A stretch of DNA of 64,000 nucleotides, from the NCBI GenBank assembly GCA_015709215.1, contig JACCQN010000007.1, forward strand, positions 1 to 64,000, in the 5' to 3' direction. The notes beneath the pieces were generated by a model. That model saw only the letters and a list, made by a program, of their open reading frames with translations. It searched no databases and was not told the origin of the DNA. Made by a program: the position numbers and the translations under genes. The stretch comes from Bacteroidales bacterium (lineage in GTDB: Bacteria > Bacteroidota > Bacteroidia > Bacteroidales > F082). This document shows positions 1 to 64,000 of this stretch, in pieces; the first letter of the stretch is position 1; each line of letters starts with the position of its first letter.

Positions 1-22
1 CCTTTTGGTAGGCTTTTCTTTG

Positions 23-598
23 CTATAACTTCAGCCAATTCGTCATCATCTGTTGTCCATCAACCGTTATATACGACTCAGGATGAAACTGCAAGGCATC
101 GATGGGCAAATTTACATGCCTGAATCCCATCAAACGGCCAGCTTCATCGTAAGCCGTTGGCAAAAGTGACTCCGGAAGCGTTTTGTGATCAACAATCCAC
201 GAATGGTAGCGCCCGGCCACAAACTTCTGTGCAACCTCGCTGAAGAGCTTTCCGGCCATGGGGCCTTGATAAAGCACATGGTCAGCTCCGTGAAAACCCA
301 GTGGCAATTGTTTCATCCTGGCACCAAAATGCAAGGCCAAAGCCTGATGCCCCAGACAAATACCCAGGATGGGTTTTTGTTGTCGTACATAATGTGCGAT
401 CATGGCCATCAAGTTGCCGGATTCTTCTGGTAGGCCTGGTCCTGGTGAGATTAATACCTTGTCTGCTTCTGTTGGTAGATCATCAGATGTAAGGGTGTTT
501 TTAACGATATGAAGCCTGTGTTTCACACCGCTTTCGCGCAGCAACTGCACCAGGTTATAAGTGAAAGAATCGTAATTATCAATCAGTAAAATATGCAT
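23..598 (-). CDS. trpG: Anthranilate / aminodeoxychorismate synthase component II (glutamine amidotransferase)
   Basis: Class I glutamine amidotransferase subunit that hydrolyses glutamine and passes ammonia to a chorismate-binding partner, for tryptophan (TrpE) or folate (PabB) synthesis. At 191 aa it has the normal family length. Visible motifs are NYDSFTYNL near the start, the SPGPG loop (51-55), the nucleophile in GICLGHQ (Cys81) and FHPES with His172 and Glu174, so the triad is complete. The partner gene would lie beyond the left edge, so TrpG and PabA cannot be separated here. A TATTTTTG box lies 18-25 bases upstream of the ATG. Family assignment is firm; the pathway choice is open. Confidence 0.93.
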   Translation of the reverse strand: MHILLIDNYDSFTYNLVQLLRESGVKHRLHIVKNTLTSDDLPTEADKVLISPGPGLPEESGNLMAMIAHYVRQQKPILGICLGHQALALHFGARMKQLPLGFHGADHVLYQGPMAGKLFSEVAQKFVAGRYHSWIVDHKTLPESLLPTAYDEAGRLMGFRHVNLPIDALQFHPESYITVDGQQMMTNWLKL

Positions 599-615
599 GA
601 AACATTTTTATGTCG

Positions 616-623
616 CAAAAATA
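616..623 (-). promoter_or_regulatory. Bacteroidota -7 box upstream of trpG/pabA
   Basis: On the minus strand this reads TATTTTTG, matching the TAnnTTTG element of Bacteroidota housekeeping promoters, 18 bases upstream of the ATG. No TTTG is found at the expected 19-21 base spacing, so only half of the promoter is supported. Confidence 0.4.
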
Positions 624-732
624 ATGCATTTTTGAGCTATCATACTCCTAACAGAATAACAAATGCCTCCGGTAAAACTTGTTGGCTTTTAATTTGTTTA
701 ATCAGTGTCAAAACACATAAAGTAAATTCAAT

Positions 733-1590
733 ATGCAACTTATTCCTATCGAAACCGGAAATCTGAAGCTCGACGGTGGTGCCATGTTTGGTGTGGTACC
801 TAAGGTACTCTGGCAAAAAGTTTATCCCTGCGATGAAAACAATCTCTGCAACTGGGCCATGCGTTGCCTGCTGGTGGTGGATGGTGATCGCCGTATCCTG
901 ATTGATAATGGAATTGGTAACAAACAGGATGAAAACTGGCTCAAACATTACCATCTCAATGGCGATGACACGCTCGAAAGCTCTCTTAAAGCGGCCGGAT
1001 ACAATCCTGGTGACATCACAGATATGGTGATCACGCACATGCACTTCGACCATTGCGGAGGTAGCGTAAACTTTAATGCTGATAAAACTGGGTACGAGCT
1101 GGCTTTCCCAAATGCAACTTACTGGACCAGCCGTCAACAGTTTGATTGGGCTACTAATCCCAACCGCAGGGAAGAGGCCTCTTACCTCAAGGAAAATATC
1201 CTGCCTATACAGGAAAGCGGACAGCTCAGGCTGATTGAGCAAGAAGGTGAATATATCCCTAACATCACCTTTAAGTTATACAACGGCCACACCGAAGGCC
1301 AGGTGATCCCCCATATCCGTTATCAGCGTAAAACTGTAGTATTTATGGCCGACCTCATGCCATCAACAGTGCATATTCCCATGCCTTGGATCATGGCTTA
1401 CGACACCAAACCTCTTGAAACACTTAAAGACAAAGAACGATTTTATGCCGAAGCACTGGCTGAGGATTATATCCTCTTTTTTGAGCATGATCTTTATAAC
1501 CAAGCCTGTGTGCTGCACAACACTCCCAAAGGTGTTCGTGTGAAAGCCACTGGACAGCTTACTAAGTTTATCTGCTGGGGTGGTTATTAA
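733..1590 (+). CDS. MBL-fold metallo-hydrolase
   Basis: Metallo-beta-lactamase superfamily hydrolase, 285 aa, without a signal peptide and so probably cytoplasmic. The di-metal motif THMHFDHCGG gives His102, His104, Asp106 and His107; further ligand candidates are His in NGHTEGQ, Asp in FMADLMPS and His in FFEHDLYN. The spacing fits lactonase or phosphodiesterase-like members, but the substrate cannot be read from sequence. It is divergent from the amidotransferase gene and stands alone, with a repeat-rich non-coding zone downstream. The ATG is the first in-frame start after the upstream promoter region. Superfamily certain, substrate unknown. Confidence 0.9.
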   Translation: MQLIPIETGNLKLDGGAMFGVVPKVLWQKVYPCDENNLCNWAMRCLLVVDGDRRILIDNGIGNKQDENWLKHYHLNGDDTLESSLKAAGYNPGDITDMVITHMHFDHCGGSVNFNADKTGYELAFPNATYWTSRQQFDWATNPNRREEASYLKENILPIQESGQLRLIEQEGEYIPNITFKLYNGHTEGQVIPHIRYQRKTVVFMADLMPSTVHIPMPWIMAYDTKPLETLKDKERFYAEALAEDYILFFEHDLYNQACVLHNTPKGVRVKATGQLTKFICWGGY

Positions 1591-1680
1591 TAAAGAACTA
1601 AGCTAGAATTTAAAATAATAACCACGGAGAAAGAAAAAGTCGTCCTTTTTGGGGATTTGTTTTTTCGTTCTATTTCACTA

Positions 1681-1884
1681 TTGTCCGATAAAATATAATG
1701 TCGTCCCTACGCAACTTTTTCTTAACCTGTAACGCACTGGCTACCCACATTTTGTCCCTAACAGGACTGACCCGCTAGGGACAAAATGTGGGTAGAATAA
1801 AAGCTTACCCCTGATTATCCCAAGTCCCGTAGCGACGGCATTATTATAGCGTTTGAGCGTTTTTATTTGAATTATACCGGACAA
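1681..1884. mobile_element. MITE-like non-coding element with nested inverted repeats
   Basis: About 204 bases without a credible gene, bounded by imperfect inverted ends TTGTCCGATAAAAT (1681-1694) and the complement of TTGTCCGGTATAAT (1871-1884), 12 of 14 positions matching. Inside are a second inverted pair (ATAATGTCGTCCCTACG, about 1696-1712, against its near-complement at about 1829-1845) and a perfect 20-bp hairpin at 1741-1795. Nested symmetry of this kind is typical of miniature inverted-repeat elements. No clear target duplication is visible. A decayed IS4-type transposase lies 0.4 kb away, but a family link is only inferred. Confidence 0.5.
1741..1795. repeat. Perfect 20-bp inverted repeat with 15-base loop
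   Basis: CTACCCACATTTTGTCCCTA at 1741-1760 is repeated as its exact reverse complement at 1776-1795, around a 15-base loop. It forms the centre of the MITE-like element. There is no U-tract on either strand, so it does not look like a terminator. Confidence 0.85.
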
Positions 1885-2254
1885 CAATGATTCTATTTCA
1901 ACTTTGCCTGTTTAATACAAAACACGTTTGATATCTGTTGCCCTCGACATAGGGTCTGCTGACAAGCACCTAACACATTAATATAATTGAAATTGCATGG
2001 AAAAGGATAGAACTTGCTGCAAGGTTTTTGACCGAAATCTTCACAATTTTCTGCTGTGCAGTATAGTTTTGGATTTAGTAATTTCAACAAAGTTTAATTT
2101 GAATTATGATAGGCTATGGAACTTTAAGTTGTTAGCCCTGTTGCATATCATCTTCTTCCCCTGCCCGGCTTCAGCTACCGTGTACCCACATCTTTTTCTA
2201 TTTTCATTCCTTCCATAATAGTGCTTAGCCTTTCTAACGCTCTTAACAAAACAA
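1885..2254. other. Non-coding stretch, no supported gene
   Basis: AT-rich sequence with only short open frames on both strands and no recognisable protein similarity, start context or RNA fold. It separates the MITE-like element from the transposase remnant and is best read as decayed intergenic DNA. Confidence 0.5.
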
Positions 2255-2518
2255 TTACGCCAGCAGGTACTTGTTGAGAGTCATAACCTTTCTAACCCCT
2301 ATTATCCATGCAGCCCATTTAGTTGTTTTAGGGCTATTATTATTACGTTGTTTTGCTGTTTTGCCTTCCAGCTTATGATTTATTTTGTGTAAAACTTCTA
2401 TTTGCTCTTCATCAAAAACTTCCTCTATTGGCTGACCTCCTTCTGGTTGGGCATAAACGATATTCATTGGTACTATTTTGAGCAAAGCCGATAATTGCAT
2501 AAGAATAAGCTTTCTCAA
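2255..2518 (-). pseudogene. C-terminal remnant of an IS4-family transposase
   Basis: The 87-residue translation contains IEEVFDEEQIEVLHKINHKL followed by EGKTAKQ and WAAWIIG. This order (acidic FDEE, LEGKT, then WAxWIIxR) is characteristic of the C-terminal end of IS4-type transposases. The DDE catalytic core that should precede it is absent, and the usual end after AWIIARLGGWKGY is lost after AWIIG. It is therefore a fragment, not a working transposase. Related ends or a second copy were not seen in the window. Family assignment rests on motif memory only. Confidence 0.55.
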
Positions 2519-2578
2519 TGCTCATCCACTTGTCAATTCTGATTGCTCTATTCCGAATCCTTTTGTTTTTAGAAGGCG

Positions 2579-2612
2579 GAAAGTCTTATGCAAAGCTTTA
2601 CGTAAGACTTTC
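2579..2612. repeat. 34-bp near-perfect palindrome
   Basis: GAAAGTCTTA (2579-2588) and its exact complement TAAGACTTTC (2603-2612) flank a centre containing AAAGCTTT, itself palindromic. Only two symmetric position pairs mismatch over 34 bases. It lies in the decayed zone beside the transposase remnant; it may be a transposon end or a protein-binding site. Confidence 0.6.
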
Positions 2613-2722
2613 AGGGTATAGAAAACCGACCTTAACTTGCGCCCGATATATCACAAAACTGATGACGCTTCAATGGCACATCTAAATCTCGGTTTACTTG
2701 CCTATAGGTTAGTTTGTACAAT

Positions 2723-2956
2723 ATGGTTTCAATTAAAACAAAAATGATTTACTCACAGTTGGAGCGAGATTGTCCGCCTAATGAATGCCCAAAATGTGTA
2801 TCAACCAGCGTAGAAAACATTGGAGATAAAGTCATAACAATACGACAATGCACCGAACCAACAAACAAAGCCAAACAAATCTACCAGCTTTTAAAATTTA
2901 AACCTGTGCTGTTCTACCGAAAAAAATCCGTAGTTCTTTCCTGTAGAAATTTTTAA
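2723..2956 (+). CDS. Small cysteine-containing hypothetical protein
   Basis: 77 aa from the first ATG. The N-terminal part has CPPNECPKC and a later Cys (IRQC), which could form a small zinc ribbon, and the C-terminal part is basic and hydrophobic (KFKPVLFYRKKSVV). I do not recognise the family. It sits alone in a zone with mobile-element debris, so it may be a fragment of a larger gene. No clear ribosome-binding site is visible. Weakly supported. Confidence 0.3.
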   Translation: MVSIKTKMIYSQLERDCPPNECPKCVSTSVENIGDKVITIRQCTEPTNKAKQIYQLLKFKPVLFYRKKSVVLSCRNF

Positions 2957-3001
2957 AAATGACTCATTTTAATATCAAGTAATTGTGATCTTTTACTTGC
3001 A

Positions 3002-3127
3002 ATGTGGGATAAAAAGGAAATGCTGTCACTTTTAGAAAGGAACTTTAGTATTCCGAAAGAGAGAGTTAGGGTGTGTTTGCATCAGAAACTTAAAAGATTA
3101 CGGAAATCAAAGCAGGCTTACAGGTGA
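3002..3127 (+). CDS. Possible 41-residue basic peptide or gene fragment
   Basis: A short frame starting ATGTGGGATAAAAAGG encodes a peptide rich in Lys, Arg and Glu (MLSLLERN, KERVRVCLHQKLKRLRK). The periodic charged and hydrophobic pattern looks protein-like, but there is no recognised family, and its end overlaps the convergent membrane-protein gene. It may be a remnant. Confidence 0.2.
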   Translation: MWDKKEMLSLLERNFSIPKERVRVCLHQKLKRLRKSKQAYR

Positions 3128-3535
3128 AAACAGTAAACAGGAGAGTGTTCCCCAAAATAAAATGGTCAATAAAGAAAAAAGGAAAACTTTTAATGACCTG
3201 CGGTAGAGTTTTCGGATAATGAAGGCACACACAGGAACAGACAAAAAGGGAGAGGTAAGGATAAAAGGCCATGGGCCAACGCAATTCCTGTATTTCAAGA
3301 TCCTCCGTAACCGACTGAATCTTTTCCCCGGTCGTCGAGCCTGTAAATTAGGATTTTTCCAGGTGATCCAATCTGAAAAGAAATAGAAAATCAAAAATCC
3401 AATTATACCTCCTGTGTTCACAGTGATCAGAGTTTCGGGGAGGCTAAAACCTGCCAAAAAAGACACTGGGGGCGTCATGAGCAACCTTACACTGGCCAGC
3501 AACGCAATTGTGAGGTATTGAAGGATTAGCTCCAC
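3107..3535 (-). CDS. Small integral membrane protein of unknown function
   Basis: 142 aa with about four hydrophobic segments: an N-terminal helix (QYLTIALLASVRLLM), a second around residues 40-56 (GGIIGFLIFYFF), and two near the C-terminus (PWPFILTSPFLSVPVCAFI, FLFSLLTILFWG). A basic loop (RRPGKRFSRLRR) sits between helices 2 and 3. It is probably an inner-membrane protein; no function is assigned. The start is GTG directly after the TAA of the phosphatase gene (3536-3538), so the two are almost certainly translationally coupled. The preceding phosphatase suggests an operon but not a shared pathway. Confidence 0.65.
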   Translation of the reverse strand: MELILQYLTIALLASVRLLMTPPVSFLAGFSLPETLITVNTGGIIGFLIFYFFSDWITWKNPNLQARRPGKRFSRLRRILKYRNCVGPWPFILTSPFLSVPVCAFIIRKLYRRSLKVFLFSLLTILFWGTLSCLLFSPVSLL

Positions 3536-3994
3536 TTATTGTTTTTGAATGAATTGGATCAGGTTTTCAGAAGCATCTTCAAGCAGGTCGATCACCATTT
3601 CGAAACCTTTTGAGCCGCCATTGTAAGGATCGGGGACATGATCAAAGCGCTTGTCGGAAAAGAAGTCACGCATACGCAGAATTTTTTTCAGATGACCAGA
3701 ATCGGGTGCTTTTGCCTGCAAATCGTCATAGTTCTGATCGTCCATGGCAATGAGGTAGTCGAAGTCTTCAAAATCAGAAGATATTAACGGACGAGAAATG
3801 CTTGTTAGGTCATATCCCCTGTTTTTGGCGGTTTGTCGCATACGCCGATCGGCTTTTTCACCGGCATGCCAGGCTGAGATGCCAGCTGAATCAGCAGAAA
3901 CAGGTAATCCAGCCTCGCGGGCTTTGTGATTAAAAATTCCTTCAGCAGCAGGTGAGCGGCAGATATTACCCAAACAGACAAAGAGAATTTTCAT
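3536..3994 (-). CDS. Low-molecular-weight protein-tyrosine phosphatase
   Basis: Cytoplasmic phosphatase of 152 aa, the usual family size. The P-loop VCLGNICRSPAAEG supplies the nucleophile Cys7 and Arg13 (C-x5-R-S), and DPYNGG near the C-terminus supplies the general-acid Asp. I start at MKILFVCLGN because the frame upstream encodes only unrelated hydrophobic sequence. In Bacteroidota such genes are generic protein-tyrosine or arginine phosphatase candidates; the target is unknown. It reads into the membrane-protein gene through an immediate TAA/GTG junction. Confidence 0.93.
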   Translation of the reverse strand: MKILFVCLGNICRSPAAEGIFNHKAREAGLPVSADSAGISAWHAGEKADRRMRQTAKNRGYDLTSISRPLISSDFEDFDYLIAMDDQNYDDLQAKAPDSGHLKKILRMRDFFSDKRFDHVPDPYNGGSKGFEMVIDLLEDASENLIQFIQKQ

Positions 3995-4084
3995 ACACTT
4001 TTGAAAAGAGTTTACAAAAATAGGAAGATGTAATAAGAACGACAACAAAATTGTGCAGCAGGTTCGCATAAGCAAAGAAATATG

Positions 4085-4092
4085 TATTTTTG
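4085..4092 (+). promoter_or_regulatory. -7 box for tRNA-Thr
   Basis: TATTTTTG, a TAnnTTTG match, lies 11 bases before the mature 5' end of tRNA-Thr, the distance expected for a short leader. The upstream -33 element is not convincing. Confidence 0.45.
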
Positions 4093-4103
4093 CGGCCTTA
4101 TCA

Positions 4104-4176
4104 GCCTTCTTAGCTCAGCTGGTAGAGCAGCTCACTCGTAATGAGCAGGTCGCGGGTTCGAGTCCCGTGGAAGGCT
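4104..4176 (+). tRNA. tRNA-Thr (anticodon CGT)
   Basis: Folds as a full cloverleaf: acceptor GCCTTCT pairs with GGAAGGC (one T-G pair), D-stem GCTC/GAGC, anticodon arm GCTCA-CTCGTAA-TGAGC with CGT at positions 34-36, and T-arm with loop TTCGAGT. CCA is not encoded. It reads ACG codons. It is convergent with tRNA-Cys and they share a hairpin terminator. Confidence 0.95.
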
Positions 4177-4192
4177 CTGATTAATAATAAAA

Positions 4193-4219
4193 AAAAAAGA
4201 GCATATTAAGCTCTTTTTT
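4193..4219. terminator. Bidirectional intrinsic terminator between tRNA-Thr and tRNA-Cys
   Basis: AAAAAAGAGC and GCTCTTTTTT form a stem around a 7-base loop, with A-tract on the left and T-tract on the right, so it works as a U-tailed hairpin in both directions. This suits the convergent tRNA genes on either side. Confidence 0.8.
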
Positions 4220-4226
4220 GTTTTAG

Positions 4227-4297
4227 AGGTCTCGAGCGGATTCGAACCGCTGTACACGGTTTTGCAGACCGTTGCCTAGCCACTCGGCCACGAGACC
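4227..4297 (-). tRNA. tRNA-Cys (anticodon GCA)
   Basis: On the minus strand the acceptor stem GGTCTCG/CGAGACC, the anticodon arm ACGGT-CTGCAAA-ACCGT (anticodon GCA) and the T-arm GCGG-TTCGAAT-CCGC form a standard tRNA of 71 bases. CCA is not encoded. Confidence 0.95.
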
Positions 4298-4344
4298 AAA
4301 AAATTTGGGTTGCAAAGATACATCATTTTCCTTTTTAGCAAAGG

Positions 4345-4542
4345 CTAAAGTTTGCCTTGTCTGTTAATTTCTTCCAGACAGGACGGGCACAGACAGCTGT
4401 CGTATTTTTTGCTGATAAGCTCCAAAACTGATGACTTTGTATCGACTTCATAGCACCAGCACTTGCCCGATTTGCCGCATTCAAAACTTTTGCCGCAGCA
4501 CGGACAAATTTCTGGTTCAACAAGTTGCAGTTTAGGTTTCAT
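4345..4542 (-). CDS. Cysteine-rich CWC family protein
   Basis: 65-aa protein with the pattern CPCCGKSFECG...CWC followed by CLCPSC, eight cysteines in all, matching the cysteine-rich CWC family, a probable small metal-binding protein of unknown role. The start ATG overlaps the last four bases of folB (4539-4542), so the two are translationally coupled. An overlapping frame of similar length lacks this cysteine pattern and is discarded. No secretion signal. Confidence 0.8.
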   Translation of the reverse strand: MKPKLQLVEPEICPCCGKSFECGKSGKCWCYEVDTKSSVLELISKKYDSCLCPSCLEEINRQGKL

Positions 4543-4889
4543 CCTTCCAATGTTAAGCTTACAAAATCCATTTTTCCGCCAAGGGGCGGATTCATCTTGC
4601 GCACTTTGATACGCGCTTTCTCTACAGTTGGAAACTCATTCCGGACTGCCTTTAAAATCCTGTGCCCAACATGTTCCAGCAAATTGGAGTTGATCATCAT
4701 CTCGCGCTTTACAACCTGATATGCAGCCTGATAATTCACTGTTTCTTCCAACTTATCAGATGTTTCTGCCGAGCTGGTATCTACATCAAGAAACAAATCG
4801 ACAACAAACCAAGTGCCAATCAGCTGTTCTTCGGCAAAGCAACCGTGATAGGCAAAAAACTCCATTCCTTCTATCGAAATCACAGCCAT
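4539..4889 (-). CDS. folB: Dihydroneopterin aldolase
   Basis: Folate pathway enzyme converting 7,8-dihydroneopterin to 6-hydroxymethyl-dihydropterin and glycolaldehyde. At 116 aa it has the typical length. Visible are the IEGMEFFAYHGCFAEEQ segment (pterin-binding Glu region), the VNYQ tyrosine, LLEHVGHRIL and the catalytic lysine region KMNPPLGGKMD. It lies 10 bases downstream of gltX on the same strand and overlaps the CWC gene, so these three probably form one transcript. No other folate gene is adjacent. Confidence 0.93.
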   Translation of the reverse strand: MAVISIEGMEFFAYHGCFAEEQLIGTWFVVDLFLDVDTSSAETSDKLEETVNYQAAYQVVKREMMINSNLLEHVGHRILKAVRNEFPTVEKARIKVRKMNPPLGGKMDFVSLTLEG

Positions 4890-4899
4890 TTGTATTGTT

Positions 4900-6423
4900 T
4901 TAGTTTAATAAAGTCTTTATTCCACTGCGGATACGTTTGATGCTTTCTGCTTTTCCGAGTACCTCCATGATGTCGCCCAGATGAGGCCCTTTGGCAGCGC
5001 CAACAAGCAACAAGCGTAGTGCATTCATAATTACACCCATCGAGAGTTCGTTGTCGGCGATCCAGTTTTTGATTTTTTCATCAATCTTTTCAGCTGTAAA
5101 ATCTTCCAGAGTGTCCAACAATGTTGCCAGGTTTTCCATTTGCTCAGGGCTGTCAGTCTTCCAGCGTTTTTTAATCACTTTTTCGTCATAACTTTCGGGT
5201 GCTTCGAAAAAGAAAGATGCCTCGTCCCACAGTTCTTTAACAAAGTTGACACGTTCTTTGATCAGAGAGACAATTTTTACAACTTTTACACTTTCAGGTT
5301 CCAGATTTTTCTCTGTTTTTAGCCACTGCTTCCATTCCGAGGCCAGTTGCTTATCAGATCGTTGAATCAAATATTGATGGTTAAACCATTTGGCTTTTTC
5401 GGGATCGAATTTTGAACCAGATTTACCCACACGATCCAGCGAAAATGCTTCAATCAATTCGGTCATGCTAAACAATTCCTGATCATTTCCGGGATTCCAG
5501 CCAAGAAGGGCAAGCATATTTACAAAAGCATCAGGATAATAACCGTTTTCACGATATCCGGAGGATATTTCGCCGCTTTTAGGGTCTTTCCATTGCAATG
5601 GGAAAACCGGAAATCCGAGGCGGTCACCATCGCGTTTGCTCAGCTTGCCATTTCCGTCTGGCTTGAGTAAAAGCGGCAGATGAGCAAATTGTGGCTTTTC
5701 CCATCCAAAAGCTTCGTACAAAAGCACATGCAGCGGAAGCGAAGGCAGCCATTCCTCACCTCTTATCACGTGGCTGATTTCCATCAAATGGTCATCTACA
5801 ATATTGGCCAGGTGATAGGTTGGCATCCCATCAGATTTAAATAATACCTTGTCGTCCAGAGTTTCTGATTTTACGGTCACCCTACCACGGATCAGATCAT
5901 TCATGGTAATGCAGATATTTTCCGGAATCATAAAACGAACAACATATGGTGTGCCTTCCATTAGATGCTTTTTTATCTCATCATCATTCATATTGAGGCT
6001 GTTGCGCAGCGTCTTACGCGTTTGGGCATTATAGATAAAAGTTTTCTTTTTGGCTTCGGCCTGTTTTCTGAGTTCGTTGAGATCTTCTGTTCTATCAAAA
6101 GCATAATAGGCATTTCCAGTTTGTATCAGTTGATCGGCATAGGCTTTGTAAATGCTTTTTCTTTCGCTTTGGCGGTATGGACCGTATGAACCACCTTCGG
6201 AAACTCCTTCGTCGAATTGAATACCACACCAGGCCAACGATTCCATGATGTAGTGCTCGGCGCCCGGAACAAAGCGGCTTTGATCGGTATCTTCAATACG
6301 CAAAATCATTTTACCGCCATTACTTTTGGCGAAAAGATAGTTGTACAAGGCCGTGCGAACGCCACCCATATGAAGTGGCCCTGTTGGACTGGGAGCAAAG
6401 CGCACCCTGATATTTTTTGGCAT
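4900..6423 (-). CDS. gltX: Glutamate--tRNA ligase
   Basis: Class I aminoacyl-tRNA synthetase that charges tRNA-Glu, about 507 aa. The HIGH region reads [15 protein letters not shown] (Met where Ile is usual) near the N-terminus, and the KMSKS loop reads GKLSKRDG, as in many Bacteroidota homologues, followed by [10 protein letters not shown]. The C-terminal third is the helical anticodon-binding domain. I start at ATG 6423 ([12 protein letters not shown]); an upstream in-frame TTG would add eleven residues not seen in the family. It leads the gltX-folB-CWC run. Confidence 0.96.
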
Positions 6424-6570
6424 AATCAACTGAATTTTGGGCTGCAAAGATACCAAAAATCAAGTGTTCGACTTTATTTGATTATGCATTGAATTTTAAG
6501 AGCAAATACTGAAGATTTGCCTGGCTTTTTTTCTGTTTGAAGGTCACTTAAAAAACTGTAATTGATAATG

Positions 6571-8535
6571 TTATTTAATTAGTTTTTTAACCAGGTTTCC
6601 CGCTTTATCGCTTACCGAAATAAAATAAATTCCTGACGAAAAACCGGAAATATTAATCCGGTGATTTAAACCACTTATTTTACTCGAAATAAGCAGTTTG
6701 CCCGTGGCATCCGAAATGGTAATTTCACGGATTTGATCCTCACTAAATGCCAGATTAATTTGATTTGAAGCAGGATTGGGATACATGCTGAAGTAGTGGT
6801 TAATTGGTTTTTCAGGATTACTGCCGATAAGGGTACTTACGCGTTCAAAAGTCCAGTTGTTGGGATCTACCTGAATGTTAACAACCTGTTTGCCAAAATT
6901 AATAGCGTAATGTTCAAGGTTATTTTCCTGATAAAGTCTGATGGTAGTGTCGCTGCCATCCGAAAAAGTGAGTTTATAATCCATAGTCATCTGAAACAGT
7001 GGGGTAAAGGACGATCCTATTTGGGTAACATACATATCGAATGTATCATCAAACATATACCATTCAATGTCGTATTTTGGATAGCCTTCGCCATAATACC
7101 ATTGGGCAAAAAATTGTTCCAGATCCATTGCGGTCACTTCTTCGGCGATCATACGGAAATCTTCGCCTGTTGCTGTGCTATCTTTAAAGGCAATTTGGAA
7201 AGTGTTCATGATATCAAAGAAAAGCTCGTCGTTATTCACTTCGTGACGAAGCACATGCAGGATGGAAGCTCCCTTATCATAGGAAAGTCTGCCATTGAAA
7301 ATGCGCCAGACATTATCAGGAGTAATTTCTAAAGGTGGGATATAAACACTTCCACCGGGCGATGACATCACATTATTTTGGGTGTTGATCATAAAATTTT
7401 GTCCGGAGTTCCAACCGTTCAGCATTTCCTGTGCCAGATAGTTACTGTAAGTGGCAAATCCTTCATTAATCCATATATCGCTCCAAGTGGCGCAGGTAAC
7501 ATTATCGCCAAACCACATATGGCCAAGTTCGTGGGCAATCAAATCAAATGAAAAGCTTCCTAATGTAGTCATTGTTTGATGCTCCATTCCACCGCCAAGT
7601 TGGGTGATACAATGGCCATATTTTTCTTCATGGAAAGGAAAAAGGATATACAAATCAGAAAAGAGTTCGATCAGTGGAACCACCACATCGATATTTGTTT
7701 GCTGGCTGGGGAGGTAATCAGGGTGATTGTAAACGAAATTCTGAACCAAAATACTGTCATTTTCCAAGGCTGTTGGTTTAGCGTAAATGGTATATTCTTG
7801 ATAATCGGATACTGCAAACGATATCAGATAATAGGCGATTGGATACTTTGATTTCCATTCATATCGTAATTGGTTGTTGCCCAAGTTGGTGATATTAGTT
7901 AGTAGGCCCTGCGACCCAGCCATTTCGGCGGAAGTTGTAGTAAGAAAAACCCAAACGGAATCAGCTTTGTCAGTTAAAACCTGTTTATTAGGCCACCAAT
8001 CTTTCGCTGCAAAAGGTTCGGAAAGCGTCCAGGTAACATTTTTTTGCCAGGTGCTGGAGTAATCATTCGTTATGCCTGAAAAGAAACCTCCGGTTGGTGG
8101 AGTACCTCCGTAGTTTATCTCCGCAACAAAAGTTTCGCCCTGTTGCAAAGTGGGAACTTCTACCAATACATTATCACCTTGCCATGTCCAGTTTTCAGCT
8201 ACTGTGTCGTTAAAAATGACTTCCTCAAGGGATAACTGAGCATTAAGTTCAAAGGCAAAGACTGCCATTTCTTCAGCTACAACGATTCCATGAATTTCAA
8301 CGGTTCCACCAACCTGAATGGAGGTGCTCGATACTTGCAGATCTAAAAAATAGAAAGTAACATCATAATCGTGAACAAGATCGCTCTGCCAGTCGTTACG
8401 ATAGGCATATGATGGAATTTCATCTGATTGCGGATAATGCCGGCAATATCTGTCGTGCTGCTGAAGTTCGTTAGTTTGAGCGCTAATAGTTGTAAAAATA
8501 AAAATGAGAATGGCTGAAAGTAAAATCTGTTTCAT
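6571..8535 (-). CDS. Secreted M1-family metallopeptidase with type IX sorting domain
   Basis: 654-aa zinc aminopeptidase-like enzyme exported to the cell surface or medium. It has a Sec signal peptide (MKQILLSAILIFIFTTISA, cleavage near residue 20), the substrate-binding GGGMEH (314-319), zinc motif HELGH (335-339) and third ligand Glu358 in WINEGF. The last 70-75 residues (YPNPASNQINLAFS... GIYFISV...KKLIK) are a type A T9SS sorting domain, so the mature protein should cross the outer membrane and lose its tail. It is transcribed alone, divergent from the DUF4175 gene. Confidence 0.93.
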   Translation of the reverse strand: MKQILLSAILIFIFTTISAQTNELQQHDRYCRHYPQSDEIPSYAYRNDWQSDLVHDYDVTFYFLDLQVSSTSIQVGGTVEIHGIVVAEEMAVFAFELNAQLSLEEVIFNDTVAENWTWQGDNVLVEVPTLQQGETFVAEINYGGTPPTGGFFSGITNDYSSTWQKNVTWTLSEPFAAKDWWPNKQVLTDKADSVWVFLTTTSAEMAGSQGLLTNITNLGNNQLRYEWKSKYPIAYYLISFAVSDYQEYTIYAKPTALENDSILVQNFVYNHPDYLPSQQTNIDVVVPLIELFSDLYILFPFHEEKYGHCITQLGGGMEHQTMTTLGSFSFDLIAHELGHMWFGDNVTCATWSDIWINEGFATYSNYLAQEMLNGWNSGQNFMINTQNNVMSSPGGSVYIPPLEITPDNVWRIFNGRLSYDKGASILHVLRHEVNNDELFFDIMNTFQIAFKDSTATGEDFRMIAEEVTAMDLEQFFAQWYYGEGYPKYDIEWYMFDDTFDMYVTQIGSSFTPLFQMTMDYKLTFSDGSDTTIRLYQENNLEHYAINFGKQVVNIQVDPNNWTFERVSTLIGSNPEKPINHYFSMYPNPASNQINLAFSEDQIREITISDATGKLLISSKISGLNHRINISGFSSGIYFISVSDKAGNLVKKLIK

Positions 8536-8577
8536 AAGAACGAAAATATTGGTAAATACTTACCGTTTGGTTATATG

Positions 8578-8585
8578 TATATTTG
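8578..8585 (+). promoter_or_regulatory. -7 box upstream of the DUF4175 gene
   Basis: TATATTTG (TAnnTTTG) lies 60 bases before the ATG in the divergent gap. A TTTG lies only 8 bases upstream of it, so the -33 element is unclear. Confidence 0.35.
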
Positions 8586-8644
8586 CAGGCTAAATTAAGC
8601 ATCATTTATTAAATGTGTTTTAAATAGCTTCAATAATTAAAGGA

Positions 8645-10600
8645 ATGAGCATTGAAAACAGGCAATTGATCGAAAAGATTCAGGCATTTATCAGGCGATT
8701 TTATCTTAATCGCTTGTTGAAAGGATTGTTGCTTGGGATTGTATTGCTCATTTTGCTTGTACTGGGCATACACGGGCTGGAGTTTTTCCTTTGGTTGCCT
8801 TCAACAGGGAGGATGCTTCTTTTCTGGATTTATGTCACTGGAGCTGGATTTATAAGTATAAAATACATTTTTTTGCCACTTTACCAGTTATTTACTTACC
8901 GCAGGCAAATGTCAGCATCAGAAGCTGCCCGCCTTATTGGTAAACATTTTTCTGAGATCGAGGACAGACTTCTGAATACGTTGCAATTACAGGAAAGCGC
9001 GGTTAAGAATGGGAGTGATCCTTTGCTTGAGGCTGCAATAGACCAAAGAACCGAAAGTTTGGCTGTTTATCAGTTTAGCAATGCTATTGCCTTGCGTCCT
9101 TCGAGAAATGTTTTGTTTTCAAGTGCTGCATTATTGCTGGTTTTCTTGATTATTATAATTTGGAAGCCTGCTATTTTCAATGATTCCGGAAAAAGAATTG
9201 TTAGGTATAATCAAAGCTTTGTGAAGCCTTTGCCTTTTACAATTTCATTTCCGGATAAAGAAGCCCTGAAGACGATGCAAAATAAAGATTATGAATTAGT
9301 TATACGAGCTTCAGGAGAAGAAGTTCCTGCTGAGTTTTACCTTCAGATACAAGGTGGTCGCCAACTGATGAAGAGGGAAAATGCTTCCACTTTTTCTTAT
9401 GTGTTTAAAAAACCTGGAAAGAGTATTCAGTTTTTCATCAAAGGAGGAGATTATCTTAGTCAGCCATTGACTTTGGAAGTTTTTCCGAGGCCTGTTATTC
9501 TTGCTTATGAGGCCGAGGTAGCGCCTCCAAAATACACTGGGTTGGGAGGTTTTGAGGTTAGCGAACAGACAGATTTTTTTGTTCCTGAAGGAAGCCGTAT
9601 TGCTTTGAGTTTTTATACAAGAGACACTGATAGTCTGCAGATGTGGGCGCAAGACTCACTATTTTCTCCAGCCGAAACCAATGGAAATGAATGGCATTAT
9701 GACATTTACCTTACAGAAAGTTTTGATTTGACTATTCAATCTTCAAATGCTTTTACTAAAAGTGGCGATAAATTTCCCTTAAAAATCCAAATGATTCCAG
9801 ATGCCTACCCTGATATTGTTGGAGATATGGTTACTGAAGAGTTAGGGAAGAAATATTATTTTTCCGGTGCAATAGTAGACGATTATGGATTCAGAAGACT
9901 AGCAATGGTTTATCATTTGCTGGATACTGAAAACGATGAAAAATCAAAACCTTTTTATATTGATTTACCTCTTCAAAAATCATCACACCAAAATTTTTAT
10001 TATCTCTTTGAATCCGACAGTTTTAATCTTGTTGCAGGCGATAAGGTAGAAGCCTATTTTGAGGTATGGGACAATGATGCTATAAATGGGCCAAAATCGA
10101 AAAAAACACCTACTTTTTCACTTCAAATTCCTGGCATGGAAACGCTTGATTCAATTGCTGATAAACGGGAGAATAGTTTGTTAAACGAAATGGATCGGGC
10201 CTTAATTGAAGCAGCTGATGTACGTAAGGAACTGGAGAAACTTTTACAGGATTTAGCCACTAAACAACAACCCGATTGGTCTGATAAGCAAAAACTTGAG
10301 GACCTTTTTGAACGGCAAAAAAAATTAGAAGAAAAGTTTGATAAGTTCCATGATGAGCAGAGCAAGCAAATAAAATTTGAGGAGGAAAATCAGCTTACTG
10401 ATAAAAAGCTCTTAAAAAAGCAAGAAGAAATTCAGCAGCTATTTGATGAGGTATTTAGTGAAGAGATGAAGGAAGTGATGGAAGAGATTAAAAAAATTAT
10501 GGAAGAGCTTGATAAAGATCAGATGCAAAAGATGCTTCAGGATTTGAAAAACGACAGCAAAAAAATGGAGGACTTACTCGATCGGAATTTAATCTTTTAA
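8645..10600 (+). CDS. DUF4175 family membrane protein, N-terminal part (frameshifted)
   Basis: 651 aa. Two or three membrane helices lie near the N-terminus (GLLLGIVLLILLVLGIHG, LLFWIYVTGAGFISIKYIF, FSSAALLLVFLIIII), then a long extracytoplasmic beta-rich region, then a charged coiled coil rich in Glu, Lys and Gln that stops at LDRNLIF. Bacteroidota DUF4175 proteins are normally about 1100 aa and continue from LDRNLxLFKQLxVEK into further coiled coil. That continuation is present immediately downstream in the -1 frame (10606-11976). A single missing base near 10588-10597 would explain the break. Function is unknown; the family is envelope-associated. Confidence 0.85.
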   Translation: MSIENRQLIEKIQAFIRRFYLNRLLKGLLLGIVLLILLVLGIHGLEFFLWLPSTGRMLLFWIYVTGAGFISIKYIFLPLYQLFTYRRQMSASEAARLIGKHFSEIEDRLLNTLQLQESAVKNGSDPLLEAAIDQRTESLAVYQFSNAIALRPSRNVLFSSAALLLVFLIIIIWKPAIFNDSGKRIVRYNQSFVKPLPFTISFPDKEALKTMQNKDYELVIRASGEEVPAEFYLQIQGGRQLMKRENASTFSYVFKKPGKSIQFFIKGGDYLSQPLTLEVFPRPVILAYEAEVAPPKYTGLGGFEVSEQTDFFVPEGSRIALSFYTRDTDSLQMWAQDSLFSPAETNGNEWHYDIYLTESFDLTIQSSNAFTKSGDKFPLKIQMIPDAYPDIVGDMVTEELGKKYYFSGAIVDDYGFRRLAMVYHLLDTENDEKSKPFYIDLPLQKSSHQNFYYLFESDSFNLVAGDKVEAYFEVWDNDAINGPKSKKTPTFSLQIPGMETLDSIADKRENSLLNEMDRALIEAADVRKELEKLLQDLATKQQPDWSDKQKLEDLFERQKKLEEKFDKFHDEQSKQIKFEEENQLTDKKLLKKQEEIQQLFDEVFSEEMKEVMEEIKKIMEELDKDQMQKMLQDLKNDSKKMEDLLDRNLIF

Positions 10601-10605
10601 AGCAG

Positions 10606-11976
10606 TTGAAGGTGGAAAAGGAAATGACGGATCTGATTGAATCACTGGAAAAGCTTGGGGAAGAATTAATTCGTGAACCTGAAGATGCTGAATCAGCTGA
10701 TCAGAAATCGGCTCAGGAATCAAAATCTGATTTTGAACAATTGAAACAAAAGCTTGATTCCATTCAAAAAATGAACGAGGAACTGGATAAACCACTCCAG
10801 TTTGATGATACACAGGAAATGGAGGAGGCCATAGATGAAGATCTGAAGCAGAGTATAGATCATGAGCAGCAGCAGCAGATAGATCAAAGTACTAAGATGA
10901 AAAAATCAGCAGGTGAGAAAATGAAAAAGATGGCCAATATGCTTCAATTGTCCATGCAGGCCAGCTTGATGCAGCAGCAGATGGAAGATGCGCATACCAT
11001 GAGGATTTTGCTCGAGAATATAGTAAAAAGTTCAATTGATCAGGAAGAATTGATGATTCGTTTTGGAACACTGAACAATGATGATCCTGCGAGACCTCAG
11101 TTGATTAGAACACAGAATGAATTGACAGCTAATTTCAGAATTGTCGAGGACTCGCTAAAAGCCTTAGCCAGAAGGCAGCCTATGATTGAAAATTTCATTT
11201 TTGATGAAATAAAAAATGTACAATTCCGAATATTAAATGCACTTGATTTGTTGAAAGATGGACGCACTAGCCAAGGGGTTAGCGAGCAGCAATATGCTTT
11301 TATGGCAATGAATAATTTGTCTTTGATGCTTGCCGAGTCTCTTGAAAATATGCAAAATAGTATGGGTATGCCTAGCCCCATGAATGCACAGGGACAACCA
11401 AAACCTGGCCAACAATCTTCTGGCAAGCAACAGTTGCAGAATATGCGACAAATGCAGGAAGCGCTCGGTAAAGCTTTAGAAGAAATGAGGAAAAAACAGG
11501 AGGGAAGTCTGGAAGAGGGCAAACAAGGTGATGGCAAACCATCAATGAGTGAACAATTGGCTCGCATGGCTGCCCAGCAAGAGGCTATTCGCAGGCAAAT
11601 GCAGGATTTTTTGAATGCTTTAAAGGCAGAAGGAAAACTTGATGAAGATGGATTTAATGAGATGATTGAAGAAATGGAAAAGCTGGAAGAACAACTCGTG
11701 AACAAACAAATTAATCAACAACTGATCCAAAGGCAAAAAGAAATAGTTAGTCGCATGCTTGAATCTGAAAAAAGCGAAGAAAAGAGGGAAAAGGAAGAGA
11801 AAAGAGAATCAAATGAATTTAAGGATGAGAATTTCAGTAACTTTGTTGAAGAACTTACGTACAAAAGGAAGTTAAAAGAACAACTCGATTTATTGCGATT
11901 GCAATCAATCGAACTAACACCATTTTATAAGGAGCGTAGCAATGCATATTTCTTCAAAAAGCGTGATTTCAGATAG
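10606..11976 (+). CDS. DUF4175 family protein, C-terminal part (frameshifted)
   Basis: About 456 aa of Gln/Glu/Met-rich coiled coil. Its first codons (LKQLKVEKEM in the extended frame) continue the sequence expected after LDRN in the preceding frame. The first in-frame ATG is at 10624, preceded by purine-rich AAGGTGGAAAAGG, so independent or re-initiated translation is conceivable. Its C-terminal end overlaps the next gene by 35 bases. Codon use and composition match the upstream half, so the split is recent or a read error. Confidence 0.8.
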   Translation: MKVEKEMTDLIESLEKLGEELIREPEDAESADQKSAQESKSDFEQLKQKLDSIQKMNEELDKPLQFDDTQEMEEAIDEDLKQSIDHEQQQQIDQSTKMKKSAGEKMKKMANMLQLSMQASLMQQQMEDAHTMRILLENIVKSSIDQEELMIRFGTLNNDDPARPQLIRTQNELTANFRIVEDSLKALARRQPMIENFIFDEIKNVQFRILNALDLLKDGRTSQGVSEQQYAFMAMNNLSLMLAESLENMQNSMGMPSPMNAQGQPKPGQQSSGKQQLQNMRQMQEALGKALEEMRKKQEGSLEEGKQGDGKPSMSEQLARMAAQQEAIRRQMQDFLNALKAEGKLDEDGFNEMIEEMEKLEEQLVNKQINQQLIQRQKEIVSRMLESEKSEEKREKEEKRESNEFKDENFSNFVEELTYKRKLKEQLDLLRLQSIELTPFYKERSNAYFFKKRDFR

Positions 11977-12427
11977 CATTAAAATTTCTTCGGAGAACAC
12001 AGGGTTTTACTCGGCCATCAGGACACTGGAAAAACTAGCCTATGATATATTAAAAGAATCAAGTGATGAAAACCTTTTAGCTAGTTGTCAAGTCATTGGA
12101 TATGAAGTTATTAAGACCGTTTATCAATCCAAAAGTAAGATTAACTTAAGCGTAAAAATGCAGGTTAACCCAAATGGAATCGAGATGAGATTTTATGCGG
12201 ATGATGATGCTTATGAGCTTTTAAAAAGGGAGATTTATGAGAACGGTTATTTTAAAAATAAATTAGCTTATATCTGTGATAATCATGTAATTGATGAAAG
12301 GGATAAATCGTTGACTTGTTTGTTTGATGGTAACAGTTTTAATAGGCAACTAAGTTCAGAAAGAATACTTACGCTTAAGAAATATCTTAAAAAAGAAAAT
12401 ATCGAGTCAAGCAAATTTTATGATTAG
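11942..12427 (+). CDS. Hypothetical protein, possibly a degenerate RsbW-like ATPase fold
   Basis: 161 aa, no signal peptide or membrane helix. GGAG lies 9 bases before the ATG, inside the end of the DUF4175 frame. Between DUF4175 and ybeY many Bacteroidota carry an anti-sigma-factor-like (RsbW) ATPase. The hydrophobic spacing here (SCQVIGYEVIKTVYQSKSK, INLSVKMQVNPNGIEMRF) resembles that fold, but the ATP-binding N-box (E..NA..HG) and DxGxG motifs are missing. I infer a diverged relative at most. It overlaps ybeY by eight bases. Confidence 0.55.
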   Translation: MHISSKSVISDSIKISSENTGFYSAIRTLEKLAYDILKESSDENLLASCQVIGYEVIKTVYQSKSKINLSVKMQVNPNGIEMRFYADDDAYELLKREIYENGYFKNKLAYICDNHVIDERDKSLTCLFDGNSFNRQLSSERILTLKKYLKKENIESSKFYD

Positions 12428-12842
12428 ATTTGAGGGTTTGGATAATGATGTGCCTGCGTGCTTAAATTCACATACGAAAATTTGGATTGAAAGTGTTTTG
12501 CAGTCTTATAAAAAAAGAGTTGGATCATTATTTTTTATATTTTGTACTGATGAGGGATTATTAAGAATTAACCAGCAATTTTTAAATCATGACTATTATA
12601 CTGATGTGATAACATTCAACAAAAGTGTGAATGAAAACATTATTTCTGGTGAAATATTTATCAGCACTGAGCGTATCCTTGAGAATGCAGCCGAATTAAA
12701 AGTTGATTTTTCACATGAATTACATCGGGTACTCATACATGGAATTTTGCATTTGATCGGCTTTGATGACTCTACCGAAAGGGAAAAGGAAGAAATGCGG
12801 GAGCGAGAGCGAATTAGTCTATCTTTGCTCACTATTTACTAA
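12420..12842 (+). CDS. ybeY: Endoribonuclease YbeY (rRNA maturation factor)
   Basis: 140-aa single-strand endoribonuclease used in 16S rRNA 3'-end maturation and ribosome quality control. The metal site HRVLIHGILHLIGFDD supplies two of the three ligands; the third His of the H-x3-H-x5-H pattern is Asp here, as in other Bacteroidota YbeY. The N-terminal half (LRINQQFLNHDYYTDVITFN) matches the family core. It overlaps the preceding gene by eight bases and is followed by a parS-like site and mnmG. Confidence 0.9.
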   Translation: MIRFEGLDNDVPACLNSHTKIWIESVLQSYKKRVGSLFFIFCTDEGLLRINQQFLNHDYYTDVITFNKSVNENIISGEIFISTERILENAAELKVDFSHELHRVLIHGILHLIGFDDSTEREKEEMRERERISLSLLTIY

Positions 12843-12862
12843 ACTATAATAACTTAACAAAA

Positions 12863-12878
12863 TGTTTCATGTGAAACA
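12863..12878. other. parS-like ParB-binding site (one mismatch)
   Basis: TGTTTCATGTGAAACA differs from the chromosomal parS consensus TGTTTCACGTGAAACA at a single central base. It sits in the 57-base gap between ybeY and mnmG, 21 bases before the mnmG ATG. A perfect copy follows mnmG. Confidence 0.75.
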
Positions 12879-12899
12879 TTATAGCTAACAAAGTCCAGA

Positions 12900-14774
12900 A
12901 TGCTTTTTAAAAAATATGATGTAATTGTTGTAGGTGCTGGCCATGCAGGTTCTGAAGCTGCTGCTGCAGCGGCAAATATGGGCAGTAAGGTTTTGTTGGT
13001 TACAATGAATTTGCAAACTATAGCGCAAATGTCATGTAATCCTGCAATGGGAGGCATAGCCAAAGGGCAAATTGTACGGGAAATTGATGCTTTGGGTGGT
13101 TATTCTGGCCTGGTAACGGATCGTACGATGATACAGTTCAGAATGCTCAACAAATCTAAAGGCCCTGCCATGTGGAGCCCGAGAGCTCAAAGTGATAGAA
13201 TGCTTTTTTCAATGGAATGGAGGAGAATGCTTGAACAAACACCTAATCTTGATTTTTGGCAGGATATGGTTGTTGGGTTGATCGTAAAAGATAATCATAT
13301 TCAAGGCGTGAAAACTTCAATGGGACAAGTTATTGAAGGGCAAAATGTTATATTAACTAATGGCACTTTCCTTAATGGGAAAATTCATATTGGTGAAAAA
13401 TCATTCGGTGGTGGCAGGATGGGAGATAGATCAAGCGAAGGTTTAACAGAACAGTTGATTAAGCTTGGATTTCGTGCTGATCGAATGAAAACAGGAACAC
13501 CGGTAAGGGTAGATGGCCGAACCATTGATTTTAGTCGGTTGACAGAACAAAAGGGCGACGAAGTAGTGACGGGTTTTTCTTATCTTGAAAAAGTTAATCT
13601 ACCTAAGCAACGAAGTTGCTACATCGCCTATACCAGCCCTAGAGTTCATGATATGCTTAAAACTGGTTTTCAATTTTCTCCAATGTTTAATGGCAGAATT
13701 GAGGGTGTTGGGCCGCGCTACTGTCCTAGTATTGAAGATAAAGTCGTACGATTTTCTGATAAGGATTCACATCAGCTTTTCGTTGAGCCTGAAGGATGGA
13801 ATACGATTGAATATTATATAAATGGTTTTAGTTCTTCCTTACCTGAAGATGTGCAGTTTAAAGCATTAAGAGAAATTGAAGGTTTTGAAAATGCTAAAAT
13901 ATTTAGACCTGGATATGCGATAGAATATGATTTTTTCCCACCCGATCAGCTACAGCATTCACTTGAAACAAAACTTGTCAAAGGCTTGTTTTTTGCTGGG
14001 CAAATCAATGGCACAACCGGTTACGAAGAAGCAGCTGGCCAGGGAATTATTGCCGGAATAAATGCTCATAGCAAGACGGTTGGCAAAGAGCCTTTAATTT
14101 TAAAACGTTCAGAGGCTTACATAGGTGTATTAATAGATGATTTAATAACTAAAGGGGTTGATGAACCCTATCGTATGTTTACAAGTAGGGCAGAATATAG
14201 AATTTTGCTCAGGCAAGATAATGCTGATGCCCGACTGACAGAAAGGAGCTTTAAAATAGGACTTGCAAAGGCAGAGCGTTTTAATCGCTTCAAACAGAAA
14301 CAGGAAAGTATTTCTGCATTGATTGATTTTATGGACAAAACTAGTGTGACGCCTGATCAGATAAATGGGTTTTTAGAAAAAAGCGGTACGTCTCTACTTA
14401 CACAAAAGATTAAACTTTCGAGTGTTTTACTTCGACCACAGGTTGAATTGCAACAACTCATTAAAAGTAATCGAAGTTTGTTTGATGATGTCATAAACAA
14501 ATTCAACTTGAAGCATGACGAGATTGAGGCTGCCGAAGTTTTAGTTAAATACAAAGGATATATTGATAAAGAAAAGGAGCTGGCAGATAAATTGATGCGC
14601 CTTGAGCATGTTAAGCTTAAATCAGATTTTGATTATCATCAGCTTAAATCGCTTTCTTATGAAGCACGAGAAAAATTGAATTTGATAAAACCTGAAACGC
14701 TGGGTCAGGCAAGCAGAATTAGTGGCGTTTCCCCGTCGGATATTTCTGTACTTGCCATTTATTTAGGCAGATAG
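12900..14774 (+). CDS. mnmG: tRNA uridine-5-carboxymethylaminomethyl modification enzyme MnmG
   Basis: FAD-dependent partner of MnmE that installs carboxymethylaminomethyl groups on wobble U34 of several tRNAs. It has the full length of 624 aa. The dinucleotide fold [12 protein letters not shown] (about 11-22), the conserved [23 protein letters not shown], and [25 protein letters not shown] are all intact, as is the C-terminal helical tRNA/MnmE-binding domain. In many bacteria mnmG lies close to the origin beside parAB; here it is bracketed by two parS-type sequences. Confidence 0.97.
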
Positions 14775-14779
14775 GGTTT

Positions 14780-14795
14780 TGTTTCACGTGAAACA
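14780..14795. other. Perfect parS site (ParB binding)
   Basis: TGTTTCACGTGAAACA is an exact 16-bp palindrome identical to the bacterial chromosomal parS consensus. It lies 6 bases after the mnmG stop codon and ends 8 bases before the next ATG, so ParB bound here would cover that gene's ribosome-binding region. Confidence 0.88.
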
Positions 14796-14803
14796 TCTTG
14801 TTT

Positions 14804-15685
14804 ATGTCAAAAAAATGCCCGTCTTGTAGATCTGAAAATATTGAATTTGAAATTGGACTGAAAGATTATTTTTTAAGTCAGGAGGATTTTGAGATTTGGA
14901 TCTGTAATGACTGTAAAGTTTCATTTACATATCCATTTCCACCTGAATCGGAAATACAGCGTTATTATTCTTCAGAAAACTATTACAGTCACTCTGACGA
15001 TAAAAATGGTTTAATTCCTTTTATGTATAAAATCGTTAAGTCCTTTAACATAAACACAAAATATAAACAGGTAACCGAGGGAATGACCCCGGGAAGTCTT
15101 TTGGATTTTGGTTGTGGTATTGGTGATTTTTTAGTACATGCGCGATCCAAAGGCTGGTCTGTTCATGGTATTGAAACGAACGAGAAAGCTAGGAGAATAG
15201 CTTCTGATAAACTCAATTGTGAGATTTTAGATGGTAAGGGGCTAAGCCATTTTCCGGATAATCATTTTGACCTGATAACTTTATTTCATGTGTTGGAGCA
15301 TGTGTATTCCCCTGATGATTTGTTATCAAATTTGCTACGTGTCTTAAAGCCTGATGGAAGACTAATATTTGCCTTACCCAATAAAAACTCTTATGATGCT
15401 AAATTTTACAAAAAGTTTTGGGCTGGCTGGGATGTGCCACGTCACTTATGGCATTTCAATTCTGAAAGTATAAACGAACTGCTTAAAAACCATCAAATGC
15501 GAAAGTTCAGACAGTTGCCAATGCCTTGGGATGCTTTTTATGTTTCTCTCTTAAGTGAACAATACAAAAAAAGCATTTTTCCTTTACCAAAAGCTTTGCT
15601 GGTCGGATTGATCTCAAATTTGAAAGCTTTCCTAAGTGGCCAGTATTCTAGTCTAATTTATTGTTTTCAATTTAAAAGAAACTAA
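14804..15685 (+). CDS. Class I SAM-dependent methyltransferase with N-terminal zinc ribbon
   Basis: About 293 aa. The N-terminus has CPSC and, 28 residues later, CNDC, a likely zinc ribbon. The methyltransferase core begins at LLDFGCGIGDFLVHARSKGW (motif I), with motif II acidic ribose-binding residue in VHGIETN and LITLFHVLEHV as motif IV. This arrangement is common in small-molecule or sugar methyltransferases of surface polysaccharide pathways; the substrate is unknown. Start at ATG 14804, because the upstream TTG lies next to the parS palindrome. No Shine-Dalgarno sequence is visible. Confidence 0.85.
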   Translation: MSKKCPSCRSENIEFEIGLKDYFLSQEDFEIWICNDCKVSFTYPFPPESEIQRYYSSENYYSHSDDKNGLIPFMYKIVKSFNINTKYKQVTEGMTPGSLLDFGCGIGDFLVHARSKGWSVHGIETNEKARRIASDKLNCEILDGKGLSHFPDNHFDLITLFHVLEHVYSPDDLLSNLLRVLKPDGRLIFALPNKNSYDAKFYKKFWAGWDVPRHLWHFNSESINELLKNHQMRKFRQLPMPWDAFYVSLLSEQYKKSIFPLPKALLVGLISNLKAFLSGQYSSLIYCFQFKRN

Positions 15686-15966
15686 ATTACTGAAATTCAG
15701 CGAAAAAACCTTGTATTTACGGTTGACAAGGCTCATAAATAACACATAATCAATATAATAGGTATGTTTACTGTTCAATTGAATCAATTTGACAGTTTAG
15801 ATATTTGAGCTAATTTTAGACGTTTTGGGAGATTTTTTCAGCTTTATGATATGGATCATTAATCATTGTGCGAAGATTGCTAAGATTGGACATATTGCGT
15901 TAAGTATTTTTCTGTAATTTAGCCTTTGGTGCTTTATTTGTTGCAGCTTTCATTTTGTATTTCCTC
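15686..15966. other. Intergenic region upstream of the NtrY-like kinase
   Basis: About 280 AT-rich bases without a supported gene. A weak hairpin CCTTGT...ACAAGG (15709-15731) follows the methyltransferase and may attenuate read-through. No full TTTG/TAnnTTTG promoter pair is seen before the kinase start. Confidence 0.4.
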
Positions 15967-18900
15967 ATGAAAAATAGGAATCTGATATTTGGATTTGTAG
16001 TTGTATTATTTACTGCCTTCATTGGATTAAATTTTCTTTTTATCCACTTGAATGAGGAAAAGGCTTTAGTTACTAAACTGAAGGAAACCTTGATGCAAAA
16101 TGGTGAAGAACTGGAGTTGGCAAAAGCGACGTTAAATAAACTTGATGTATTTCATGATAGAGATTTGTGCTTTGATTGTTTGAATAGGAGCTTTAAAAGC
16201 AGTGCTGATGTGGATTTATTCATTTATCAGGATTCAAATCTGGTGTATTGGTCCTCAAATTTTGCTCTGCCAAATCTTTTAGAATCCCAAATCTGGGGTG
16301 AGGATCAACAGGGATTTGTGAAACTTTCAGATGGTGTTTATCAATTTCTGACATTTTCTTCAAGGTTATCAGACGCATTTAGCGAAAAATGGTCGGTGCT
16401 CCTTATACCAATTTATAAAACTTATGAAATTAATAATCAATTTTTAAGTCCACATTTAGTAAGTGAAATATTTGATGAGCATATTGTTGTCGCAATTGAT
16501 CTTGAAAAACAAATCATTTTTGGCTGGTCTGCTGATCTTATTGATTATAAATTTGATAAGGATTTTGCTATTAGTAATAAACAGGCTCTTGTCTTATTTT
16601 TTGTGAGCTTATTATTTTATTTATCACTTATACATTTAGTTTTTTTTACTGGCAATTTGTTTTGTAAAATTGTAAATCCGGTCTTTAAATTCTTTTTACG
16701 TTTAGTAGTGATATTGCTGGGTACCTGGTTTTATTATTTGATAATTAGTTTAAGTGTATTGCCTGATACTCAGTTTTTTGGATCACCTCATATTAATTTT
16801 TTCTTGTTTGAGATTAGCATTGGAGAGGCGGTTTTTGGGGTTATTCAGCTGCTATTATTTACATGGATTTTTGTTGAATTTAGACCGCATACAATAAAAT
16901 CCCTTCCTGAGGTTTTGCGTGCAACACTTCTGGTGCTTTTTTATTTGATTATCTTTTTTGCTTTTTACTTTTTAATTGCACAATTGATTTTTGAATCACA
17001 AATTCCACTTTCTTTTCATGAATTTTATGAATTGAATTTCCAAAGTTACATCATACTACTGTTGATCAGTTTGATGACCTTAATAATATACACTATTGTA
17101 AACCATTTATTTACGATTGCTATTTTACCAAAAGATCGGCTTTGGCTTCCTGTGTTTATTATTGTTTTATTGATTGGATTTTATCAGCTTGTATTTACTG
17201 ATAGTGTGTTTTCGTCTTGGATAGAGAACATATTTGCACTGCTGTTGTTTATTGTTTTTTTACTTAATCGAAAGTATGAAATTGTTGGAAAATCTAATTT
17301 AAGAATGCTTTCGTTAGTACTTTTATCGATTATATTTACCTGGCTTTTTTATGCTGAAAATCTTAGAAAATCGAAGAATGAGCAAGAGTTGGTGGCTCTG
17401 CAGTTGAATGTGGAGTCGGATCCAATGTTTGAGTTTGTTTTCAATAATGTTTTTCGGGAAATTGAGCAGGATTCTATGCTTAATGAGTTAATATACAAAC
17501 ATGATTTTGAAGAGCTGAATCTTGATACAATACAACATTACATTGCTGAATATTACAGTCATGAATATTTTTCAAAATATAATGTAAGTATCACACTTTG
17601 TGATAATTGGGATGAATTGCTCATTCAACCTGATGATTATGTAACTAATTGTATAAATTACTTTACAGCATTGAGTGAGCAAAGCGGTCTTGTTTCTGAT
17701 CAGAATCCTAATCTTTATTATATCCAGGATAACCTTATCGGAGCATATTACCTGGCTATTTTGCCCTTAACACCTGATGAATTCGGACAACGGTTTTATC
17801 TTTTTATCGAGTTTTATTTCAAGTATTTTCCTAAAGGACTGGGATATCCGGAATTGTTAGTTGAACAAGAAAACAATCTCACAGCGCTTTTTTCGGATTA
17901 TTCCTTTGCTACCTATTCAAATGGAAAACTGGTGTATAAATTTGGTAAATACGTTTACCCCCTCGAAATTGATCAGTCCACTTATACTCATGGAGATTTC
18001 ATAAATGAAAATGGATTTAGACATTATTTTCTGGAAATGTCTTCCGGTTCCGGATTGGTAGTGAGCAAACCGGCCAAGCGACTTATTGATATAATTGCAC
18101 CCTTTTCTTATTTTATAATTGTACTCAGCTTATTGAGTTTGCTCTTTAACAAACGGATGCTTCAACATCCGATTTTATATGTTAAAACGATTAATTTTCG
18201 AAGCAAATTGCAAATTTTTAATCTTAGCGCGCTGGTGATTTCTTTTATTATTGTTGGGTTGATCTCCTCTTTTTATATCCGGGATATTTACCAACAAAAA
18301 TCAGATGATTTTCTTTCCGAACGAACTCAATCTATACTTATCGAGCTTGAACACAAGTTAAGAGAAAACGACCTTAATGCACCTGAAATAAGAGAGTATC
18401 TTCATCAAATTTTAACAAAATTTTCTCAGGTCTTTTTTACTGATATCAATCTTTACAATCGTGAAGGTGATTTGTTGGCCAGCTCCAGACCCGAAATATT
18501 TCAGCGGCAACTCATCTCCGAAAAAATGAATCCGGATGCTTATGCAGCACTCCGAAGCGGCAAGTCCTATTTATTTCTGCATCAGGAACAGATAGGACAA
18601 GGATCGTATTATTCCTCTTATATACCTTTTCAAAACGCAAATGGTGAAACAATTGCCTTTGTGAATCTACCTTATTTTGCCCGCGAATCTGAGCTTCGTA
18701 CAGAGATTTCAACCTTTGTGCTTACGTATATGAATATTTTCATTTTGTTGAGCGGTATTTCTGCTTTTGTGGTGTTGTATTTGTCTGGCCGCTTAACCAA
18801 GCCTTTGCTGTTGTTGCAATCCAAGATGAAAGCCATTCGCTTTGATCAAGCAAATGAACCTATTGAATGGCGAAGCCAGGACGAAATAGGTCAGCTTGTA

Positions 18901-19638
18901 AATCAATACAATCAGCTGATCATGGAATTGGAGAGAAGCGCTGAATTACTTGCACGTTCCGAACGGGAAACAGCCTGGCGCGAAATGGCCCGTCTGGTGG
19001 CTCACGAGATTAAAAATCCGCTCACGCCCATGCGTTTAAGCGTTCAACACCTTAAACGTTCGTGGGATGATCATGATCCGGAAATCGAACAGAAGATAGA
19101 ACGAACCACTAAAACGCTGATCGAACAGATTGATACGCTCTCGACCATTGCATCGGCTTTTTCTGATTTTGCACGCATGCCCGTAAACAAACCTGAAGCT
19201 TTTGATCTCGCCGATCTGATCAAACGAACAGCCCTGCTCTACAGTGGTAAGTCTAATATTGCGATTGATATTCAAACTGAAAACGATTCGGTTTTCTTGG
19301 TTTATGCTGATAAAAAGAACATTGGGCGGGCTTTTGGTAACCTCTTCAAAAATGCTGTTCAGGCAATTGGAAATAAGCCTGACGGGAAAATCAGCCTTTT
19401 ACTTTCGTGTACTGAAACTGATGTAAAAGTTATAGTGAAGGATAATGGTAAAGGCATGACGCAAGAGGAACAGAACAAGCTGTTTATACCTAACTTTACA
19501 ACAAAATCCAGCGGAATGGGTCTCGGATTAGCTATTGTGCGCCAAATTATTGAATCGGCGGGGGGCAGCATTACTTTTACTAGCAAGTTAGGTTCAGGGA
19601 CAAGTTTCGAAGTGATGTTGCCCTTGGTAAAATCTTGA
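15967..19638 (+). CDS. NtrY-like membrane sensor histidine kinase
   Basis: Large kinase of about 1223 aa. It has an N-terminal helix, an extracytoplasmic region, a block of many transmembrane helices (roughly residues 205-460), a second extracytoplasmic region, another helix pair, a sensor segment, and a HAMP-like linker (RLTKPLLLLQSKM). The dimerisation helix has phospho-acceptor His1013 in AHEIKNPLTPM, and the HATPase domain has NLFKNAVQA (N box), DNGKGM (G1) and GMGLGLAIV (G2). No cognate response regulator is adjacent. Start at ATG 15967 rather than the TTG 12 bases upstream. Ligand unknown. Confidence 0.92.
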   Translation: MKNRNLIFGFVVVLFTAFIGLNFLFIHLNEEKALVTKLKETLMQNGEELELAKATLNKLDVFHDRDLCFDCLNRSFKSSADVDLFIYQDSNLVYWSSNFALPNLLESQIWGEDQQGFVKLSDGVYQFLTFSSRLSDAFSEKWSVLLIPIYKTYEINNQFLSPHLVSEIFDEHIVVAIDLEKQIIFGWSADLIDYKFDKDFAISNKQALVLFFVSLLFYLSLIHLVFFTGNLFCKIVNPVFKFFLRLVVILLGTWFYYLIISLSVLPDTQFFGSPHINFFLFEISIGEAVFGVIQLLLFTWIFVEFRPHTIKSLPEVLRATLLVLFYLIIFFAFYFLIAQLIFESQIPLSFHEFYELNFQSYIILLLISLMTLIIYTIVNHLFTIAILPKDRLWLPVFIIVLLIGFYQLVFTDSVFSSWIENIFALLLFIVFLLNRKYEIVGKSNLRMLSLVLLSIIFTWLFYAENLRKSKNEQELVALQLNVESDPMFEFVFNNVFREIEQDSMLNELIYKHDFEELNLDTIQHYIAEYYSHEYFSKYNVSITLCDNWDELLIQPDDYVTNCINYFTALSEQSGLVSDQNPNLYYIQDNLIGAYYLAILPLTPDEFGQRFYLFIEFYFKYFPKGLGYPELLVEQENNLTALFSDYSFATYSNGKLVYKFGKYVYPLEIDQSTYTHGDFINENGFRHYFLEMSSGSGLVVSKPAKRLIDIIAPFSYFIIVLSLLSLLFNKRMLQHPILYVKTINFRSKLQIFNLSALVISFIIVGLISSFYIRDIYQQKSDDFLSERTQSILIELEHKLRENDLNAPEIREYLHQILTKFSQVFFTDINLYNREGDLLASSRPEIFQRQLISEKMNPDAYAALRSGKSYLFLHQEQIGQGSYYSSYIPFQNANGETIAFVNLPYFARESELRTEISTFVLTYMNIFILLSGISAFVVLYLSGRLTKPLLLLQSKMKAIRFDQANEPIEWRSQDEIGQLVNQYNQLIMELERSAELLARSERETAWREMARLVAHEIKNPLTPMRLSVQHLKRSWDDHDPEIEQKIERTTKTLIEQIDTLSTIASAFSDFARMPVNKPEAFDLADLIKRTALLYSGKSNIAIDIQTENDSVFLVYADKKNIGRAFGNLFKNAVQAIGNKPDGKISLLLSCTETDVKVIVKDNGKGMTQEEQNKLFIPNFTTKSSGMGLGLAIVRQIIESAGGSITFTSKLGSGTSFEVMLPLVKS

Positions 19639-19759
19639 TTGATGAATGTCGCGTTAAATATCACTGCATTTACTAAAACGGCTAAATATTGTTTCATTCT
19701 TTCCATCTCTCCGAAAATATTTGCTTGCATGGACAGATAAGCTAACTTTGCTTCCCATA

Positions 19760-21229
19760 ATGGCAACAAACCCAATAAAAAGCCTGGCAGGGCAAACAGC
19801 AGTGTATGGTATGGGAACGATCATCCCGCGCCTGCTCAATTATATGTTGGTGCCATTCTATACCCGCGTCCTCTCTGATGAGAATTACGGTCAGATGACG
19901 GAGCTATATGCGTACGTTGCTTTTTTTCTGGTGTTGCTCACTTATGGTATGGAAACTGCTTTTTTCAGATTTGCACAAAAAACAGATACCAACAGGGTTT
20001 TTAATGCGGCCTTGTCAGCAATAATTACTACTTCATTCTTATTTATAGTGCTACTGTTTTTCTTTTATGAACCGGTGGCTGATTTAATTCAATATGCAGG
20101 AAATTCGGAATACATCCTTTTCGTTGGGCTGATTGTTGCGCTTGATGCCATTACAGCCATTCCTTTTGCCTTGCTTCGCAAGCAAAATAAGGCACGTCGC
20201 TTTGCCACTATCCGGATTTTGAACGTGAGTCTGAATATCGGATTGAATGTGCTTTTTATAGTGCTTATCCCAGAATGGGCCATGCAGTTTGCAACTGATG
20301 TTTTTGGAAATAATGCCAGTTTATTGCTTTGGGTTTTTGTTGCAAATCTGATTGCCAGCCTGTTGAGTTTGGTGCTGTTGTGGCCACAGCTGAAGCGGTT
20401 TTCCTTTAGTTGGGACAACAGCTTGCTCAAACCCATGCTTAGCTATGCTTTGCCCGTGTTGATTGTAGGTTTGGCGGGGATGGTGAACGAAGTGATTGAT
20501 AAAATCCTGCTAAAATATTTGTTGCCTGATCGGGAAACGGCTATGGCACAGCTTGGTATTTATGGTGCAAACTACAAGCTGGGCGTATTGATGACGCTCT
20601 TTATCCAGATGTTTCGCTTTGCAGCAGAGCCTTTCTTTTTTGCAGAGGCAGAAAAAAAAGACAGCCCCGAATTATTTGCCCGCGTACTCAACTATTTCGT
20701 AATTAGCGGGTTATTGATTTTCCTGGGAATCACCTTATTTATTGATGTGTTTCAATATTTTCTGGGACCAGCGTTCAGGGCTGGATTAAATATTGTACCA
20801 ATCGTCTTGATCGCCAACCTGTTTTATGGGGTATTTTTCAATCTGTCGGTCTGGTACAAACTTACCGACCGCACCCGAAATGGCGCAGTAATTGCGCTTA
20901 TCGGAGCATCTATCACCTTGCTTGCCAACCTCCTCCTGATTCCTCTTATGGGCTATACCGGAGCTGCCTGGGCCCATCTGGCTTGTTATTCAACCATGAT
21001 GATTATTTCTTATTTCTGGGGGAAAAAAGTTTATCCGATGCCTTACAAGGTAAAACGATTCCTTTTTTACCTTTTTTTGGCTCTTGGACTTTATTTTATC
21101 TCCGTTGTTGTTCATCCCGACGAATTGCTTATCCGTTTGTTATTCAACGCGCTGCTCCTGGCGGTTTTCGTGGCGGTAGCAGTTTTATTGGAGTATAAAG
21201 GCTTTCGCACTGATCAGAGAATTTCCTGA
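19760..21229 (+). CDS. Oligosaccharide flippase family protein (MOP superfamily)
   Basis: About 489 aa with 12-14 predicted membrane helices and the N-terminal signature AGQTAVYGMGTIIPRLLNYMLVPFYTRVL of Wzx/RfbX-type exporters. It probably flips a lipid-linked saccharide or another envelope precursor across the inner membrane. I start at MATNPIKSLAG; the in-frame codons before it overlap nothing conserved. It heads a plus-strand series with dut, a sugar nucleotidyltransferase, a TPR protein, a DUF4292 lipoprotein and an EnvC-like protein, an order I have seen in other Bacteroidota. Confidence 0.9.
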   Translation: MATNPIKSLAGQTAVYGMGTIIPRLLNYMLVPFYTRVLSDENYGQMTELYAYVAFFLVLLTYGMETAFFRFAQKTDTNRVFNAALSAIITTSFLFIVLLFFFYEPVADLIQYAGNSEYILFVGLIVALDAITAIPFALLRKQNKARRFATIRILNVSLNIGLNVLFIVLIPEWAMQFATDVFGNNASLLLWVFVANLIASLLSLVLLWPQLKRFSFSWDNSLLKPMLSYALPVLIVGLAGMVNEVIDKILLKYLLPDRETAMAQLGIYGANYKLGVLMTLFIQMFRFAAEPFFFAEAEKKDSPELFARVLNYFVISGLLIFLGITLFIDVFQYFLGPAFRAGLNIVPIVLIANLFYGVFFNLSVWYKLTDRTRNGAVIALIGASITLLANLLLIPLMGYTGAAWAHLACYSTMMIISYFWGKKVYPMPYKVKRFLFYLFLALGLYFISVVVHPDELLIRLLFNALLLAVFVAVAVLLEYKGFRTDQRIS

Positions 21230-21269
21230 TTTTTACTTTTTTAACGGAAGCCGTCGCCAGAATAATCCT

Positions 21270-21277
21270 TATTTTTG
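21270..21277 (+). promoter_or_regulatory. -7 box upstream of dut
   Basis: TATTTTTG lies 30 bases upstream of the dut ATG, in the 78-base gap after the flippase gene. It suggests a promoter for the dut-to-EnvC genes in addition to read-through. The -33 element is not clear. Confidence 0.4.
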
Positions 21278-21307
21278 CGGCTGCCCAACAAAAGCTGGAA
21301 GAATTTT

Positions 21308-21739
21308 ATGAAAATATTAATTGTAAATCATTCCAAACATCCTTTGCCTGTTTACGAAACTGGAGCCTCGGCAGGAATGGATCTTCGTGCTAACCTGGAT
21401 GAACCCGTTATTCTGGAATCTTTGCAAAGAGCGCTTATTCCGACCGGATTATTCATTGAATTACCAGTTGGTTTTGAAGCCCAAATCAGACCCCGAAGCG
21501 GCTTGGCCATTAAGCATGGCCTTACCTTATTAAACTCGCCCGGAACTATCGATGCAGATTACCGCGGCGAGATAAAAGTTGTTTTGGTCAACCTTTCCGA
21601 TCAGCCCTTCACGATAAACGACGGCGAGCGCATTGCACAAATGGTGATTGCACGACATGAAACTGTACAATGGAAAGAGGTAGAAAAACTTAGTGAGACC
21701 AGTCGTGGAGCCGGCGGTTTTGGGCATACAGGTAAATAA
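21308..21739 (+). CDS. dut: Deoxyuridine 5'-triphosphate nucleotidohydrolase
   Basis: Trimeric dUTPase, 143 aa, which hydrolyses dUTP to dUMP and pyrophosphate. All five motifs are present: [30 protein letters not shown] (catalytic Asp), GERIAQMV and the C-terminal [10 protein letters not shown] arm. The start is ATG 21308 (MKILIVNHS); an upstream TTG in frame would add eleven unrelated residues. It is 26 bases from the nucleotidyltransferase gene downstream. Confidence 0.97.
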
Positions 21740-21765
21740 CAAAAGCAAACAACAAATCAGAAACA

Positions 21766-22773
21766 ATGAATATTATCATCCCTATGGCCGGCATGGGAAA
21801 ACGCTTGCGGCCTCATACACTCACCACTCCAAAGCCTATGATTCCGGTTGCCGGAAAGCCTATCGTTCAGCGTCTTGTTGAAGATATTGCGCGTGTGGTA
21901 GATGAAAAAATTGAAAAAATTGCATTTGTAATCGGTGATTTTGGAAAAGAAACTGAGAAAGACCTTCTTGATATTGCCGAATCGGTTAGAGCAAAGGGCA
22001 GTATCCATTATCAGCTGGAGGCACTGGGCACTGCGCATGCTATTTTGTGCGCCAGTGAAGCACTTCATGGCAAGGTGGTTGTAGCTTACGCTGATACGCT
22101 TTTCAAAGCTGATTTCAAGCTGGACAGTAACAAAGATGGCATCATCTGGGTGAATCGGGTTGAAAATCCTGAACAGTTTGGTGTGGTAAAACTCAATCCC
22201 GACAACAGCATTGAAGGCTTTTATGAAAAACCTGCCGATTTTGTTTCTGATTTGGCAATTATAGGGATTTACTATTTTAAAGATGGCGCTTATTTGCGTG
22301 AGCAACTCCAATTTTTGATCGATCAAAAAATCACTACCAGAGGGGAATACGGCATTACCGACGGCCTTCAAAACATGATGAAGGCTGGCATGACATTTCA
22401 TACCGAGACAGTTACCGAATGGCTCGATTGCGGTAATAAGAATGCTACCGTTGCCACCAATCAAAGAGTGCTGGAGTTGGTTGCCGATCGCGAACAACTT
22501 ATTCATGATCAGGCTGATCTGGATGAAGCTATTATCATCGAGCCTTGTTTTATTGGCGAAGGCACCGTGATTCAAAATGCTGTGGTTGGCCCGCATGTTT
22601 CCGTTGGTGCTCATACCGTTATCAGAAATTCGGTGATACGCAACAGTATCATCCAACAGCATAGCTACATCGAAAATCAAATTATCGAAAACAGTATGAT
22701 TGGTAGTTTTGCCAGCCTAAAAGCTTCGGCCCGGAGTTTAAGTGTTGGCGATTACAATCAGCTGGAAGACTAA
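21766..22773 (+). CDS. Sugar-1-phosphate nucleotidyltransferase with left-handed beta-helix tail
   Basis: 335 aa. The N-terminal Rossmann domain carries MAGMGKRLRPHTLTTPKPMIPVAGKP (nucleotide-binding and signature lysine) and, further on, YADTLF and EKPADF. The C-terminal 80 residues show hexapeptide-like repeats (IEPCFIGEGTVIQNAVVGP, VSVGAHTVIRNSVIRNSI), as in GlmU/RmlA-long type enzymes. It activates a sugar phosphate for envelope polysaccharide; the exact sugar and nucleotide cannot be told. Its neighbour, the flippase gene, suits that role. Confidence 0.9.
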   Translation: MNIIIPMAGMGKRLRPHTLTTPKPMIPVAGKPIVQRLVEDIARVVDEKIEKIAFVIGDFGKETEKDLLDIAESVRAKGSIHYQLEALGTAHAILCASEALHGKVVVAYADTLFKADFKLDSNKDGIIWVNRVENPEQFGVVKLNPDNSIEGFYEKPADFVSDLAIIGIYYFKDGAYLREQLQFLIDQKITTRGEYGITDGLQNMMKAGMTFHTETVTEWLDCGNKNATVATNQRVLELVADREQLIHDQADLDEAIIIEPCFIGEGTVIQNAVVGPHVSVGAHTVIRNSVIRNSIIQQHSYIENQIIENSMIGSFASLKASARSLSVGDYNQLED

Positions 22774-22784
22774 AATTATTGCTT

Positions 22785-24512
22785 ATGTCATTTCAGAATC
22801 GGTTTGTATATACCGTTTTGGTGCTTGTTTGGTTTCTTGGAACGCCGCTGTTTTCGCAGGATATAAGGCCTGATTCACTAATCAGTGTGAAATCGGAGCG
22901 GAAGAATGCGATTTTTTTTGCAGACGGATTGAAAGCCCGGATTACAGGAAACTACCAAAAAGCCCTTGAATTTTTTGAGCAGGCCCTTCAGGCAGATTCA
23001 TCAGATCATGCAAGTATGTACGAACTCAGCGATATTTATGCCCGCGAAGGCGAATTCGACAGGGCAGGCGAACTGATGGAACGGGCTGTTGAACTGGATA
23101 AGCAAAACAAATGGTACAAAATCCGCTTGGCGCAGGTGTATAAAGTACAGGGCGATTATGAAGCCTATGCCAGTATTTTTAGAGAATTGCTGCAAAATGA
23201 TCCGGATAATACGGATTATTTTGGTGAGCTGTCATCGGCTCTCCTATTGCTCGAGCGTTATGATGATGCACTTACCGTTTTTGACCAGATCGAAAAGCAG
23301 ATTGGTATAAATGAAATGTTGAGCATTCAAAAGCAACAGATTTTTATGTTGCAAAACAAACCTAAAAAAGCCATCGAAGAAATTGAAAAACTGGCGGCTG
23401 CCTATCCTTTCGAGGTGCGATATCAGGCCATGCTTGCCGAATTGTATCTAAAAAACAACGATCGAAAAAAAGCCCTTCAAACGTATGAAAACATCAAAAG
23501 GCTCGATCCAGATGATCCCTACGTTCACGTATCACTTTTTGAGTTTTATCTGGAAGATAAAAAGTACGATGCGGCTTTTGAAGAACTTTTGCTGGCACTC
23601 GAAAATCCATCACTCAATATAGAAACGAAAATTCAGATTGTACCCTATTGGGGACGACTCGATTTGCCTGAGGAAACCCTGCTGGATCAAGCTTTTCAGA
23701 TTGGTCAAACCCTTGTGAAAACGCATCCTGATCAGGGCTACGGCTACCTTTTACTTGCCGAAGTGTACCAGGACAAAAAAGATTATAAAAATGCTGCGAA
23801 AAACTATCGCAGTAGCTTGGCCATTGATTCAAGTTTATACAGGCCCTGGGAAGGATTGCTTTTTGCCGAACTCAACACACAAAACTTTACTGAGCTAATA
23901 AATACAGCCGAAAGAGCGCTGCAGCTTTTCCCCGAACAGCCTTTGCCTTATCTTTTTGCGGCTTTTGGTTATTTCGATCAAAAAGATTTTGAAAAAGCCA
24001 AGCAACTTTTAGAAACCGGACGCAAGCTGGTTTTTGGAAATGACGCTTTGCTGGGCGAATTTTATAACTACCTGGCCGAAGCATATCACGAACTTGGCAA
24101 TGATCAGGAGTCTTTTAAATTCTACGACAAAACCCTCGAAATTAATCCTGACAATTCTGTTGCACTAAATAATTATGCCTATCATCTTGCTGTGCGCGGC
24201 GAGCAGCTCGACAAGGCCTTGAAAATGGCTGCCAAGGCAGTAAACCTTGATCCTGAAAATGCCTCTAATTCAGACACTTATGCCTGGGTATTTTATAAGC
24301 TGGGCGAATATGAAGATGCGCTTTATTGGATCAAAAAAACACTAAAATATGATGAAACTCCCAGTGGAGAGGTGTTAGAACATTATGGTGATATTCTGTT
24401 CAAAATGGGAGAAACTGAAAAAGCCGTTAAACAATGGCAAAAAGCAAAAAAAACCGGCGGGGCAAGTGAGCAGATTGAGCTGAAAATTGAGAAGAAAAGG
24501 CTGTATGAATAA
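22785..24512 (+). CDS. Secreted tetratricopeptide-repeat protein
   Basis: About 575 aa with a signal peptide (FVYTVLVLVWFLGTPLFSQ) and about a dozen TPR units, for example QKALEFFEQALQADSSDHA and ESFKFYDKTLEINPDNS. It is probably periplasmic and acts as a protein-interaction scaffold. ATG 22785 is chosen over a TTG six bases upstream. The last eight bases overlap the start of the DUF4292 lipoprotein gene, so the pair is translationally coupled and likely works together at the envelope. Confidence 0.88.
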   Translation: MSFQNRFVYTVLVLVWFLGTPLFSQDIRPDSLISVKSERKNAIFFADGLKARITGNYQKALEFFEQALQADSSDHASMYELSDIYAREGEFDRAGELMERAVELDKQNKWYKIRLAQVYKVQGDYEAYASIFRELLQNDPDNTDYFGELSSALLLLERYDDALTVFDQIEKQIGINEMLSIQKQQIFMLQNKPKKAIEEIEKLAAAYPFEVRYQAMLAELYLKNNDRKKALQTYENIKRLDPDDPYVHVSLFEFYLEDKKYDAAFEELLLALENPSLNIETKIQIVPYWGRLDLPEETLLDQAFQIGQTLVKTHPDQGYGYLLLAEVYQDKKDYKNAAKNYRSSLAIDSSLYRPWEGLLFAELNTQNFTELINTAERALQLFPEQPLPYLFAAFGYFDQKDFEKAKQLLETGRKLVFGNDALLGEFYNYLAEAYHELGNDQESFKFYDKTLEINPDNSVALNNYAYHLAVRGEQLDKALKMAAKAVNLDPENASNSDTYAWVFYKLGEYEDALYWIKKTLKYDETPSGEVLEHYGDILFKMGETEKAVKQWQKAKKTGGASEQIELKIEKKRLYE

Positions 24513-25332
24513 ACGCAAATTTCAGATAATCTTCAGCATGATTTTCTTTGCGGCTTTGGTTGGATTGCAAGGATGTAAAACGAAAAGAGCGCTGATAAAA
24601 AAGCCAATCAAAGAGCAGGGAGAAAGTTTTTTGCTCGAAAAAATGGCATCAAACGAATTAGATTTCAATTGGTTTAGTGCACGTTGTGCAGTTACGGTGA
24701 TCAATGATAAAAAGACGAAAACTGACTTGCGCGGCCAGCTGCGCATTCAAAAAGACAGTGTTATCTGGATGACGCTTTCGCCGGCACTCGGTATCGAAAT
24801 AGCTCGCCTGATGATTACCCAGGATTCAATCTGGTTTATCAATCGTATCGATAAAAACTATTTTAAAGGTGATTACGATTTTATCAATAGTTTTTTTCAA
24901 ACTACAGTTGATTTCGACATACTTCAGGCCTTGTTATTAGGCAATGATATGATTCACTACGAAGATGACAATTTCAGAGCCGGCATCGATGCTATGGATT
25001 ACAGGCTTTCGGCTGCTCGCAGGGCGCAAAAGAAAAGACTGCTTCAGGATGATGAATCCCCTAATATCCTGGTTCAAAATATCTGGCTAAATCCAGACCA
25101 TTATAAAATTGTTAAAGTGAACCTGAAAGAGTTTGGCGAAGAAAACAAACAGCTCGAAGTAAGATACAGCAGGTTTGGTGCAGTGCAGGATCAACTGGTT
25201 CCGGGGAAGTTGGATATGATACTCCAGGCAGATAAAAAATTGCAGATCAATTTGCAATACAACGGTATTACAATTAACGAAACTTTAAAGTTTCCGTTTA
25301 GTATTCCCTCAAAATACACCAAAATGCGCTAA
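24505..25332 (+). CDS. DUF4292 domain lipoprotein
   Basis: About 275 aa. The signal peptide ends in the lipobox VGLQGC, so Cys is lipidated and the protein membrane-anchored. The body (WFSARCAVTVINDKKTKTDL, SVIWMTLSPALGIEIARLMIT) has the LolB/LolA-like outer-membrane lipoprotein-chaperone flavour of DUF4292. Start at MNKRKF, overlapping the TPR gene stop. The following gene begins 11 bases on. The role is inferred as envelope biogenesis. Confidence 0.87.
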   Translation: MNKRKFQIIFSMIFFAALVGLQGCKTKRALIKKPIKEQGESFLLEKMASNELDFNWFSARCAVTVINDKKTKTDLRGQLRIQKDSVIWMTLSPALGIEIARLMITQDSIWFINRIDKNYFKGDYDFINSFFQTTVDFDILQALLLGNDMIHYEDDNFRAGIDAMDYRLSAARRAQKKRLLQDDESPNILVQNIWLNPDHYKIVKVNLKEFGEENKQLEVRYSRFGAVQDQLVPGKLDMILQADKKLQINLQYNGITINETLKFPFSIPSKYTKMR

Positions 25333-25343
25333 ATTTATCCGCT

Positions 25344-26576
25344 ATGAAAGCGTTTTTCAGGTCTTTGGTTTTTCTCCTTGCACTAAATTTTATTGATGTT
25401 GCTGGCTTTTCCTTGTTTGCACAGCAAAACGTTAAAGAATTGGAAGCCAGCAAAAAACGTATCGAACAGGAAATCGCCTACACCAACAAGCTGCTCGAAG
25501 AAACTACACAAAGCAAAGAAATGACCTTTGAACAATTACTGGTACTGCGTTCCAGAATCAGTAATCGGGCCAACTTACTGGCAACCATTCAAAAACAGCT
25601 TTTACAGGTTGAATCACAAATTAGCCGTAGCTCACGCGAAATCGAACGACTCGAAAAGGAACGCAAAGCCCTCCGTAAGGAATACGCCCGAATGATAGAA
25701 ATAGCCTATCAAAACAGGGGAAGTTACAATAAGCTGATTTTTTTATTTTCTGCCGAAGACTTCAACCAGGCTTTTCAACGCTTGAAATACCTGCAGCAAT
25801 ATGCCGCTTTCAGGAGGAATCAGATCAAAAAGATTGAAGAAACCAACGAAAAAATCAAAGCAGAATTGCAGCAGCTCGATCAGGAACAACAACGACAAAA
25901 AGCGCTTTTGGACGAGGAACGACGCGAACAAATTGTTTTACAAACAGAGCAACAGCATGTTGATAAAAGTGTGAAAACACTAGCACAAAAAGAAAAGCAA
26001 TTACGCCAAACTATTCAGCAAAAAGAAAAAGAAGCTCAACAACTGCAACGCACCATCGAGCGTATCATTGCCGAAGAAGTGCGTCGCGCCAGCGAATCGA
26101 AATCAGAAAAAGTTCCGCGCGAAGACCGCCTGATGGAACTCACTCCCGAAGAACTTACCTTATCCAATGCGTTTGCAGGAAACAAAGGTAAGCTGCCCTG
26201 GCCTACTGAGCGCGGCATAATAGCTTCACACTATGGCACACATGCGCATCCGGTGCTCAAAAAAGTTACCATTAAAAACAACGGTATCGATATTGCTACC
26301 CAAAAAGGAGCACAGGCCCGCGCCGTTTTTGATGGGGTTGTTGTAAGTACCAATACAATAACTGCCAGTAATATAGCCGTGATTATCCGGCATGGTGACT
26401 ACTTTACGGTTTATACCAATTTGGATGAAGTATTTGTAAAGCGCGGCGACAAAGTGAAAACCAAAGACTTGATAGGCCGTATCCACACTGACAAGAGCTC
26501 CGGAAAAACCATGGTACATTTCGAACTCTGGAAAGGCCGTCAAATTGTTGATCCGGCAATTTGGCTGGCAAGGTAA
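25344..26576 (+). CDS. EnvC-like murein hydrolase activator (degenerate M23 domain)
   Basis: 410 aa: signal peptide (ending near SLFAQQ), a long coiled coil (about residues 28-260) and a C-terminal LytM/M23 domain. The usual zinc ligands are altered: the H-x3-D motif reads NNGIDIA, with Asn for His, and the later HxH region reads MVHFELW. The domain is therefore probably non-catalytic and acts, like EnvC, by activating amidases at the division site. It ends the flippase-to-EnvC series. Confidence 0.9.
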   Translation: MKAFFRSLVFLLALNFIDVAGFSLFAQQNVKELEASKKRIEQEIAYTNKLLEETTQSKEMTFEQLLVLRSRISNRANLLATIQKQLLQVESQISRSSREIERLEKERKALRKEYARMIEIAYQNRGSYNKLIFLFSAEDFNQAFQRLKYLQQYAAFRRNQIKKIEETNEKIKAELQQLDQEQQRQKALLDEERREQIVLQTEQQHVDKSVKTLAQKEKQLRQTIQQKEKEAQQLQRTIERIIAEEVRRASESKSEKVPREDRLMELTPEELTLSNAFAGNKGKLPWPTERGIIASHYGTHAHPVLKKVTIKNNGIDIATQKGAQARAVFDGVVVSTNTITASNIAVIIRHGDYFTVYTNLDEVFVKRGDKVKTKDLIGRIHTDKSSGKTMVHFELWKGRQIVDPAIWLAR

Positions 26577-26596
26577 ATCAAGCCAATCAGTAAGAA

Positions 26597-26621
26597 TACT
26601 TATACATTTATGTTAGGCGTA
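26597..26621 (+). repeat. Left inverted repeat of the R-M cassette
   Basis: Outer block TACTTATACA and inner block TTAGGCGTA, 6 bases apart. Both blocks recur exactly, in inverted orientation, at 29738-29761 with a 5-base spacer. The pair brackets the whole restriction-modification cassette. Confidence 0.75.
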
Positions 26622-26679
26622 ATGTTAAAATCGCTGCAACCAAGTTCATTAAATCAAGAAAAATTTGTTTAAAAGTTTA

Positions 26680-26711
26680 TTTGCAAAGCGCAAGAATTTA
26701 AACTATTTTTG
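26680..26711 (+). promoter_or_regulatory. Complete Bacteroidota promoter for the methylase
   Basis: TTTG (26680-26683), 20-base spacer, TATTTTTG (26704-26711), an excellent match to the TTTG/TAnnTTTG consensus. Transcription should start near 26718, about 19 bases before the methylase ATG. Confidence 0.7.
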
Positions 26712-26736
26712 TTGCTTATAATCAACACGAGAGTAA

Positions 26737-28617
26737 ATGATAAACAAAGGAATTATAAACGACATTTTAAAAACTCAAGACATTGACGTTATTGAGAAAC
26801 ACCTTGTTTATTCATTCGTTCAAAACAATAATCTTGACTTTCTGAAAAGCCCAATAATTAAAAATCTGCTAACAGACTTTGAACCTAAAACAGATGTTTA
26901 TCTAAAACTATCTGGATTGGAAATTAGAGACTTAAAACAATTAGAAAACTATTTAGAATTATTAATTCCCAAAACAGACAGAAGAGTAAATGGTGCATTT
27001 TTTACACCGAACTATATCGTCGATTATATAATAAAAGAAGTAGAACCAAAAGAAAAAGACAAATGCCTTGACCCAAGTTGTGGTTGTGGTGCTTTTTTAA
27101 TCGGAATTGCAGAATATTATCAAAAGACTTTCAGCAAGACAATTAAAAGCACAATCAAAGAAAATATTTTCGGTTCTGATATTCTTGAATACAATATTAA
27201 TCGCTCTAAAATAATTTTAAGTCTGCTTGGACTTCAAAACAATGAAGTTATTGAAGAATCTGATTTTAATTTATTCAACCAAGATAGTTTAAAAGCAAAT
27301 TGGGCTGATAAATACGAAATAGTTGTCGGAAATCCACCCTATGTTAAGTACCAGGATTTAAGTGATGAAAATCGTCAGTATTTGACTGATAAATGGCAAA
27401 CAATAGAATTCGGAACATTCAATTTATATTTTGCCTTTTTTGAATTAGGGTATAAATTATTGACAGCAAATGGAAAATTAGGATATATAACGCCAAATAA
27501 TTATTTCACTTCTTTGGCAGGATTATCGCTTCGTCAATATTTTTTACAAACTAAGTGCCTGACAAGAATTGTTGATTTTAGGCATAAAAAGGTATTTGAT
27601 GCCCAGACATATACTGCAATCACATTTGCAAGCAAGAAAGAAAATGATTCAGTTTTGTTTGACAAAATTGGAGATGCCCAAACTTGTCAAGAATTCTTGA
27701 AGTCAGCAAATGGTTCTCCAAATTTCTTAAAAGAATTAAATGTAAAGAAATGGAGATTGCTTAAAACCACCGAACAAAATAATATTAAGATTATAGAAAA
27801 CATCGGCACTCCGATAAAAAACTTATTTAATATAGCTGTTGGGATTGCGACTTTAAAAGATGAAGTTTTCTTCGTTGATTCAGTGAATGAAGAGAACGGG
27901 TATTTAGTAAAGAATACAGAAAAAGGAACATTCTATATTGAAAAAGAAATCACAAAACCTGTTTACAAAATATCTCAATTCAAAAACCAAAACGAAATTG
28001 AGCGGAACACATTAAGAATAATCACCCCCTATTTTACTGACTTAAAAAATGCAACCCCCATTCCCGAAGAAGAGTTTAAAAATAAATATCCTAAATGTTA
28101 TGAATACCTATTATCTGAAAAAGAAACATTAGAAACCAGAGATAAAGGAAAAAGTAAATATTCACCTTTTTACGTTTGGGGCAGAACGCAAGGGATAACA
28201 AGATTTGGCAAAAAAATTCTTAATCCGACTTTTAGTAAACATCCGAGATTTTTGTTTGTGTCTGAAGAAGATGCTTATTACACAAATGGTTATGGAATCT
28301 ATTTTAATAAGGACAATTCAAAGTCAATGTCTTTATTTGCTGATGATACGCACGAAATTGCAAAGGAAGAAAATATTTTGGTTGTACAAAAAATACTTAA
28401 CTCCATAGTAATGGATTATTATATCAGTACGACCAGTGTTTCTATACAAGGTGGATTTCCCTGCTATCAAAAAAACTTCATTGAAAAATTTACTATCCCA
28501 AAATTCACGAAAGACGAAATTAATACTTTGAAAAATTTTACAGATAAAATGGAAATTGACGAGTTCTTACTCAACAAATATCAACTTAATATTCCTGTTC
28601 CAAATCTTTTATTGTAA
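26737..28617 (+). CDS. Type II N6-adenine DNA methyltransferase
   Basis: 626 aa gamma-class amino-methyltransferase: motif X GAFFTP (86-91), SAM-binding DPSCGCGAF (112-120) and catalytic NPPY (199-202) occur in that order, with target recognition expected in the variable C-terminal half. It methylates adenine in the site cut by the partner enzyme. It converges with the endonuclease gene and the two overlap by 37 bases (28581-28617). It has its own promoter, so protection can precede restriction. The recognition site is unknown. Confidence 0.92.
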   Translation: MINKGIINDILKTQDIDVIEKHLVYSFVQNNNLDFLKSPIIKNLLTDFEPKTDVYLKLSGLEIRDLKQLENYLELLIPKTDRRVNGAFFTPNYIVDYIIKEVEPKEKDKCLDPSCGCGAFLIGIAEYYQKTFSKTIKSTIKENIFGSDILEYNINRSKIILSLLGLQNNEVIEESDFNLFNQDSLKANWADKYEIVVGNPPYVKYQDLSDENRQYLTDKWQTIEFGTFNLYFAFFELGYKLLTANGKLGYITPNNYFTSLAGLSLRQYFLQTKCLTRIVDFRHKKVFDAQTYTAITFASKKENDSVLFDKIGDAQTCQEFLKSANGSPNFLKELNVKKWRLLKTTEQNNIKIIENIGTPIKNLFNIAVGIATLKDEVFFVDSVNEENGYLVKNTEKGTFYIEKEITKPVYKISQFKNQNEIERNTLRIITPYFTDLKNATPIPEEEFKNKYPKCYEYLLSEKETLETRDKGKSKYSPFYVWGRTQGITRFGKKILNPTFSKHPRFLFVSEEDAYYTNGYGIYFNKDNSKSMSLFADDTHEIAKEENILVVQKILNSIVMDYYISTTSVSIQGGFPCYQKNFIEKFTIPKFTKDEINTLKNFTDKMEIDEFLLNKYQLNIPVPNLLL

Positions 28618-29414
28618 ACTTCTATCAATCTATCTACAAACCCATCATAACTCAAATTCGTCATATCTGCCGTTGTGCCAGCAGGTAGAATACTATCTGC
28701 ATCTAATTCTGCATTATTTTGATAGATTTTAACAGGGGTTTGAGAAAAATCAACCAATATTAACGCTACTCTCTCATATTTAAAATCATCATCTCTTTGA
28801 CTATTCCTCATATTCAAAGCTGCAAAACCTTTAATATATCTTTCAATATACTTTCCAACAGAATCCGTGTGAGGTTTATATGCAACATTTCTTAATGCTA
28901 CTTGTGCAGAATCCAATTCTCTAACAGAAAGTAGGTAAACTTCACCCAAAACCATTTTGGGTAATCTTCTGTGCAAATTCAAGGGTTCAGCATAAGTTCT
29001 TTCATACATAGTGTCTATGTTATTACCAATACTACTCAATTGGCTTCTAACATTAACAGACAAAATATGTTCTGTAAATAATTCGCCATAAGGTTCTGTA
29101 ACTCCAGTAGCATACAAACCATTAAAATCTAATGGTTCAACTATTTGAGGTTTATTATTTGGAAATACACAAATATCTTGCTTTTTAAATTTTAAAAATC
29201 CGGCTAATGTCTTTTCTCCATTTGATTGTCCTAATGGTGGATGAATTAGATTAGTATTTACGCCATTCTGTATAAGTGATGTTTTAACAACTTCGTGTAA
29301 CATATTGATTACACCTTGAGACCTAATTACTGATATTTTTCCATCAGTTCCATTGTTTGTAATAGCATTTTCTACTGTCGTTTTAATATTATCTACGCAA
29401 TCTTGTAATGTCAT
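28581..29414 (-). CDS. Putative Type II restriction endonuclease
   Basis: 277 aa, soluble, no recognised family by eye. Identification rests on position: it is convergent with a Type II methylase and immediately downstream of an XRE controller, whose stop codon it overlaps (29411-29414). A conserved-looking segment, ILSVNVRSQLSSIGNNID followed by MYERTYAEPLNLHRRLP and LGEVYLLSVRE, is likely catalytic or structural; no textbook PD-(D/E)xK triad could be assigned with confidence. It would cut unmodified DNA at the methylase's site. Confidence 0.75.
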   Translation of the reverse strand: MTLQDCVDNIKTTVENAITNNGTDGKISVIRSQGVINMLHEVVKTSLIQNGVNTNLIHPPLGQSNGEKTLAGFLKFKKQDICVFPNNKPQIVEPLDFNGLYATGVTEPYGELFTEHILSVNVRSQLSSIGNNIDTMYERTYAEPLNLHRRLPKMVLGEVYLLSVRELDSAQVALRNVAYKPHTDSVGKYIERYIKGFAALNMRNSQRDDDFKYERVALILVDFSQTPVKIYQNNAELDADSILPAGTTADMTNLSYDGFVDRLIEVYNKRFGTGILS

Positions 29415-29629
29415 TTGAATAATTTTGAGTTGAAAAATGTAGTCAAGTTTTCACCCAACGCAATTGCAATTTTTTCAATGTTTACAATAGAAATATTTCT
29501 TTGACCGTTTTCGACACTTGCAATATAACTTCTGTCTAAATCAGCGGAATAAGCTAAGTCCTTTTGAGACATATTGCTTTGTTGTCTTAATTCTTTGATT
29601 CTAATGCCGATTTTAGATTTAACATCCAT
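29411..29629 (-). CDS. Controller (C) protein, XRE-family regulator of the R-M system
   Basis: 72-aa helix-turn-helix protein (IGIRIKELRQQSNMSQKDLAYSADLDRSYIASVENGQRN), the size and fold of R-M controller proteins. It is cotranscribed with and overlaps the endonuclease by four bases, the usual C-then-R order. The start is ATG 29629; residues further upstream in frame are unlike the family. The matching C-box lies 20 bases upstream, so it should first activate and then repress its own operon. Confidence 0.88.
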   Translation of the reverse strand: MDVKSKIGIRIKELRQQSNMSQKDLAYSADLDRSYIASVENGQRNISIVNIEKIAIALGENLTTFFNSKLFK

Positions 29630-29649
29630 AATGCAAAGATTGATAATTG

Positions 29650-29675
29650 TAGACTTTAAGCCAAAGACTATAAGT
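29650..29675 (-). promoter_or_regulatory. C-box operator of the R-M controller
   Basis: On the minus strand ACTTATAGTCT and CTTAAAGTCT follow each other with a 14-base period. Known C-protein operators are paired TATAGTC-type half-sites of this spacing just upstream of the C gene. Position and sequence both fit. Confidence 0.65.
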
Positions 29676-29737
29676 AACACTGAAAACTATTTTTTAAATA
29701 ATTTGATTTATCTTAGTTGATTGAAAAATAAAGCACA

Positions 29738-29761
29738 TACGCCTAATATTTTGTATAAGTA
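29738..29761 (-). repeat. Right inverted repeat of the R-M cassette
   Basis: Reads TACGCCTAA, 5 bases, TGTATAAGTA on the plus strand; its complement gives TACTTATACA and TTAGGCGTA as in the left repeat. Confidence 0.75.
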
Positions 29762-29987
29762 ATGACAGGGAAAATACTAAATTTCAAGGTTTGTAGCCCG
29801 CTCAAACTGCGTAGCGGTTTGAAAGGAAAGTTCTACGCAATCTGCCACTACTAATACAATTTACCGGTAAATTCCTAAAGCTTACTTACGAAGCTTTAAA
29901 TTTCGTACAATTTTCATCGAATTCTGTAACGCCCTGGCAGCTCGCCTGGTCTAATTTTGCCTCATTGTCCATTTAAAAATATAAAGT
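29762..29987. other. Intergenic region with a 16-bp perfect palindrome
   Basis: No gene. AATTTACCGGTAAATT (29858-29873) is a perfect palindrome, followed by AAGCTTA/...GAAGCTTT similarity. No promoter pair is clear for the DUF2202 gene downstream. The palindrome could be an operator or chance. Confidence 0.4.
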
Positions 29988-30770
29988 ATGAAAAAATTAG
30001 AATTGAAAAGGCTGATTGGCCTGTTTTCCATTGCAGTATTGTTAATTACCCTGTGCAGCTCCTGCGAAAAAACAATGGCAGATGAAGCTGAATCGGATCA
30101 GGATGCCATCGAAAAGTACGATTACATTTCATCTGTTGATCAGCAGATGGCTGCTTCCTTTGATTCCATTAATATGCCTGGCTTGCCTGATTGTCTTGCA
30201 AATTACCTCGACAGTCTTCCTGCCGAAGCAATATCTGAAAGTGAGTTGAATACCCTGAAATTCGTGCGCGAAGAAGAATTTTTGGCACATGATGTTTACG
30301 TTGCCTTGTACGAACAGTTTAATATTCCCGTGTTCAATAATATTTCCAAAAGCGAATCTTTTCACACCAATATGATTTTGGCGCTGCTTCAAAAATATGA
30401 TATTGATGATCCTGCCGCTGATCATCAGCCGGGTGTATTTGTAAATACAGATTTACAGGAATATTATGATCAACTTATTGCCCTGGGAAGCACCTCTGTA
30501 AATGATGCCATTATCGTTGGCGCAACGATAGAAGACCTTGATATTGCAGATATCCAAACCCACCTCGAAGAGGATGTAGATAATGAGGATATTACTTTTG
30601 TGCTCACCCAGCTGAGTAAGGGTTCGCGCAATCACCTGCGTGCTTTTAATGCGCATCTTGTGTTCCGCGATATTACCTATAATGCACAATTCATTTCGCA
30701 GGAATACTACGACGAAATTGTGCTGTCTGATTGGGAAGTCGGAGGTGGAATTTGTGGTGTATGTCCTTAA
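29988..30770 (+). CDS. DUF2202 (ferritin-like) lipoprotein
   Basis: 260 aa. Signal peptide with lipobox LCSSC. The body has the DUF2202 pattern: REEEFLAHDVYVALYEQF, SESFHTNMILALLQKY, GATIEDLDIADIQTHL and SRNHLRAFNAHL. The spaced Glu and His residues (EEEFLAHD, ESFH, RNHLRAF) are consistent with a ferritin-like di-iron four-helix bundle, probably periplasmic. The role is unknown, possibly redox or metal related. It is monocistronic, ended by a strong hairpin. Confidence 0.85.
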   Translation: MKKLELKRLIGLFSIAVLLITLCSSCEKTMADEAESDQDAIEKYDYISSVDQQMAASFDSINMPGLPDCLANYLDSLPAEAISESELNTLKFVREEEFLAHDVYVALYEQFNIPVFNNISKSESFHTNMILALLQKYDIDDPAADHQPGVFVNTDLQEYYDQLIALGSTSVNDAIIVGATIEDLDIADIQTHLEEDVDNEDITFVLTQLSKGSRNHLRAFNAHLVFRDITYNAQFISQEYYDEIVLSDWEVGGGICGVCP

Positions 30771-30826
30771 ATAAACAAGGCAAAAAACACTTTTCGTAAA
30801 TAAATTTTTGGTTTTGGGATAGCAAG

Positions 30827-30855
30827 TGCCGGGTTTTCCCGGCATTTTGTTTTTT
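30827..30855 (+). terminator. Intrinsic terminator after DUF2202 gene
   Basis: TGCCGGG-TTTT-CCCGGCA, a perfect 7-bp GC stem with a 4-base loop, followed by TTTTGTTTTTT. Confidence 0.88.
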
Positions 30856-31200
30856 ATTGATACATTAGCGAAATCCAACCATTTTTTTCAACACAAAGAT
30901 TCTGAAAATGGCAAAACAAAAAATTGATATCGTCTTTTCTCCATTCGCTGGCATTTTTGGTAATGTATGCCCGTTCAAACATTGCCTGTGCATTCGAGAA
31001 ATGTAATTGAAACACATGACCCACTGTTTCGATATCAAAGCCAAACGAAAGCGCATTGGTGCGCTCCAGCGTGTTTTGGTTATTGGGATAATAATAATAT
31101 TCGGTATGAAACAAAATGCACTGCTAAGCTTCGACCTACCGTCAATTTTAGTGCTAAAGATGGTTTTGGCAGTTTTAGCAGGTATCAAATTTTTATGCAT
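30854..31200 (-). pseudogene. Probable frameshifted hypothetical gene
   Basis: Two minus-strand frames look protein-coding and join near 31112-31126. The upstream frame starts at ATG 31200 (MHKNLIPAKTAKTIF...STKIDGRSKLSSA), and the downstream frame continues FHTEYYYYPNNQNTLERTNA and IETVGHVFQLHFSNAQAMFE to a stop at 30854. A one-base shift would give a single protein of about 115 aa. I do not recognise the family. It could also be one short gene with a TTG start. Its stop is immediately beside the DUF2202 terminator. Confidence 0.35.
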
Positions 31201-31386
31201 GTCTGTTGTGTCCTAATTTTTATGCGTCGGGTTAATTTCGCCTAGCAAAAAAGCCCCTGTTTTTACAGCCTATTCTTAGAGCAAACATAATTTGAAATGG
31301 GCCAAAAGCTCAATAATAAGTATCAAAAGAGGATGTTAGATGCACTTGAAGCTGCCTCACTAATCCCGGCTTTAATTTATTTTTCG

Positions 31387-31394
31387 TATATTTG
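31387..31394 (+). promoter_or_regulatory. -7 box upstream of the arg operon
   Basis: TATATTTG (TAnnTTTG). Transcription would begin near 31401, giving a leader of about 135 bases before argB that includes a 29-codon frame. The -33 element is not obvious. Confidence 0.4.
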
Positions 31395-31421
31395 TGGCAA
31401 TACGTCATTTTTAATTGCTCA

Positions 31422-31511
31422 ATGGAAATGCATCAACAACAAAAAACACTTAATCTGTTGATGAGCAAAAAAAATGAATCGCCGGATTGCCTGGTTTATC
31501 TTAACCGGTGA
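31422..31511 (+). CDS. Possible 29-codon leader ORF upstream of argB
   Basis: ATGGAAATGCATC opens a 29-codon frame ending in TGA 25 bases before the argB start. It contains one arginine codon, next to the stop, so classical arginine attenuation is not strongly suggested. It may be a chance frame or a short regulatory peptide. Confidence 0.2.
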   Translation: MEMHQQQKTLNLLMSKKNESPDCLVYLNR

Positions 31512-31536
31512 TATTCGTGGCCGTTTTAAACTTGAT

Positions 31537-32367
31537 ATGATTAAACAAATAAAACCTACAATTCTCTTTAAATATGGCGGAAACGCCATGACTAACGAAA
31601 AGCTAAAACTGGAGGTTCTTACTGCCATTACAAAACTAAAATCGGATGGATTTCAGATTGTAATTGTTCATGGTGGAGGTCCTTTTATTGAAAAGGCACT
31701 TACTAAGGCCAAAATCGTTTCGGAATTTATTGACGGGCACCGCAAAACTACTACCGAAGCTTTACACCATATCGAAATGGCGCTCAAAGGCCAGGTAAAT
31801 GGAAGTTTGGTAAGTATAATCAACAAACTTGGCCATAAAGCTGTTGGATTATCTGGCAAGGACGGGCGTTTTGTAACGGCTATAAAAAGACAATATCAAC
31901 GTAAACTGGCCGATAAAACCGAAAAGATTGATCTGGGGCAGGTAGGCGATGTACAGGATATCGATACGGGCTTGATTGAACTCTTGCTTCAGAACGACTT
32001 TATCCCTGTAATTACTTGCCTGGCAATGGATAAGGATGGCAATGATTACAATATCAATGCTGACATGTTTGCTGGCGAACTGGCCGGAGCGCTCAAAGTG
32101 CAGGATTACATTATTCTCACCGATGTGGATGGCCTGTTCCGCGATAAGGATGATCCCGAATCTATTATCAGTGAATTGCATTTGCCTGAAATAAAATCGC
32201 TTATTGATCAAAAAGTGATTCAGGGCGGGATGTTGCCCAAGCTGGAATCTTGCTCAAAAGCACTTTCTAAAGGTGCGCTATCAGCAAAAATTATCAATGG
32301 AACAAAACCCGACTTGATTGAAAAGCTTGCTAAAGATTTTACAATCGGAACAACCATAAAACTTTAA
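31537..32367 (+). CDS. argB: Acetylglutamate kinase
   Basis: Second step of arginine synthesis: phosphorylates N-acetylglutamate. 276 aa from MIKQIKPTILFKYGGNAM. Amino-acid kinase motifs are FKYGGNAM (phosphate-binding), IVIVHGGGP, the substrate-site NINADMFAGELAGAL and LTDVDGL, plus the lysine in GGMLPKLES. ATG 31537 is preferred because the 21 codons upstream have no counterpart in the family. First gene of argB-argD-argC-argJ. Confidence 0.95.
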   Translation: MIKQIKPTILFKYGGNAMTNEKLKLEVLTAITKLKSDGFQIVIVHGGGPFIEKALTKAKIVSEFIDGHRKTTTEALHHIEMALKGQVNGSLVSIINKLGHKAVGLSGKDGRFVTAIKRQYQRKLADKTEKIDLGQVGDVQDIDTGLIELLLQNDFIPVITCLAMDKDGNDYNINADMFAGELAGALKVQDYIILTDVDGLFRDKDDPESIISELHLPEIKSLIDQKVIQGGMLPKLESCSKALSKGALSAKIINGTKPDLIEKLAKDFTIGTTIKL

Positions 32368-32373
32368 TATTCA

Positions 32374-33558
32374 ATGAATTTTGACAATACCAAACAGTAT
32401 CTGGAAACAGATGCCACACACTATTTGCAGGTTTTTAAACGTTATCCCCTTGTGCTGGAAAAAGGTAAAGGAGCAAAAGTTTGGGACACCGACGGAAAAT
32501 CCTATATCGACCTGCTGGCCGGGATTGCAGTAAACAGTCTGGGCCATGCCCATCCAAAGCTGGTGAAAGCCATCAGTGAACAAGCAGCAGAGCTGATGCA
32601 TGTATCCAATTTTTTTCTTAGCAAACCGCAGGCACAGCTCAGTAAGAACCTGACAGAAATCTCAGGACTGGAGCGCGTTTTCCTCTCAAACAGCGGTGCT
32701 GAATCCGTAGAAGGCGCCATTAAACTGGCCCGAAAATATGCCTACACTAAAAATAGGGGTGCGAAAATCATTTATATGAGCGGATCGTTTCACGGACGCA
32801 CATTAGCAACGATGGCCATGGGAAGCCCAAATTACCAGCAAGGCTATGCGCCTGTCCCGGAGGGCTTTGTTGAATCTCCTTTTAATGATCTTGAAGCTTT
32901 AAAAGCAATTATTGATGATGATACAATTGCAATCATTTTGGAGCCCATTCAGGGTGAAGGTGGGATTAATATGGCGGAAAAGTCATTCATAAAAGGCATT
33001 CGCCAGCTATGTGATGAAAAAGATATGCTCTTGATTCTCGATGAGATACAAACAGGTGTTGGCCGCACAGGGCATTGGTTTGCGAAAGACTATTTTGGTG
33101 TTCAGCCGGATATCATGACGCTGGCCAAAGGTTTGGGAGGAGGATTTCCCATTGGTGCTATTTTATGCAATAAAAAAGTGAACGATGCGATGCATTATGG
33201 CGGCCACGGAACAACTTTTGGTGGCAATCCACTAGCTTCAAAAGCCGCGCTGACAGTGCTCGAAACTATTGAATCAGAAAATATTATGCCATCCGTTGCT
33301 GAAAATGGAAAATGGCTGATGCAACAATTCGAAGCGCTTAACCATCCAAAAATTAAAAGTATCAGAGGGTTGGGATTAATGATTGGTATTGAATTCCATT
33401 TTGATACTAAAGCACTGGTTGCCGGGCTGCTCGAAAAGGGCGTAATGGCCAACAGCACTGCCGGTAATGTGCTGAGGATCGTTCCGCCATTAATTATTAC
33501 AAAGGCTGAATTAGAAGAAGCCTTTACTATTATCAAAGAAACACTCAAACAATACTAA
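32374..33558 (+). CDS. argD: Acetylornithine aminotransferase
   Basis: Class III PLP aminotransferase, 394 aa, converting N-acetylglutamate semialdehyde to N-acetylornithine. It shows NSGAESVEGAIKLARKY, FHGRTLATM, the PLP Asp in ILDEIQTGVGRTG and the Schiff-base lysine in LAKGLGGGFPIGA. It begins 6 bases after argB and ends 3 bases before argC, so the operon is tight. ArgD enzymes may also act in lysine synthesis (DapC). Confidence 0.94.
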   Translation: MNFDNTKQYLETDATHYLQVFKRYPLVLEKGKGAKVWDTDGKSYIDLLAGIAVNSLGHAHPKLVKAISEQAAELMHVSNFFLSKPQAQLSKNLTEISGLERVFLSNSGAESVEGAIKLARKYAYTKNRGAKIIYMSGSFHGRTLATMAMGSPNYQQGYAPVPEGFVESPFNDLEALKAIIDDDTIAIILEPIQGEGGINMAEKSFIKGIRQLCDEKDMLLILDEIQTGVGRTGHWFAKDYFGVQPDIMTLAKGLGGGFPIGAILCNKKVNDAMHYGGHGTTFGGNPLASKAALTVLETIESENIMPSVAENGKWLMQQFEALNHPKIKSIRGLGLMIGIEFHFDTKALVAGLLEKGVMANSTAGNVLRIVPPLIITKAELEEAFTIIKETLKQY

Positions 33559-33561
33559 AAA

Positions 33562-34599
33562 ATGAAATTAAAAAAAGTAGGAATCGTTGGCGCTTCAGGC
33601 TACACCGGTTCAGAACTTACACGCATATTAGCACAACATCCGCAGGTAGAAATCTGTGCAATCACCTCCGAAAGCCACAGTGGAAAAGCTTTTTCGGATC
33701 TGCATCCCTTTTTTCGTGGCATTGTGGATCAGCAATTGACTACGGCCGATGAAATATCGGGCATGGAGCTCGATCTGGTATTTCTGGCACTTCCGCATGG
33801 CGTTTCGATGGAATATGTGCAAAAATTTGACCATGAATCTTTCCGGATTATTGACCTCTCGGGCGACTATCGGTTGAACGATCCGGATACTTACGAACAA
33901 TGGTATGGCAAAAAACATAGCTTTACCAAAGCTTTTGAGGTTGCCGTTTACGGTTTGCCGGAACTGTTTGCCAACCAAATTAAAAATGCAAGATTGGTGG
34001 CTAATCCCGGATGTTTTCCCACTTCAGCTATTTTGCCTTTGGCACCACTGGTTTCAGCCGGATTAATTGATTCAAAAAGAATCATAATTGATTCAAAATC
34101 TGCTGTTTCCGGTGCTGGTATTCAACCTAAAGAAACAAATCTCTTCTCGAATGTGAATGATAATTTTAAAGCCTACGGACTTAAAAATCACAGGCATACT
34201 ATTGAAATCAAGCAGATTTTGGATCGTTTTTCCGATGAGGAAAACAGCCTGCAATTCACACCGCATCTGCTGCCGGTTGATCGGGGTATTTTGTCAACCA
34301 TTTACGTACAGCCCAAATCATACATAGAACTGGCAACGCTCAAGCAGATTTACAAGAGTTTTTATGACGAAAAACCTTTTGTTCGCTTGTGCGAAAACCC
34401 GCCAGCCATCAAAGACGTGCGTGCCAGCAATTATTGCGATATGTATGTGGATTACGATCCGCTTACCAACAATATTATTTTAATCAGCGTGATTGATAAC
34501 TTAGTTAAAGGTGCTGCTGGGCAGGCTGTTCAAAATATGAATATCATGTTTGGCTTCGACGAAAGGCAAGGATTATTTCATATTCCAATCCACCCTTAA
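33562..34599 (+). CDS. argC: N-acetyl-gamma-glutamyl-phosphate reductase
   Basis: NADPH-dependent reductase of arginine synthesis, 345 aa. The Rossmann start VGIVGASGYTGSELTRIL, catalytic Cys in ANPGCFPTSAIL, and histidine region LKNHRHTIEI and FTPHLLPVDRGILST are present. Third gene of the operon. Confidence 0.96.
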   Translation: MKLKKVGIVGASGYTGSELTRILAQHPQVEICAITSESHSGKAFSDLHPFFRGIVDQQLTTADEISGMELDLVFLALPHGVSMEYVQKFDHESFRIIDLSGDYRLNDPDTYEQWYGKKHSFTKAFEVAVYGLPELFANQIKNARLVANPGCFPTSAILPLAPLVSAGLIDSKRIIIDSKSAVSGAGIQPKETNLFSNVNDNFKAYGLKNHRHTIEIKQILDRFSDEENSLQFTPHLLPVDRGILSTIYVQPKSYIELATLKQIYKSFYDEKPFVRLCENPPAIKDVRASNYCDMYVDYDPLTNNIILISVIDNLVKGAAGQAVQNMNIMFGFDERQGLFHIPIHP

Positions 34600-34656
34600 G
34601 AAAACTATAAACAGTAAACCTGAATCCCGAATTAAAATCGAAATAACAACATCAAA

Positions 34657-35874
34657 ATGATTAAAAATATCACAAACGTAAGAGGAATTGAATGCTGGGG
34701 AGCGCATACCGGAGTGAAGTCGCTTCGCCGCGATTTAGCTTTGATTTATTCAACAGTACCGGCCAGTGCTGCCGGAGTTTTTACCCGTAATCAGGTGGTG
34801 GCTGAGCCTGTAAAAGTGTCGAAAAGAAATATCAAAAGCTCCAAAGGCATTGCGCAGGCAATCATCGTCAATGCCGGCAATGCCAATGCCTGCACGGGCG
34901 AGCAAGGTAGGTTGGCGGCCGAAGCAATGGCGGCTACCACTGCCGAGGCGCTCAAATTAAAAAATGAATATGTTTTGGTAGCTTCCACAGGAATAATTGG
35001 CGAACCCTTCCCTACCGATGATGTGCTGGCCGGCATCAAAGAAGTAGTGCCAAAATTAAGCAACAAATCCAGTGCTGGGTCTTTTGCTGCCAATGCCATT
35101 TTAACTACCGACACTTTCGCAAAAGAAGGGTTTCTGGAATTCGAATTGGACGATTGTGAAGTCAATATGGGTGGAATTGCCAAAGGCTCAGGGATGATTC
35201 ATCCCAATATGGGTACAATGCTGGCCTTTATTGCAACAGATGCTGCTATTATACCTGACTTACTTCAAAATGCACTGCAAGAGATTGTTGACAGAACTTT
35301 CAACATGATTACCGTTGATGGGGATACCTCAACCAACGACACTGTTTTAGTGCTGGCTAACGGCAAGGCAAAAAACAGTTTAATCAAAGATAAAAAAGAT
35401 CCAAACTTCACGATATTCAAGCAAAAGCTGGAGGAATTGATGGAGCATCTGGCCAAACTGATTGTTTCGGATGGCGAAGGTGCTTCCAAATTCATTACCT
35501 ACAAAGTGATGCATGCTAATAACGAACAGCATGCCCGTACAATTGCGCGGGCGATATCTAGCTCCTCCCTCGTGAAAACCGCTATGTACGGACGTGATCC
35601 CAATTGGGGACGCATTGTTTCTGCTGCAGGAAATGCCGGGGTTCCATTTGATTACACCCAAATAAAACTTTCGATTGGTACTGAGGAAAAAGTTGTGGCA
35701 GTACTTGATAATGGTCATCCTCTTGAATACGATAAGCGGCAAATGAAAAAAATGTTGCGCGAACCCCATCTGGTGATTGAATTAGACCTAAAACAAGGCG
35801 AAAAAACGGCTACTGCCTGGGGAACCGATTTAACTACAGATTATGTGTTGTTTAATTCTGTTTATACCACCTGA
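34657..35874 (+). CDS. argJ: Glutamate N-acetyltransferase / ornithine acetyltransferase
   Basis: 405 aa self-cleaving acetyltransferase that moves acetyl from N-acetylornithine to glutamate. The autoproteolysis site and nucleophilic Thr lie in IHPNMGTMLAFIATDA; AKGSGM, ITVDGDTSTNDT and GRDPNWGRIV are further signatures. Its presence shows that ornithine is made by the acetyl-recycling cycle rather than by the succinylated intermediates used by Bacteroides. Whether it also makes acetylglutamate from acetyl-CoA is not visible. ArgF, argG and argH are not in the window. Confidence 0.95.
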   Translation: MIKNITNVRGIECWGAHTGVKSLRRDLALIYSTVPASAAGVFTRNQVVAEPVKVSKRNIKSSKGIAQAIIVNAGNANACTGEQGRLAAEAMAATTAEALKLKNEYVLVASTGIIGEPFPTDDVLAGIKEVVPKLSNKSSAGSFAANAILTTDTFAKEGFLEFELDDCEVNMGGIAKGSGMIHPNMGTMLAFIATDAAIIPDLLQNALQEIVDRTFNMITVDGDTSTNDTVLVLANGKAKNSLIKDKKDPNFTIFKQKLEELMEHLAKLIVSDGEGASKFITYKVMHANNEQHARTIARAISSSSLVKTAMYGRDPNWGRIVSAAGNAGVPFDYTQIKLSIGTEEKVVAVLDNGHPLEYDKRQMKKMLREPHLVIELDLKQGEKTATAWGTDLTTDYVLFNSVYTT

Positions 35875-35976
35875 TTTTTAGTTCAAAACACTTTGTACTA
35901 AAAAATCTTTTAGGTAAAAAACGATCCCGCCTCTATGATTTACTAATTTTGAAGGTGAATTATTAACCGTCATAAA

Positions 35977-36915
35977 ATGTACAAATACATCTTCGGACCG
36001 GTTCCTTCCAGGCGTTTGGGTATGTCGTTAGGTGTTGATATGGTGCCTCGTAAAGTCTGCTCACTCGATTGTGTTTATTGCGAGGTCGGAAAAACAACAA
36101 AACTTACGGTTGACCGAAAAGCATACATTCCTTCACAAAAAATCATTTTGGAGCTGGATCATTATTTTAAGCATAATCCAGCGCCTGATTTCATCACCTT
36201 TTCGGGTTATGGCGAACCAATGCTCAATAGCGGGATAGGAGAACTGATTGATTATTTGAAAGTTCGGGAACCCGATTTGCCACTTGCTGTTTTAACTAAT
36301 GGAACGCTTTTGGCAGATGAAAAAATTCATGCAGAAATAATAAAAGCTGATGTGGTGCTTCCATCTCTTGATGCAGCCTCTGTTGATGCGTTTCAAAAGA
36401 TAAACCGGCCTCACAAATCACTTGATATAGCACAAATTATTAATGGTATTGCCGCTTTCAGAAAGGTATTCCTAGGGAAAATCTGGCTCGAGATTTTTAT
36501 TTTGCCAGGTTATAATAATCAGGAAGCTGAATTGGTGGCCTTAAAGGATGCAATCTTAAAAATTGAACCCGATCTGGTTCAGTTGAATACCCTCGACAGG
36601 CCGGGAACGATGGAAGATTTAAAACCGGCAACCTACGAACAGCTCAAAGCCGTTATCGACTTCTGGAAGCTGCCCAATGTACAGATTATCGCTGCGGCCG
36701 TAACCCGCAAAAACCAAAAAGCCTATCGCAATGATATGTCGTCTGCCATCTTGGAAACCATCGCCCGAAGGCCTTGCACAGCACAGGATCTTACCCAGAT
36801 TATGGGGCTGCATATCAACGAATTGAATAAATATCTTTCCGTTTTGGAAGCCGAAGATAAAATTAGTCAGGTGAAGCAGGAAAGGGGTGTTTTTTATAAA
36901 ATCAAGCAGACTTAA
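35977..36915 (+). CDS. Radical SAM protein with C-terminal winged-helix domain
   Basis: 312 aa. N-terminal GPVPSRRLGMSLGVDM leads into the iron-sulfur motif CSLDCVYCEVG (C-x3-C-x2-C) and TFSGYGEPML, typical of the COG0731 group of radical SAM oxidoreductases. The last 60 residues (AILETIARRPCTAQDLTQIM, LNKYLSVLEAEDKI) look like a winged helix, which suggests nucleic-acid binding. Substrate unknown. It converges with hemW. Confidence 0.88.
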   Translation: MYKYIFGPVPSRRLGMSLGVDMVPRKVCSLDCVYCEVGKTTKLTVDRKAYIPSQKIILELDHYFKHNPAPDFITFSGYGEPMLNSGIGELIDYLKVREPDLPLAVLTNGTLLADEKIHAEIIKADVVLPSLDAASVDAFQKINRPHKSLDIAQIINGIAAFRKVFLGKIWLEIFILPGYNNQEAELVALKDAILKIEPDLVQLNTLDRPGTMEDLKPATYEQLKAVIDFWKLPNVQIIAAAVTRKNQKAYRNDMSSAILETIARRPCTAQDLTQIMGLHINELNKYLSVLEAEDKISQVKQERGVFYKIKQT

Positions 36916-36924
36916 ACGAATTTT

Positions 36925-38052
36925 TCAGTCGATAAACAACTCCGCTGCAATCCCGTCAGCAAACAACTTGCCTTTTTGTGTTAGAAAAAGGCGGTTCTCA
37001 CGTTGCTCAATTTTTGCTTCCCGAAGAAAGGCTTGTGCCTGACTCAGGCAATATTGGCTGTATCGCTTGCCAAAAGCATTTTGAATATGTTCCAAGTCGC
37101 AGCCCCAGCTGGTTCGCAACGAAGTCATCACATACTCATCGTAGCGCTGATCAAGTGTGAGTTCTTCCTTCTCAAAAACACTTTCGGACTGTCCGGCTTC
37201 GTTGATATATTTGGTGAGATGTGATACATTCCATTGCCGCGAAATACCATTGTACGAATGTGCCGAAGGCCCCAGACCCAGATAATTTCCGCCAATCCAG
37301 TACAGACTGTTGTGTTTGCTGTAGTGGCCGGGTTTGGCAAAGTTGGAGATTTCATAGTGCACAAAACCGGCAGCCTCCATGCTTTGCATCAGCATTTCGA
37401 AATGTCTTACGGATTGCTGTTCATCAACAGCTTTGAGCTTGCCCTTATTGATAAGATGCGCCAAAGCTGTGCGGGGTTCAACTGTTAAGGCATAGGCTGA
37501 CAAATGTTTAATACCGGAGGCCAGAAAATAGTCAATGTTTTGCTGCCATTTTTTATCTGTAAGCGTTGGGATGCCGTAAATTAAATCAATTGTAAGATTT
37601 TCAAAACCAGCGTCTAATGCGTTGTCAATAACTGTTTTTGCATGGTCGGCCGAATGAACGCGATTCAGATAGTTCAGATCATCATCAAAAAAGCTTTGTA
37701 TCCCAATGCTCAGGCGATTTATGGCTGATTGAGCAAAGATTTTAAGTTTTTCCCTGCTCAGATCGTCAGGATTAGCTTCTAAAGTGATTTCTACGTCCGG
37801 TTGTATATTGTAGTGTTTATGCAACTCCTCCATTATGCTGTTCAGTTCTGCTTTTTCGAGCATACTCGGGGTTCCACCTCCAAAATAAATGGTTTGCACG
37901 CCTTCATTTTTTAAGTATGCTTTTTGAATTGCAATTTCGCGTTTGAGGGCATTTAAAAAGTCGGGCTTTTGCTTTAGGGAAGCGATAGAGAAGAAATTAC
38001 AGTAATGACATTTTTGTTTGCAAAAAGGGATGTGGAGATATATTCCGGCCAT
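36925..38052 (-). CDS. hemW: HemW, radical SAM family heme chaperone
   Basis: 375 aa protein related to oxygen-independent coproporphyrinogen oxidase but of the HemW type, which binds haem and delivers it to respiratory enzymes. The iron-sulfur motif CKQKCHYCNFFS lacks the extra Cys of HemN, and YFGGGTPS, NPDD and RLSIGIQSF follow. The C-terminal HemN-like domain is present (SHLTKYINEAG...). Monocistronic. Confidence 0.92.
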   Translation of the reverse strand: MAGIYLHIPFCKQKCHYCNFFSIASLKQKPDFLNALKREIAIQKAYLKNEGVQTIYFGGGTPSMLEKAELNSIMEELHKHYNIQPDVEITLEANPDDLSREKLKIFAQSAINRLSIGIQSFFDDDLNYLNRVHSADHAKTVIDNALDAGFENLTIDLIYGIPTLTDKKWQQNIDYFLASGIKHLSAYALTVEPRTALAHLINKGKLKAVDEQQSVRHFEMLMQSMEAAGFVHYEISNFAKPGHYSKHNSLYWIGGNYLGLGPSAHSYNGISRQWNVSHLTKYINEAGQSESVFEKEELTLDQRYDEYVMTSLRTSWGCDLEHIQNAFGKRYSQYCLSQAQAFLREAKIEQRENRLFLTQKGKLFADGIAAELFID

Positions 38053-38176
38053 AAGAAAATTAAGTAATGTTGAACAATGTGAAAAATGTTTTGTTTAAGC
38101 TTACCAGTATTCAAACGAGAAAATCGTTAAACAAACAATTCAAAAACAAAAGTAAATAAACTAAAAACTCAGATTT

Positions 38177-38761
38177 ATGAAAAAAGCAATTTTATCTTTT
38201 GCGTTACTTTTTGCTACTATCCTTACCTTTGGACAGTCAACTAATTGGAATATTGATCCTGATCACTCAAATGTTACCTTTGAGGTGTCACATATGGTAG
38301 TGTCAACTGTTATTGGAAAATTCCAGAAATTTGATGGTACAATCAAAGCAGACAAGGACGATTTTTCTGATGCTTCAATATCATTCACCATACAGGCTGC
38401 TTCGGTGAATACTAATAACGAAAAGCGAGACAACCATTTACGTAGCAATGATTTTTTTGAGGTCGAAAAATTTCCTACTATTGATTTTAAGGGGAAAAGT
38501 TTAAGTCAGAAAAATGGTAACAAATACACCCTTGTTGGTGATCTGACTATGCATGGTGTTACCAAGGAAATTGAATTGGATGTCCGCTACAACGGGCAGG
38601 TTAAAGATCCATGGGGCAACACCCGCGCTGGTTTTATGGTTAGCGGTATTATAAATCGTGAAGATTACGGACTTACTTACAACTCGGCCCTCGAAGCTGG
38701 TGGCTTTTTGATTGGCAATGAAGTTGATATTAAAGTAAATCTTGAGTTGATTAAAGAATAA
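38177..38761 (+). CDS. YceI-family periplasmic protein
   Basis: 194 aa with a signal peptide (MKKAILSFALLFATILTFGQ) followed by the lipocalin-like YceI barrel: WNIDPDHSNVTFEVSHMVVS, RDNHLRSNDFFEVEKFPTI and LTMHGVTKEIELDV. Such proteins bind isoprenoid chains in the periplasm; the ligand here is unknown. Single gene, ended by a terminator. Confidence 0.94.
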   Translation: MKKAILSFALLFATILTFGQSTNWNIDPDHSNVTFEVSHMVVSTVIGKFQKFDGTIKADKDDFSDASISFTIQAASVNTNNEKRDNHLRSNDFFEVEKFPTIDFKGKSLSQKNGNKYTLVGDLTMHGVTKEIELDVRYNGQVKDPWGNTRAGFMVSGIINREDYGLTYNSALEAGGFLIGNEVDIKVNLELIKE

Positions 38762-38789
38762 GACTTTTTCATACTGCTCTTTTATTTTG

Positions 38790-38818
38790 AAAAGCGGGCT
38801 TCTGAGTCCGCTTTTTTT
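38790..38818 (+). terminator. Intrinsic terminator after yceI
   Basis: AAAGCGG, 10-base loop, CCGCTTT, followed by a T-tract. Confidence 0.85.
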
Positions 38819-38865
38819 ATATTTTCTCTGATAGAAAATTAGACCGGAAAGTTCATAAAAAAGCT

Positions 38866-38873
38866 TATTTTTG
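38866..38873 (+). promoter_or_regulatory. -7 box upstream of the C69 dipeptidase gene
   Basis: TATTTTTG lies 31 bases before the ATG at 38905. No paired TTTG at the right distance. Confidence 0.4.
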
Positions 38874-38904
38874 TTTCAAAATAGTAAATTTAATTCCTTA
38901 ACTT

Positions 38905-40677
38905 ATGAAGAAATTTTTGTTTTCATGGCTGATAGCCGGAATGTCTTTCCTGATGTTTAATCAGGCCATGGCTTGTACTAATTATCTTGTTACCAAAGGA
39001 GCTTCAGCAGATGGCTCCACCATGATTACCTATGCCGCTGATTCGCATGTGCTCTATGGCGAATTGTATCATTGGCCTGCAGCCGAATATCCTGAAGGCA
39101 CTATGATGGATATTTATGAATGGGATACCGGTAAATACCGCGGAAAAATTGCCCAGGCCGCACGCACCTATAATGTGGTAGGAAATATGAATGAGCATCA
39201 GGTGGCAATTGGCGAAACCACCTATGGCGGACGACCTGAATTGCAGGACTCTACAGGAATAATTGATTATGGAAGCCTTATTTATACAACCTTGCAAAGA
39301 GCAACTTCGGCCCGCGATGCCATCCGTATTATTCATGAACTTACCAGCGAATATGGTTATTACAGCTCAGGTGAATCCTTTAGCATTGCCGACAAGGATG
39401 AAGTATGGATCATGGAAATCATCGGCAAGGGTGTGAATATGGAGAAAGATAAAAAAACCAAACAAATGGTTAATGCAAACAAAGGAATGCTGTGGGTTGC
39501 CTTGCGCATTCCCGATGGTTACGTGAGCGGCCACGCCAATCAGGCACGGATACAGACCTTTAAGCTAGAGAACGGCAAACAATCTATCACTTCAAAAGAT
39601 ATTGATAAAATCATGAATCCTGAAGTGGAAGTTGTTTATGCTGAAGACGTTATCACTTTTGCTCGCGACAAAGGATGGTATAAAGGCAAAGACGAACACT
39701 TCAGCTTTTCGGATACTTATGCTCCGGTTGATTTTGGCGGAGCCCGCTTCTGCGATATGCGCGTTTGGACGATGTTCAACAAAGTTACAGATGGCATGGA
39801 CACCTATTGGGACTATGTAAAAGGAAATATTGAACATGCGGAGCAGTTTAATGACGGACGACCAAACCCTAACAATTATGCCACTAACCGCATGCCCTTG
39901 TGGATAAAGCCCGAAAAGAAAATTTCGGTTCACGACATGATGATGTTTATGCGCGATTACCTGCAAGATACAGAATTGGATATGAGTGCCGACTTTGGCG
40001 CAGGCCCGTATGGAGTTCCTTATCGCTGGCGTCCGCTCACCTGGAAAGTTGATGGTATCACCTATGTTAATGAACGTGCCACAGCTACTCAGCAAACTGG
40101 GTTTTCGTTTGTGAGCCAATCGCGCAACTGGTTACCTAATGAAATCGGTGGAATCATCTGGTGGGGCGTGGATGATGCCAATGCCACGGTATATATGCCT
40201 TTGTACGCCAGTATGACAGCAAATCCCCATAACATCGAAAGAGGTAATGGTGCTATGATGGAATGGTCAGAAACCTCGCTTTTCTGGATCACCAATATGG
40301 TTTCAAATCTGGCCTACACCCGTTATAATATGATTCAACCAGATGTGAACAAAGTGCGCGACGGACTCGAAGCAACGTTTATCGAACGTACGTTGGCTAC
40401 AGACGAAGCTGCCTTAAAAATGTATAAAGAAGATCCGTCCAAAGCTGTCGCTTATCTTACAGATTACAGCAGTGATCAGGTGACTCGCACATTTAATGCC
40501 TACAAACACCTCTATCAGGAGCTGTTTATGAAATTTATGGATGGTAACGTGAAAACTCGTAACCCCGGATTTCAGAATCCGCATGTGGAACACCCTGGCT
40601 ATAGCGAGCAATTCCTGCGTAAGGTGGTTGAAGAAACCGGCGACAAGCTAAAAATGATTGGCCCCGACGGGCACTAA
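38905..40677 (+). CDS. Secreted C69-family (PepD-type) dipeptidase
   Basis: 590 aa Ntn-hydrolase fold peptidase. The signal peptide ends at QAMA, exposing Cys24 (CTNYLVTKGASADGSTMI) as the N-terminal nucleophile, which is the family's activation route. Conserved segments include GNMNEHQVAIGETTYGGR and DKDEVWIMEIIGKG. It cleaves dipeptides in the periplasm. Monocistronic with its own terminator. Confidence 0.92.
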   Translation: MKKFLFSWLIAGMSFLMFNQAMACTNYLVTKGASADGSTMITYAADSHVLYGELYHWPAAEYPEGTMMDIYEWDTGKYRGKIAQAARTYNVVGNMNEHQVAIGETTYGGRPELQDSTGIIDYGSLIYTTLQRATSARDAIRIIHELTSEYGYYSSGESFSIADKDEVWIMEIIGKGVNMEKDKKTKQMVNANKGMLWVALRIPDGYVSGHANQARIQTFKLENGKQSITSKDIDKIMNPEVEVVYAEDVITFARDKGWYKGKDEHFSFSDTYAPVDFGGARFCDMRVWTMFNKVTDGMDTYWDYVKGNIEHAEQFNDGRPNPNNYATNRMPLWIKPEKKISVHDMMMFMRDYLQDTELDMSADFGAGPYGVPYRWRPLTWKVDGITYVNERATATQQTGFSFVSQSRNWLPNEIGGIIWWGVDDANATVYMPLYASMTANPHNIERGNGAMMEWSETSLFWITNMVSNLAYTRYNMIQPDVNKVRDGLEATFIERTLATDEAALKMYKEDPSKAVAYLTDYSSDQVTRTFNAYKHLYQELFMKFMDGNVKTRNPGFQNPHVEHPGYSEQFLRKVVEETGDKLKMIGPDGH

Positions 40678-40706
40678 ACAGATCAAATAGAGATTACCAT
40701 AAAAAG

Positions 40707-40737
40707 ACGTTGCATCCTAATGTAACGTTTTTTTTTT
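40707..40737 (+). terminator. Intrinsic terminator after the C69 gene
   Basis: ACGTTGCAT, loop CCTA, ATGTAACGT (one G-T pair), then a run of nine T. Confidence 0.88.
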
Positions 40738-40765
40738 CACCTTTGTCCAATCTAAACCAGAACCT

Positions 40766-41200
40766 ATGAAAATGACTATTGCACTGGTAGCTCACGACAA
40801 CCGTAAGAAAGACCTGCTCGATTGGGTGGAACACAATAAGAAAAAACTAAAAGACCATCGTTTTTTTGCCACTGGCACCACCGGAAAACTCATTGCAACA
40901 GTGTTGGATGATGTGAGCCGCTTAAAATCAGGGCCTTTGGGTGGAGATCAGCAGTTGGGAGCACTTATTGCGGAAGGTAAAATCGACTATCTCATTTTTT
41001 TCTGGGATCCGATGACAAGCCAGCCGCATGATGTCGATGTGAAGGCACTTTTGCGATTGAGCGTGCTCTACAACGTGCCTACGGCCAGCAACCGGTCAAC
41101 AGCCGACTTTTTGATCACTTCGGCTTTGTTTGCCGATCCGGATTATAAACCATTAGTAAAAGACTATTCAGCTTATCTTACAAGAACAAGCTTTGAATAA
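40766..41200 (+). CDS. mgsA: Methylglyoxal synthase
   Basis: 144 aa. Converts dihydroxyacetone phosphate to methylglyoxal and phosphate, a bypass relieving phosphate starvation or sugar stress. Motifs: phosphate-binding ATGTTGKLI, catalytic Asp in [11 protein letters not shown], and His in [33 protein letters not shown] is also conserved. Complete and unlinked to neighbours. Confidence 0.96.
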
Positions 41201-41235
41201 TACTCTTACACCCCTTTACAGGGCGATAATCTGCT

Positions 41236-41268
41236 TTTGCAGGAACTAAAAAAAAATGGCTAATTTTA
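41236..41268 (+). promoter_or_regulatory. Promoter of tRNA-Arg
   Basis: TTTG (41236-41239), 21-base spacer, TAATTTTA (41261-41268), near the TTTG/TAnnTTTG consensus with the last G replaced by A, 13 bases before the tRNA. Confidence 0.45.
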
Positions 41269-41281
41269 CAACCTGATTTTT

Positions 41282-41353
41282 GGCCCCATAGTTCAAGGGA
41301 TAGAATGGAAGTTTCCTAAACTTTAGATCCAGGTTCGAGTCCTGGTGGGGCTA
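41282..41353 (+). tRNA. tRNA-Arg (anticodon CCT)
   Basis: Acceptor GGCCCCA pairs with TGGGGCT (first pair G-T), D-stem GTTC/GAAT, anticodon arm GAAGT-TTCCTAA-ACTTT with CCT, T-arm CCAGG-TTCGAGT-CCTGG. Reads AGG. CCA is not encoded. Confidence 0.9.
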
Positions 41354-41617
41354 CAAAAACCCGCTTAGCTGATGTAGGTGAGAGGTTTTTATGTTTATTG
41401 GAGTTTTGTCTTAAAAAAATATGTTGTTACAACATAACAGCAATTTCTTGCACAATTCTAAAATCATATGGTTTACTTGTTTGATTTCTTATGACCTATG
41501 AAAAAATTGAGAATAAACAGATACACATGACTTAAATGAACAGTTTTTGGTGGTGGCGCCCGTTTCGATCCGAAATTAGGAAGTAACTACTTTGAATCTG
41601 TTCGATTAGCAATAGAT
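41354..41617 (+). other. Gene-free stretch ending in a strong terminator; possible small RNA
   Basis: No open frame of useful length. It contains a short hairpin ATGTTG-TTA-CAACAT (41421-41435) and a GC-richer block around 41551-41615 that runs directly into a strong intrinsic terminator. A terminator this good, 265 bases past the tRNA and with no CDS before it, suggests a small RNA or a long tRNA trailer. No clear internal promoter was found. Confidence 0.35.
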
Positions 41618-41650
41618 GGCCGGGAGTGAAAACCTCCGGCCTTTTTTTTT
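41618..41650 (+). terminator. Strong intrinsic terminator without an upstream CDS
   Basis: GGCCGGGAG, loop TGAAAAC, CTCCGGCC (one bulged G), then nine T. Confidence 0.88.
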
Positions 41651-41805
41651 GACTAAATTTTTTTCTGCAATGAAAAAGAAAATGAACAAGGCAATGTTTC
41701 GTTTCAGATTGTTATAATTTACTTAAAGTTAGCCATTATTAAGCTTTTTTAAGTAAATAAATCATCGAAAAGCTTTTTTAATCTCCTAAGCAGTAATTAT
41801 TAACG

Positions 41806-41813
41806 TATTTTTG
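41806..41813 (+). promoter_or_regulatory. -7 box upstream of the acyl-ACP synthetase fusion
   Basis: TATTTTTG, 38 bases before the ATG at 41852. No clear -33 element. Confidence 0.4.
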
Positions 41814-41851
41814 TATTCAGATTCTTAAGTTATACGAAGTTCAACTATTTT

Positions 41852-44305
41852 ATGCTCAAAAACCATGGCTCCAGGCTGGCTATCCAGAACGGAGATCAGT
41901 CAATCTCTTATCAGCAATTCTTTTCGCACATTTGGCATTTTTCAAAAGAATTTACTCTCAATCCGGGAGAACGCGCCTTGCTTTTTTCTGAGAATTCACT
42001 AGCTTGGGCGGTAGCATTTTATGCTGTTTGGAAGCACAAAAGTGTTGTAATTCCGGTAGATTTTATGGCCAGCGCCTCTGAGGTGGCTTATATTCTAAAG
42101 GATTCCGCTCCTGAAGTGGTTTTCTGCTCCAAAAAAGGCGTCAAGCTGATGCAGGAAGCTATTTATTTGGCTGATATTCAGACAAAACTTATAATATTAC
42201 CTCAGCAATTTGAGACAGAAAACTTAACTGATGAGGTTGGAGAAATGCCGGAATATCAACCTGACGACACTGCTATTATCATCTACACTAGTGGCACAAC
42301 GGGCAGTCCGAAAGGTGTGATGCTGACTTACCGCAACCTCAAGCAAAATGTGGATGCCGTATCAAAAGGGATTAAAATTTATCATTCTAATTCACGTGTA
42401 TTGGTGTTGTTGCCATTGCATCATATTTTCCCTTTGGCCGGAACGCTCATTATACCGTTATCATTAGGAGCTATGATTGCAATTAGTCCTTCTTTAAAAA
42501 CGGAAGACTTTCTAAAAACCCTGCAGGACAACAAAATAACCATTATTATTGGTGTGCCCCGTTTGTATGCTGCCATACATAAAGGTATAATAAGCAAAAT
42601 TGACAAAAGTGCTGTGGCCAAATTGCTATTCAAACTGGCGGCAAAACTACAGTCAAAAGCTTTCTCAAAAAAGATTTTTAAAGCAGCGCACGAACAATTT
42701 GGCGGGGCTGTTGAATTTTTGGTTTCAGGTGGGGCAGCGCTTGATCCTGTGGTTGGCGTTGATTTCCAAACACTTGGATTTGAGGTGCTTGAAGGTTACG
42801 GCATGACAGAAGCAGCTCCGATGATTACTTTTACACAGCCCGGAAGGGTAAAAATTGGTTCGCCGGGTCATATGGTGCAAGGAACAGAACTCAGGCTTGT
42901 TGATGGCGAAATAACTTCCCGCGGGCCGCATATCATGAAAGGCTATTACAACAGGCCTGAAGAAACAGCTGCCGTGATCAAGGATGGCTGGTTGCATACC
43001 GGCGATTTGGGCTATGTGGATGAAGAAGGCTTTTTGTTTATCACAGGCCGGAAAAAAGAAATTATCATTTTATCAAACGGTAAAAATATCAATCCGGCCG
43101 AGCTCGAGACAGAATTGTTTAAACCCGAATTGGTGCAGGAATGTGCTGTTTTTTATGTCAATGATCAACTTCAGTTGCTTGTTGTTCCGGTGAATCCGGA
43201 TAATCTTCCGGCAGATCAGCTGGAGAAAAAATTGCGCGAGGAATTGCTGAAGCCGTTTAACGAAAAAGTGTCTGCTTATAAACGCATTCACCGTATTCAC
43301 TTCACCAATGAGGAGCTACCCCGAACACGCTTAGGAAAACTTCAACGTTTCCTTCTTGCTGATTTGGCTAAAGAAAATAAAACTGCTCAACAAACTGCTA
43401 TCAAAATTGATAATCCGGTTTATGAGATGTTGGCCAGTTTTGTTGAAGTAGAAAAACAGCGTAAACCACTGCCAACAGACCATATCGAGCATGATTTGGG
43501 TTTTGACTCATTGGATAAGATTAGTCTGCAAGCCTGGATTGATCAAACTTTTGGGATAAAGATTGAGCCACAAGAGCTGACAAATTTTAGTTCGGTGCTG
43601 GCTTTGAGTGAATGGATTGCTGCCAATAAAACCCGTATGGAAGATTCCCACATTAACTGGGCCGAAATCCTACGCGAAAAAGTTCAGCTGCAGTTACCTG
43701 TCACTTGGTTTACGGGAAATCTTGCTGTTTGGTTGTCGCGAGCCTTTTTTAAGACCTATTTTCGTTTTCAGGCTGTTGGGCAAAAAAATCTTCCACAGGG
43801 ACCGTTTATATTGGCACCAAATCATCAAAGCTTTTTCGACGGGATGTTTGTAGCCTCTGTTTTACACTATAAACAGGTTCGAGGCACTTATTTTTATGCC
43901 AAGGAAAAACATATTCGTCCTACCTGGCTGAAGTTTTTAGCTAATCGCAACAATATCATTATCATGGATTTGAATCGCGATTTAAAAGCCTCAATTCAGA
44001 AAATGGGAGAGGTGTTGCGCCGGCAAAAAAACCTGATCATTTTTCCGGAAGGTACACGAACAGCAAACGGCCATCTTGGAGATTTCAAAAAGACCTTTGC
44101 TATTCTGGCCAGCGAGCTGAAAGTACCTGTTGTGCCGGTTTCTATCAGCGGAGCATTTGAAGCCTTGCCGCGTGGTAGTATTTTCCCAAAACCCTGGAAA
44201 AAAATACGGGTGGAGTTTCTGGCTCCTGTTTATCCTGAAAATCATTCCTATGAAAGTTTGGCCAGCAATGTCCGCGAGCGTATTCAGCAAAAGCTTTCAA
44301 GGTGA
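41852..44305 (+). CDS. Trifunctional fusion: AMP-forming acyl-ACP synthetase, acyl carrier domain, 1-acylglycerophosphate acyltransferase
   Basis: 817 aa. Residues 1-500 are an adenylate-forming ligase (IIYTSGTTGSPKGVML, GYGMTEAAPMITF, LHTGDLGYVDEEGFLF). Residues about 520-600 are a carrier-protein domain with the phosphopantetheine serine in LGFDSLDKISLQ. Residues about 620-817 are a PlsC-type acyltransferase (APNHQSFFDG, FPEGTRT). It is Aas-like, but with a carrier protein built in, so a fatty acid could be activated, held on the internal carrier and passed to a lysolipid in one chain. Inner-membrane associated by inference. Confidence 0.9.
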   Translation: MLKNHGSRLAIQNGDQSISYQQFFSHIWHFSKEFTLNPGERALLFSENSLAWAVAFYAVWKHKSVVIPVDFMASASEVAYILKDSAPEVVFCSKKGVKLMQEAIYLADIQTKLIILPQQFETENLTDEVGEMPEYQPDDTAIIIYTSGTTGSPKGVMLTYRNLKQNVDAVSKGIKIYHSNSRVLVLLPLHHIFPLAGTLIIPLSLGAMIAISPSLKTEDFLKTLQDNKITIIIGVPRLYAAIHKGIISKIDKSAVAKLLFKLAAKLQSKAFSKKIFKAAHEQFGGAVEFLVSGGAALDPVVGVDFQTLGFEVLEGYGMTEAAPMITFTQPGRVKIGSPGHMVQGTELRLVDGEITSRGPHIMKGYYNRPEETAAVIKDGWLHTGDLGYVDEEGFLFITGRKKEIIILSNGKNINPAELETELFKPELVQECAVFYVNDQLQLLVVPVNPDNLPADQLEKKLREELLKPFNEKVSAYKRIHRIHFTNEELPRTRLGKLQRFLLADLAKENKTAQQTAIKIDNPVYEMLASFVEVEKQRKPLPTDHIEHDLGFDSLDKISLQAWIDQTFGIKIEPQELTNFSSVLALSEWIAANKTRMEDSHINWAEILREKVQLQLPVTWFTGNLAVWLSRAFFKTYFRFQAVGQKNLPQGPFILAPNHQSFFDGMFVASVLHYKQVRGTYFYAKEKHIRPTWLKFLANRNNIIIMDLNRDLKASIQKMGEVLRRQKNLIIFPEGTRTANGHLGDFKKTFAILASELKVPVVPVSISGAFEALPRGSIFPKPWKKIRVEFLAPVYPENHSYESLASNVRERIQQKLSR

Positions 44306-44353
44306 CCTAAGATTAATATTATTTTTGAGGCCTTACTGGAAGAATCGCTTTAG

Positions 44354-45190
44354 ATGCAAAAAATCATTGCTCTGATCGAAAATTTAAGTCTGCATGTTGT
44401 GGCAGGTTCGATGTGTAGTGCCCTTTTTGCGTCTGCCGTGCTTAAAGTTGAATTGCCCTGGTGGTGGTTGGTTAGCTTGGCATTGGCTGTGTGGTTCGTT
44501 TACACGCTGGATCATTTGTTCGATGCGCGATTGAATAGCGGAAGGCTAAAAAACCTCAGACATCAGTTTCACGAGCAGCATTTTAAAAAGTTGGTTTTTG
44601 TGTTGTTGTTGACAAGCTTTACCGGTTTAATTATTTTTTATCGTTTTGCAACTGTACAAATGTGGATAGCTGCATGCATGCTGGCAGTTTTTGCTTTGAT
44701 GCATATTGTATTGGTTAGCTCTGCAGCTTTGTCAAATAAAATTTGGCTACAAAAAGAAGTGCAGATTGCATTGATATACAGCATTGGTGTCTGGCTTGGC
44801 CCTCTACAACACAATGAAAATACTATTGATATACAAGCGATTATGGTTTTTGTAACCTTTACCTTGCTCGTTTGGTGGGAAACAAGTTTTATCGCTTTGG
44901 ATGAGCTGGAAACTGATTTAAAACAGCAAAACACAACTCTGGTAACTCGCTTGGGGAAACAAAATACAAAAGAACTACTTTTGTTGATGCTGGTTTTTCA
45001 ACTTGTCTTTACAATAGTTCAGCTCTTATTACTAGATGGAATAGTTGCCAAAGCATATTTTATTTTGCTAACGATGGAGGTAGTTTTCGTTTTTTTGTTT
45101 CTATACCGAAATAATATCTCCAGATCAGGGCTTTTGCATTTTGCAGGCGAAATGGTTTTTTGTCTTCCGATTTTGGTTTATCTCATTTAA
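44354..45190 (+). CDS. UbiA-like integral membrane protein
   Basis: 278 aa with about eight hydrophobic segments. Spacing and the aspartates in WFVYTLDHLFDARLNSGR recall the first aspartate-rich motif of UbiA prenyltransferases, and ALDELETDLKQQN the second, both degenerate against NDxxDxxxD and DxxxD. A prenyl or isoprenoid transferase role is plausible but unproven. It starts 48 bases after the acyltransferase fusion, so lipid metabolism is a reasonable context. Confidence 0.65.
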   Translation: MQKIIALIENLSLHVVAGSMCSALFASAVLKVELPWWWLVSLALAVWFVYTLDHLFDARLNSGRLKNLRHQFHEQHFKKLVFVLLLTSFTGLIIFYRFATVQMWIAACMLAVFALMHIVLVSSAALSNKIWLQKEVQIALIYSIGVWLGPLQHNENTIDIQAIMVFVTFTLLVWWETSFIALDELETDLKQQNTTLVTRLGKQNTKELLLLMLVFQLVFTIVQLLLLDGIVAKAYFILLTMEVVFVFLFLYRNNISRSGLLHFAGEMVFCLPILVYLI

Positions 45191-45876
45191 GCAATAAACA
45201 ACAGGCTCCCAACATCTGTCAGGACCTCATCGCTGAGCGAAACGATCTGATAATCGGCTTTTTGGGTAAAGCAGACAAGATTTTCGTATTCCTTTAAATT
45301 AACCGGATTGCCACATAGTATTAATTGTTGTTGCCAAATTCCACAACAACCCCCCAAAAAGCCATGTTTATGACCGGCTAATCTGATTTGTAAAGGGTCA
45401 ATGTAAAGCACAGTTTTGCCTATATTTTCAAGCTTTTGAGCTATACCTTTGTCTGAACAAATAAAATACTGCTCATCCAGACTAATCAGGTTGCAACGAG
45501 TATAGCCTTGATTAACATGTAGATAGTTACCATTTTTATAGTGATCAAGAATTTTTCTGTCGGTAAGTTTTATATTGTGAATCAAAAGGTCAGGAAGTGC
45601 AACAGCATTATAAAGCGCTGTTTTGGGATATTTTGAACCGGGGTTTTTGTCCCCACTAATCCAGTTGATTTTTGCCTTATCGAGTTCTTTTTTGATTTTT
45701 TCAGAAATTTCAGGTGCAGCAATCAATAAATTGGGGTGCTGGCAAAAGAAAATATCAGGATGAGCTGAAATAGAATCATATACATGAGGTGATGGTTCCA
45801 ACCAAATTGGTTTGACGAGTTTTGTCAGTTGCTTTTTTGCCTTTTCCGGCATTCGGCTGTCTGCAATCACCATCAT
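45187..45876 (-). CDS. DUF6873-type (GME fold) protein of unknown function
   Basis: 229 aa, soluble. Recognisable segments are NQGYTRCNLISLDEQYFICSDKGI and LAGHKHGFLGGCCGIWQQQLILCG, resembling the predicted GME-fold proteins related to amidinotransferases. Catalytic residues are not clear. It overlaps the upstream radical SAM gene by four bases, so the two are coupled. It also overlaps the end of the convergent UbiA-like gene by four bases. No function assigned. Confidence 0.6.
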   Translation of the reverse strand: MMVIADSRMPEKAKKQLTKLVKPIWLEPSPHVYDSISAHPDIFFCQHPNLLIAAPEISEKIKKELDKAKINWISGDKNPGSKYPKTALYNAVALPDLLIHNIKLTDRKILDHYKNGNYLHVNQGYTRCNLISLDEQYFICSDKGIAQKLENIGKTVLYIDPLQIRLAGHKHGFLGGCCGIWQQQLILCGNPVNLKEYENLVCFTQKADYQIVSLSDEVLTDVGSLLFIA

Positions 45877-46880
45877 GCCTGGTGAATTTTTATTTTAAAA
45901 CTGCGGCCAATCAGCGATTCATCAGACTTGAAATGAACCTTGCGGTAACTTTTTTCAAGAAGTTTTCTATTCTGGCTTTTGAAGCCGGCAGCATGGTTTA
46001 TTTGGTTAGGCGAAACAAACACTTCGATGCTTTCTGATTTCGGCCAAGGCATAAAATTCAGCAACTGCCTTTCCCACAATTTGGAATAGACAAGCTCGGC
46101 AAATTGCGAATGAAACGGACCTGCAACCAGGGCATCAGTGTTCAAATCCTCCGAAGGATGCAATCCCATACGCAATACTTTTATTCCATGCGATTCAAAA
46201 AACGTATAAAGACTAGCTGTTTGTTCCACAGCTTCATCAAGTGTAAGAGTGGTGTATTTTCCGGTTCGATAAAGTTGTTCAAGATCAGTATCTTTTATTA
46301 CTAAACAGGGATAAATACGTGTCTCCTTTGCCCCCAACGTTACCAGATCATAAGCTGTTTGCATAGCTGTTTCTGCATCGTCTTTGGGCAGGCCGATCAT
46401 CATTTGAAGTCCGAGCACCAGGCCGGCAGCCAAAATTTGTTGAGATGCCGTAACGATAGCATCACGAAGGTGTCCGCGACCACTGGCCAGTAGCACTGTA
46501 TCGCTGGTCGATTGCGCTCCCAGTTCGATGTGGGTCACTCCAAAAGATTTGAGCATCTGCAAAATAGTTGCATCAATATAATCAGGGCGTGTGCTCAACC
46601 TTATTCCCGAAATCATTCCTTTTTTCAAATACGGCTGAACAAGTTGGAGATATGATTTTTGCTGTTTTATAGTCAGCCCGGTGAAATTTCCACCAAAAAA
46701 TGCTAACTGAACCAAACGGTTTTCTGTTTTAAAACTGTTAAAATGACTCTCAATTTTTTCAATGATTTCTTTGTTGGTTGGTGCATGAAGCTGACTGCTG
46801 ATGGACGCCTGATTGCAAAAAACACAGCGATGCGGACAAGCCATTTCTGGCATAAAAATTGGAATATTATAATGCCTCAT
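45873..46880 (-). CDS. Radical SAM protein of the Elp3-like group
   Basis: 335 aa. The cluster motif is MACPHRCVFCNQ (C-x3-C-x2-C) near the N-terminus, followed by FFGGNFTG, the HIELGAQSTSD strand and LQMMIGLPKDDAE. No acetyltransferase domain follows, unlike Elp3 itself. Start at MRHYNIPIFM; the upstream frame is unlike the family. It is translationally coupled to the DUF6873 gene. Substrate unknown. Confidence 0.85.
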   Translation of the reverse strand: MRHYNIPIFMPEMACPHRCVFCNQASISSQLHAPTNKEIIEKIESHFNSFKTENRLVQLAFFGGNFTGLTIKQQKSYLQLVQPYLKKGMISGIRLSTRPDYIDATILQMLKSFGVTHIELGAQSTSDTVLLASGRGHLRDAIVTASQQILAAGLVLGLQMMIGLPKDDAETAMQTAYDLVTLGAKETRIYPCLVIKDTDLEQLYRTGKYTTLTLDEAVEQTASLYTFFESHGIKVLRMGLHPSEDLNTDALVAGPFHSQFAELVYSKLWERQLLNFMPWPKSESIEVFVSPNQINHAAGFKSQNRKLLEKSYRKVHFKSDESLIGRSFKIKIHQA

Positions 46881-46980
46881 AAGACAGCAAAAATAGGATG
46901 AAAAACGAATTATAAACGGGTATTTAAATATTGATTGCCTCAAATTTCTTTAAAATCCTTAAAATCATTTTAAAAATCAA

Positions 46981-46988
46981 TAATTTTG
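46981..46988 (+). promoter_or_regulatory. -7 box for the 47-52 kb operon
   Basis: TAATTTTG (TAnnTTTG), with GGAG at 46996-46999, 11 bases before ATG 47011; this favours the first ATG as start. No clear TTTG at -33. Confidence 0.45.
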
Positions 46989-47010
46989 CTGTTTTGGAGT
47001 TATTAATAAA

Positions 47011-47697
47011 ATGGGAAACTTAAAACTTATGCAAATGACAAAAGCTAGCATTTCCTTTCAGCGTATCGGATTGATACTGTTGATAGTCACGATGGCGTTG
47101 GGAGGTACTACAGGATGTAAAAGCAAGAAAAAACTGGCACGCGAACAGGCGGCTGCCGAATATGCTGCGCGTGTGGATCAGGCAACTAAAGATCTCACGG
47201 CCATGCTTAATGACGAAACAACCTGGACTTTGGAAGAAAAAGAGCGGCGTTTTGCTACCATCAAATCATGGAATCTTCAGGACGAAAATGTTATTAGTTT
47301 GATGGATCAGGTGGAGGATATGCTTGCGCGCGAACGCGCCGAAGCCATGCGCAAGGCTGAGGAAGAGCGATTGCGGCAGGAAGAAGAAGCCCGAAAACAG
47401 CGTGAAGCGGCAAAATACAATAGTGTCGAAAGTCAGTTTTTGGCAATTGCAGCAGCACCCGATATCAATACCGCCAATGAAAAAATCGAACGTGCATTAA
47501 GTCTGTTTGCTTCTCCTGATGTGCCTGTTTTGGTGATTATCAGCCAGACAGGTGGGTTCAACGATTATGACCGCCCGACAACAATTAGCAAATACCTGAA
47601 TTACCTGAAAGATCAAAAGGTTTACAACAACCGCATTGAGCAGGTTAAGTATGATGACAATGGAAAAATTATTGAGTTGGAACTGATTAAAAAGTAA
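47011..47697 (+). CDS. Lipoprotein with charged central helix (unknown function)
   Basis: 228 aa. Signal peptide with lipobox GGTTGC, then a Glu/Lys/Arg-rich coiled coil (ARERAEAMRKAEEERLRQEE) and a compact C-terminal domain (ALSLFASPDVPVLVIISQTG, KYLNYLKDQKVYNNRIEQVK). A similar tail occurs in other Bacteroidota lipoproteins of unknown role. GGAG spaced 11 bases supports ATG 47011, though two further Met codons (47029, 47035) precede the hydrophobic core. First of four genes in a tight row. Confidence 0.75.
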   Translation: MGNLKLMQMTKASISFQRIGLILLIVTMALGGTTGCKSKKKLAREQAAAEYAARVDQATKDLTAMLNDETTWTLEEKERRFATIKSWNLQDENVISLMDQVEDMLARERAEAMRKAEEERLRQEEEARKQREAAKYNSVESQFLAIAAAPDINTANEKIERALSLFASPDVPVLVIISQTGGFNDYDRPTTISKYLNYLKDQKVYNNRIEQVKYDDNGKIIELELIKK

Positions 47698-47701
47698 GTA
47701 A

Positions 47702-48280
47702 ATGAGAAAGATACAAATCATATTAGCCGTATTGATCGGCATGTTTTCAATAAATATTGTTCAGGCTCAGGATGATCTCAGCCCCGAAAGAAAACAAGCC
47801 ATCGACAGCCTTGCGCTGGAAAAAGTGCGCGATCTAAGTAAATACATCAGTATTATTGGCAGCAAAACCACACCCTGGAGCGAGGCAAATCGTGTGATTG
47901 ATCGTGCCGAAGAACTTTTTATGGCCGGAGCCGAAATTGGTGTTTCTTCGCTGGCTCGTCCGGAAGTAGCTTACTATAATGTGCGTCAGTATTTTGAGCG
48001 TTTGATGCGCTTAAATTACGATCGCGTCGAAATAGAATGGTTTAAGATCGAATACGTAAGCGATCTGCAACGCCAACCCGACGGAACTTATGTGGGCGTT
48101 ATCACGATTTTCCAGAAATTTAAAGGCTACGATAAAGAGGGTGGCCTGGTGTACGAAGATACTACCAAGAAAGACATCACCGTTTATGTGAAACGTAAGG
48201 AAACACAGATTGGTGGACGTATCATTGGTTTCTGGGATGTTTTATTGGGCGATATGCGCGTGAAAGAAACAAGTAAATAA
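47702..48280 (+). CDS. Exported protein of unknown function
   Basis: 192 aa with signal peptide (IIL...NIVQAQD). The body is alpha/beta with a repeated theme of predicted beta strands (VEIEWFKIEYVSDL, TYVGVITIFQKFKGY, KDITVYVKRKE), resembling a lipocalin- or NTF2-like fold by eye only. Starts 4 bases after the lipoprotein gene; read as part of the same operon. Confidence 0.7.
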   Translation: MRKIQIILAVLIGMFSINIVQAQDDLSPERKQAIDSLALEKVRDLSKYISIIGSKTTPWSEANRVIDRAEELFMAGAEIGVSSLARPEVAYYNVRQYFERLMRLNYDRVEIEWFKIEYVSDLQRQPDGTYVGVITIFQKFKGYDKEGGLVYEDTTKKDITVYVKRKETQIGGRIIGFWDVLLGDMRVKETSK

Positions 48281-48306
48281 TAATTTGTCTGAACAGAAAA
48301 AAAAGC

Positions 48307-48337
48307 AACCCCGTTCGGAGATAATTCGGACGGGGTT
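48307..48337 (-). terminator. Hairpin in the gap before the 48.3 kb gene; U-tract on the minus strand
   Basis: AACCCCGT and ACGGGGTT form a perfect 8-bp stem. Followed on the minus strand by GC and eight T, it looks like an intrinsic terminator for leftward transcription, although no minus-strand gene lies to its right nearby. On the plus strand it lies just before an ORF start at 48348 and could instead act as a translation-modulating hairpin. Confidence 0.45.
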
Positions 48338-48347
48338 CATTGAAATT

Positions 48348-49214
48348 ATGGTTAATAGTTGCAATAGAAATGTTTTGTTAAAGCCCGTTTTGATACTTTT
48401 TACAAGTTTCTTGTTGTTTTCGGCTATTAACCTCAAGGCGCAAAACCGCGGTTTGGGCAACATCCAGGTTGACGAAACTGCACTGTATGCCATGACCAAA
48501 CAAATGAGCCAGTTTTTTAGCCGGTTCAATAATGAGGAGGATCAATTTGGGAAAAAGCTGTTTCCTTCTAATTCGGGATGGCGCGATCAGGAGAAACGTC
48601 GGGATTTGCTACCACTATTATTTGATAAAGAAAACCCTCGAACCACAGGTAGTTTGCGTGATTTTTTTATTGAAGACCTTACCAATTCCGATTCCAGTTT
48701 TCTACGTTTCACTGGAGGGCGCTGGTATGCCGAGGTTTCAACAACTTTTCATCATCAGGGCAGGGAAGTTCAAATTATCCTGATTTTAATGATCGAAAAA
48801 GAAAACCTGGGATCGAAATGGGTGCTTACCAATGTGTATTATCCGGCTTTCAGTAAATTGTTTCCGATAGGTGAGATAGCTGAACGCGAAAAGCATTTTT
48901 TGCATCCCATGAGCCACGAGCTGGATTTTATGAATATTTATAAAGCCTTCCAACAACCCGAAATGATTGAATACTATGCTTCCAAAGATTTTCAGCCTAA
49001 TTACCTCAGCTTGTTTTTTTATGAAGTAAAAAAAGGAAACCTGAAGTTTAAAAGCGTGGATAAGCTTAAATTCCATATCTTTCAAATCGATAATTGGTAC
49101 TTTGAAGTCAGCTGGTTTAACCGGAGCGGAAATAATACCGGTTGGCTGATTTCAAATTTGATGTATGTAACAGAGAATGAAAAAGAAAAACTTTTAATGT
49201 TTTATCAGCCATGA
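48348..49214 (+). CDS. Exported protein of unknown function
   Basis: 288 aa from ATG 48348, with signal peptide ending in LKAQN. The body has no recognised domain; predicted strands alternate with charged turns (GGRWYAEVSTTFHHQG, LKFHIFQIDNWYFEVSW). The last four bases overlap the LRR gene start (ATGA), so the two are translationally coupled. The hairpin in front of it may affect initiation. Confidence 0.7.
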   Translation: MVNSCNRNVLLKPVLILFTSFLLFSAINLKAQNRGLGNIQVDETALYAMTKQMSQFFSRFNNEEDQFGKKLFPSNSGWRDQEKRRDLLPLLFDKENPRTTGSLRDFFIEDLTNSDSSFLRFTGGRWYAEVSTTFHHQGREVQIILILMIEKENLGSKWVLTNVYYPAFSKLFPIGEIAEREKHFLHPMSHELDFMNIYKAFQQPEMIEYYASKDFQPNYLSLFFYEVKKGNLKFKSVDKLKFHIFQIDNWYFEVSWFNRSGNNTGWLISNLMYVTENEKEKLLMFYQP

Positions 49215-51856
49215 GAAATTTTACCTTATTAATGTTGTTGCTCATTATTGCCACTTCAGGTTTTTCGCAGGATCAGGAAATTAATCCGGAGGCCATTGAA
49301 CAGTATAAGGAAGAATGCCGGCAATTGGTAGGATTTCTGGAAGGGACACTAAATTTCCTGGGCGATTCAGCGGCTACGGTGCAGGAAAAGGAAGTTGTTA
49401 TCAACCAAAGCTATGCAAAAATTTTTCGCGATGCCGAAGTGCAGGTGGAAGATGATCTGGACGAAAATCGCGAAACACTTGTCAATAAAGACATTCAGGC
49501 ATACCTGAAAGATGTTGATTTCTTTTTTAAAACTGTTGTTTTTCGATTTGATATCCAACAAATTGAGCAATTTGCCAACGCTGATGGTGCCTTGTTTTTT
49601 AAAGTTAGTTTAGTTCGGCAACTCGAAGGAATTACCGTGCAAAATGATACCGTGAGCAATAGCCGTGAGCGATTTGTGGAGATCAATCTTGATCCGTTTA
49701 AAAAAGATCTCAAAATAGTGAGTTTTTACACTACCAAACTCAACGAAAAAGAAGAATTACGCAATTGGTGGAATACCATGGCTTTTGAATGGCGGACTTT
49801 CTTCGGAGAGAATGTTTTGGTTTATGATACGCTTCCAGTTACTGATATTTTACACTTGTCTGCAGATGCTTTTGTGGCTCTAAGGCCTTATACCATAGTT
49901 AGAAACGACAGTTTTATGATTGTTGATCAGGACACACTTCAGATGGCTATGCGCGATAAACTTTTTGGGCATAAGCCTGATACCATTGTGTTTTTGAACG
50001 ACACAACGCTACAGTGGTTACCCGATACCATTCCGGCCGATCTTTCGCCTGTTTACGCTCAGCTTCGGTCGTTTACAAAATTGAAGGAAATAAATATTGC
50101 TTACAAAACTCATTTTACAGATCTTGAGCCAATTTCTCAACTTACGGAATTACAGTTGATTAATTTCAGTAACACACCTATTGATGATATTGCACCGCTG
50201 CGAAATTTGAATAAACTAGAGGCAATTTATTTCAGTAATACTCAGGTAAGCGACCTGAATCCCTTGCAGTATTCCATTAATATCCGTGAGTTATATGCTT
50301 TCAATACACCTTTGCGCGATTTGGAAACGATGCGTTATTTAAGGCAGCTGGAAAAACTGTATTGTTTCAACACTGCTGTTGAAGATTTGGCTCCGCTTTC
50401 GGCACTAAAAAACCTCACTGCTTTGAGGCTTTCCGGAACGATGATTTCTGATTTGCAACCTCTTAGTAAGCTTGAAAATCTGCAATTGCTTGATGTGAGC
50501 AATACTAAGGTATCTGATATTGAGCCACTCAGCAAAATGCAAAACCTACAATTGTTAAATCTGGATCATACAGCTGTAGTAAAAATTGATGCCATTAAAA
50601 AGCTGCAGGCACTAGCCATATTGCAGATGAGCTATACCGGGGTAAATAGTTTGGAAGACTTAAAAGCATTGCCAAAACTGACAAAAATCTACTGCGATCA
50701 TAGTAAAATTACCGGAGAACAAGCACTCGAATTCATGCGGGAACGACCTGAGGTACTAGTGATTTACGAAACAGAAGCACTCAAAGATTGGTGGGAATCC
50801 TTGCCAATTTACTGGAGGGCTATATTGGCAGAGCAAAGCGGGATCAGCAGTAATCCCCGAACAGAAGAGCTGCATCAGATTATAAATCTCAAAGCATTAA
50901 ATTTGAGCGACAACAGCTATCTTCAGCAACTTGAGCCAATCTCTCGGCTTTCGATGCTCGAACAGCTTTGGCTTCCACACACCGAAATAACAGACTTGTC
51001 GCCTTTGTCGGGTTTGGTTTTCTTGAAACTGCTGGATGTTTCTAATACCCGTGTTGCTGATTTGAGGCCGCTAAGTAATTTGCAAAATCTTGAAACTTTA
51101 AATATCGCTAATTCACGGGTCGAATCTCTGGAGCCTCTAAATAATCTGGGTCAGCTAAAGCTTGTAAATGCTGATGAAAGCAGGGTTGTGGCCCAGCAAG
51201 CTCAAAAACTTAAAGCAATACAACCTAATGTTTTAATCATCTATCAAACCAAAGAACTGCAAATGTGGTGGGGAAATCTTCCGGAAGCCTGGCGAGCAGT
51301 TTTTGCTGATAAAGTTCCTGTAAATGTAAATCCAAATGCGCAACAGCTACACCAAATAGCAGACTTAAAAGAGATAGAAATTGAGGGATCAGATTTTGTA
51401 AGTTTGTTGCCTTTAGGTAAGCTTCCTTTTCTTGAAAAATTAAGGGTAAATGCCTCAGCCATTACCGACTTGAGTCCGCTATCAGATAAGAAATGGCTTA
51501 AACAGCTACAAATTTCCGGTAGTCCGGTTGTAAACCTGCAGCCACTCTCCGGCCTGAAGCAGCTTGAAGTATTAAATATTGAAAGCACACCCATAAGCGA
51601 TCTTAGCCCACTGGAAGGATTAACAAATCTCAAAGTACTCAATGCCGGCGGAACCCAGATTAAGTCGTTAAAACCACTGGCGGGTCTTCATAAACTAGAA
51701 GAAGTTTCAATATTTAATACCCGGGTTAAAAAGCTAAGCCCTGTGGATCAATTACCCGCTTTGAAGCATTTTAAATGTTATAACACAAGGCTTAGAGCAA
51801 AAGATATTGAGGCTCTCAAAAGACAAAAGCCAGAACTAAACGTGTTATTTTACTAA
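49211..51856 (+). CDS. Secreted leucine-rich-repeat protein with repeated WW/WR spacers
   Basis: 881 aa with signal peptide (TLLMLLLIIATSGFSQ). After an N-terminal region, bacterial-type LRRs of 20-22 residues fill residues about 280-881 (LxxLxxLxLxxTxIxDLxPL, e.g. NLTALRLSGTMISDLQPLSK). Three times the series is preceded or interrupted by a WW-x5-7-WR block: LRNWWNTMAFEWRTFF, LKDWWESLPIYWRAIL and LQMWWGNLPEAWRAVF. It lacks an evident T9SS tail. Probably an outer-envelope binding protein; the ligand is unknown. Confidence 0.85.
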   Translation: MRNFTLLMLLLIIATSGFSQDQEINPEAIEQYKEECRQLVGFLEGTLNFLGDSAATVQEKEVVINQSYAKIFRDAEVQVEDDLDENRETLVNKDIQAYLKDVDFFFKTVVFRFDIQQIEQFANADGALFFKVSLVRQLEGITVQNDTVSNSRERFVEINLDPFKKDLKIVSFYTTKLNEKEELRNWWNTMAFEWRTFFGENVLVYDTLPVTDILHLSADAFVALRPYTIVRNDSFMIVDQDTLQMAMRDKLFGHKPDTIVFLNDTTLQWLPDTIPADLSPVYAQLRSFTKLKEINIAYKTHFTDLEPISQLTELQLINFSNTPIDDIAPLRNLNKLEAIYFSNTQVSDLNPLQYSINIRELYAFNTPLRDLETMRYLRQLEKLYCFNTAVEDLAPLSALKNLTALRLSGTMISDLQPLSKLENLQLLDVSNTKVSDIEPLSKMQNLQLLNLDHTAVVKIDAIKKLQALAILQMSYTGVNSLEDLKALPKLTKIYCDHSKITGEQALEFMRERPEVLVIYETEALKDWWESLPIYWRAILAEQSGISSNPRTEELHQIINLKALNLSDNSYLQQLEPISRLSMLEQLWLPHTEITDLSPLSGLVFLKLLDVSNTRVADLRPLSNLQNLETLNIANSRVESLEPLNNLGQLKLVNADESRVVAQQAQKLKAIQPNVLIIYQTKELQMWWGNLPEAWRAVFADKVPVNVNPNAQQLHQIADLKEIEIEGSDFVSLLPLGKLPFLEKLRVNASAITDLSPLSDKKWLKQLQISGSPVVNLQPLSGLKQLEVLNIESTPISDLSPLEGLTNLKVLNAGGTQIKSLKPLAGLHKLEEVSIFNTRVKKLSPVDQLPALKHFKCYNTRLRAKDIEALKRQKPELNVLFY

Positions 51857-51878
51857 AACAAATTCGCTTTAGGGTTTT

Positions 51879-54215
51879 TTAAAAACGCTCTGCCATCTCA
51901 AATTCAAGCAAGCCACCTTGCAATAATACTTTGTGACTTAGCTTGAAATCGGCAACAGGCTTTTTGTTCAGCAGGACTTTTTTTACATAAACATTTTTTT
52001 CAGATTGATTTCTGGCTACGATTTGAAGGGTTTTTCCGTTGCTCAAATCCACAAGGGCAGATTTAACAGATGGGCTTCCGATGACATATTCGTCACTTCC
52101 CGGACAAACCGGATAAAATCCCAGGGCACTAAAAATATACCAGGCCGACATTTGCCCGCAGTCGTCATTACCACATAAACCATCAGGAGCATTAGCATAC
52201 ATCGTTTTTTGAATCATTCTGACACGCTGTTGGGTTTTTTCGGGCGAATCGGTATAGTTAAACAGATAAGGAATATGATGCCCTGGCTCATTTCCATGCA
52301 CATACATGCCAATGATGCCGTCGTGTGTAATGTCTTCATTTTTAGCAATATGTTCATCAGACAGATCCACAGTAAAAAGACTGTCTAGTTTAGCGTCAAC
52401 AGCGGCTTTTCCACCCATTAATTCAATCATTTCCGGAATCTGATGTGGAACATAAAAACCGTAATTCCAGGCATTTCCTTCTATAAAACCCTGGCCATGT
52501 GTGTCGAAGGGATCAAATTGAGCCCTGAATGAACCATTTGCCAGGCGAGGATGCATAAAACCAGAAGCATTATTAAACTGATTTCTATAATTGAAAGACC
52601 GGAGTTCAAATGCCAATTTCAATTCTGGATCATCTGCCCGCTTAGCGATTTGGGCAATACACCAATCGTCATAGGCATATTCCAGGGTTTTGCTAACGGC
52701 ATTAATACTCTTGTCCTCCGGAACATATCCAAGTTGCATATAGTAATTTAAACCATCGTACAAAGGATATTGTGCTGTTTTGGTTGCTGCATTCAAAACT
52801 CGTTTTAGATCACCTCTGTAAGTCCCTTTTACAATAGCATCGGCCAAAACAGAAACGCTGTGATAGCCAATCATACACCAGTTTTCGTTGGCATAATGCG
52901 ACCAAACAGGCAACATGGGATGAACGCTCTGATCAAAATGGGCCAGCATTGATTCGGCCATATCGTGGCTGCGATCAGGCTGGATGAGATTGAAAAGTGG
53001 ATGAAGAGCCCTGTAAGTGTCCCAAAGCGAAAAGATGGTGTAATTCGTAAATCCTTCAGCCAGATGTATTTCCTGATCGATGCCCCGATAACGACCATCA
53101 ACATCCATATAGGTTATTGGACTTAAAAAGCTGTGATAGAGTGCGGTGTAAAAAATAACCTGATCATTTTTGGTAAGCGTTTCTGCTTGTATTTTCGAGA
53201 GTTCCTGATTCCAGCTTTGCTGACCTTCGAGCACCACCCGATCGAACTCCCAATGCGGAATTTCAGTTTTAAGGTTATTAAGTGCAGCTTTTGCACTCAC
53301 GGAAGAAAAGCCTATTTTAATGCATAATTCCTTATTGGCAGGCAGTTTTGGCTCGAGCCACATCCTAATTTTGCGTCCGGCGATTTCGGGAAAGTTCAGG
53401 GTTTCATCAAATTTCCGATAAAAACCTTTATATACAGAACTATCATATTTTTCGTGGCCATAATTGAGCAGTGGTGCGTTTAGCACAAGTGCAAAATACA
53501 CAGTTCGGGTGCGTGCCCAGCCGCTGGTTTGGCGAAATCCGGTAATCAAGGTATCGTTCTCTACCCGTATGAAAGTCCATATGTTTTTGTCATCATAGTT
53601 GTAAATGCCATGCATCAGATCCAGGATCAGATAATTGTTGGTAGTATCAGAAAAAGTGTAGCGATGAAATCCTGTTCTAGTTGTAGTAGTAAGCTCCGCA
53701 TTGATGTCATAATCTTTTAGTTTCACTTGGTAATAGTTTGGCACAGCCGTTTCATCAGCATGATCAAAACGTGAACGATAGCCACTTTCAGGATTTTTGG
53801 CAGTGCCCGGGTTGAGTTTTAGTTTGCCGGAAATGGGCATCAGGAGTATATCACCTAAATCTGAGTGACCTGTTCCGCTGAAATGCGTATGGCTAAAACC
53901 CACGATGGTAGGGTTGTCATATTGATAACCAGCGCAATAAGCGTAAACTTCGGGGTTATAACTTTCGGATTTTTCATAACTAACCGTGTCGGTATCCGGG
54001 CTTAGTTGCACCATTCCAAAAGGAACTGTAGCGCCCGGAAACGTGTGTCCCATGCGCTTTGTACCGATAAAGGGATTTACAAAATCCACATAATTGAGGG
54101 AATTTTGAGCTTTAACAGGCGTAATTAAAAGTAAAAAAAATGCGAGCTGAAAAAGACACTTAATACTGCTGCCATTTCTTATGAAAACGCAGTATTTATT
54201 AGGTTTTTTAATCAT
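51879..54215 (-). CDS. GH92 family glycosyl hydrolase (alpha-mannosidase)
   Basis: About 778 aa, secreted (signal peptide ending at PVKAQNS). GH92 signatures include VDFVNPFIGTKRMGHTFPGATVPFGMVQLSPDT, SHTHFSGTGHSDLGDILLMP, SLWDTYRALHPLFNLIQP, GFIEGNAWNYGFYVPH and GNDDCGQMSAWYIFSALGFYP, where the acidic residues form the calcium and catalytic site. The family removes mannose from N-glycans and mannans. Start at ATG 54215; an upstream TTG is unlikely. It is monocistronic. Confidence 0.94.
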   Translation of the reverse strand: MIKKPNKYCVFIRNGSSIKCLFQLAFFLLLITPVKAQNSLNYVDFVNPFIGTKRMGHTFPGATVPFGMVQLSPDTDTVSYEKSESYNPEVYAYCAGYQYDNPTIVGFSHTHFSGTGHSDLGDILLMPISGKLKLNPGTAKNPESGYRSRFDHADETAVPNYYQVKLKDYDINAELTTTTRTGFHRYTFSDTTNNYLILDLMHGIYNYDDKNIWTFIRVENDTLITGFRQTSGWARTRTVYFALVLNAPLLNYGHEKYDSSVYKGFYRKFDETLNFPEIAGRKIRMWLEPKLPANKELCIKIGFSSVSAKAALNNLKTEIPHWEFDRVVLEGQQSWNQELSKIQAETLTKNDQVIFYTALYHSFLSPITYMDVDGRYRGIDQEIHLAEGFTNYTIFSLWDTYRALHPLFNLIQPDRSHDMAESMLAHFDQSVHPMLPVWSHYANENWCMIGYHSVSVLADAIVKGTYRGDLKRVLNAATKTAQYPLYDGLNYYMQLGYVPEDKSINAVSKTLEYAYDDWCIAQIAKRADDPELKLAFELRSFNYRNQFNNASGFMHPRLANGSFRAQFDPFDTHGQGFIEGNAWNYGFYVPHQIPEMIELMGGKAAVDAKLDSLFTVDLSDEHIAKNEDITHDGIIGMYVHGNEPGHHIPYLFNYTDSPEKTQQRVRMIQKTMYANAPDGLCGNDDCGQMSAWYIFSALGFYPVCPGSDEYVIGSPSVKSALVDLSNGKTLQIVARNQSEKNVYVKKVLLNKKPVADFKLSHKVLLQGGLLEFEMAERF

Positions 54216-54298
54216 TTGAAAAGGTTTATAATGAGCCAAGGTTTAGCCTTAAAAAAATTAAAAGCACAGGATTTGGCTTTAGGCAATAGTATTAAATG

Positions 54299-55033
54299 CT
54301 ATTTGTCGCCTACAAAGCAAGCAGCTCCTATAATACCAGCCATATTGCGCAAGGTAGCAGGCACTACGACAGCATTTACGCTTAGCTGATCTTTAAATTT
54401 GTCGAATTTTTTACTGGCACCGCCGCCTAAGATAAACAGATCAGGAGAAAAGAGCATTTCCATATGCAGCAGGTATTTATTGAATCGCTTGCCCCATTTA
54501 TTCCAAGACAGTTTTTTGCGTTCGCGGGCTGCATCAGAGCAATATCTCTCTGCACTATCGCCCTTAAACTCAACATGACCCAATTCGGTGCAGGGTAGCA
54601 AAATGCCTTGGTGAATTATTGCAGAGCCGATTCCGGTTCCTATGGTGAGCATCATCACCACACCCAAATGGCCGTTTCCGGCGCCAAAACGAAGCTCTCC
54701 CAATCCTGCGGCATCCGCATCATTGATAACAGAAACAGTTTGTCCGGTGGCATCCGAAAGTAGTTTTTCCACCGGAATATCAACCCAGCTTTTGTCGATA
54801 TTGGAAGCTGTTTTTGCTATGCCGTTTCTGATAAGTGCCGGAAAACCACAACCTATCGGACCAGTATAATTGAAATGTTTAACGAGTGCGTTAACCGTTT
54901 CTGCTACGGCTTGTGGAGTTGCAGGCTGGGGTGTAATAATTCGATGTCTTTCGTTGACAAGAGTTCCATCTGTAATATTGACAATAGCTCCTTTTATACC
55001 ACTTCCGCCAATGTCGATTCCAAGAATTTCCAT
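54299..55033 (-). CDS. ppgK: Polyphosphate glucokinase (ROK family)
   Basis: 244 aa cytoplasmic kinase phosphorylating glucose from polyphosphate or ATP. It has [30 protein letters not shown] and [13 protein letters not shown]; the TELGH motif precedes the usual cysteine/zinc segment, which is lacking here, as expected for PPGK. ATG 55033 is used: the 60 codons upstream in frame are non-conserved. Runs beside GH92 but is 84 bases away, so cotranscription is uncertain. Confidence 0.92.
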
Positions 55034-55214
55034 AGTGATGAGTTTCTTCAAAAATAAGAAGAAATCTAAAACAAAGCACTGCAAATAGGTAACATTATTA
55101 TAATCAGAGTTATAAGTATGATTTTTAAGGGATGTGATGTAATAAACTTTTCCTAATTGACCGGAAGTAGGTATAAATATCAATTCAAATAAAAAAAATA
55201 CGTATGTACTCATA

Positions 55215-55245
55215 TTGTGCAGATTACCATCACACTTTAATTTTG
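55215..55245 (+). promoter_or_regulatory. Promoter for the candidate ncRNA
   Basis: TTG (55215-55217), 20-base spacer, TAATTTTG (55238-55245), a full match to the Bacteroidota layout. Transcription should begin near 55252, with no open frame following. Confidence 0.5.
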
Positions 55246-55251
55246 CCAGAT

Positions 55252-55416
55252 CAGAAAACTGGATTCAAGCGTGTTTTTTGTTACGGTAGTCCTGTAAAAG
55301 TTTAGGGAGCTAAAAATTCAGGAAAGAGAGATTGTCCTTTGGTTGGTTTGGTTAATCTCATTATTCTCACTACCGAAATTTTACGGTGTCATCACCTGGT
55401 AAGGCGGGTTTTTTAT
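55252..55416 (+). ncRNA. Candidate structured non-coding RNA
   Basis: About 165 bases with no gene. Long-range pair CGGTAGT (55284-55290)/ACTACCG (55369-55375) encloses two arms: CCTG.../CAGG (from 55291) and GAGATT...AATCTC (55328-55359). A local hairpin ACCG/CGGT (55372-55387) would compete with the closing stem, and a terminator-like hairpin follows. Together with the promoter this is a plausible small RNA or riboswitch-like leader whose gene was displaced. No known class recognised. It stands between ppgK and the integrated element. Confidence 0.45.
55394..55414 (+). terminator. Short U-tailed hairpin at the end of the ncRNA candidate
   Basis: ACCTG, 6-base loop, CGGGT (one T-G pair), then TTTTT. 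Modest stem. Confidence 0.5.
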
Positions 55417-55505
55417 TTTAATTATTGTGAATAATAGTAAATGTCGGTAATAGTGGGTCTCAGGGGATTTTCACGTTAAAAATTAAAGGATTTGGTAAAA
55501 AGTAT

Positions 55506-55537
55506 GAAAAAGGCAGTCAACTACTGCTAACTGCCTT
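55506..55537 (-). terminator. Displaced original tRNA-Ala terminator
   Basis: AAGGCAGT (55510-55517) and ACTGCCTT (55530-55537) form a stem followed on the minus strand by a T-tract. It lies just left of the partial tRNA-Ala copy, where the tRNA's terminator would have been before integration. Confidence 0.6.
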
Positions 55538-55546
55538 ATTATTAGA

Positions 55547-55591
55547 GTGGAGCATAACGGAATCGAACCGTTGACCTTTTGACTGCCAGTC
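55547..55591. repeat. attL: partial tRNA-Ala 3' copy (45 bp)
   Basis: 45 bases identical to 62656-62700, which is the 3' half of tRNA-Ala(GGC) from the anticodon arm to the discriminator. The identity stops at the anticodon stem (GACTGCCAGTC), so this copy is not a tRNA gene but the left attachment site of the integrated element. Confidence 0.92.
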
Positions 55592-55676
55592 CTAATATTT
55601 TACTTTTCGTTTCTTATCAAAATTATATTTATTGTCTGTATTTCAGTGATTTACAAAGATAACATTTTATCGTTTG

Positions 55677-55708
55677 TTTGTGTTATTTATCAAAATAATG
55701 TATATTTG
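55677..55708 (+). promoter_or_regulatory. Integrase promoter overlapping arm-site repeats
   Basis: TTTG (55677-55680), 20-base spacer, TATATTTG (55701-55708). The -7 box runs into the first TTGTGTGCAAA repeat, so integrase or an accessory factor bound there should block transcription. Confidence 0.65.
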
Positions 55709-55727
55709 TGTGCAAATTGTGTGCAAA
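55706..55727 (+). repeat. Left arm-type sites (2 x TTGTGTGCAAA)
   Basis: Two exact 11-bp tandem copies. The related TGTGCAAAT occurs twice inside the right end (62588-62607). Pairs of short direct repeats inside both ends are typical of integrase arm-binding sites. Confidence 0.7.
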
Positions 55728-55797
55728 TTTTAATTTGAGCTAAGCCACGTAAATAAAGGCTTTCAGAAAATTGCACAAACGCAAAAAGGACAAAATT

Positions 55798-57066
55798 ATG
55801 CAAATTCAAAAGACTTATGCAATTAGCTTGTTTTTGGACACCCGCCGAAAAAAAGCAAACGGGCTGTTTCCTTTGAAGTTAAGGGTATTTGATAGCAGCA
55901 CAAGAAAAACCAAACTTTATTCAACAAAATTTGAATTTGAAACCGAAAAACATTTCAATTCAGTTTGGAAAACCGAAAAGCCCCGAAAGATTTATGAAGA
56001 CTTAAGACTTGAATTGTTGGCTGTTGAAAACCAAGCAAACAATGCTGCAAAAACTTTAACTGTTTTCACTTTTGAGGGTTTTGAGCAGGCAATGAAGTTT
56101 TTGACCAAAGGCAGGAAAAACGTTTTCAGTTATTACCAGCAGGCAACTGAACTATACAGGCAAAACGGGCAAATTGGAACAGCCACCAATTACGAACAAT
56201 CTTTGAAAAGCCTGAAACGATTTTGTCAAAAAGAATCTTTGCTGTTTACTGAAATTACCCCGCAATGGCTCCGAAATTACGAGCAGTTTATGACAACAAA
56301 AGGCAAGACTGTTCAACCTGGCAGCAAGCCAAAAGGACTTTCAATAACTACAATAGGAATCTATTTGCGCCCGCTTCGGGCAATCTTTAACACCGCTATT
56401 CAGGACAAATTAATTACCGCTGATCTTTACCCTTTCGGCCACCGGAAATACACCATACCAGCCCCAAAAGCCACCAAAAAAGCCTTAACCAAAGATCAGC
56501 TTAAAGCTTTGTTTGAGGCCACCCCACAAACACCCGAACAGGAAAAAGCAAAAGCCTTTTGGTTTTTTTCTTATTCGTGCAATGGCCTGAACTTTGCCGA
56601 TATTGCCCGCCTCAAATACAAAAATCTTTCAGCGGAAACCCTAAGCTTTCAAAGGCAAAAAACCAAAAACACCAACCGCACACAAGCCCCGATTAACGTA
56701 TTTATAACAGACTTTGCAAAGCAAGTAATTGAGCAATATGGCAGCAAGCCGGAAAGCCCCGAAAGCTTTATTTTTGAAATACTGAAACCCAAAAGCACCC
56801 CTGAACAACAGCACCGACAAATACAAAACTTCGTTCGTTTCGTAAACCAGCACTTTAAAAAGTTTGCCGACAACCTTAATATTCCAAACGTTTCGACCTA
56901 TACAGCCCGGCACACCTTTGCCACCAATTCAATAAGGCAGGGGGCAACAATGGAGTTTGTAAGTGAAGCCTTAGGCCATAGCAGCCTAAAAACAACCAAA
57001 GGATATTTTGCAGGCTTTGAGAGTGAAACCCGAAAGCAATTTGCCGAAAAACTCATGCAATTCTGA
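55798..57066 (+). CDS. Tyrosine-family site-specific integrase
   Basis: 422 aa. N-terminal arm-binding domain, SAM-like core-binding domain (about 115-215) and C-terminal catalytic domain. With the ATG 55798 start, ArgII is 371 (TARHTF), His394 (LGHSS) and the nucleophile Tyr403 (KTTKGYF). The first catalytic Arg is replaced by Asn (CNGLNFADIARL), and the usual HxxR reads YxxR, features shared with CTnDOT-like Bacteroidota integrases. It lies next to attL and acts on the tRNA-Ala anticodon arm. Confidence 0.95.
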   Translation: MQIQKTYAISLFLDTRRKKANGLFPLKLRVFDSSTRKTKLYSTKFEFETEKHFNSVWKTEKPRKIYEDLRLELLAVENQANNAAKTLTVFTFEGFEQAMKFLTKGRKNVFSYYQQATELYRQNGQIGTATNYEQSLKSLKRFCQKESLLFTEITPQWLRNYEQFMTTKGKTVQPGSKPKGLSITTIGIYLRPLRAIFNTAIQDKLITADLYPFGHRKYTIPAPKATKKALTKDQLKALFEATPQTPEQEKAKAFWFFSYSCNGLNFADIARLKYKNLSAETLSFQRQKTKNTNRTQAPINVFITDFAKQVIEQYGSKPESPESFIFEILKPKSTPEQQHRQIQNFVRFVNQHFKKFADNLNIPNVSTYTARHTFATNSIRQGATMEFVSEALGHSSLKTTKGYFAGFESETRKQFAEKLMQF

Positions 57067-57092
57067 TCTGAAACAACCAAAGCAAAAAGGAC

Positions 57093-57971
57093 ATGAACAG
57101 CAATTTTTACGAAATAGCAAGGGCAATAAATTTCTATTGGCCGGAACGTTTACCCCAACAGTTAGCAGATTTAGAACAGGCCTTTGAGGAACTAAAGGAA
57201 ATCTTAAAGGCAAACCAGCTAAACCACCCGGAAACATTCAAAGCTTATTGTTTGGCCTCATTGGCGCAAATTAATACAGAATATGAAAGATTACAGGGTA
57301 TTTACGAGAAAAAAGAGTCTGATTTGAATATTCTAAATTATAAATATTACCAGCGTGAAATAGTGTTTATTACTTTCATGGCTCAATTTCAAATTTTCAA
57401 ATATTTAGAAGTTTATTACCCAGAAACATTTTCGGGAGAATTTGGCAATTTACAAATTGGATTATCTTTTAATAAAGATTCATTTAACAAAAAATTTCAA
57501 AAGCTTCTAAAGTATAAAAAACAGCAGCCAGGCACACCAATAAACCCCGAACCCACAACAACAGAACAAATATTTTTGAAATTTAAAACCAAAGCAGATC
57601 GGGAAAACGTTTTTGATATTCTGAAAGTATATTTTGAAGGGCAAAAAAAAGAACTTTTGGCAACCTTAGAAAACAAACCTACCAAGCCGCTTTTGTGGCC
57701 GTTAAGCACTATACAACTAACTGAATTTTTTAGACGTTTAGAGTACAATGCTGTATTATTTAACAACCTAACAGATATTAAAGTTTGGCTTTGTGCAAAC
57801 TTTCTATTTGAAGACAAAGGGAAAATTAAACAGCTAAACCCCGAAACTGTATGGACTTATTTATCAAAAGCAAAAGGCAACCTTTCAAAAACAAAACGAA
57901 TAGGCTCCGAAATTGATTGGCTACCTTATTTAAACCACGACCAACAGAAAGAAAACAAAAAGCAAGAATAA
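57093..57971 (+). CDS. RteC-like protein (C-terminal similarity)
   Basis: 292 aa, soluble. The N-terminal half is predicted helical (LEQAFEELKEILKANQLN). The C-terminal segment (LLWPLSTIQLTEFFRRLEYN, NNLTDIKVWLCANFLFEDKG, VWTYLSKAKGNLSKTKRI) has the residue spacing of RteC, a conjugative-transposon regulator of excision. Here it follows the integrase by 27 bases. A regulator of excision is a reasonable inference, but the similarity is weak. Confidence 0.55.
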   Translation: MNSNFYEIARAINFYWPERLPQQLADLEQAFEELKEILKANQLNHPETFKAYCLASLAQINTEYERLQGIYEKKESDLNILNYKYYQREIVFITFMAQFQIFKYLEVYYPETFSGEFGNLQIGLSFNKDSFNKKFQKLLKYKKQQPGTPINPEPTTTEQIFLKFKTKADRENVFDILKVYFEGQKKELLATLENKPTKPLLWPLSTIQLTEFFRRLEYNAVLFNNLTDIKVWLCANFLFEDKGKIKQLNPETVWTYLSKAKGNLSKTKRIGSEIDWLPYLNHDQQKENKKQE

Positions 57972-57978
57972 AAAAACC

Positions 57979-58020
57979 ATACCCCAAAGGACTGTTTGGG
58001 TATTGCATGGGGTATTTTTT
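57979..58020 (+). terminator. Terminator with two competing partners
   Basis: ATACCCC (57979-57985) can pair with GGGTAT (57998-58003) or, better, with GGGGTAT (58009-58015), which is directly followed by TTTTTT. The last pairing is an intrinsic terminator after the RteC-like gene; the first would prevent it. An attenuator-like arrangement is possible. Confidence 0.6.
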
Positions 58021-58063
58021 GCTTATCACTTTTGCGCAATAATTCACAAATAAATTATTGCAC

Positions 58064-58417
58064 ATGGAAACCCCAACTTTTGAACAACTGCCAGCAGCAG
58101 TAAACCAGCTTAACCAAAAACTGGAAACTGTTTTGCAATTACTCAAACAGCAGCAAACAGAACCCCACAATTCAGGCAAACTCTTAACTATTGATGAAGC
58201 CGCCCAATTCCTGAACCTTGCAAAGCCAACAGTTTACCGATTGGTACACCTCCGGCAAATACCTTTCAGCAAGCCCAAAGGCTCTAAAAAACTCTATTTC
58301 AACAGGCCGGAACTGGAAGCCTGGATAAAAACAGGCCGCAAACGAACCGTGCAGGAAATACAGCAGCAAGCCGCTGATTTTGTTGTTTTGCCTGATCAAA
58401 AAAAAGCAAAGGGCTGA
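58064..58417 (+). CDS. Helix-turn-helix (excisionase-type, MerR/HTH_17) protein
   Basis: 117 aa from ATG 58064. N-terminal leucine/glutamine coiled coil, then LLTIDEAAQFLNLAKPTVYRLVHLRQIPFSKPKGSKKLYF, a winged HTH of the kind in excisionases and MerR-like DNA-binding proteins. A DNA-binding role in excision or in control of the replication genes is likely. Confidence 0.82.
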   Translation: METPTFEQLPAAVNQLNQKLETVLQLLKQQQTEPHNSGKLLTIDEAAQFLNLAKPTVYRLVHLRQIPFSKPKGSKKLYFNRPELEAWIKTGRKRTVQEIQQQAADFVVLPDQKKAKG

Positions 58418-58421
58418 ACCA

Positions 58422-58670
58422 ATGGCAAAAATACCAGCAGCCCAGCCCCCGCAAAAAGGACAAAGCAAATATAAGACATTTCAACCTATTTTGCGCCAAA
58501 ACCCAGCGGAGGTATTAGCAAACCTCTATTTTGAAAGCTTTGCACAATTCAAAAGCATAAGCCCCCACCTATCAGCCGGAAAGCAAATACAGCTTTTTGA
58601 TCAATCTTTCAATCTGATTTATTTAACCTTAACCCGAAAAACAAGCCGCCCGATATGGAAAAAACTGTAA
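58422..58670 (+). CDS. Small hypothetical protein
   Basis: 82 aa from ATG 58422 (MAKIPAAQPPQKG), rich in Gln and Pro at the N-terminus, otherwise helical (LANLYFESFAQFKSISPHLS). Starts 4 bases after the HTH gene stop and overlaps the DUF3987 gene by 16 bases. Not recognised. Confidence 0.5.
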   Translation: MAKIPAAQPPQKGQSKYKTFQPILRQNPAEVLANLYFESFAQFKSISPHLSAGKQIQLFDQSFNLIYLTLTRKTSRPIWKKL

Positions 58671-60070
58671 ACCGCCAAAACCTGAACAGCCCGGAAACCT
58701 TTTTAAACCACCTGGACAACCTTTTGAAGTTTGAAAGGGTAAACCCCAGCGAAAGCAAAGAAACCAAAGCAGCTGCAAACCCGTTTCCTTTAGAGGTATT
58801 TCCTCAACCTATTCAGGAAATAATAACAGCCACAAATAAAACTTTGAAATATCCAATTGATTTTACAGCAGCCGGAATACTTTTTGCCGCTTCAATTGCA
58901 ATCGGCAATACTTTTCAGGCAGAAGTAAAAAAGGGCTGGACTGAAAACGCTGTTATTTATTTAGCCTTAGTAGGTCGTTCAGGCACAAACAAAAGCCACC
59001 CTTTAAGCTTTGCCCTTGCGCCAATAATGGAAAAAGATGACCAGAACTTTTATGAATATTCAAAAGAAAAGGCCTTTTTTGATCAATTGGTAAACACACA
59101 AGCAAGCCAGCAGCAGGAAAAACAGCGAACAAAACCAATTCTGAAAAAGATACTTGTTTCAGACACAACGCCGGAAGCATTGGCCAATATTCACAATTTC
59201 AATAAACGAGGCATTGGAGTTTATGCAGATGAATTAGCAGGCTGGTTTAAATCGTTCAACAGATACCATAAAGGCAGCGAACAGGAATTTTGGCTAAGTA
59301 ATTGGAGCGGAAAGCCTGTAATTATTGACCGGAAAACCTCCGATTCAATAAGGATAAGCAAACCTTTCATTTCAGTTTGTGGCACAATTCAAACAAGCAT
59401 TTTAGATGAAATGGCCAAAGACAACAGAAACCAAAACGGATTTATTGACCGAATTTTAACAGTTATCCCGGACAATCTCAAAAACGAAACCTGGACTGAT
59501 AATGAATTGGACAAAGTTTATTTTGACAATTGGCAGGCAATTATTGAAAACCTGCTGTTAGAAAAGTTAAACTTATCTGAAATTGGAAAGCCTGAACCCC
59601 AAACTTTAATATTCAGCCCCGAGGCTAAAGCAATGCTTTATGATTGGCAAAAAAGAAATGCCGAAATATCAAACCGACAACAAAACGAAATGATAGCAGG
59701 CCTTTTCTCAAAGCTTCAAATTTATTCAATTAGGTTTTCGCTGATCTTACAAATGCTTTATTACGCTTGTGGAAACGAAAACAAGCAGACAATTCAATCA
59801 AAGGCTGTTAAAGGTGCATTAAAACTGACTGAATATTTTAAGCAAACAGCAATCAAAGTACATGGACTAATTAATGAAGGCAGCCCCTTAGATAAGCTAC
59901 CAGAAAACAAGCAAAAGTTTTATGATGCTTTACCGGATATTTTGACAACCAATGAAGCAATCGAACAGGGTACAAAATACGATATTTCAAAACGATCTGT
60001 AAAAAGATTTTTGAACGAAAAAAAACTGTTCAATAGGCTCATGCAAGGTAAATACGAAAAGACACTTTAA
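58655..60070 (+). CDS. DUF3987 P-loop protein (replication helicase/primase-like)
   Basis: 471 aa. The Walker A-like motif GRSGTNKS (107-114, Asn for the last Gly) follows the DUF3987 hallmark IDFTAAGILFAASIAIGN; YADELAGWFKSFNRY and LSNWSGKPVIIDRKT are also conserved. DUF3987 proteins recur in Bacteroidota mobile islands and are thought to be replication proteins related to primase/helicases. The C-terminal part (DALPDILTTNEAIEQGTKYD) looks like a winged helix. The iteron array starts 9 bases after its stop codon. Confidence 0.85.
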   Translation: MEKTVNRQNLNSPETFLNHLDNLLKFERVNPSESKETKAAANPFPLEVFPQPIQEIITATNKTLKYPIDFTAAGILFAASIAIGNTFQAEVKKGWTENAVIYLALVGRSGTNKSHPLSFALAPIMEKDDQNFYEYSKEKAFFDQLVNTQASQQQEKQRTKPILKKILVSDTTPEALANIHNFNKRGIGVYADELAGWFKSFNRYHKGSEQEFWLSNWSGKPVIIDRKTSDSIRISKPFISVCGTIQTSILDEMAKDNRNQNGFIDRILTVIPDNLKNETWTDNELDKVYFDNWQAIIENLLLEKLNLSEIGKPEPQTLIFSPEAKAMLYDWQKRNAEISNRQQNEMIAGLFSKLQIYSIRFSLILQMLYYACGNENKQTIQSKAVKGALKLTEYFKQTAIKVHGLINEGSPLDKLPENKQKFYDALPDILTTNEAIEQGTKYDISKRSVKRFLNEKKLFNRLMQGKYEKTL

Positions 60071-60078
60071 TAACATAG

Positions 60079-60293
60079 TGGCACTTTTGACACTTTTAGC
60101 ACTTTCAACAGTAAACAATTGTATTCCAATTTATTAAATAAAAAAGTTTGTGCCACTTTGTGCCAAAAATGCCAAATCGAAATACATAGAAATTTATGGC
60201 ACTATTGGCACTAATTGGCACTTTGTTAACAGTTTAAACACCAGTATATCAATATTATAAAACAGAAAGTGCCACAAGTGCCACAAGTGCCAA
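60079..60293. repeat. Iteron array: twelve GTGCCA units in four triplets of alternating orientation
   Basis: Triplet 1 (60080-60106): GGCACTTTT, GACACTTTT, AGCACTTTC in 9-base phase. Triplet 2 (60147-60176): TTTGTGCCAC, TTTGTGCCAA, AAATGCCAAA. Triplet 3 (60197-60225): TGGCACTAT, TGGCACTAAT, TGGCACTTTG. Triplet 4 (60267-60293): AAGTGCCAC twice, AAGTGCCAA. Triplets alternate strand and are separated by AT-rich spacers. It lies between the DUF3987 gene and DUF6371, as expected for an origin. Confidence 0.8.
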
Positions 60294-60321
60294 CCACCTA
60301 AAAAGCTAAAACTTTCAGATC

Positions 60322-61821
60322 ATGGAAAACTATCGCTTTCAACTTGAAAAAACCAGTAAAAAACACACTTGCCCCAGCTGCGGAAAACGCCGTTTTGTTC
60401 GTTTTATCGACACCCAAACAGGGCAATATTTACCCCCGATTTATGGCAGATGCGACCGTGAAGCAAACTGCAATTATTATTTAACCCCCTATGCTGATAG
60501 CTATGCAGCGGAGGTATTAAGGCAGGAAAAAGAAAACCAGCCCCCCCAATGGCAACCCCACCCGATACCAGCCCCCAAACCTCAACCATCTGCAAAGCCT
60601 GTTTATATTCCTTTTGAAATATTACAAGCCACCCGCACCCGGCCACTAAGCAAAAACACTTTTATTCAAAACCTTGCAACAAGCATTCCTTTTCCTTTTG
60701 AAATGCCTGATCTTAAAAAAGTAGCTGATCTTTACCAATTAGGAACCCTTGCAAAAGGCTATTTTGCAGGGGCAATAAGCTTTCCTTTTATTGACCAGGA
60801 AAGCCGTGTTCGGGCAATTCAGATCAAACAGTTTGATCAGCACAACCACACAACAAAAACAAGCTTTATTCATGCCGTATTAGACCACCACCACCGCCAA
60901 CAAAGCAAACCTTTGCCCGATTGGCTGAAAGCCTACCAGCAGCAGGAAAAGAAAGTTACCTGCTTATTTGGCGAACAGCTTTTGCCGCTTTATCCTGCAA
61001 ACCCTGTTGCACTTGTGGAGGCTCCCAAAACCTGTATTTATGGAACCTTGTATTTTGGCTTTCCTGATCAAAGCCCCGCAAACCTGCTTTGGCTTTCAAC
61101 CTTTAACCTTAGTAGTTTGAAAAAGGAAAAGACAAATGTTTTGCAAGGCCGAACTGTTATATTGTTTCCTGATCTTTCAGCAACAGGGGAGGCCTTCAAT
61201 ATATGGAGCAGCAGGGCAAAACAATTTGAAAAGGAAATGCCGGGAACCCGTTTTTTAGTATCTGATCTATTGGAACAAAATGCAACAGCAGCCGAAAGGC
61301 AAAAAGGCTTTGATTTAGCTGATTATCTTATTTTACAGGACTGGAAGCTATTTAGAAACCCAAACGATACACCAGCATCAAAACAGACACAGCAGCCACC
61401 ACAAAGCCCGAAACCTTTACCAGCACCAAAACAAAAGGAAACCGAAACACCAACAAACGAACCTGCAACAGTTAATCATAAAAACCCCGAACTAAGGCCG
61501 GAAACCCAAACAGCAGAAACCAGGCAGCAAAACAATAAATATTCAGTCTTTGATCAATTAGTTAATCAAAAACTTTTTCCTCCCGAAGCAAAGGAATTTT
61601 GGGAGTTAACAGAAATAGAAACCTATTTCAATAATTTGAAATCTTACCCCACCGAACCAATACACCTAAGCCAAGCAGAAATAATAAACGACCCTGCAAA
61701 GTTTGTTAAAGCACATTTAGCAACTGCAAAGGCTAACAATGGAAACCACCGCTTCAAACCCTATTTCGACCGCTTACAACAGCTAAAAAACATACTGGAA
61801 AGCCAACTAAAGCCACCCTAA
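60322..61821 (+). CDS. DUF6371 protein with zinc finger and Toprim-like domain (primase-like)
   Basis: 499 aa. The N-terminal finger has Cys17, Cys20, Cys44 and Cys50 (TCPSCG, CDREANC). The central part (VALVEAPKTCIYGT, ILFPDLSATGEAFNIW) resembles a Toprim acidic motif, as in DNA primases. The C-terminal region is Pro/Gln/Lys-rich and low complexity. Probably primes DNA replication of the element at the adjacent iteron array. Preceded by a 19-base leader shared with the 62133 gene. Confidence 0.8.
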   Translation: MENYRFQLEKTSKKHTCPSCGKRRFVRFIDTQTGQYLPPIYGRCDREANCNYYLTPYADSYAAEVLRQEKENQPPQWQPHPIPAPKPQPSAKPVYIPFEILQATRTRPLSKNTFIQNLATSIPFPFEMPDLKKVADLYQLGTLAKGYFAGAISFPFIDQESRVRAIQIKQFDQHNHTTKTSFIHAVLDHHHRQQSKPLPDWLKAYQQQEKKVTCLFGEQLLPLYPANPVALVEAPKTCIYGTLYFGFPDQSPANLLWLSTFNLSSLKKEKTNVLQGRTVILFPDLSATGEAFNIWSSRAKQFEKEMPGTRFLVSDLLEQNATAAERQKGFDLADYLILQDWKLFRNPNDTPASKQTQQPPQSPKPLPAPKQKETETPTNEPATVNHKNPELRPETQTAETRQQNNKYSVFDQLVNQKLFPPEAKEFWELTEIETYFNNLKSYPTEPIHLSQAEIINDPAKFVKAHLATAKANNGNHRFKPYFDRLQQLKNILESQLKPP

Positions 61822-62132
61822 AAACTTTTTAGCATCGTATATCTTTGAGTTATACGACTATTAATAAACCTTTGAGAACCTCGTGAATCACTGTATTTGA
61901 CGAATATATCAAAGTCTTATAATTCAGCACCTTAAACACAAACACAAACAAACCTAAAAAAACACACACAAACACCCTTGTAAACACCTTAATTACTTGT
62001 TTATCAAACACTTACCCCATAGGGGGTTCAACATAACAAGATGCTATTTTAGTAATCGATGCCCTAAGGGTATTCATTCACGTGCAAAATTGAGGAAAAA
62101 GGGTAATTTTTTAAACCTTAAACTTTCAGATC
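61822..62132. other. Non-coding A/C-rich region before the terminal small gene
   Basis: No frame is credible. The plus strand is strongly A/C-biased (runs of AACACAAACA type), followed by short palindromes CCCCATAGGGG (about 62014) and TACCCTTAGGGCA-type symmetry (about 62060). It ends with the shared leader AAACTTTCAGATCATGGAA. Candidate regulatory, transfer or replication DNA, but nothing is assigned. Confidence 0.4.
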
Positions 62133-62435
62133 ATGGAACCCGCAATGGAACAAAAACAGAAATTTGAAACTGCTGCAAAGGCCTTTTTGCTTTTTCAATT
62201 TGTTAACGGGAAAAAAAGCAGATTAACCCGTTTACTTTTTGAGCAGGACAAAAACATTTACTTAATTCTGCAAATGGCACTTAGCGAAATAACAGTTTTA
62301 AGCCGCTGCAAAACACTTTCAAAAAGTGATAAGCAATTTATTGAAGCTTTGGCCGACCTTGCCAGCAATGCCGCCGATTTACTTTATTTTGAAAGTGCGA
62401 CAAAGATCAGCTTTGAATATTTGTTGCAGCAATAA
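62133..62435 (+). CDS. Small helical protein of unknown function
   Basis: 100 aa, almost wholly helical by composition (FETAAKAFLLFQFVNGKK, SDKQFIEALADLASNAADLL). Its start is preceded by the same AAACTTTCAGATC leader as the DUF6371 gene, so the two may share control. Followed by a strong terminator. Not recognised. Confidence 0.6.
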   Translation: MEPAMEQKQKFETAAKAFLLFQFVNGKKSRLTRLLFEQDKNIYLILQMALSEITVLSRCKTLSKSDKQFIEALADLASNAADLLYFESATKISFEYLLQQ

Positions 62436-62451
62436 GGCAAACAGCAACAGC

Positions 62452-62489
62452 AAAAAGCCGGAACCTATTTTTTAGGCTCCGGCTTTTTT
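62452..62489 (+). terminator. Strong intrinsic terminator at the element's right end
   Basis: AAAAGCCGGA (62453-62462)/TCCGGCTTTT (62478-62487) stem with inner partial pairing CCTA/TAGG, followed by TTTTTT. Confidence 0.88.
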
Positions 62490-62586
62490 ATTTGTGAAAG
62501 CCTGGTTAACACCTCCGGCCTGATCTTATAAACCCGCTTTGAAATACTGCAATGATCTGCAAGCTTTTTCGTTTTGAGGGGCAAAA

Positions 62587-62607
62587 GTGTGCAAATTTTG
62601 TGCAAAT
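62587..62607 (+). repeat. Right arm-type sites (2 x TGTGCAAAT)
   Basis: TGTGCAAAT occurs at 62588-62596 and 62599-62607, echoing the left-end repeats. Confidence 0.65.
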
Positions 62608-62610
62608 GAA

Positions 62611-62645
62611 AAAAGGCTACAAACTTTAAAAGCTTGTAACCTTTT
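62611..62645 (-). terminator. Element-encoded terminator for tRNA-Ala
   Basis: AAAAGG...CCTTTT hairpin with a further partial stem, followed on the minus strand by T-rich sequence. It lies 12 bases downstream of the tRNA-Ala 3' end, inside the element, and replaces the terminator left at 55506-55537. Confidence 0.65.
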
Positions 62646-62655
62646 GATTTTTAGT

Positions 62656-62700
62656 GTGGAGCATAACGGAATCGAACCGTTGACCTTTTGACTGCCAGTC
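62656..62700. repeat. attR: right 45-bp attachment repeat within tRNA-Ala
   Basis: Identical to 55547-55591. It spans the 3' end to the anticodon stem of tRNA-Ala. Confidence 0.92.
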
Positions 62701-62730
62701 AAACGCTCTAGCCAACTGAGCTAATGCCCC
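62657..62730 (-). tRNA. tRNA-Ala (anticodon GGC)
   Basis: Minus-strand cloverleaf, 74 bases: acceptor GGGGCAT/ATGCTCC, D-stem GCTC/GAGC, anticodon arm TTTGA-CTGGCAG-TCAAA with GGC, T-arm AACGG-TTCGATT-CCGTT. Its 5' half is chromosomal and its 3' half belongs to the integrated element, so the gene is restored. Confidence 0.94.
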
Positions 62731-62804
62731 AATACGGCTGCAAAAATACGTTTTTTTGTTTTGAGCTTCAAAATAATTTTAGCAAAGAGGCCTAAAATTC
62801 AAAT

Positions 62805-63788
62805 TTAGGAAAGGTTTTCCCAATACCATTTGCAAGCTTCTTTTAGTCCTTCTTTCAAATTAAACTGTGGATCATAGCCCAAAAGTTGCTTCCCTTTTTC
62901 GATAGAAGCCAGCGAGTGAGGAATGTCGCCTTGTCGGTATGGCCCGTGCGTAATTTTTACAGCAGCAATCTCAGGATCGTAATCCGAAAGTGCTTCTCTA
63001 AGCCAAACTGCCAAATCATTAAGGGTCGTTCTGTCGCCAAAAGCCACATTATACACCTGATTGACGGCTTCGGGGTTTGTTGTTAAGGCTGCTTTGAGGT
63101 TGGCCTGAATTACATTATCAATATAAGTAAAATCACGACTGTATTCACCTTGACCATTAATTATGATGGCTTCATGCCGCATAAATTGGTTAACCCATTT
63201 TGGAATCACTGCAGCATATGCTCCCTCTGGATCCTGTCGACGGCCAAACACATTGAAATACCGTAATCCGATAGATTCGAGCCCATAAATACGTGCAAAA
63301 ACATCAGCGTAAAGCTCGTTAACATACTTGGTAATGGCATAGGGCGAAAGTGGTCTTCCGATTTTTTCTTCCACTTTCGGAAGACTTTCTGAATCGCCAT
63401 AAGTGCTTGAGCTCGCTGCATAGATAAACCGCTTTACACCAGCGTCTCGGGCAGCAATCAGCATATTCAGGCTTCCGGAGATGTTTACGTCATTAGTAGT
63501 GGCCGGATCTTTTATTGATCGTGGAACAGAGCCTAACGCCGCCTGATGAAATACTAATTCTTGCCCTTTAGTGGCTTCCAGGCAAGTTTCTGGTTCCCGA
63601 ATATCGCCTTCGATCAAGGTAAAATCAGCATGAGCCATAAACGGAGCGATATTTTTACGATGACCTGTGGCAAAATTGTCCAGACAAGTCACGTTTGCTC
63701 CTTTTTGCAATAAGGCCTCAATCAGATTGGAGCCTATAAATCCAGCACCTCCGGTTACTAAAACATTTTTACCTTTAAGTTCGTTCAT
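62805..63788 (-). CDS. NAD-dependent epimerase (WbpP-type UDP-N-acetylglucosamine 4-epimerase)
   Basis: 327 aa SDR enzyme. NAD motif VTGGAGFIGSNLIEAL, catalytic Ser/Tyr/Lys region AASSSTYGDSE and YAITKY, and IGLRYFNVFGRRQDPEGAYAAVIPKW, which typify WbpP-type UDP-GlcNAc/GalNAc epimerases. Supplies a sugar nucleotide for surface polysaccharide. Follows the NusG-like gene on the same strand. Confidence 0.92.
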   Translation of the reverse strand: MNELKGKNVLVTGGAGFIGSNLIEALLQKGANVTCLDNFATGHRKNIAPFMAHADFTLIEGDIREPETCLEATKGQELVFHQAALGSVPRSIKDPATTNDVNISGSLNMLIAARDAGVKRFIYAASSSTYGDSESLPKVEEKIGRPLSPYAITKYVNELYADVFARIYGLESIGLRYFNVFGRRQDPEGAYAAVIPKWVNQFMRHEAIIINGQGEYSRDFTYIDNVIQANLKAALTTNPEAVNQVYNVAFGDRTTLNDLAVWLREALSDYDPEIAAVKITHGPYRQGDIPHSLASIEKGKQLLGYDPQFNLKEGLKEACKWYWENLS

Positions 63789-63824
63789 ACCTTGATTAAT
63801 TTTGCCTTTGATTACAGTGATGAA

Positions 63825-64000
63825 TTAATCCTGTTTGATGGGCTCAACTTTTGAGCGCGGAATATTTAAAGTAATAATTTGTCCAACAGCTTCAATCTGA
63901 ACCATAAGACGATATTTATTTCGGTAGTATATCATTCTGCCAATCAAACCTTCCATCTGCCCCTGTTTGATTCGCACCAGCTGACCTTCCTGAATAAGTG
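63825..64000 (-). CDS. NusG/UpxY-like transcription antiterminator, C-terminal end (partial)
   Basis: Only the last 58 codons are in the window: LIQEGQLVRIKQGQMEGLIG then NKYRLMVQIEAVGQIITLNI and PRSKVEPI. This is the KOW domain of NusG-like proteins. In Bacteroidota such genes start capsule loci (UpxY), and the epimerase downstream fits that. The start lies beyond the right edge. Confidence 0.8.
   Translation of the reverse strand, partial: LIQEGQLVRIKQGQMEGLIGRMIYYRNKYRLMVQIEAVGQIITLNIPRSKVEPIKQD

Follow-up and report, generated by a model that had tools for sequence, protein, structure and literature searches.

The window (the whole 64-kb stretch of DNA that was analysed) contains an integrated element that spans 55547 to 62700, or about 7.1 kb. 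It is bounded by a 45-bp direct repeat at the 3' end of a tRNA-Ala gene. Its genes, and the repeat array that lies between two of them, are listed here by coordinates and strand.

55547..55591, no strand: left att copy, 45-bp direct repeat
55771..57066, plus: tyrosine integrase (Phage_int_SAM_5 and Phage_integrase in Pfam)
57093..57971, plus: 292-aa protein of unknown function, with related ORFs in loci L050, L053 and L067
58064..58417, plus: HTH_17 (excisionase/AlpA-like) protein by Pfam, an unlikely reader of the array
58380..58670, plus: 96-aa ORF of unknown function, between the HTH_17 and helicase genes
58655..60070, plus: DUF3987 helicase, 471 aa, the proposed initiator (Pfam E 1.2e-54; MCM-like predicted fold)
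59885..60067, plus: predicted C-terminal winged helix of the helicase, residues about 411-471, with the recognition helix at 446-453 including K450 and R451
60079..60102, minus: triplet T1, sites at 60079, 60088 and 60097 (TGGCAC, TGACAC, TAGCAC), steps 9 and 9
60103..60149, no strand: AT-rich centre of dyad 1, 47 bp, 83% AT
60150..60174, plus: triplet T2, sites at 60150, 60160 and 60169 (GTGCCA, GTGCCA, ATGCCA), steps 10 and 9
60197..60221, minus: triplet T3, sites at 60197, 60206 and 60216 (three exact TGGCAC), steps 9 and 10
60223..60268, no strand: AT-rich centre of dyad 2, 46 bp as measured, 78% AT, aligning directly with the centre of dyad 1
60269..60292, plus: triplet T4, sites at 60269, 60278 and 60287 (three exact GTGCCA), steps 9 and 9
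60322..61821, plus: protein with Zn_ribbon_16, DUF6371 and DUF6965, predicted DnaG/T4-type primase fold
62133..62435, plus: 100-aa ORF of unknown function at the element's end
62656..62700, no strand: right att copy, inside the tRNA-Ala gene (62656-62730, minus strand)

An empty site, where the flanks are joined with a single copy of the repeat, is present in three of six other genomes of the same genus (G548, G551 and G552). In this comparison G547 and G550 matched in short pieces only, and G549 was left out. Of what defines an integrative and mobilizable element, the integrase and the site-specific att repeats are present, and by Pfam a relaxase of its own is absent: among the element's seven ORFs, Pfam gives no match to a relaxase, nor to a Rep_3-type initiator.

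Direct repeats of GTGTGCAAATT are found close to both element ends, at 55708-55729 and 62587-62597. The window holds three exact copies, located only near these ends; they are possibly the arm sites of the integrase. The same genome also contains a second DUF3987 homologue (L288, G000:C4:49369-50460), with 31% identity and a different C-terminal HTH; no array was seen by eye in the roughly 300 bp past its stop.

The gap between the DUF3987 and DUF6371 genes runs from 60071 to 60321 and measures 251 bases. At 60079-60292 it holds twelve GTGCCA-type sites, nine exact and three with one mismatch, in four triplets on the minus, plus, minus and plus strands. T1 begins 8 bp past the helicase stop. 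The original prediction had described just this, twelve GTGCCA-core sites in four alternating triplets phased at 9-10 bases within a 251-base gap, and both coordinates and shuffles confirm it. These are the sole such triplets in the 64-kb window, where the chance level is a mean of 0.02 triplets per dinucleotide-shuffled window (100 shuffles).

T1/T2 and T3/T4 appear to be one minus/plus dyad present in two direct copies. Aligned with each other they score 89 forward and 78.5 as reverse complement; for the AT-rich centres this is 36 forward versus 21.5 reversed, with shuffles at 14 +/- 5.5. In both dyads it is 53 bp from the last minus site to the first plus site. The exact DnaA-box consensus TTWTNCACA does not occur in 60071-60321.

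The DUF3987 protein is predicted to be an MCM-like AAA+ ring helicase with a C-terminal winged helix. Its AlphaFold model has a pLDDT of 80, with 71-91 in the winged helix. Foldseek matches the model to MCM with a best E of 2.4e-5 (TM 0.41/0.28), and a VIA comparison with MCM chains gives a Z of up to 16.9 over 282 residues (rmsd 4.5, model 47-424); all rows shown of that comparison are MCM. For the DUF6371 protein a DnaG/T4-type primase fold is predicted. Its model (pLDDT 84) matches T4 gp61 and DnaG primases at E 1.9e-5 and up, with low TM (about 0.2-0.35), and the alignment has a conserved Cys ribbon and Toprim-like acids. Searching PDB sequences with the DUF3987 and DUF6371 alignments gave nothing significant (best E 0.27). 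DUF3987 was predicted earlier to be a helicase of mobile elements, according to PMC5862659.

Relatives were found through the primase, which makes DUF6371 as a neighbour a selection effect. At the level of the order, 56 of 393 genomes have a DUF6371 match, and at the level of the family 29 of 173 do; both counts include the window's own genome. The genome-contig scan covers the best 80 of 546 confirmed DUF6371 loci and the viral-contig scan the best 80 of 119; plasmid records gave 11 loci and phage records 6. In the viral-contig protein scan the single window sequence found no relative, and an alignment query found relatives. This came to 240 loci read, 205 with the gene start and enough upstream DNA, and 186 distinct. 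Several DUF6371 copies in genomes of the window's family are interrupted by in-frame stops, which suggests that these elements are decaying.

Paired inverted triplets were sought with a detector that takes no account of the word, from -350 to +50 around the DUF6371 start and with a cut of 28. Paired triplets are found at 59 of the 186 distinct loci, versus 8 of 4674 control windows drawn from those loci. Fisher's p is about 6e-79, which overstates independence because the loci are related. The remaining 127 of 186 score below 28. By helicase class the positives are 39 of 58 for AAA_25, 8 of 30 for DUF3987 (15 of 30 at a lower cut of 24), 8 of 45 for the D5 type and 4 of 53 for other or none. 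The array had been predicted to recur in related elements, and it does so, also in the window's own helicase class.

Among D5-type loci, 34 of 45 score below 24, and a wider scan of these (-6 to +4.5 kb) reached 26 in two of the 34, neither of them convincing. In L060, a D5-type locus without an array at DUF6371, a paired triplet of full score is present in another part of the 15-kb locus (control maximum 36).

By Pfam, the helicase slot is filled by three unrelated families: AAA_25, DUF3987 and D5_N/DUF5906/Pox_D5. Core words vary between elements, and include GTGCCA, GTTACA, GTGAAC, GTACGA, GGGACA, GTGAAG, ATGTAG and others. The common layout in Bacteroidota mobile elements, including those of Tn4555 type, is a minus triplet and then a plus triplet at the end of the helicase gene, before DUF6371. 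The strict alternation of triplets, which the original prediction singled out as more ordered than usual, holds in the window. It is not general, because two relatives (L056 and L096) with about twelve sites each have the order minus, minus, plus, plus; the common unit is the minus/plus dyad of triplets. The AT-rich centre is not general either, because many relatives have compact dyads, with few bases between the arms. Degenerate site copies occur in T1 and in some relatives. The named relatives are Bacteroidota, except for three MAG contigs labelled otherwise (L117, L133 and L156) and one labelled only Bacterium. Isolates with such an element include Natronoflexus pectinivorans DSM 24179 (L113) and Cyclobacterium roseum.

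Relaxase-less relatives have a conserved zinc-finger-like and HTH ORF (MSSNIQVQRICQHCG and similar) 5' of the integrase, for example at 2001-2585 in L096, 6268-6684 in L171 and 1231-1824 in L173. The 15.7-kb circle NZ_OY725959.1 (L044) of Bacteroides finegoldii carries a helicase/primase module of Tn4555 type together with a second such module that has MobC and a relaxase.

In sequence comparisons, the word of the array tracks the C-terminal HTH of the helicase, not the HTH_17 protein. When words in the AAA_25 set are predicted from the nearest neighbour, the helicase C-terminal HTH gets 24 of 31 right, the body 10, DUF6371 13 and HTH_17 11; relatives with at least 70% body identity were excluded here, and the base rate is 18% of pairs. 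Under a stricter exclusion (55% body identity) the lead is smaller, with 12 of 31 for the tail, 8 for the body, 9 for DUF6371 and 3 for HTH_17. Mantel correlations for the AAA_25 set (aligned HTH, 3+3 sites) are 0.466 for the tail, 0.301 for the body, 0.274 for DUF6371 and 0.205 for HTH_17. A cruder first Mantel analysis of 48 loci, based on the last 75 helicase residues and noisy cores, did not have the tail ahead (tail 0.28, body 0.35, DUF6371 0.09, HTH_17 0.14). For the refined test L111 and L179 were removed by hand (doubtful tail or class), and the HTH_17 match is absent in 9 of 40 loci. L041, L047 and L182 stayed in although their detected triplets come from two dyads, a choice that works against the tail.

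In the alignment shown, six GTGAAC loci have the helicase tail SQRxI...SxGxVNKY, and six GTACGA loci have [SP]N...[ST]EG[AS][IV]RK. The loci L269 and L271 are 100% identical in HTH_17 (76 residues), 97% in DUF6371, 78% in the helicase body and 43% in the helicase tail; their words, TGAGAA and TGGGAC, differ. All this points to the helicase tail as the part that reads the repeats. The HTH_17 protein was considered as the array binder and rejected: closely similar HTH_17 proteins occur with different words, and different ones with the same word. Of the two candidate initiators originally put forward, DUF3987 is favoured, with a word that tracks the helicase tail, and the HTH protein at 58064 is not, as words do not track it.

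Within the DUF3987 loci, the residues at the K450-R451 position appear to go with specific words. Where these are KR, TGCCA is the commonest TGC word in 10 of 10 loci, versus 1 of 20 others. KY goes with TGCAA in four of four DUF3987 loci, and KD with TGCAT or TGCAG in three of three. Cyclobacterium roseum (L099), for instance, has KR and TGCCA, and Aestuariivivens sediminicola (L088) has KY and TGCAA. On a tree of the helicase body, KY occurs in four separate places, beside KR relatives: L064 is next to L065 (KR; support 100/100), for example, and L069 next to L070 (KR; 99/97). This takes at least four changes, each together with the word (TGCCA or TGCAA). On the body tree the KR label shows no more clustering than shuffled labels do (147 of 500 shuffles score as low), and the KY label shows none (500 of 500); repeated switching gives such a pattern.

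A held-out set of 32 loci excludes L293, L311, L312 and L328 (already used, or the window genome's own). At least two copies of TGCCA in 180 bp at the helicase end are found in 6 of 9 KR loci (L294, L314, which is weak, L316, L317, and the near-copies L322 and L323), versus 0 of 23 others. The three KR loci without the word are L302, L315 and L320. L320 is an exception to the code, with a KR helix and a GGTCCTTT-type repeat after the helicase. All six held-out ER/DR loci have at least five copies of CGCCA, a word named post hoc. One QR locus out of three has it too, while in the first set its counts in the three ER loci are only 1, 0 and 3. AACCG, the advance guess for ER loci, is not the best word there. 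The putative residue-to-word code is imperfect.

In position the array goes with the 3' end of the helicase gene and not with the primase start. Out of 57 arrays with a helicase ORF, 38 are past the stop, 15 across it and 4 in frame, and 33 of the 38 downstream arrays are within 37 bp of the stop. The distance to DUF6371 varies among loci. This bears on the alternative that survives best, unlikely as it is, in which the array is an operator whose sole purpose, when bound by the helicase or some other protein, is to regulate the primase gene downstream. Iteron initiators often autoregulate, and at many loci no more than 20 bp separate the end of the plus triplet from the DUF6371 start. However, the array follows the helicase 3' end and lies across the stop or in frame in 19 of 57 loci. 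Its word also tracks the tail of a ring helicase, and the known helicases of such a design bind origins.

A further step down in likelihood is a role on single-stranded DNA, where the array would be a priming or helicase-loading site for complementary-strand synthesis after conjugal entry. The primase gene does adjoin the array, and some relatives, of Tn4555 type, are mobilizable and have a mobilization protein. But a word that follows an HTH suggests double-stranded sites, and the window element's seven ORFs yield no relaxase in Pfam. In 31 loci the linkers of hairpin partners pair at 71 of 186 bases, versus 97 of 186 for non-partners; because partners pair less, no hairpin appears to be selected.

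It is very improbable that the array binds the HTH_17 protein as an excisionase or regulator. Xis proteins bind phased direct repeats, and the window's HTH_17 protein matches phage excisionase families, but an identical HTH_17 is found with different words in L269 and L271, and the att sites, which have a different repeat nearby, are 2.4-4.7 kb away from the array. Chance or drift without function, for which the degenerate copies in T1 and some relatives might speak, is negligible next to the shuffled-window level, the enrichment at DUF6371 and the covariation of word and helicase.

Some relatives are circular. Among the viral-contig loci (best 80 of 119, many excerpted from longer contigs) are five that end in direct repeats of 114-127 bases. 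Three of these, the circular contigs L171, L173 and L176, of 6-8 kb, have the integrase, HTH_17, an AAA_25 helicase, the array and DUF6371; by eye, no relaxase, virion or other replication gene was recognised among their listed ORFs. In the other two, L183 and L227, the array is undetected or the locus falls outside the scored set. The complete circular contigs L117 and L121 (terminal repeats of 99 and 55 bases) have a D5-type helicase and DUF6371, with no detected array. CP103138.1, a circular B. fragilis record of Tn4555 type and 10,057 bp, has its array at 1008-1068, inside the helicase frame, and no other replication gene is annotated in the PLSDB gene tables, which are incomplete. The circles of relatives could be excision products without replication.

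Taken together, the window array is probably the origin from which the ~7.1-kb tRNA-Ala element, once excised as a circle, replicates. The original idea of an iteron-type origin in a tRNA-integrated element is thus upheld as the best reading. The array, the element ends, the occurrence in relatives, the covariation of word and tail, the predicted folds and the circles of relatives were all computed directly. From the covariation we infer that the C-terminal domain of the helicase binds the array, and further steps would then follow, from physical binding through the loading of two rings, melting and priming to replication. The DUF3987 winged helix would bind the GTGCCA sites, with K450 and R451 helping to set the word. 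Neighbouring subunits of a single helicase ring would sit on each triplet. With its triplets on opposite strands, a dyad would point two helicases in opposite directions, and the AT-rich centre between the triplets would melt. The DUF6371 protein, encoded just downstream, would prime, and a host polymerase would finish.

In classical iteron plasmid origins (RepA/RepE type), phased short repeats are bound by an initiator that the element encodes. The window differs in that the proposed initiator is itself a helicase, and in having no Rep_3 match and no exact DnaA box. The original prediction overstated how unexpected replication is for an integrated island: SaPI provide a replication-initiator precedent, and SGI1 reportedly replicates (PMC7826253). 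It also went too far in knowing of no initiator of this kind: PMC7581432 describes two such helicases, SaPI Rep and SCCmec Cch2, in each of which a C-terminal domain recognises iterons that directly follow the helicase gene. This means that the kind of origin is already known.

According to the same paper, SaPI is an excising island that also encodes a primase (PMC7581432). The window resembles SaPI Rep in having its array directly past the helicase gene and a predicted C-terminal winged helix. It differs in its DUF3987/MCM-like helicase, its separate DnaG/T4-type DUF6371 primase, its inverted triplets, its Bacteroidota hosts and in having no known helper phage. The sole Pfam match of the window helicase is DUF3987, with no family of SaPI-Rep type; it is set apart from SaPI Rep by description. 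For SCCmec, the accessible portion of PMC7581432 has three AAGTG iterons after the Cch2 gene, an MCM-like Cch and primer synthesis by CCPol-MP; it does not describe an inverted triplet dyad like that of the window, nor show SCC replication in vivo.

Tn4555 is a Bacteroides mobilizable transposon with cfxA. From PMC13183296 together with the loci analysed here, it has the same replication module, with an AAA ATPase, 3+3 GGGACA sites and DUF6371. Its helicase is of the AAA_25 type, in contrast, with the array inside the end of the helicase gene, and it has mobilization and beta-lactamase genes that are absent from the window element. The PICMI phage satellites of Vibrionaceae, as described in PMC10803314, have an integrase, an HTH_17/AlpA-type regulator and DUF3987, insert in fis, include DUF5906 in their model and have a helper phage that was shown. 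The window element is likewise small and has integrase, HTH_17 and DUF3987 genes. It is in tRNA-Ala and not in fis, however, has a DUF6371 primase, and its named relatives, apart from the four contigs noted above, are Bacteroidota.

No paper describing such an array was found in the searches of open-licence literature, a search that the Tn4555 papers of the 1990s-2000s fall outside of. New with respect to the literature searched, in that they were not met there, are the inverted-triplet geometry, three helicase families on such a geometry, the specificity code and the presence in Tn4555.

With somewhat better than even confidence, a broader statement can be made. Bacteroidota mobile elements would share one origin design, of inverted triplets at a 9-bp pitch, beside a DnaG-like DUF6371 primase. 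Three ring helicases that are unrelated to one another (MCM-like DUF3987, RecA-type AAA_25 and the D5 type of SF3) would use it, and each would have a C-terminal reader of its own. Reader and repeats would change together through a short residue-to-base code, and so act as swappable specificity (incompatibility) cassettes. Many carriers would be relaxase-less circles of ~6-8 kb, acting as self-replicating, integrating minimal replicons, of which no description was met in the papers searched.

Given the covariation of residue and base, the specificity of an initiator can be predicted from its sequence and tested with pairs of natural proteins. If this picture is true, the sharing of one origin geometry by three helicase families would be relevant to how ring helicases load at a double-stranded origin without a separate loader. 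It would also mean that Bacteroidota mobile elements, among them Tn4555 and its beta-lactamase gene, have an origin that raises their copy number and that went unnoticed in the literature found. The reading of excision, dose and transfer of these elements would then change.
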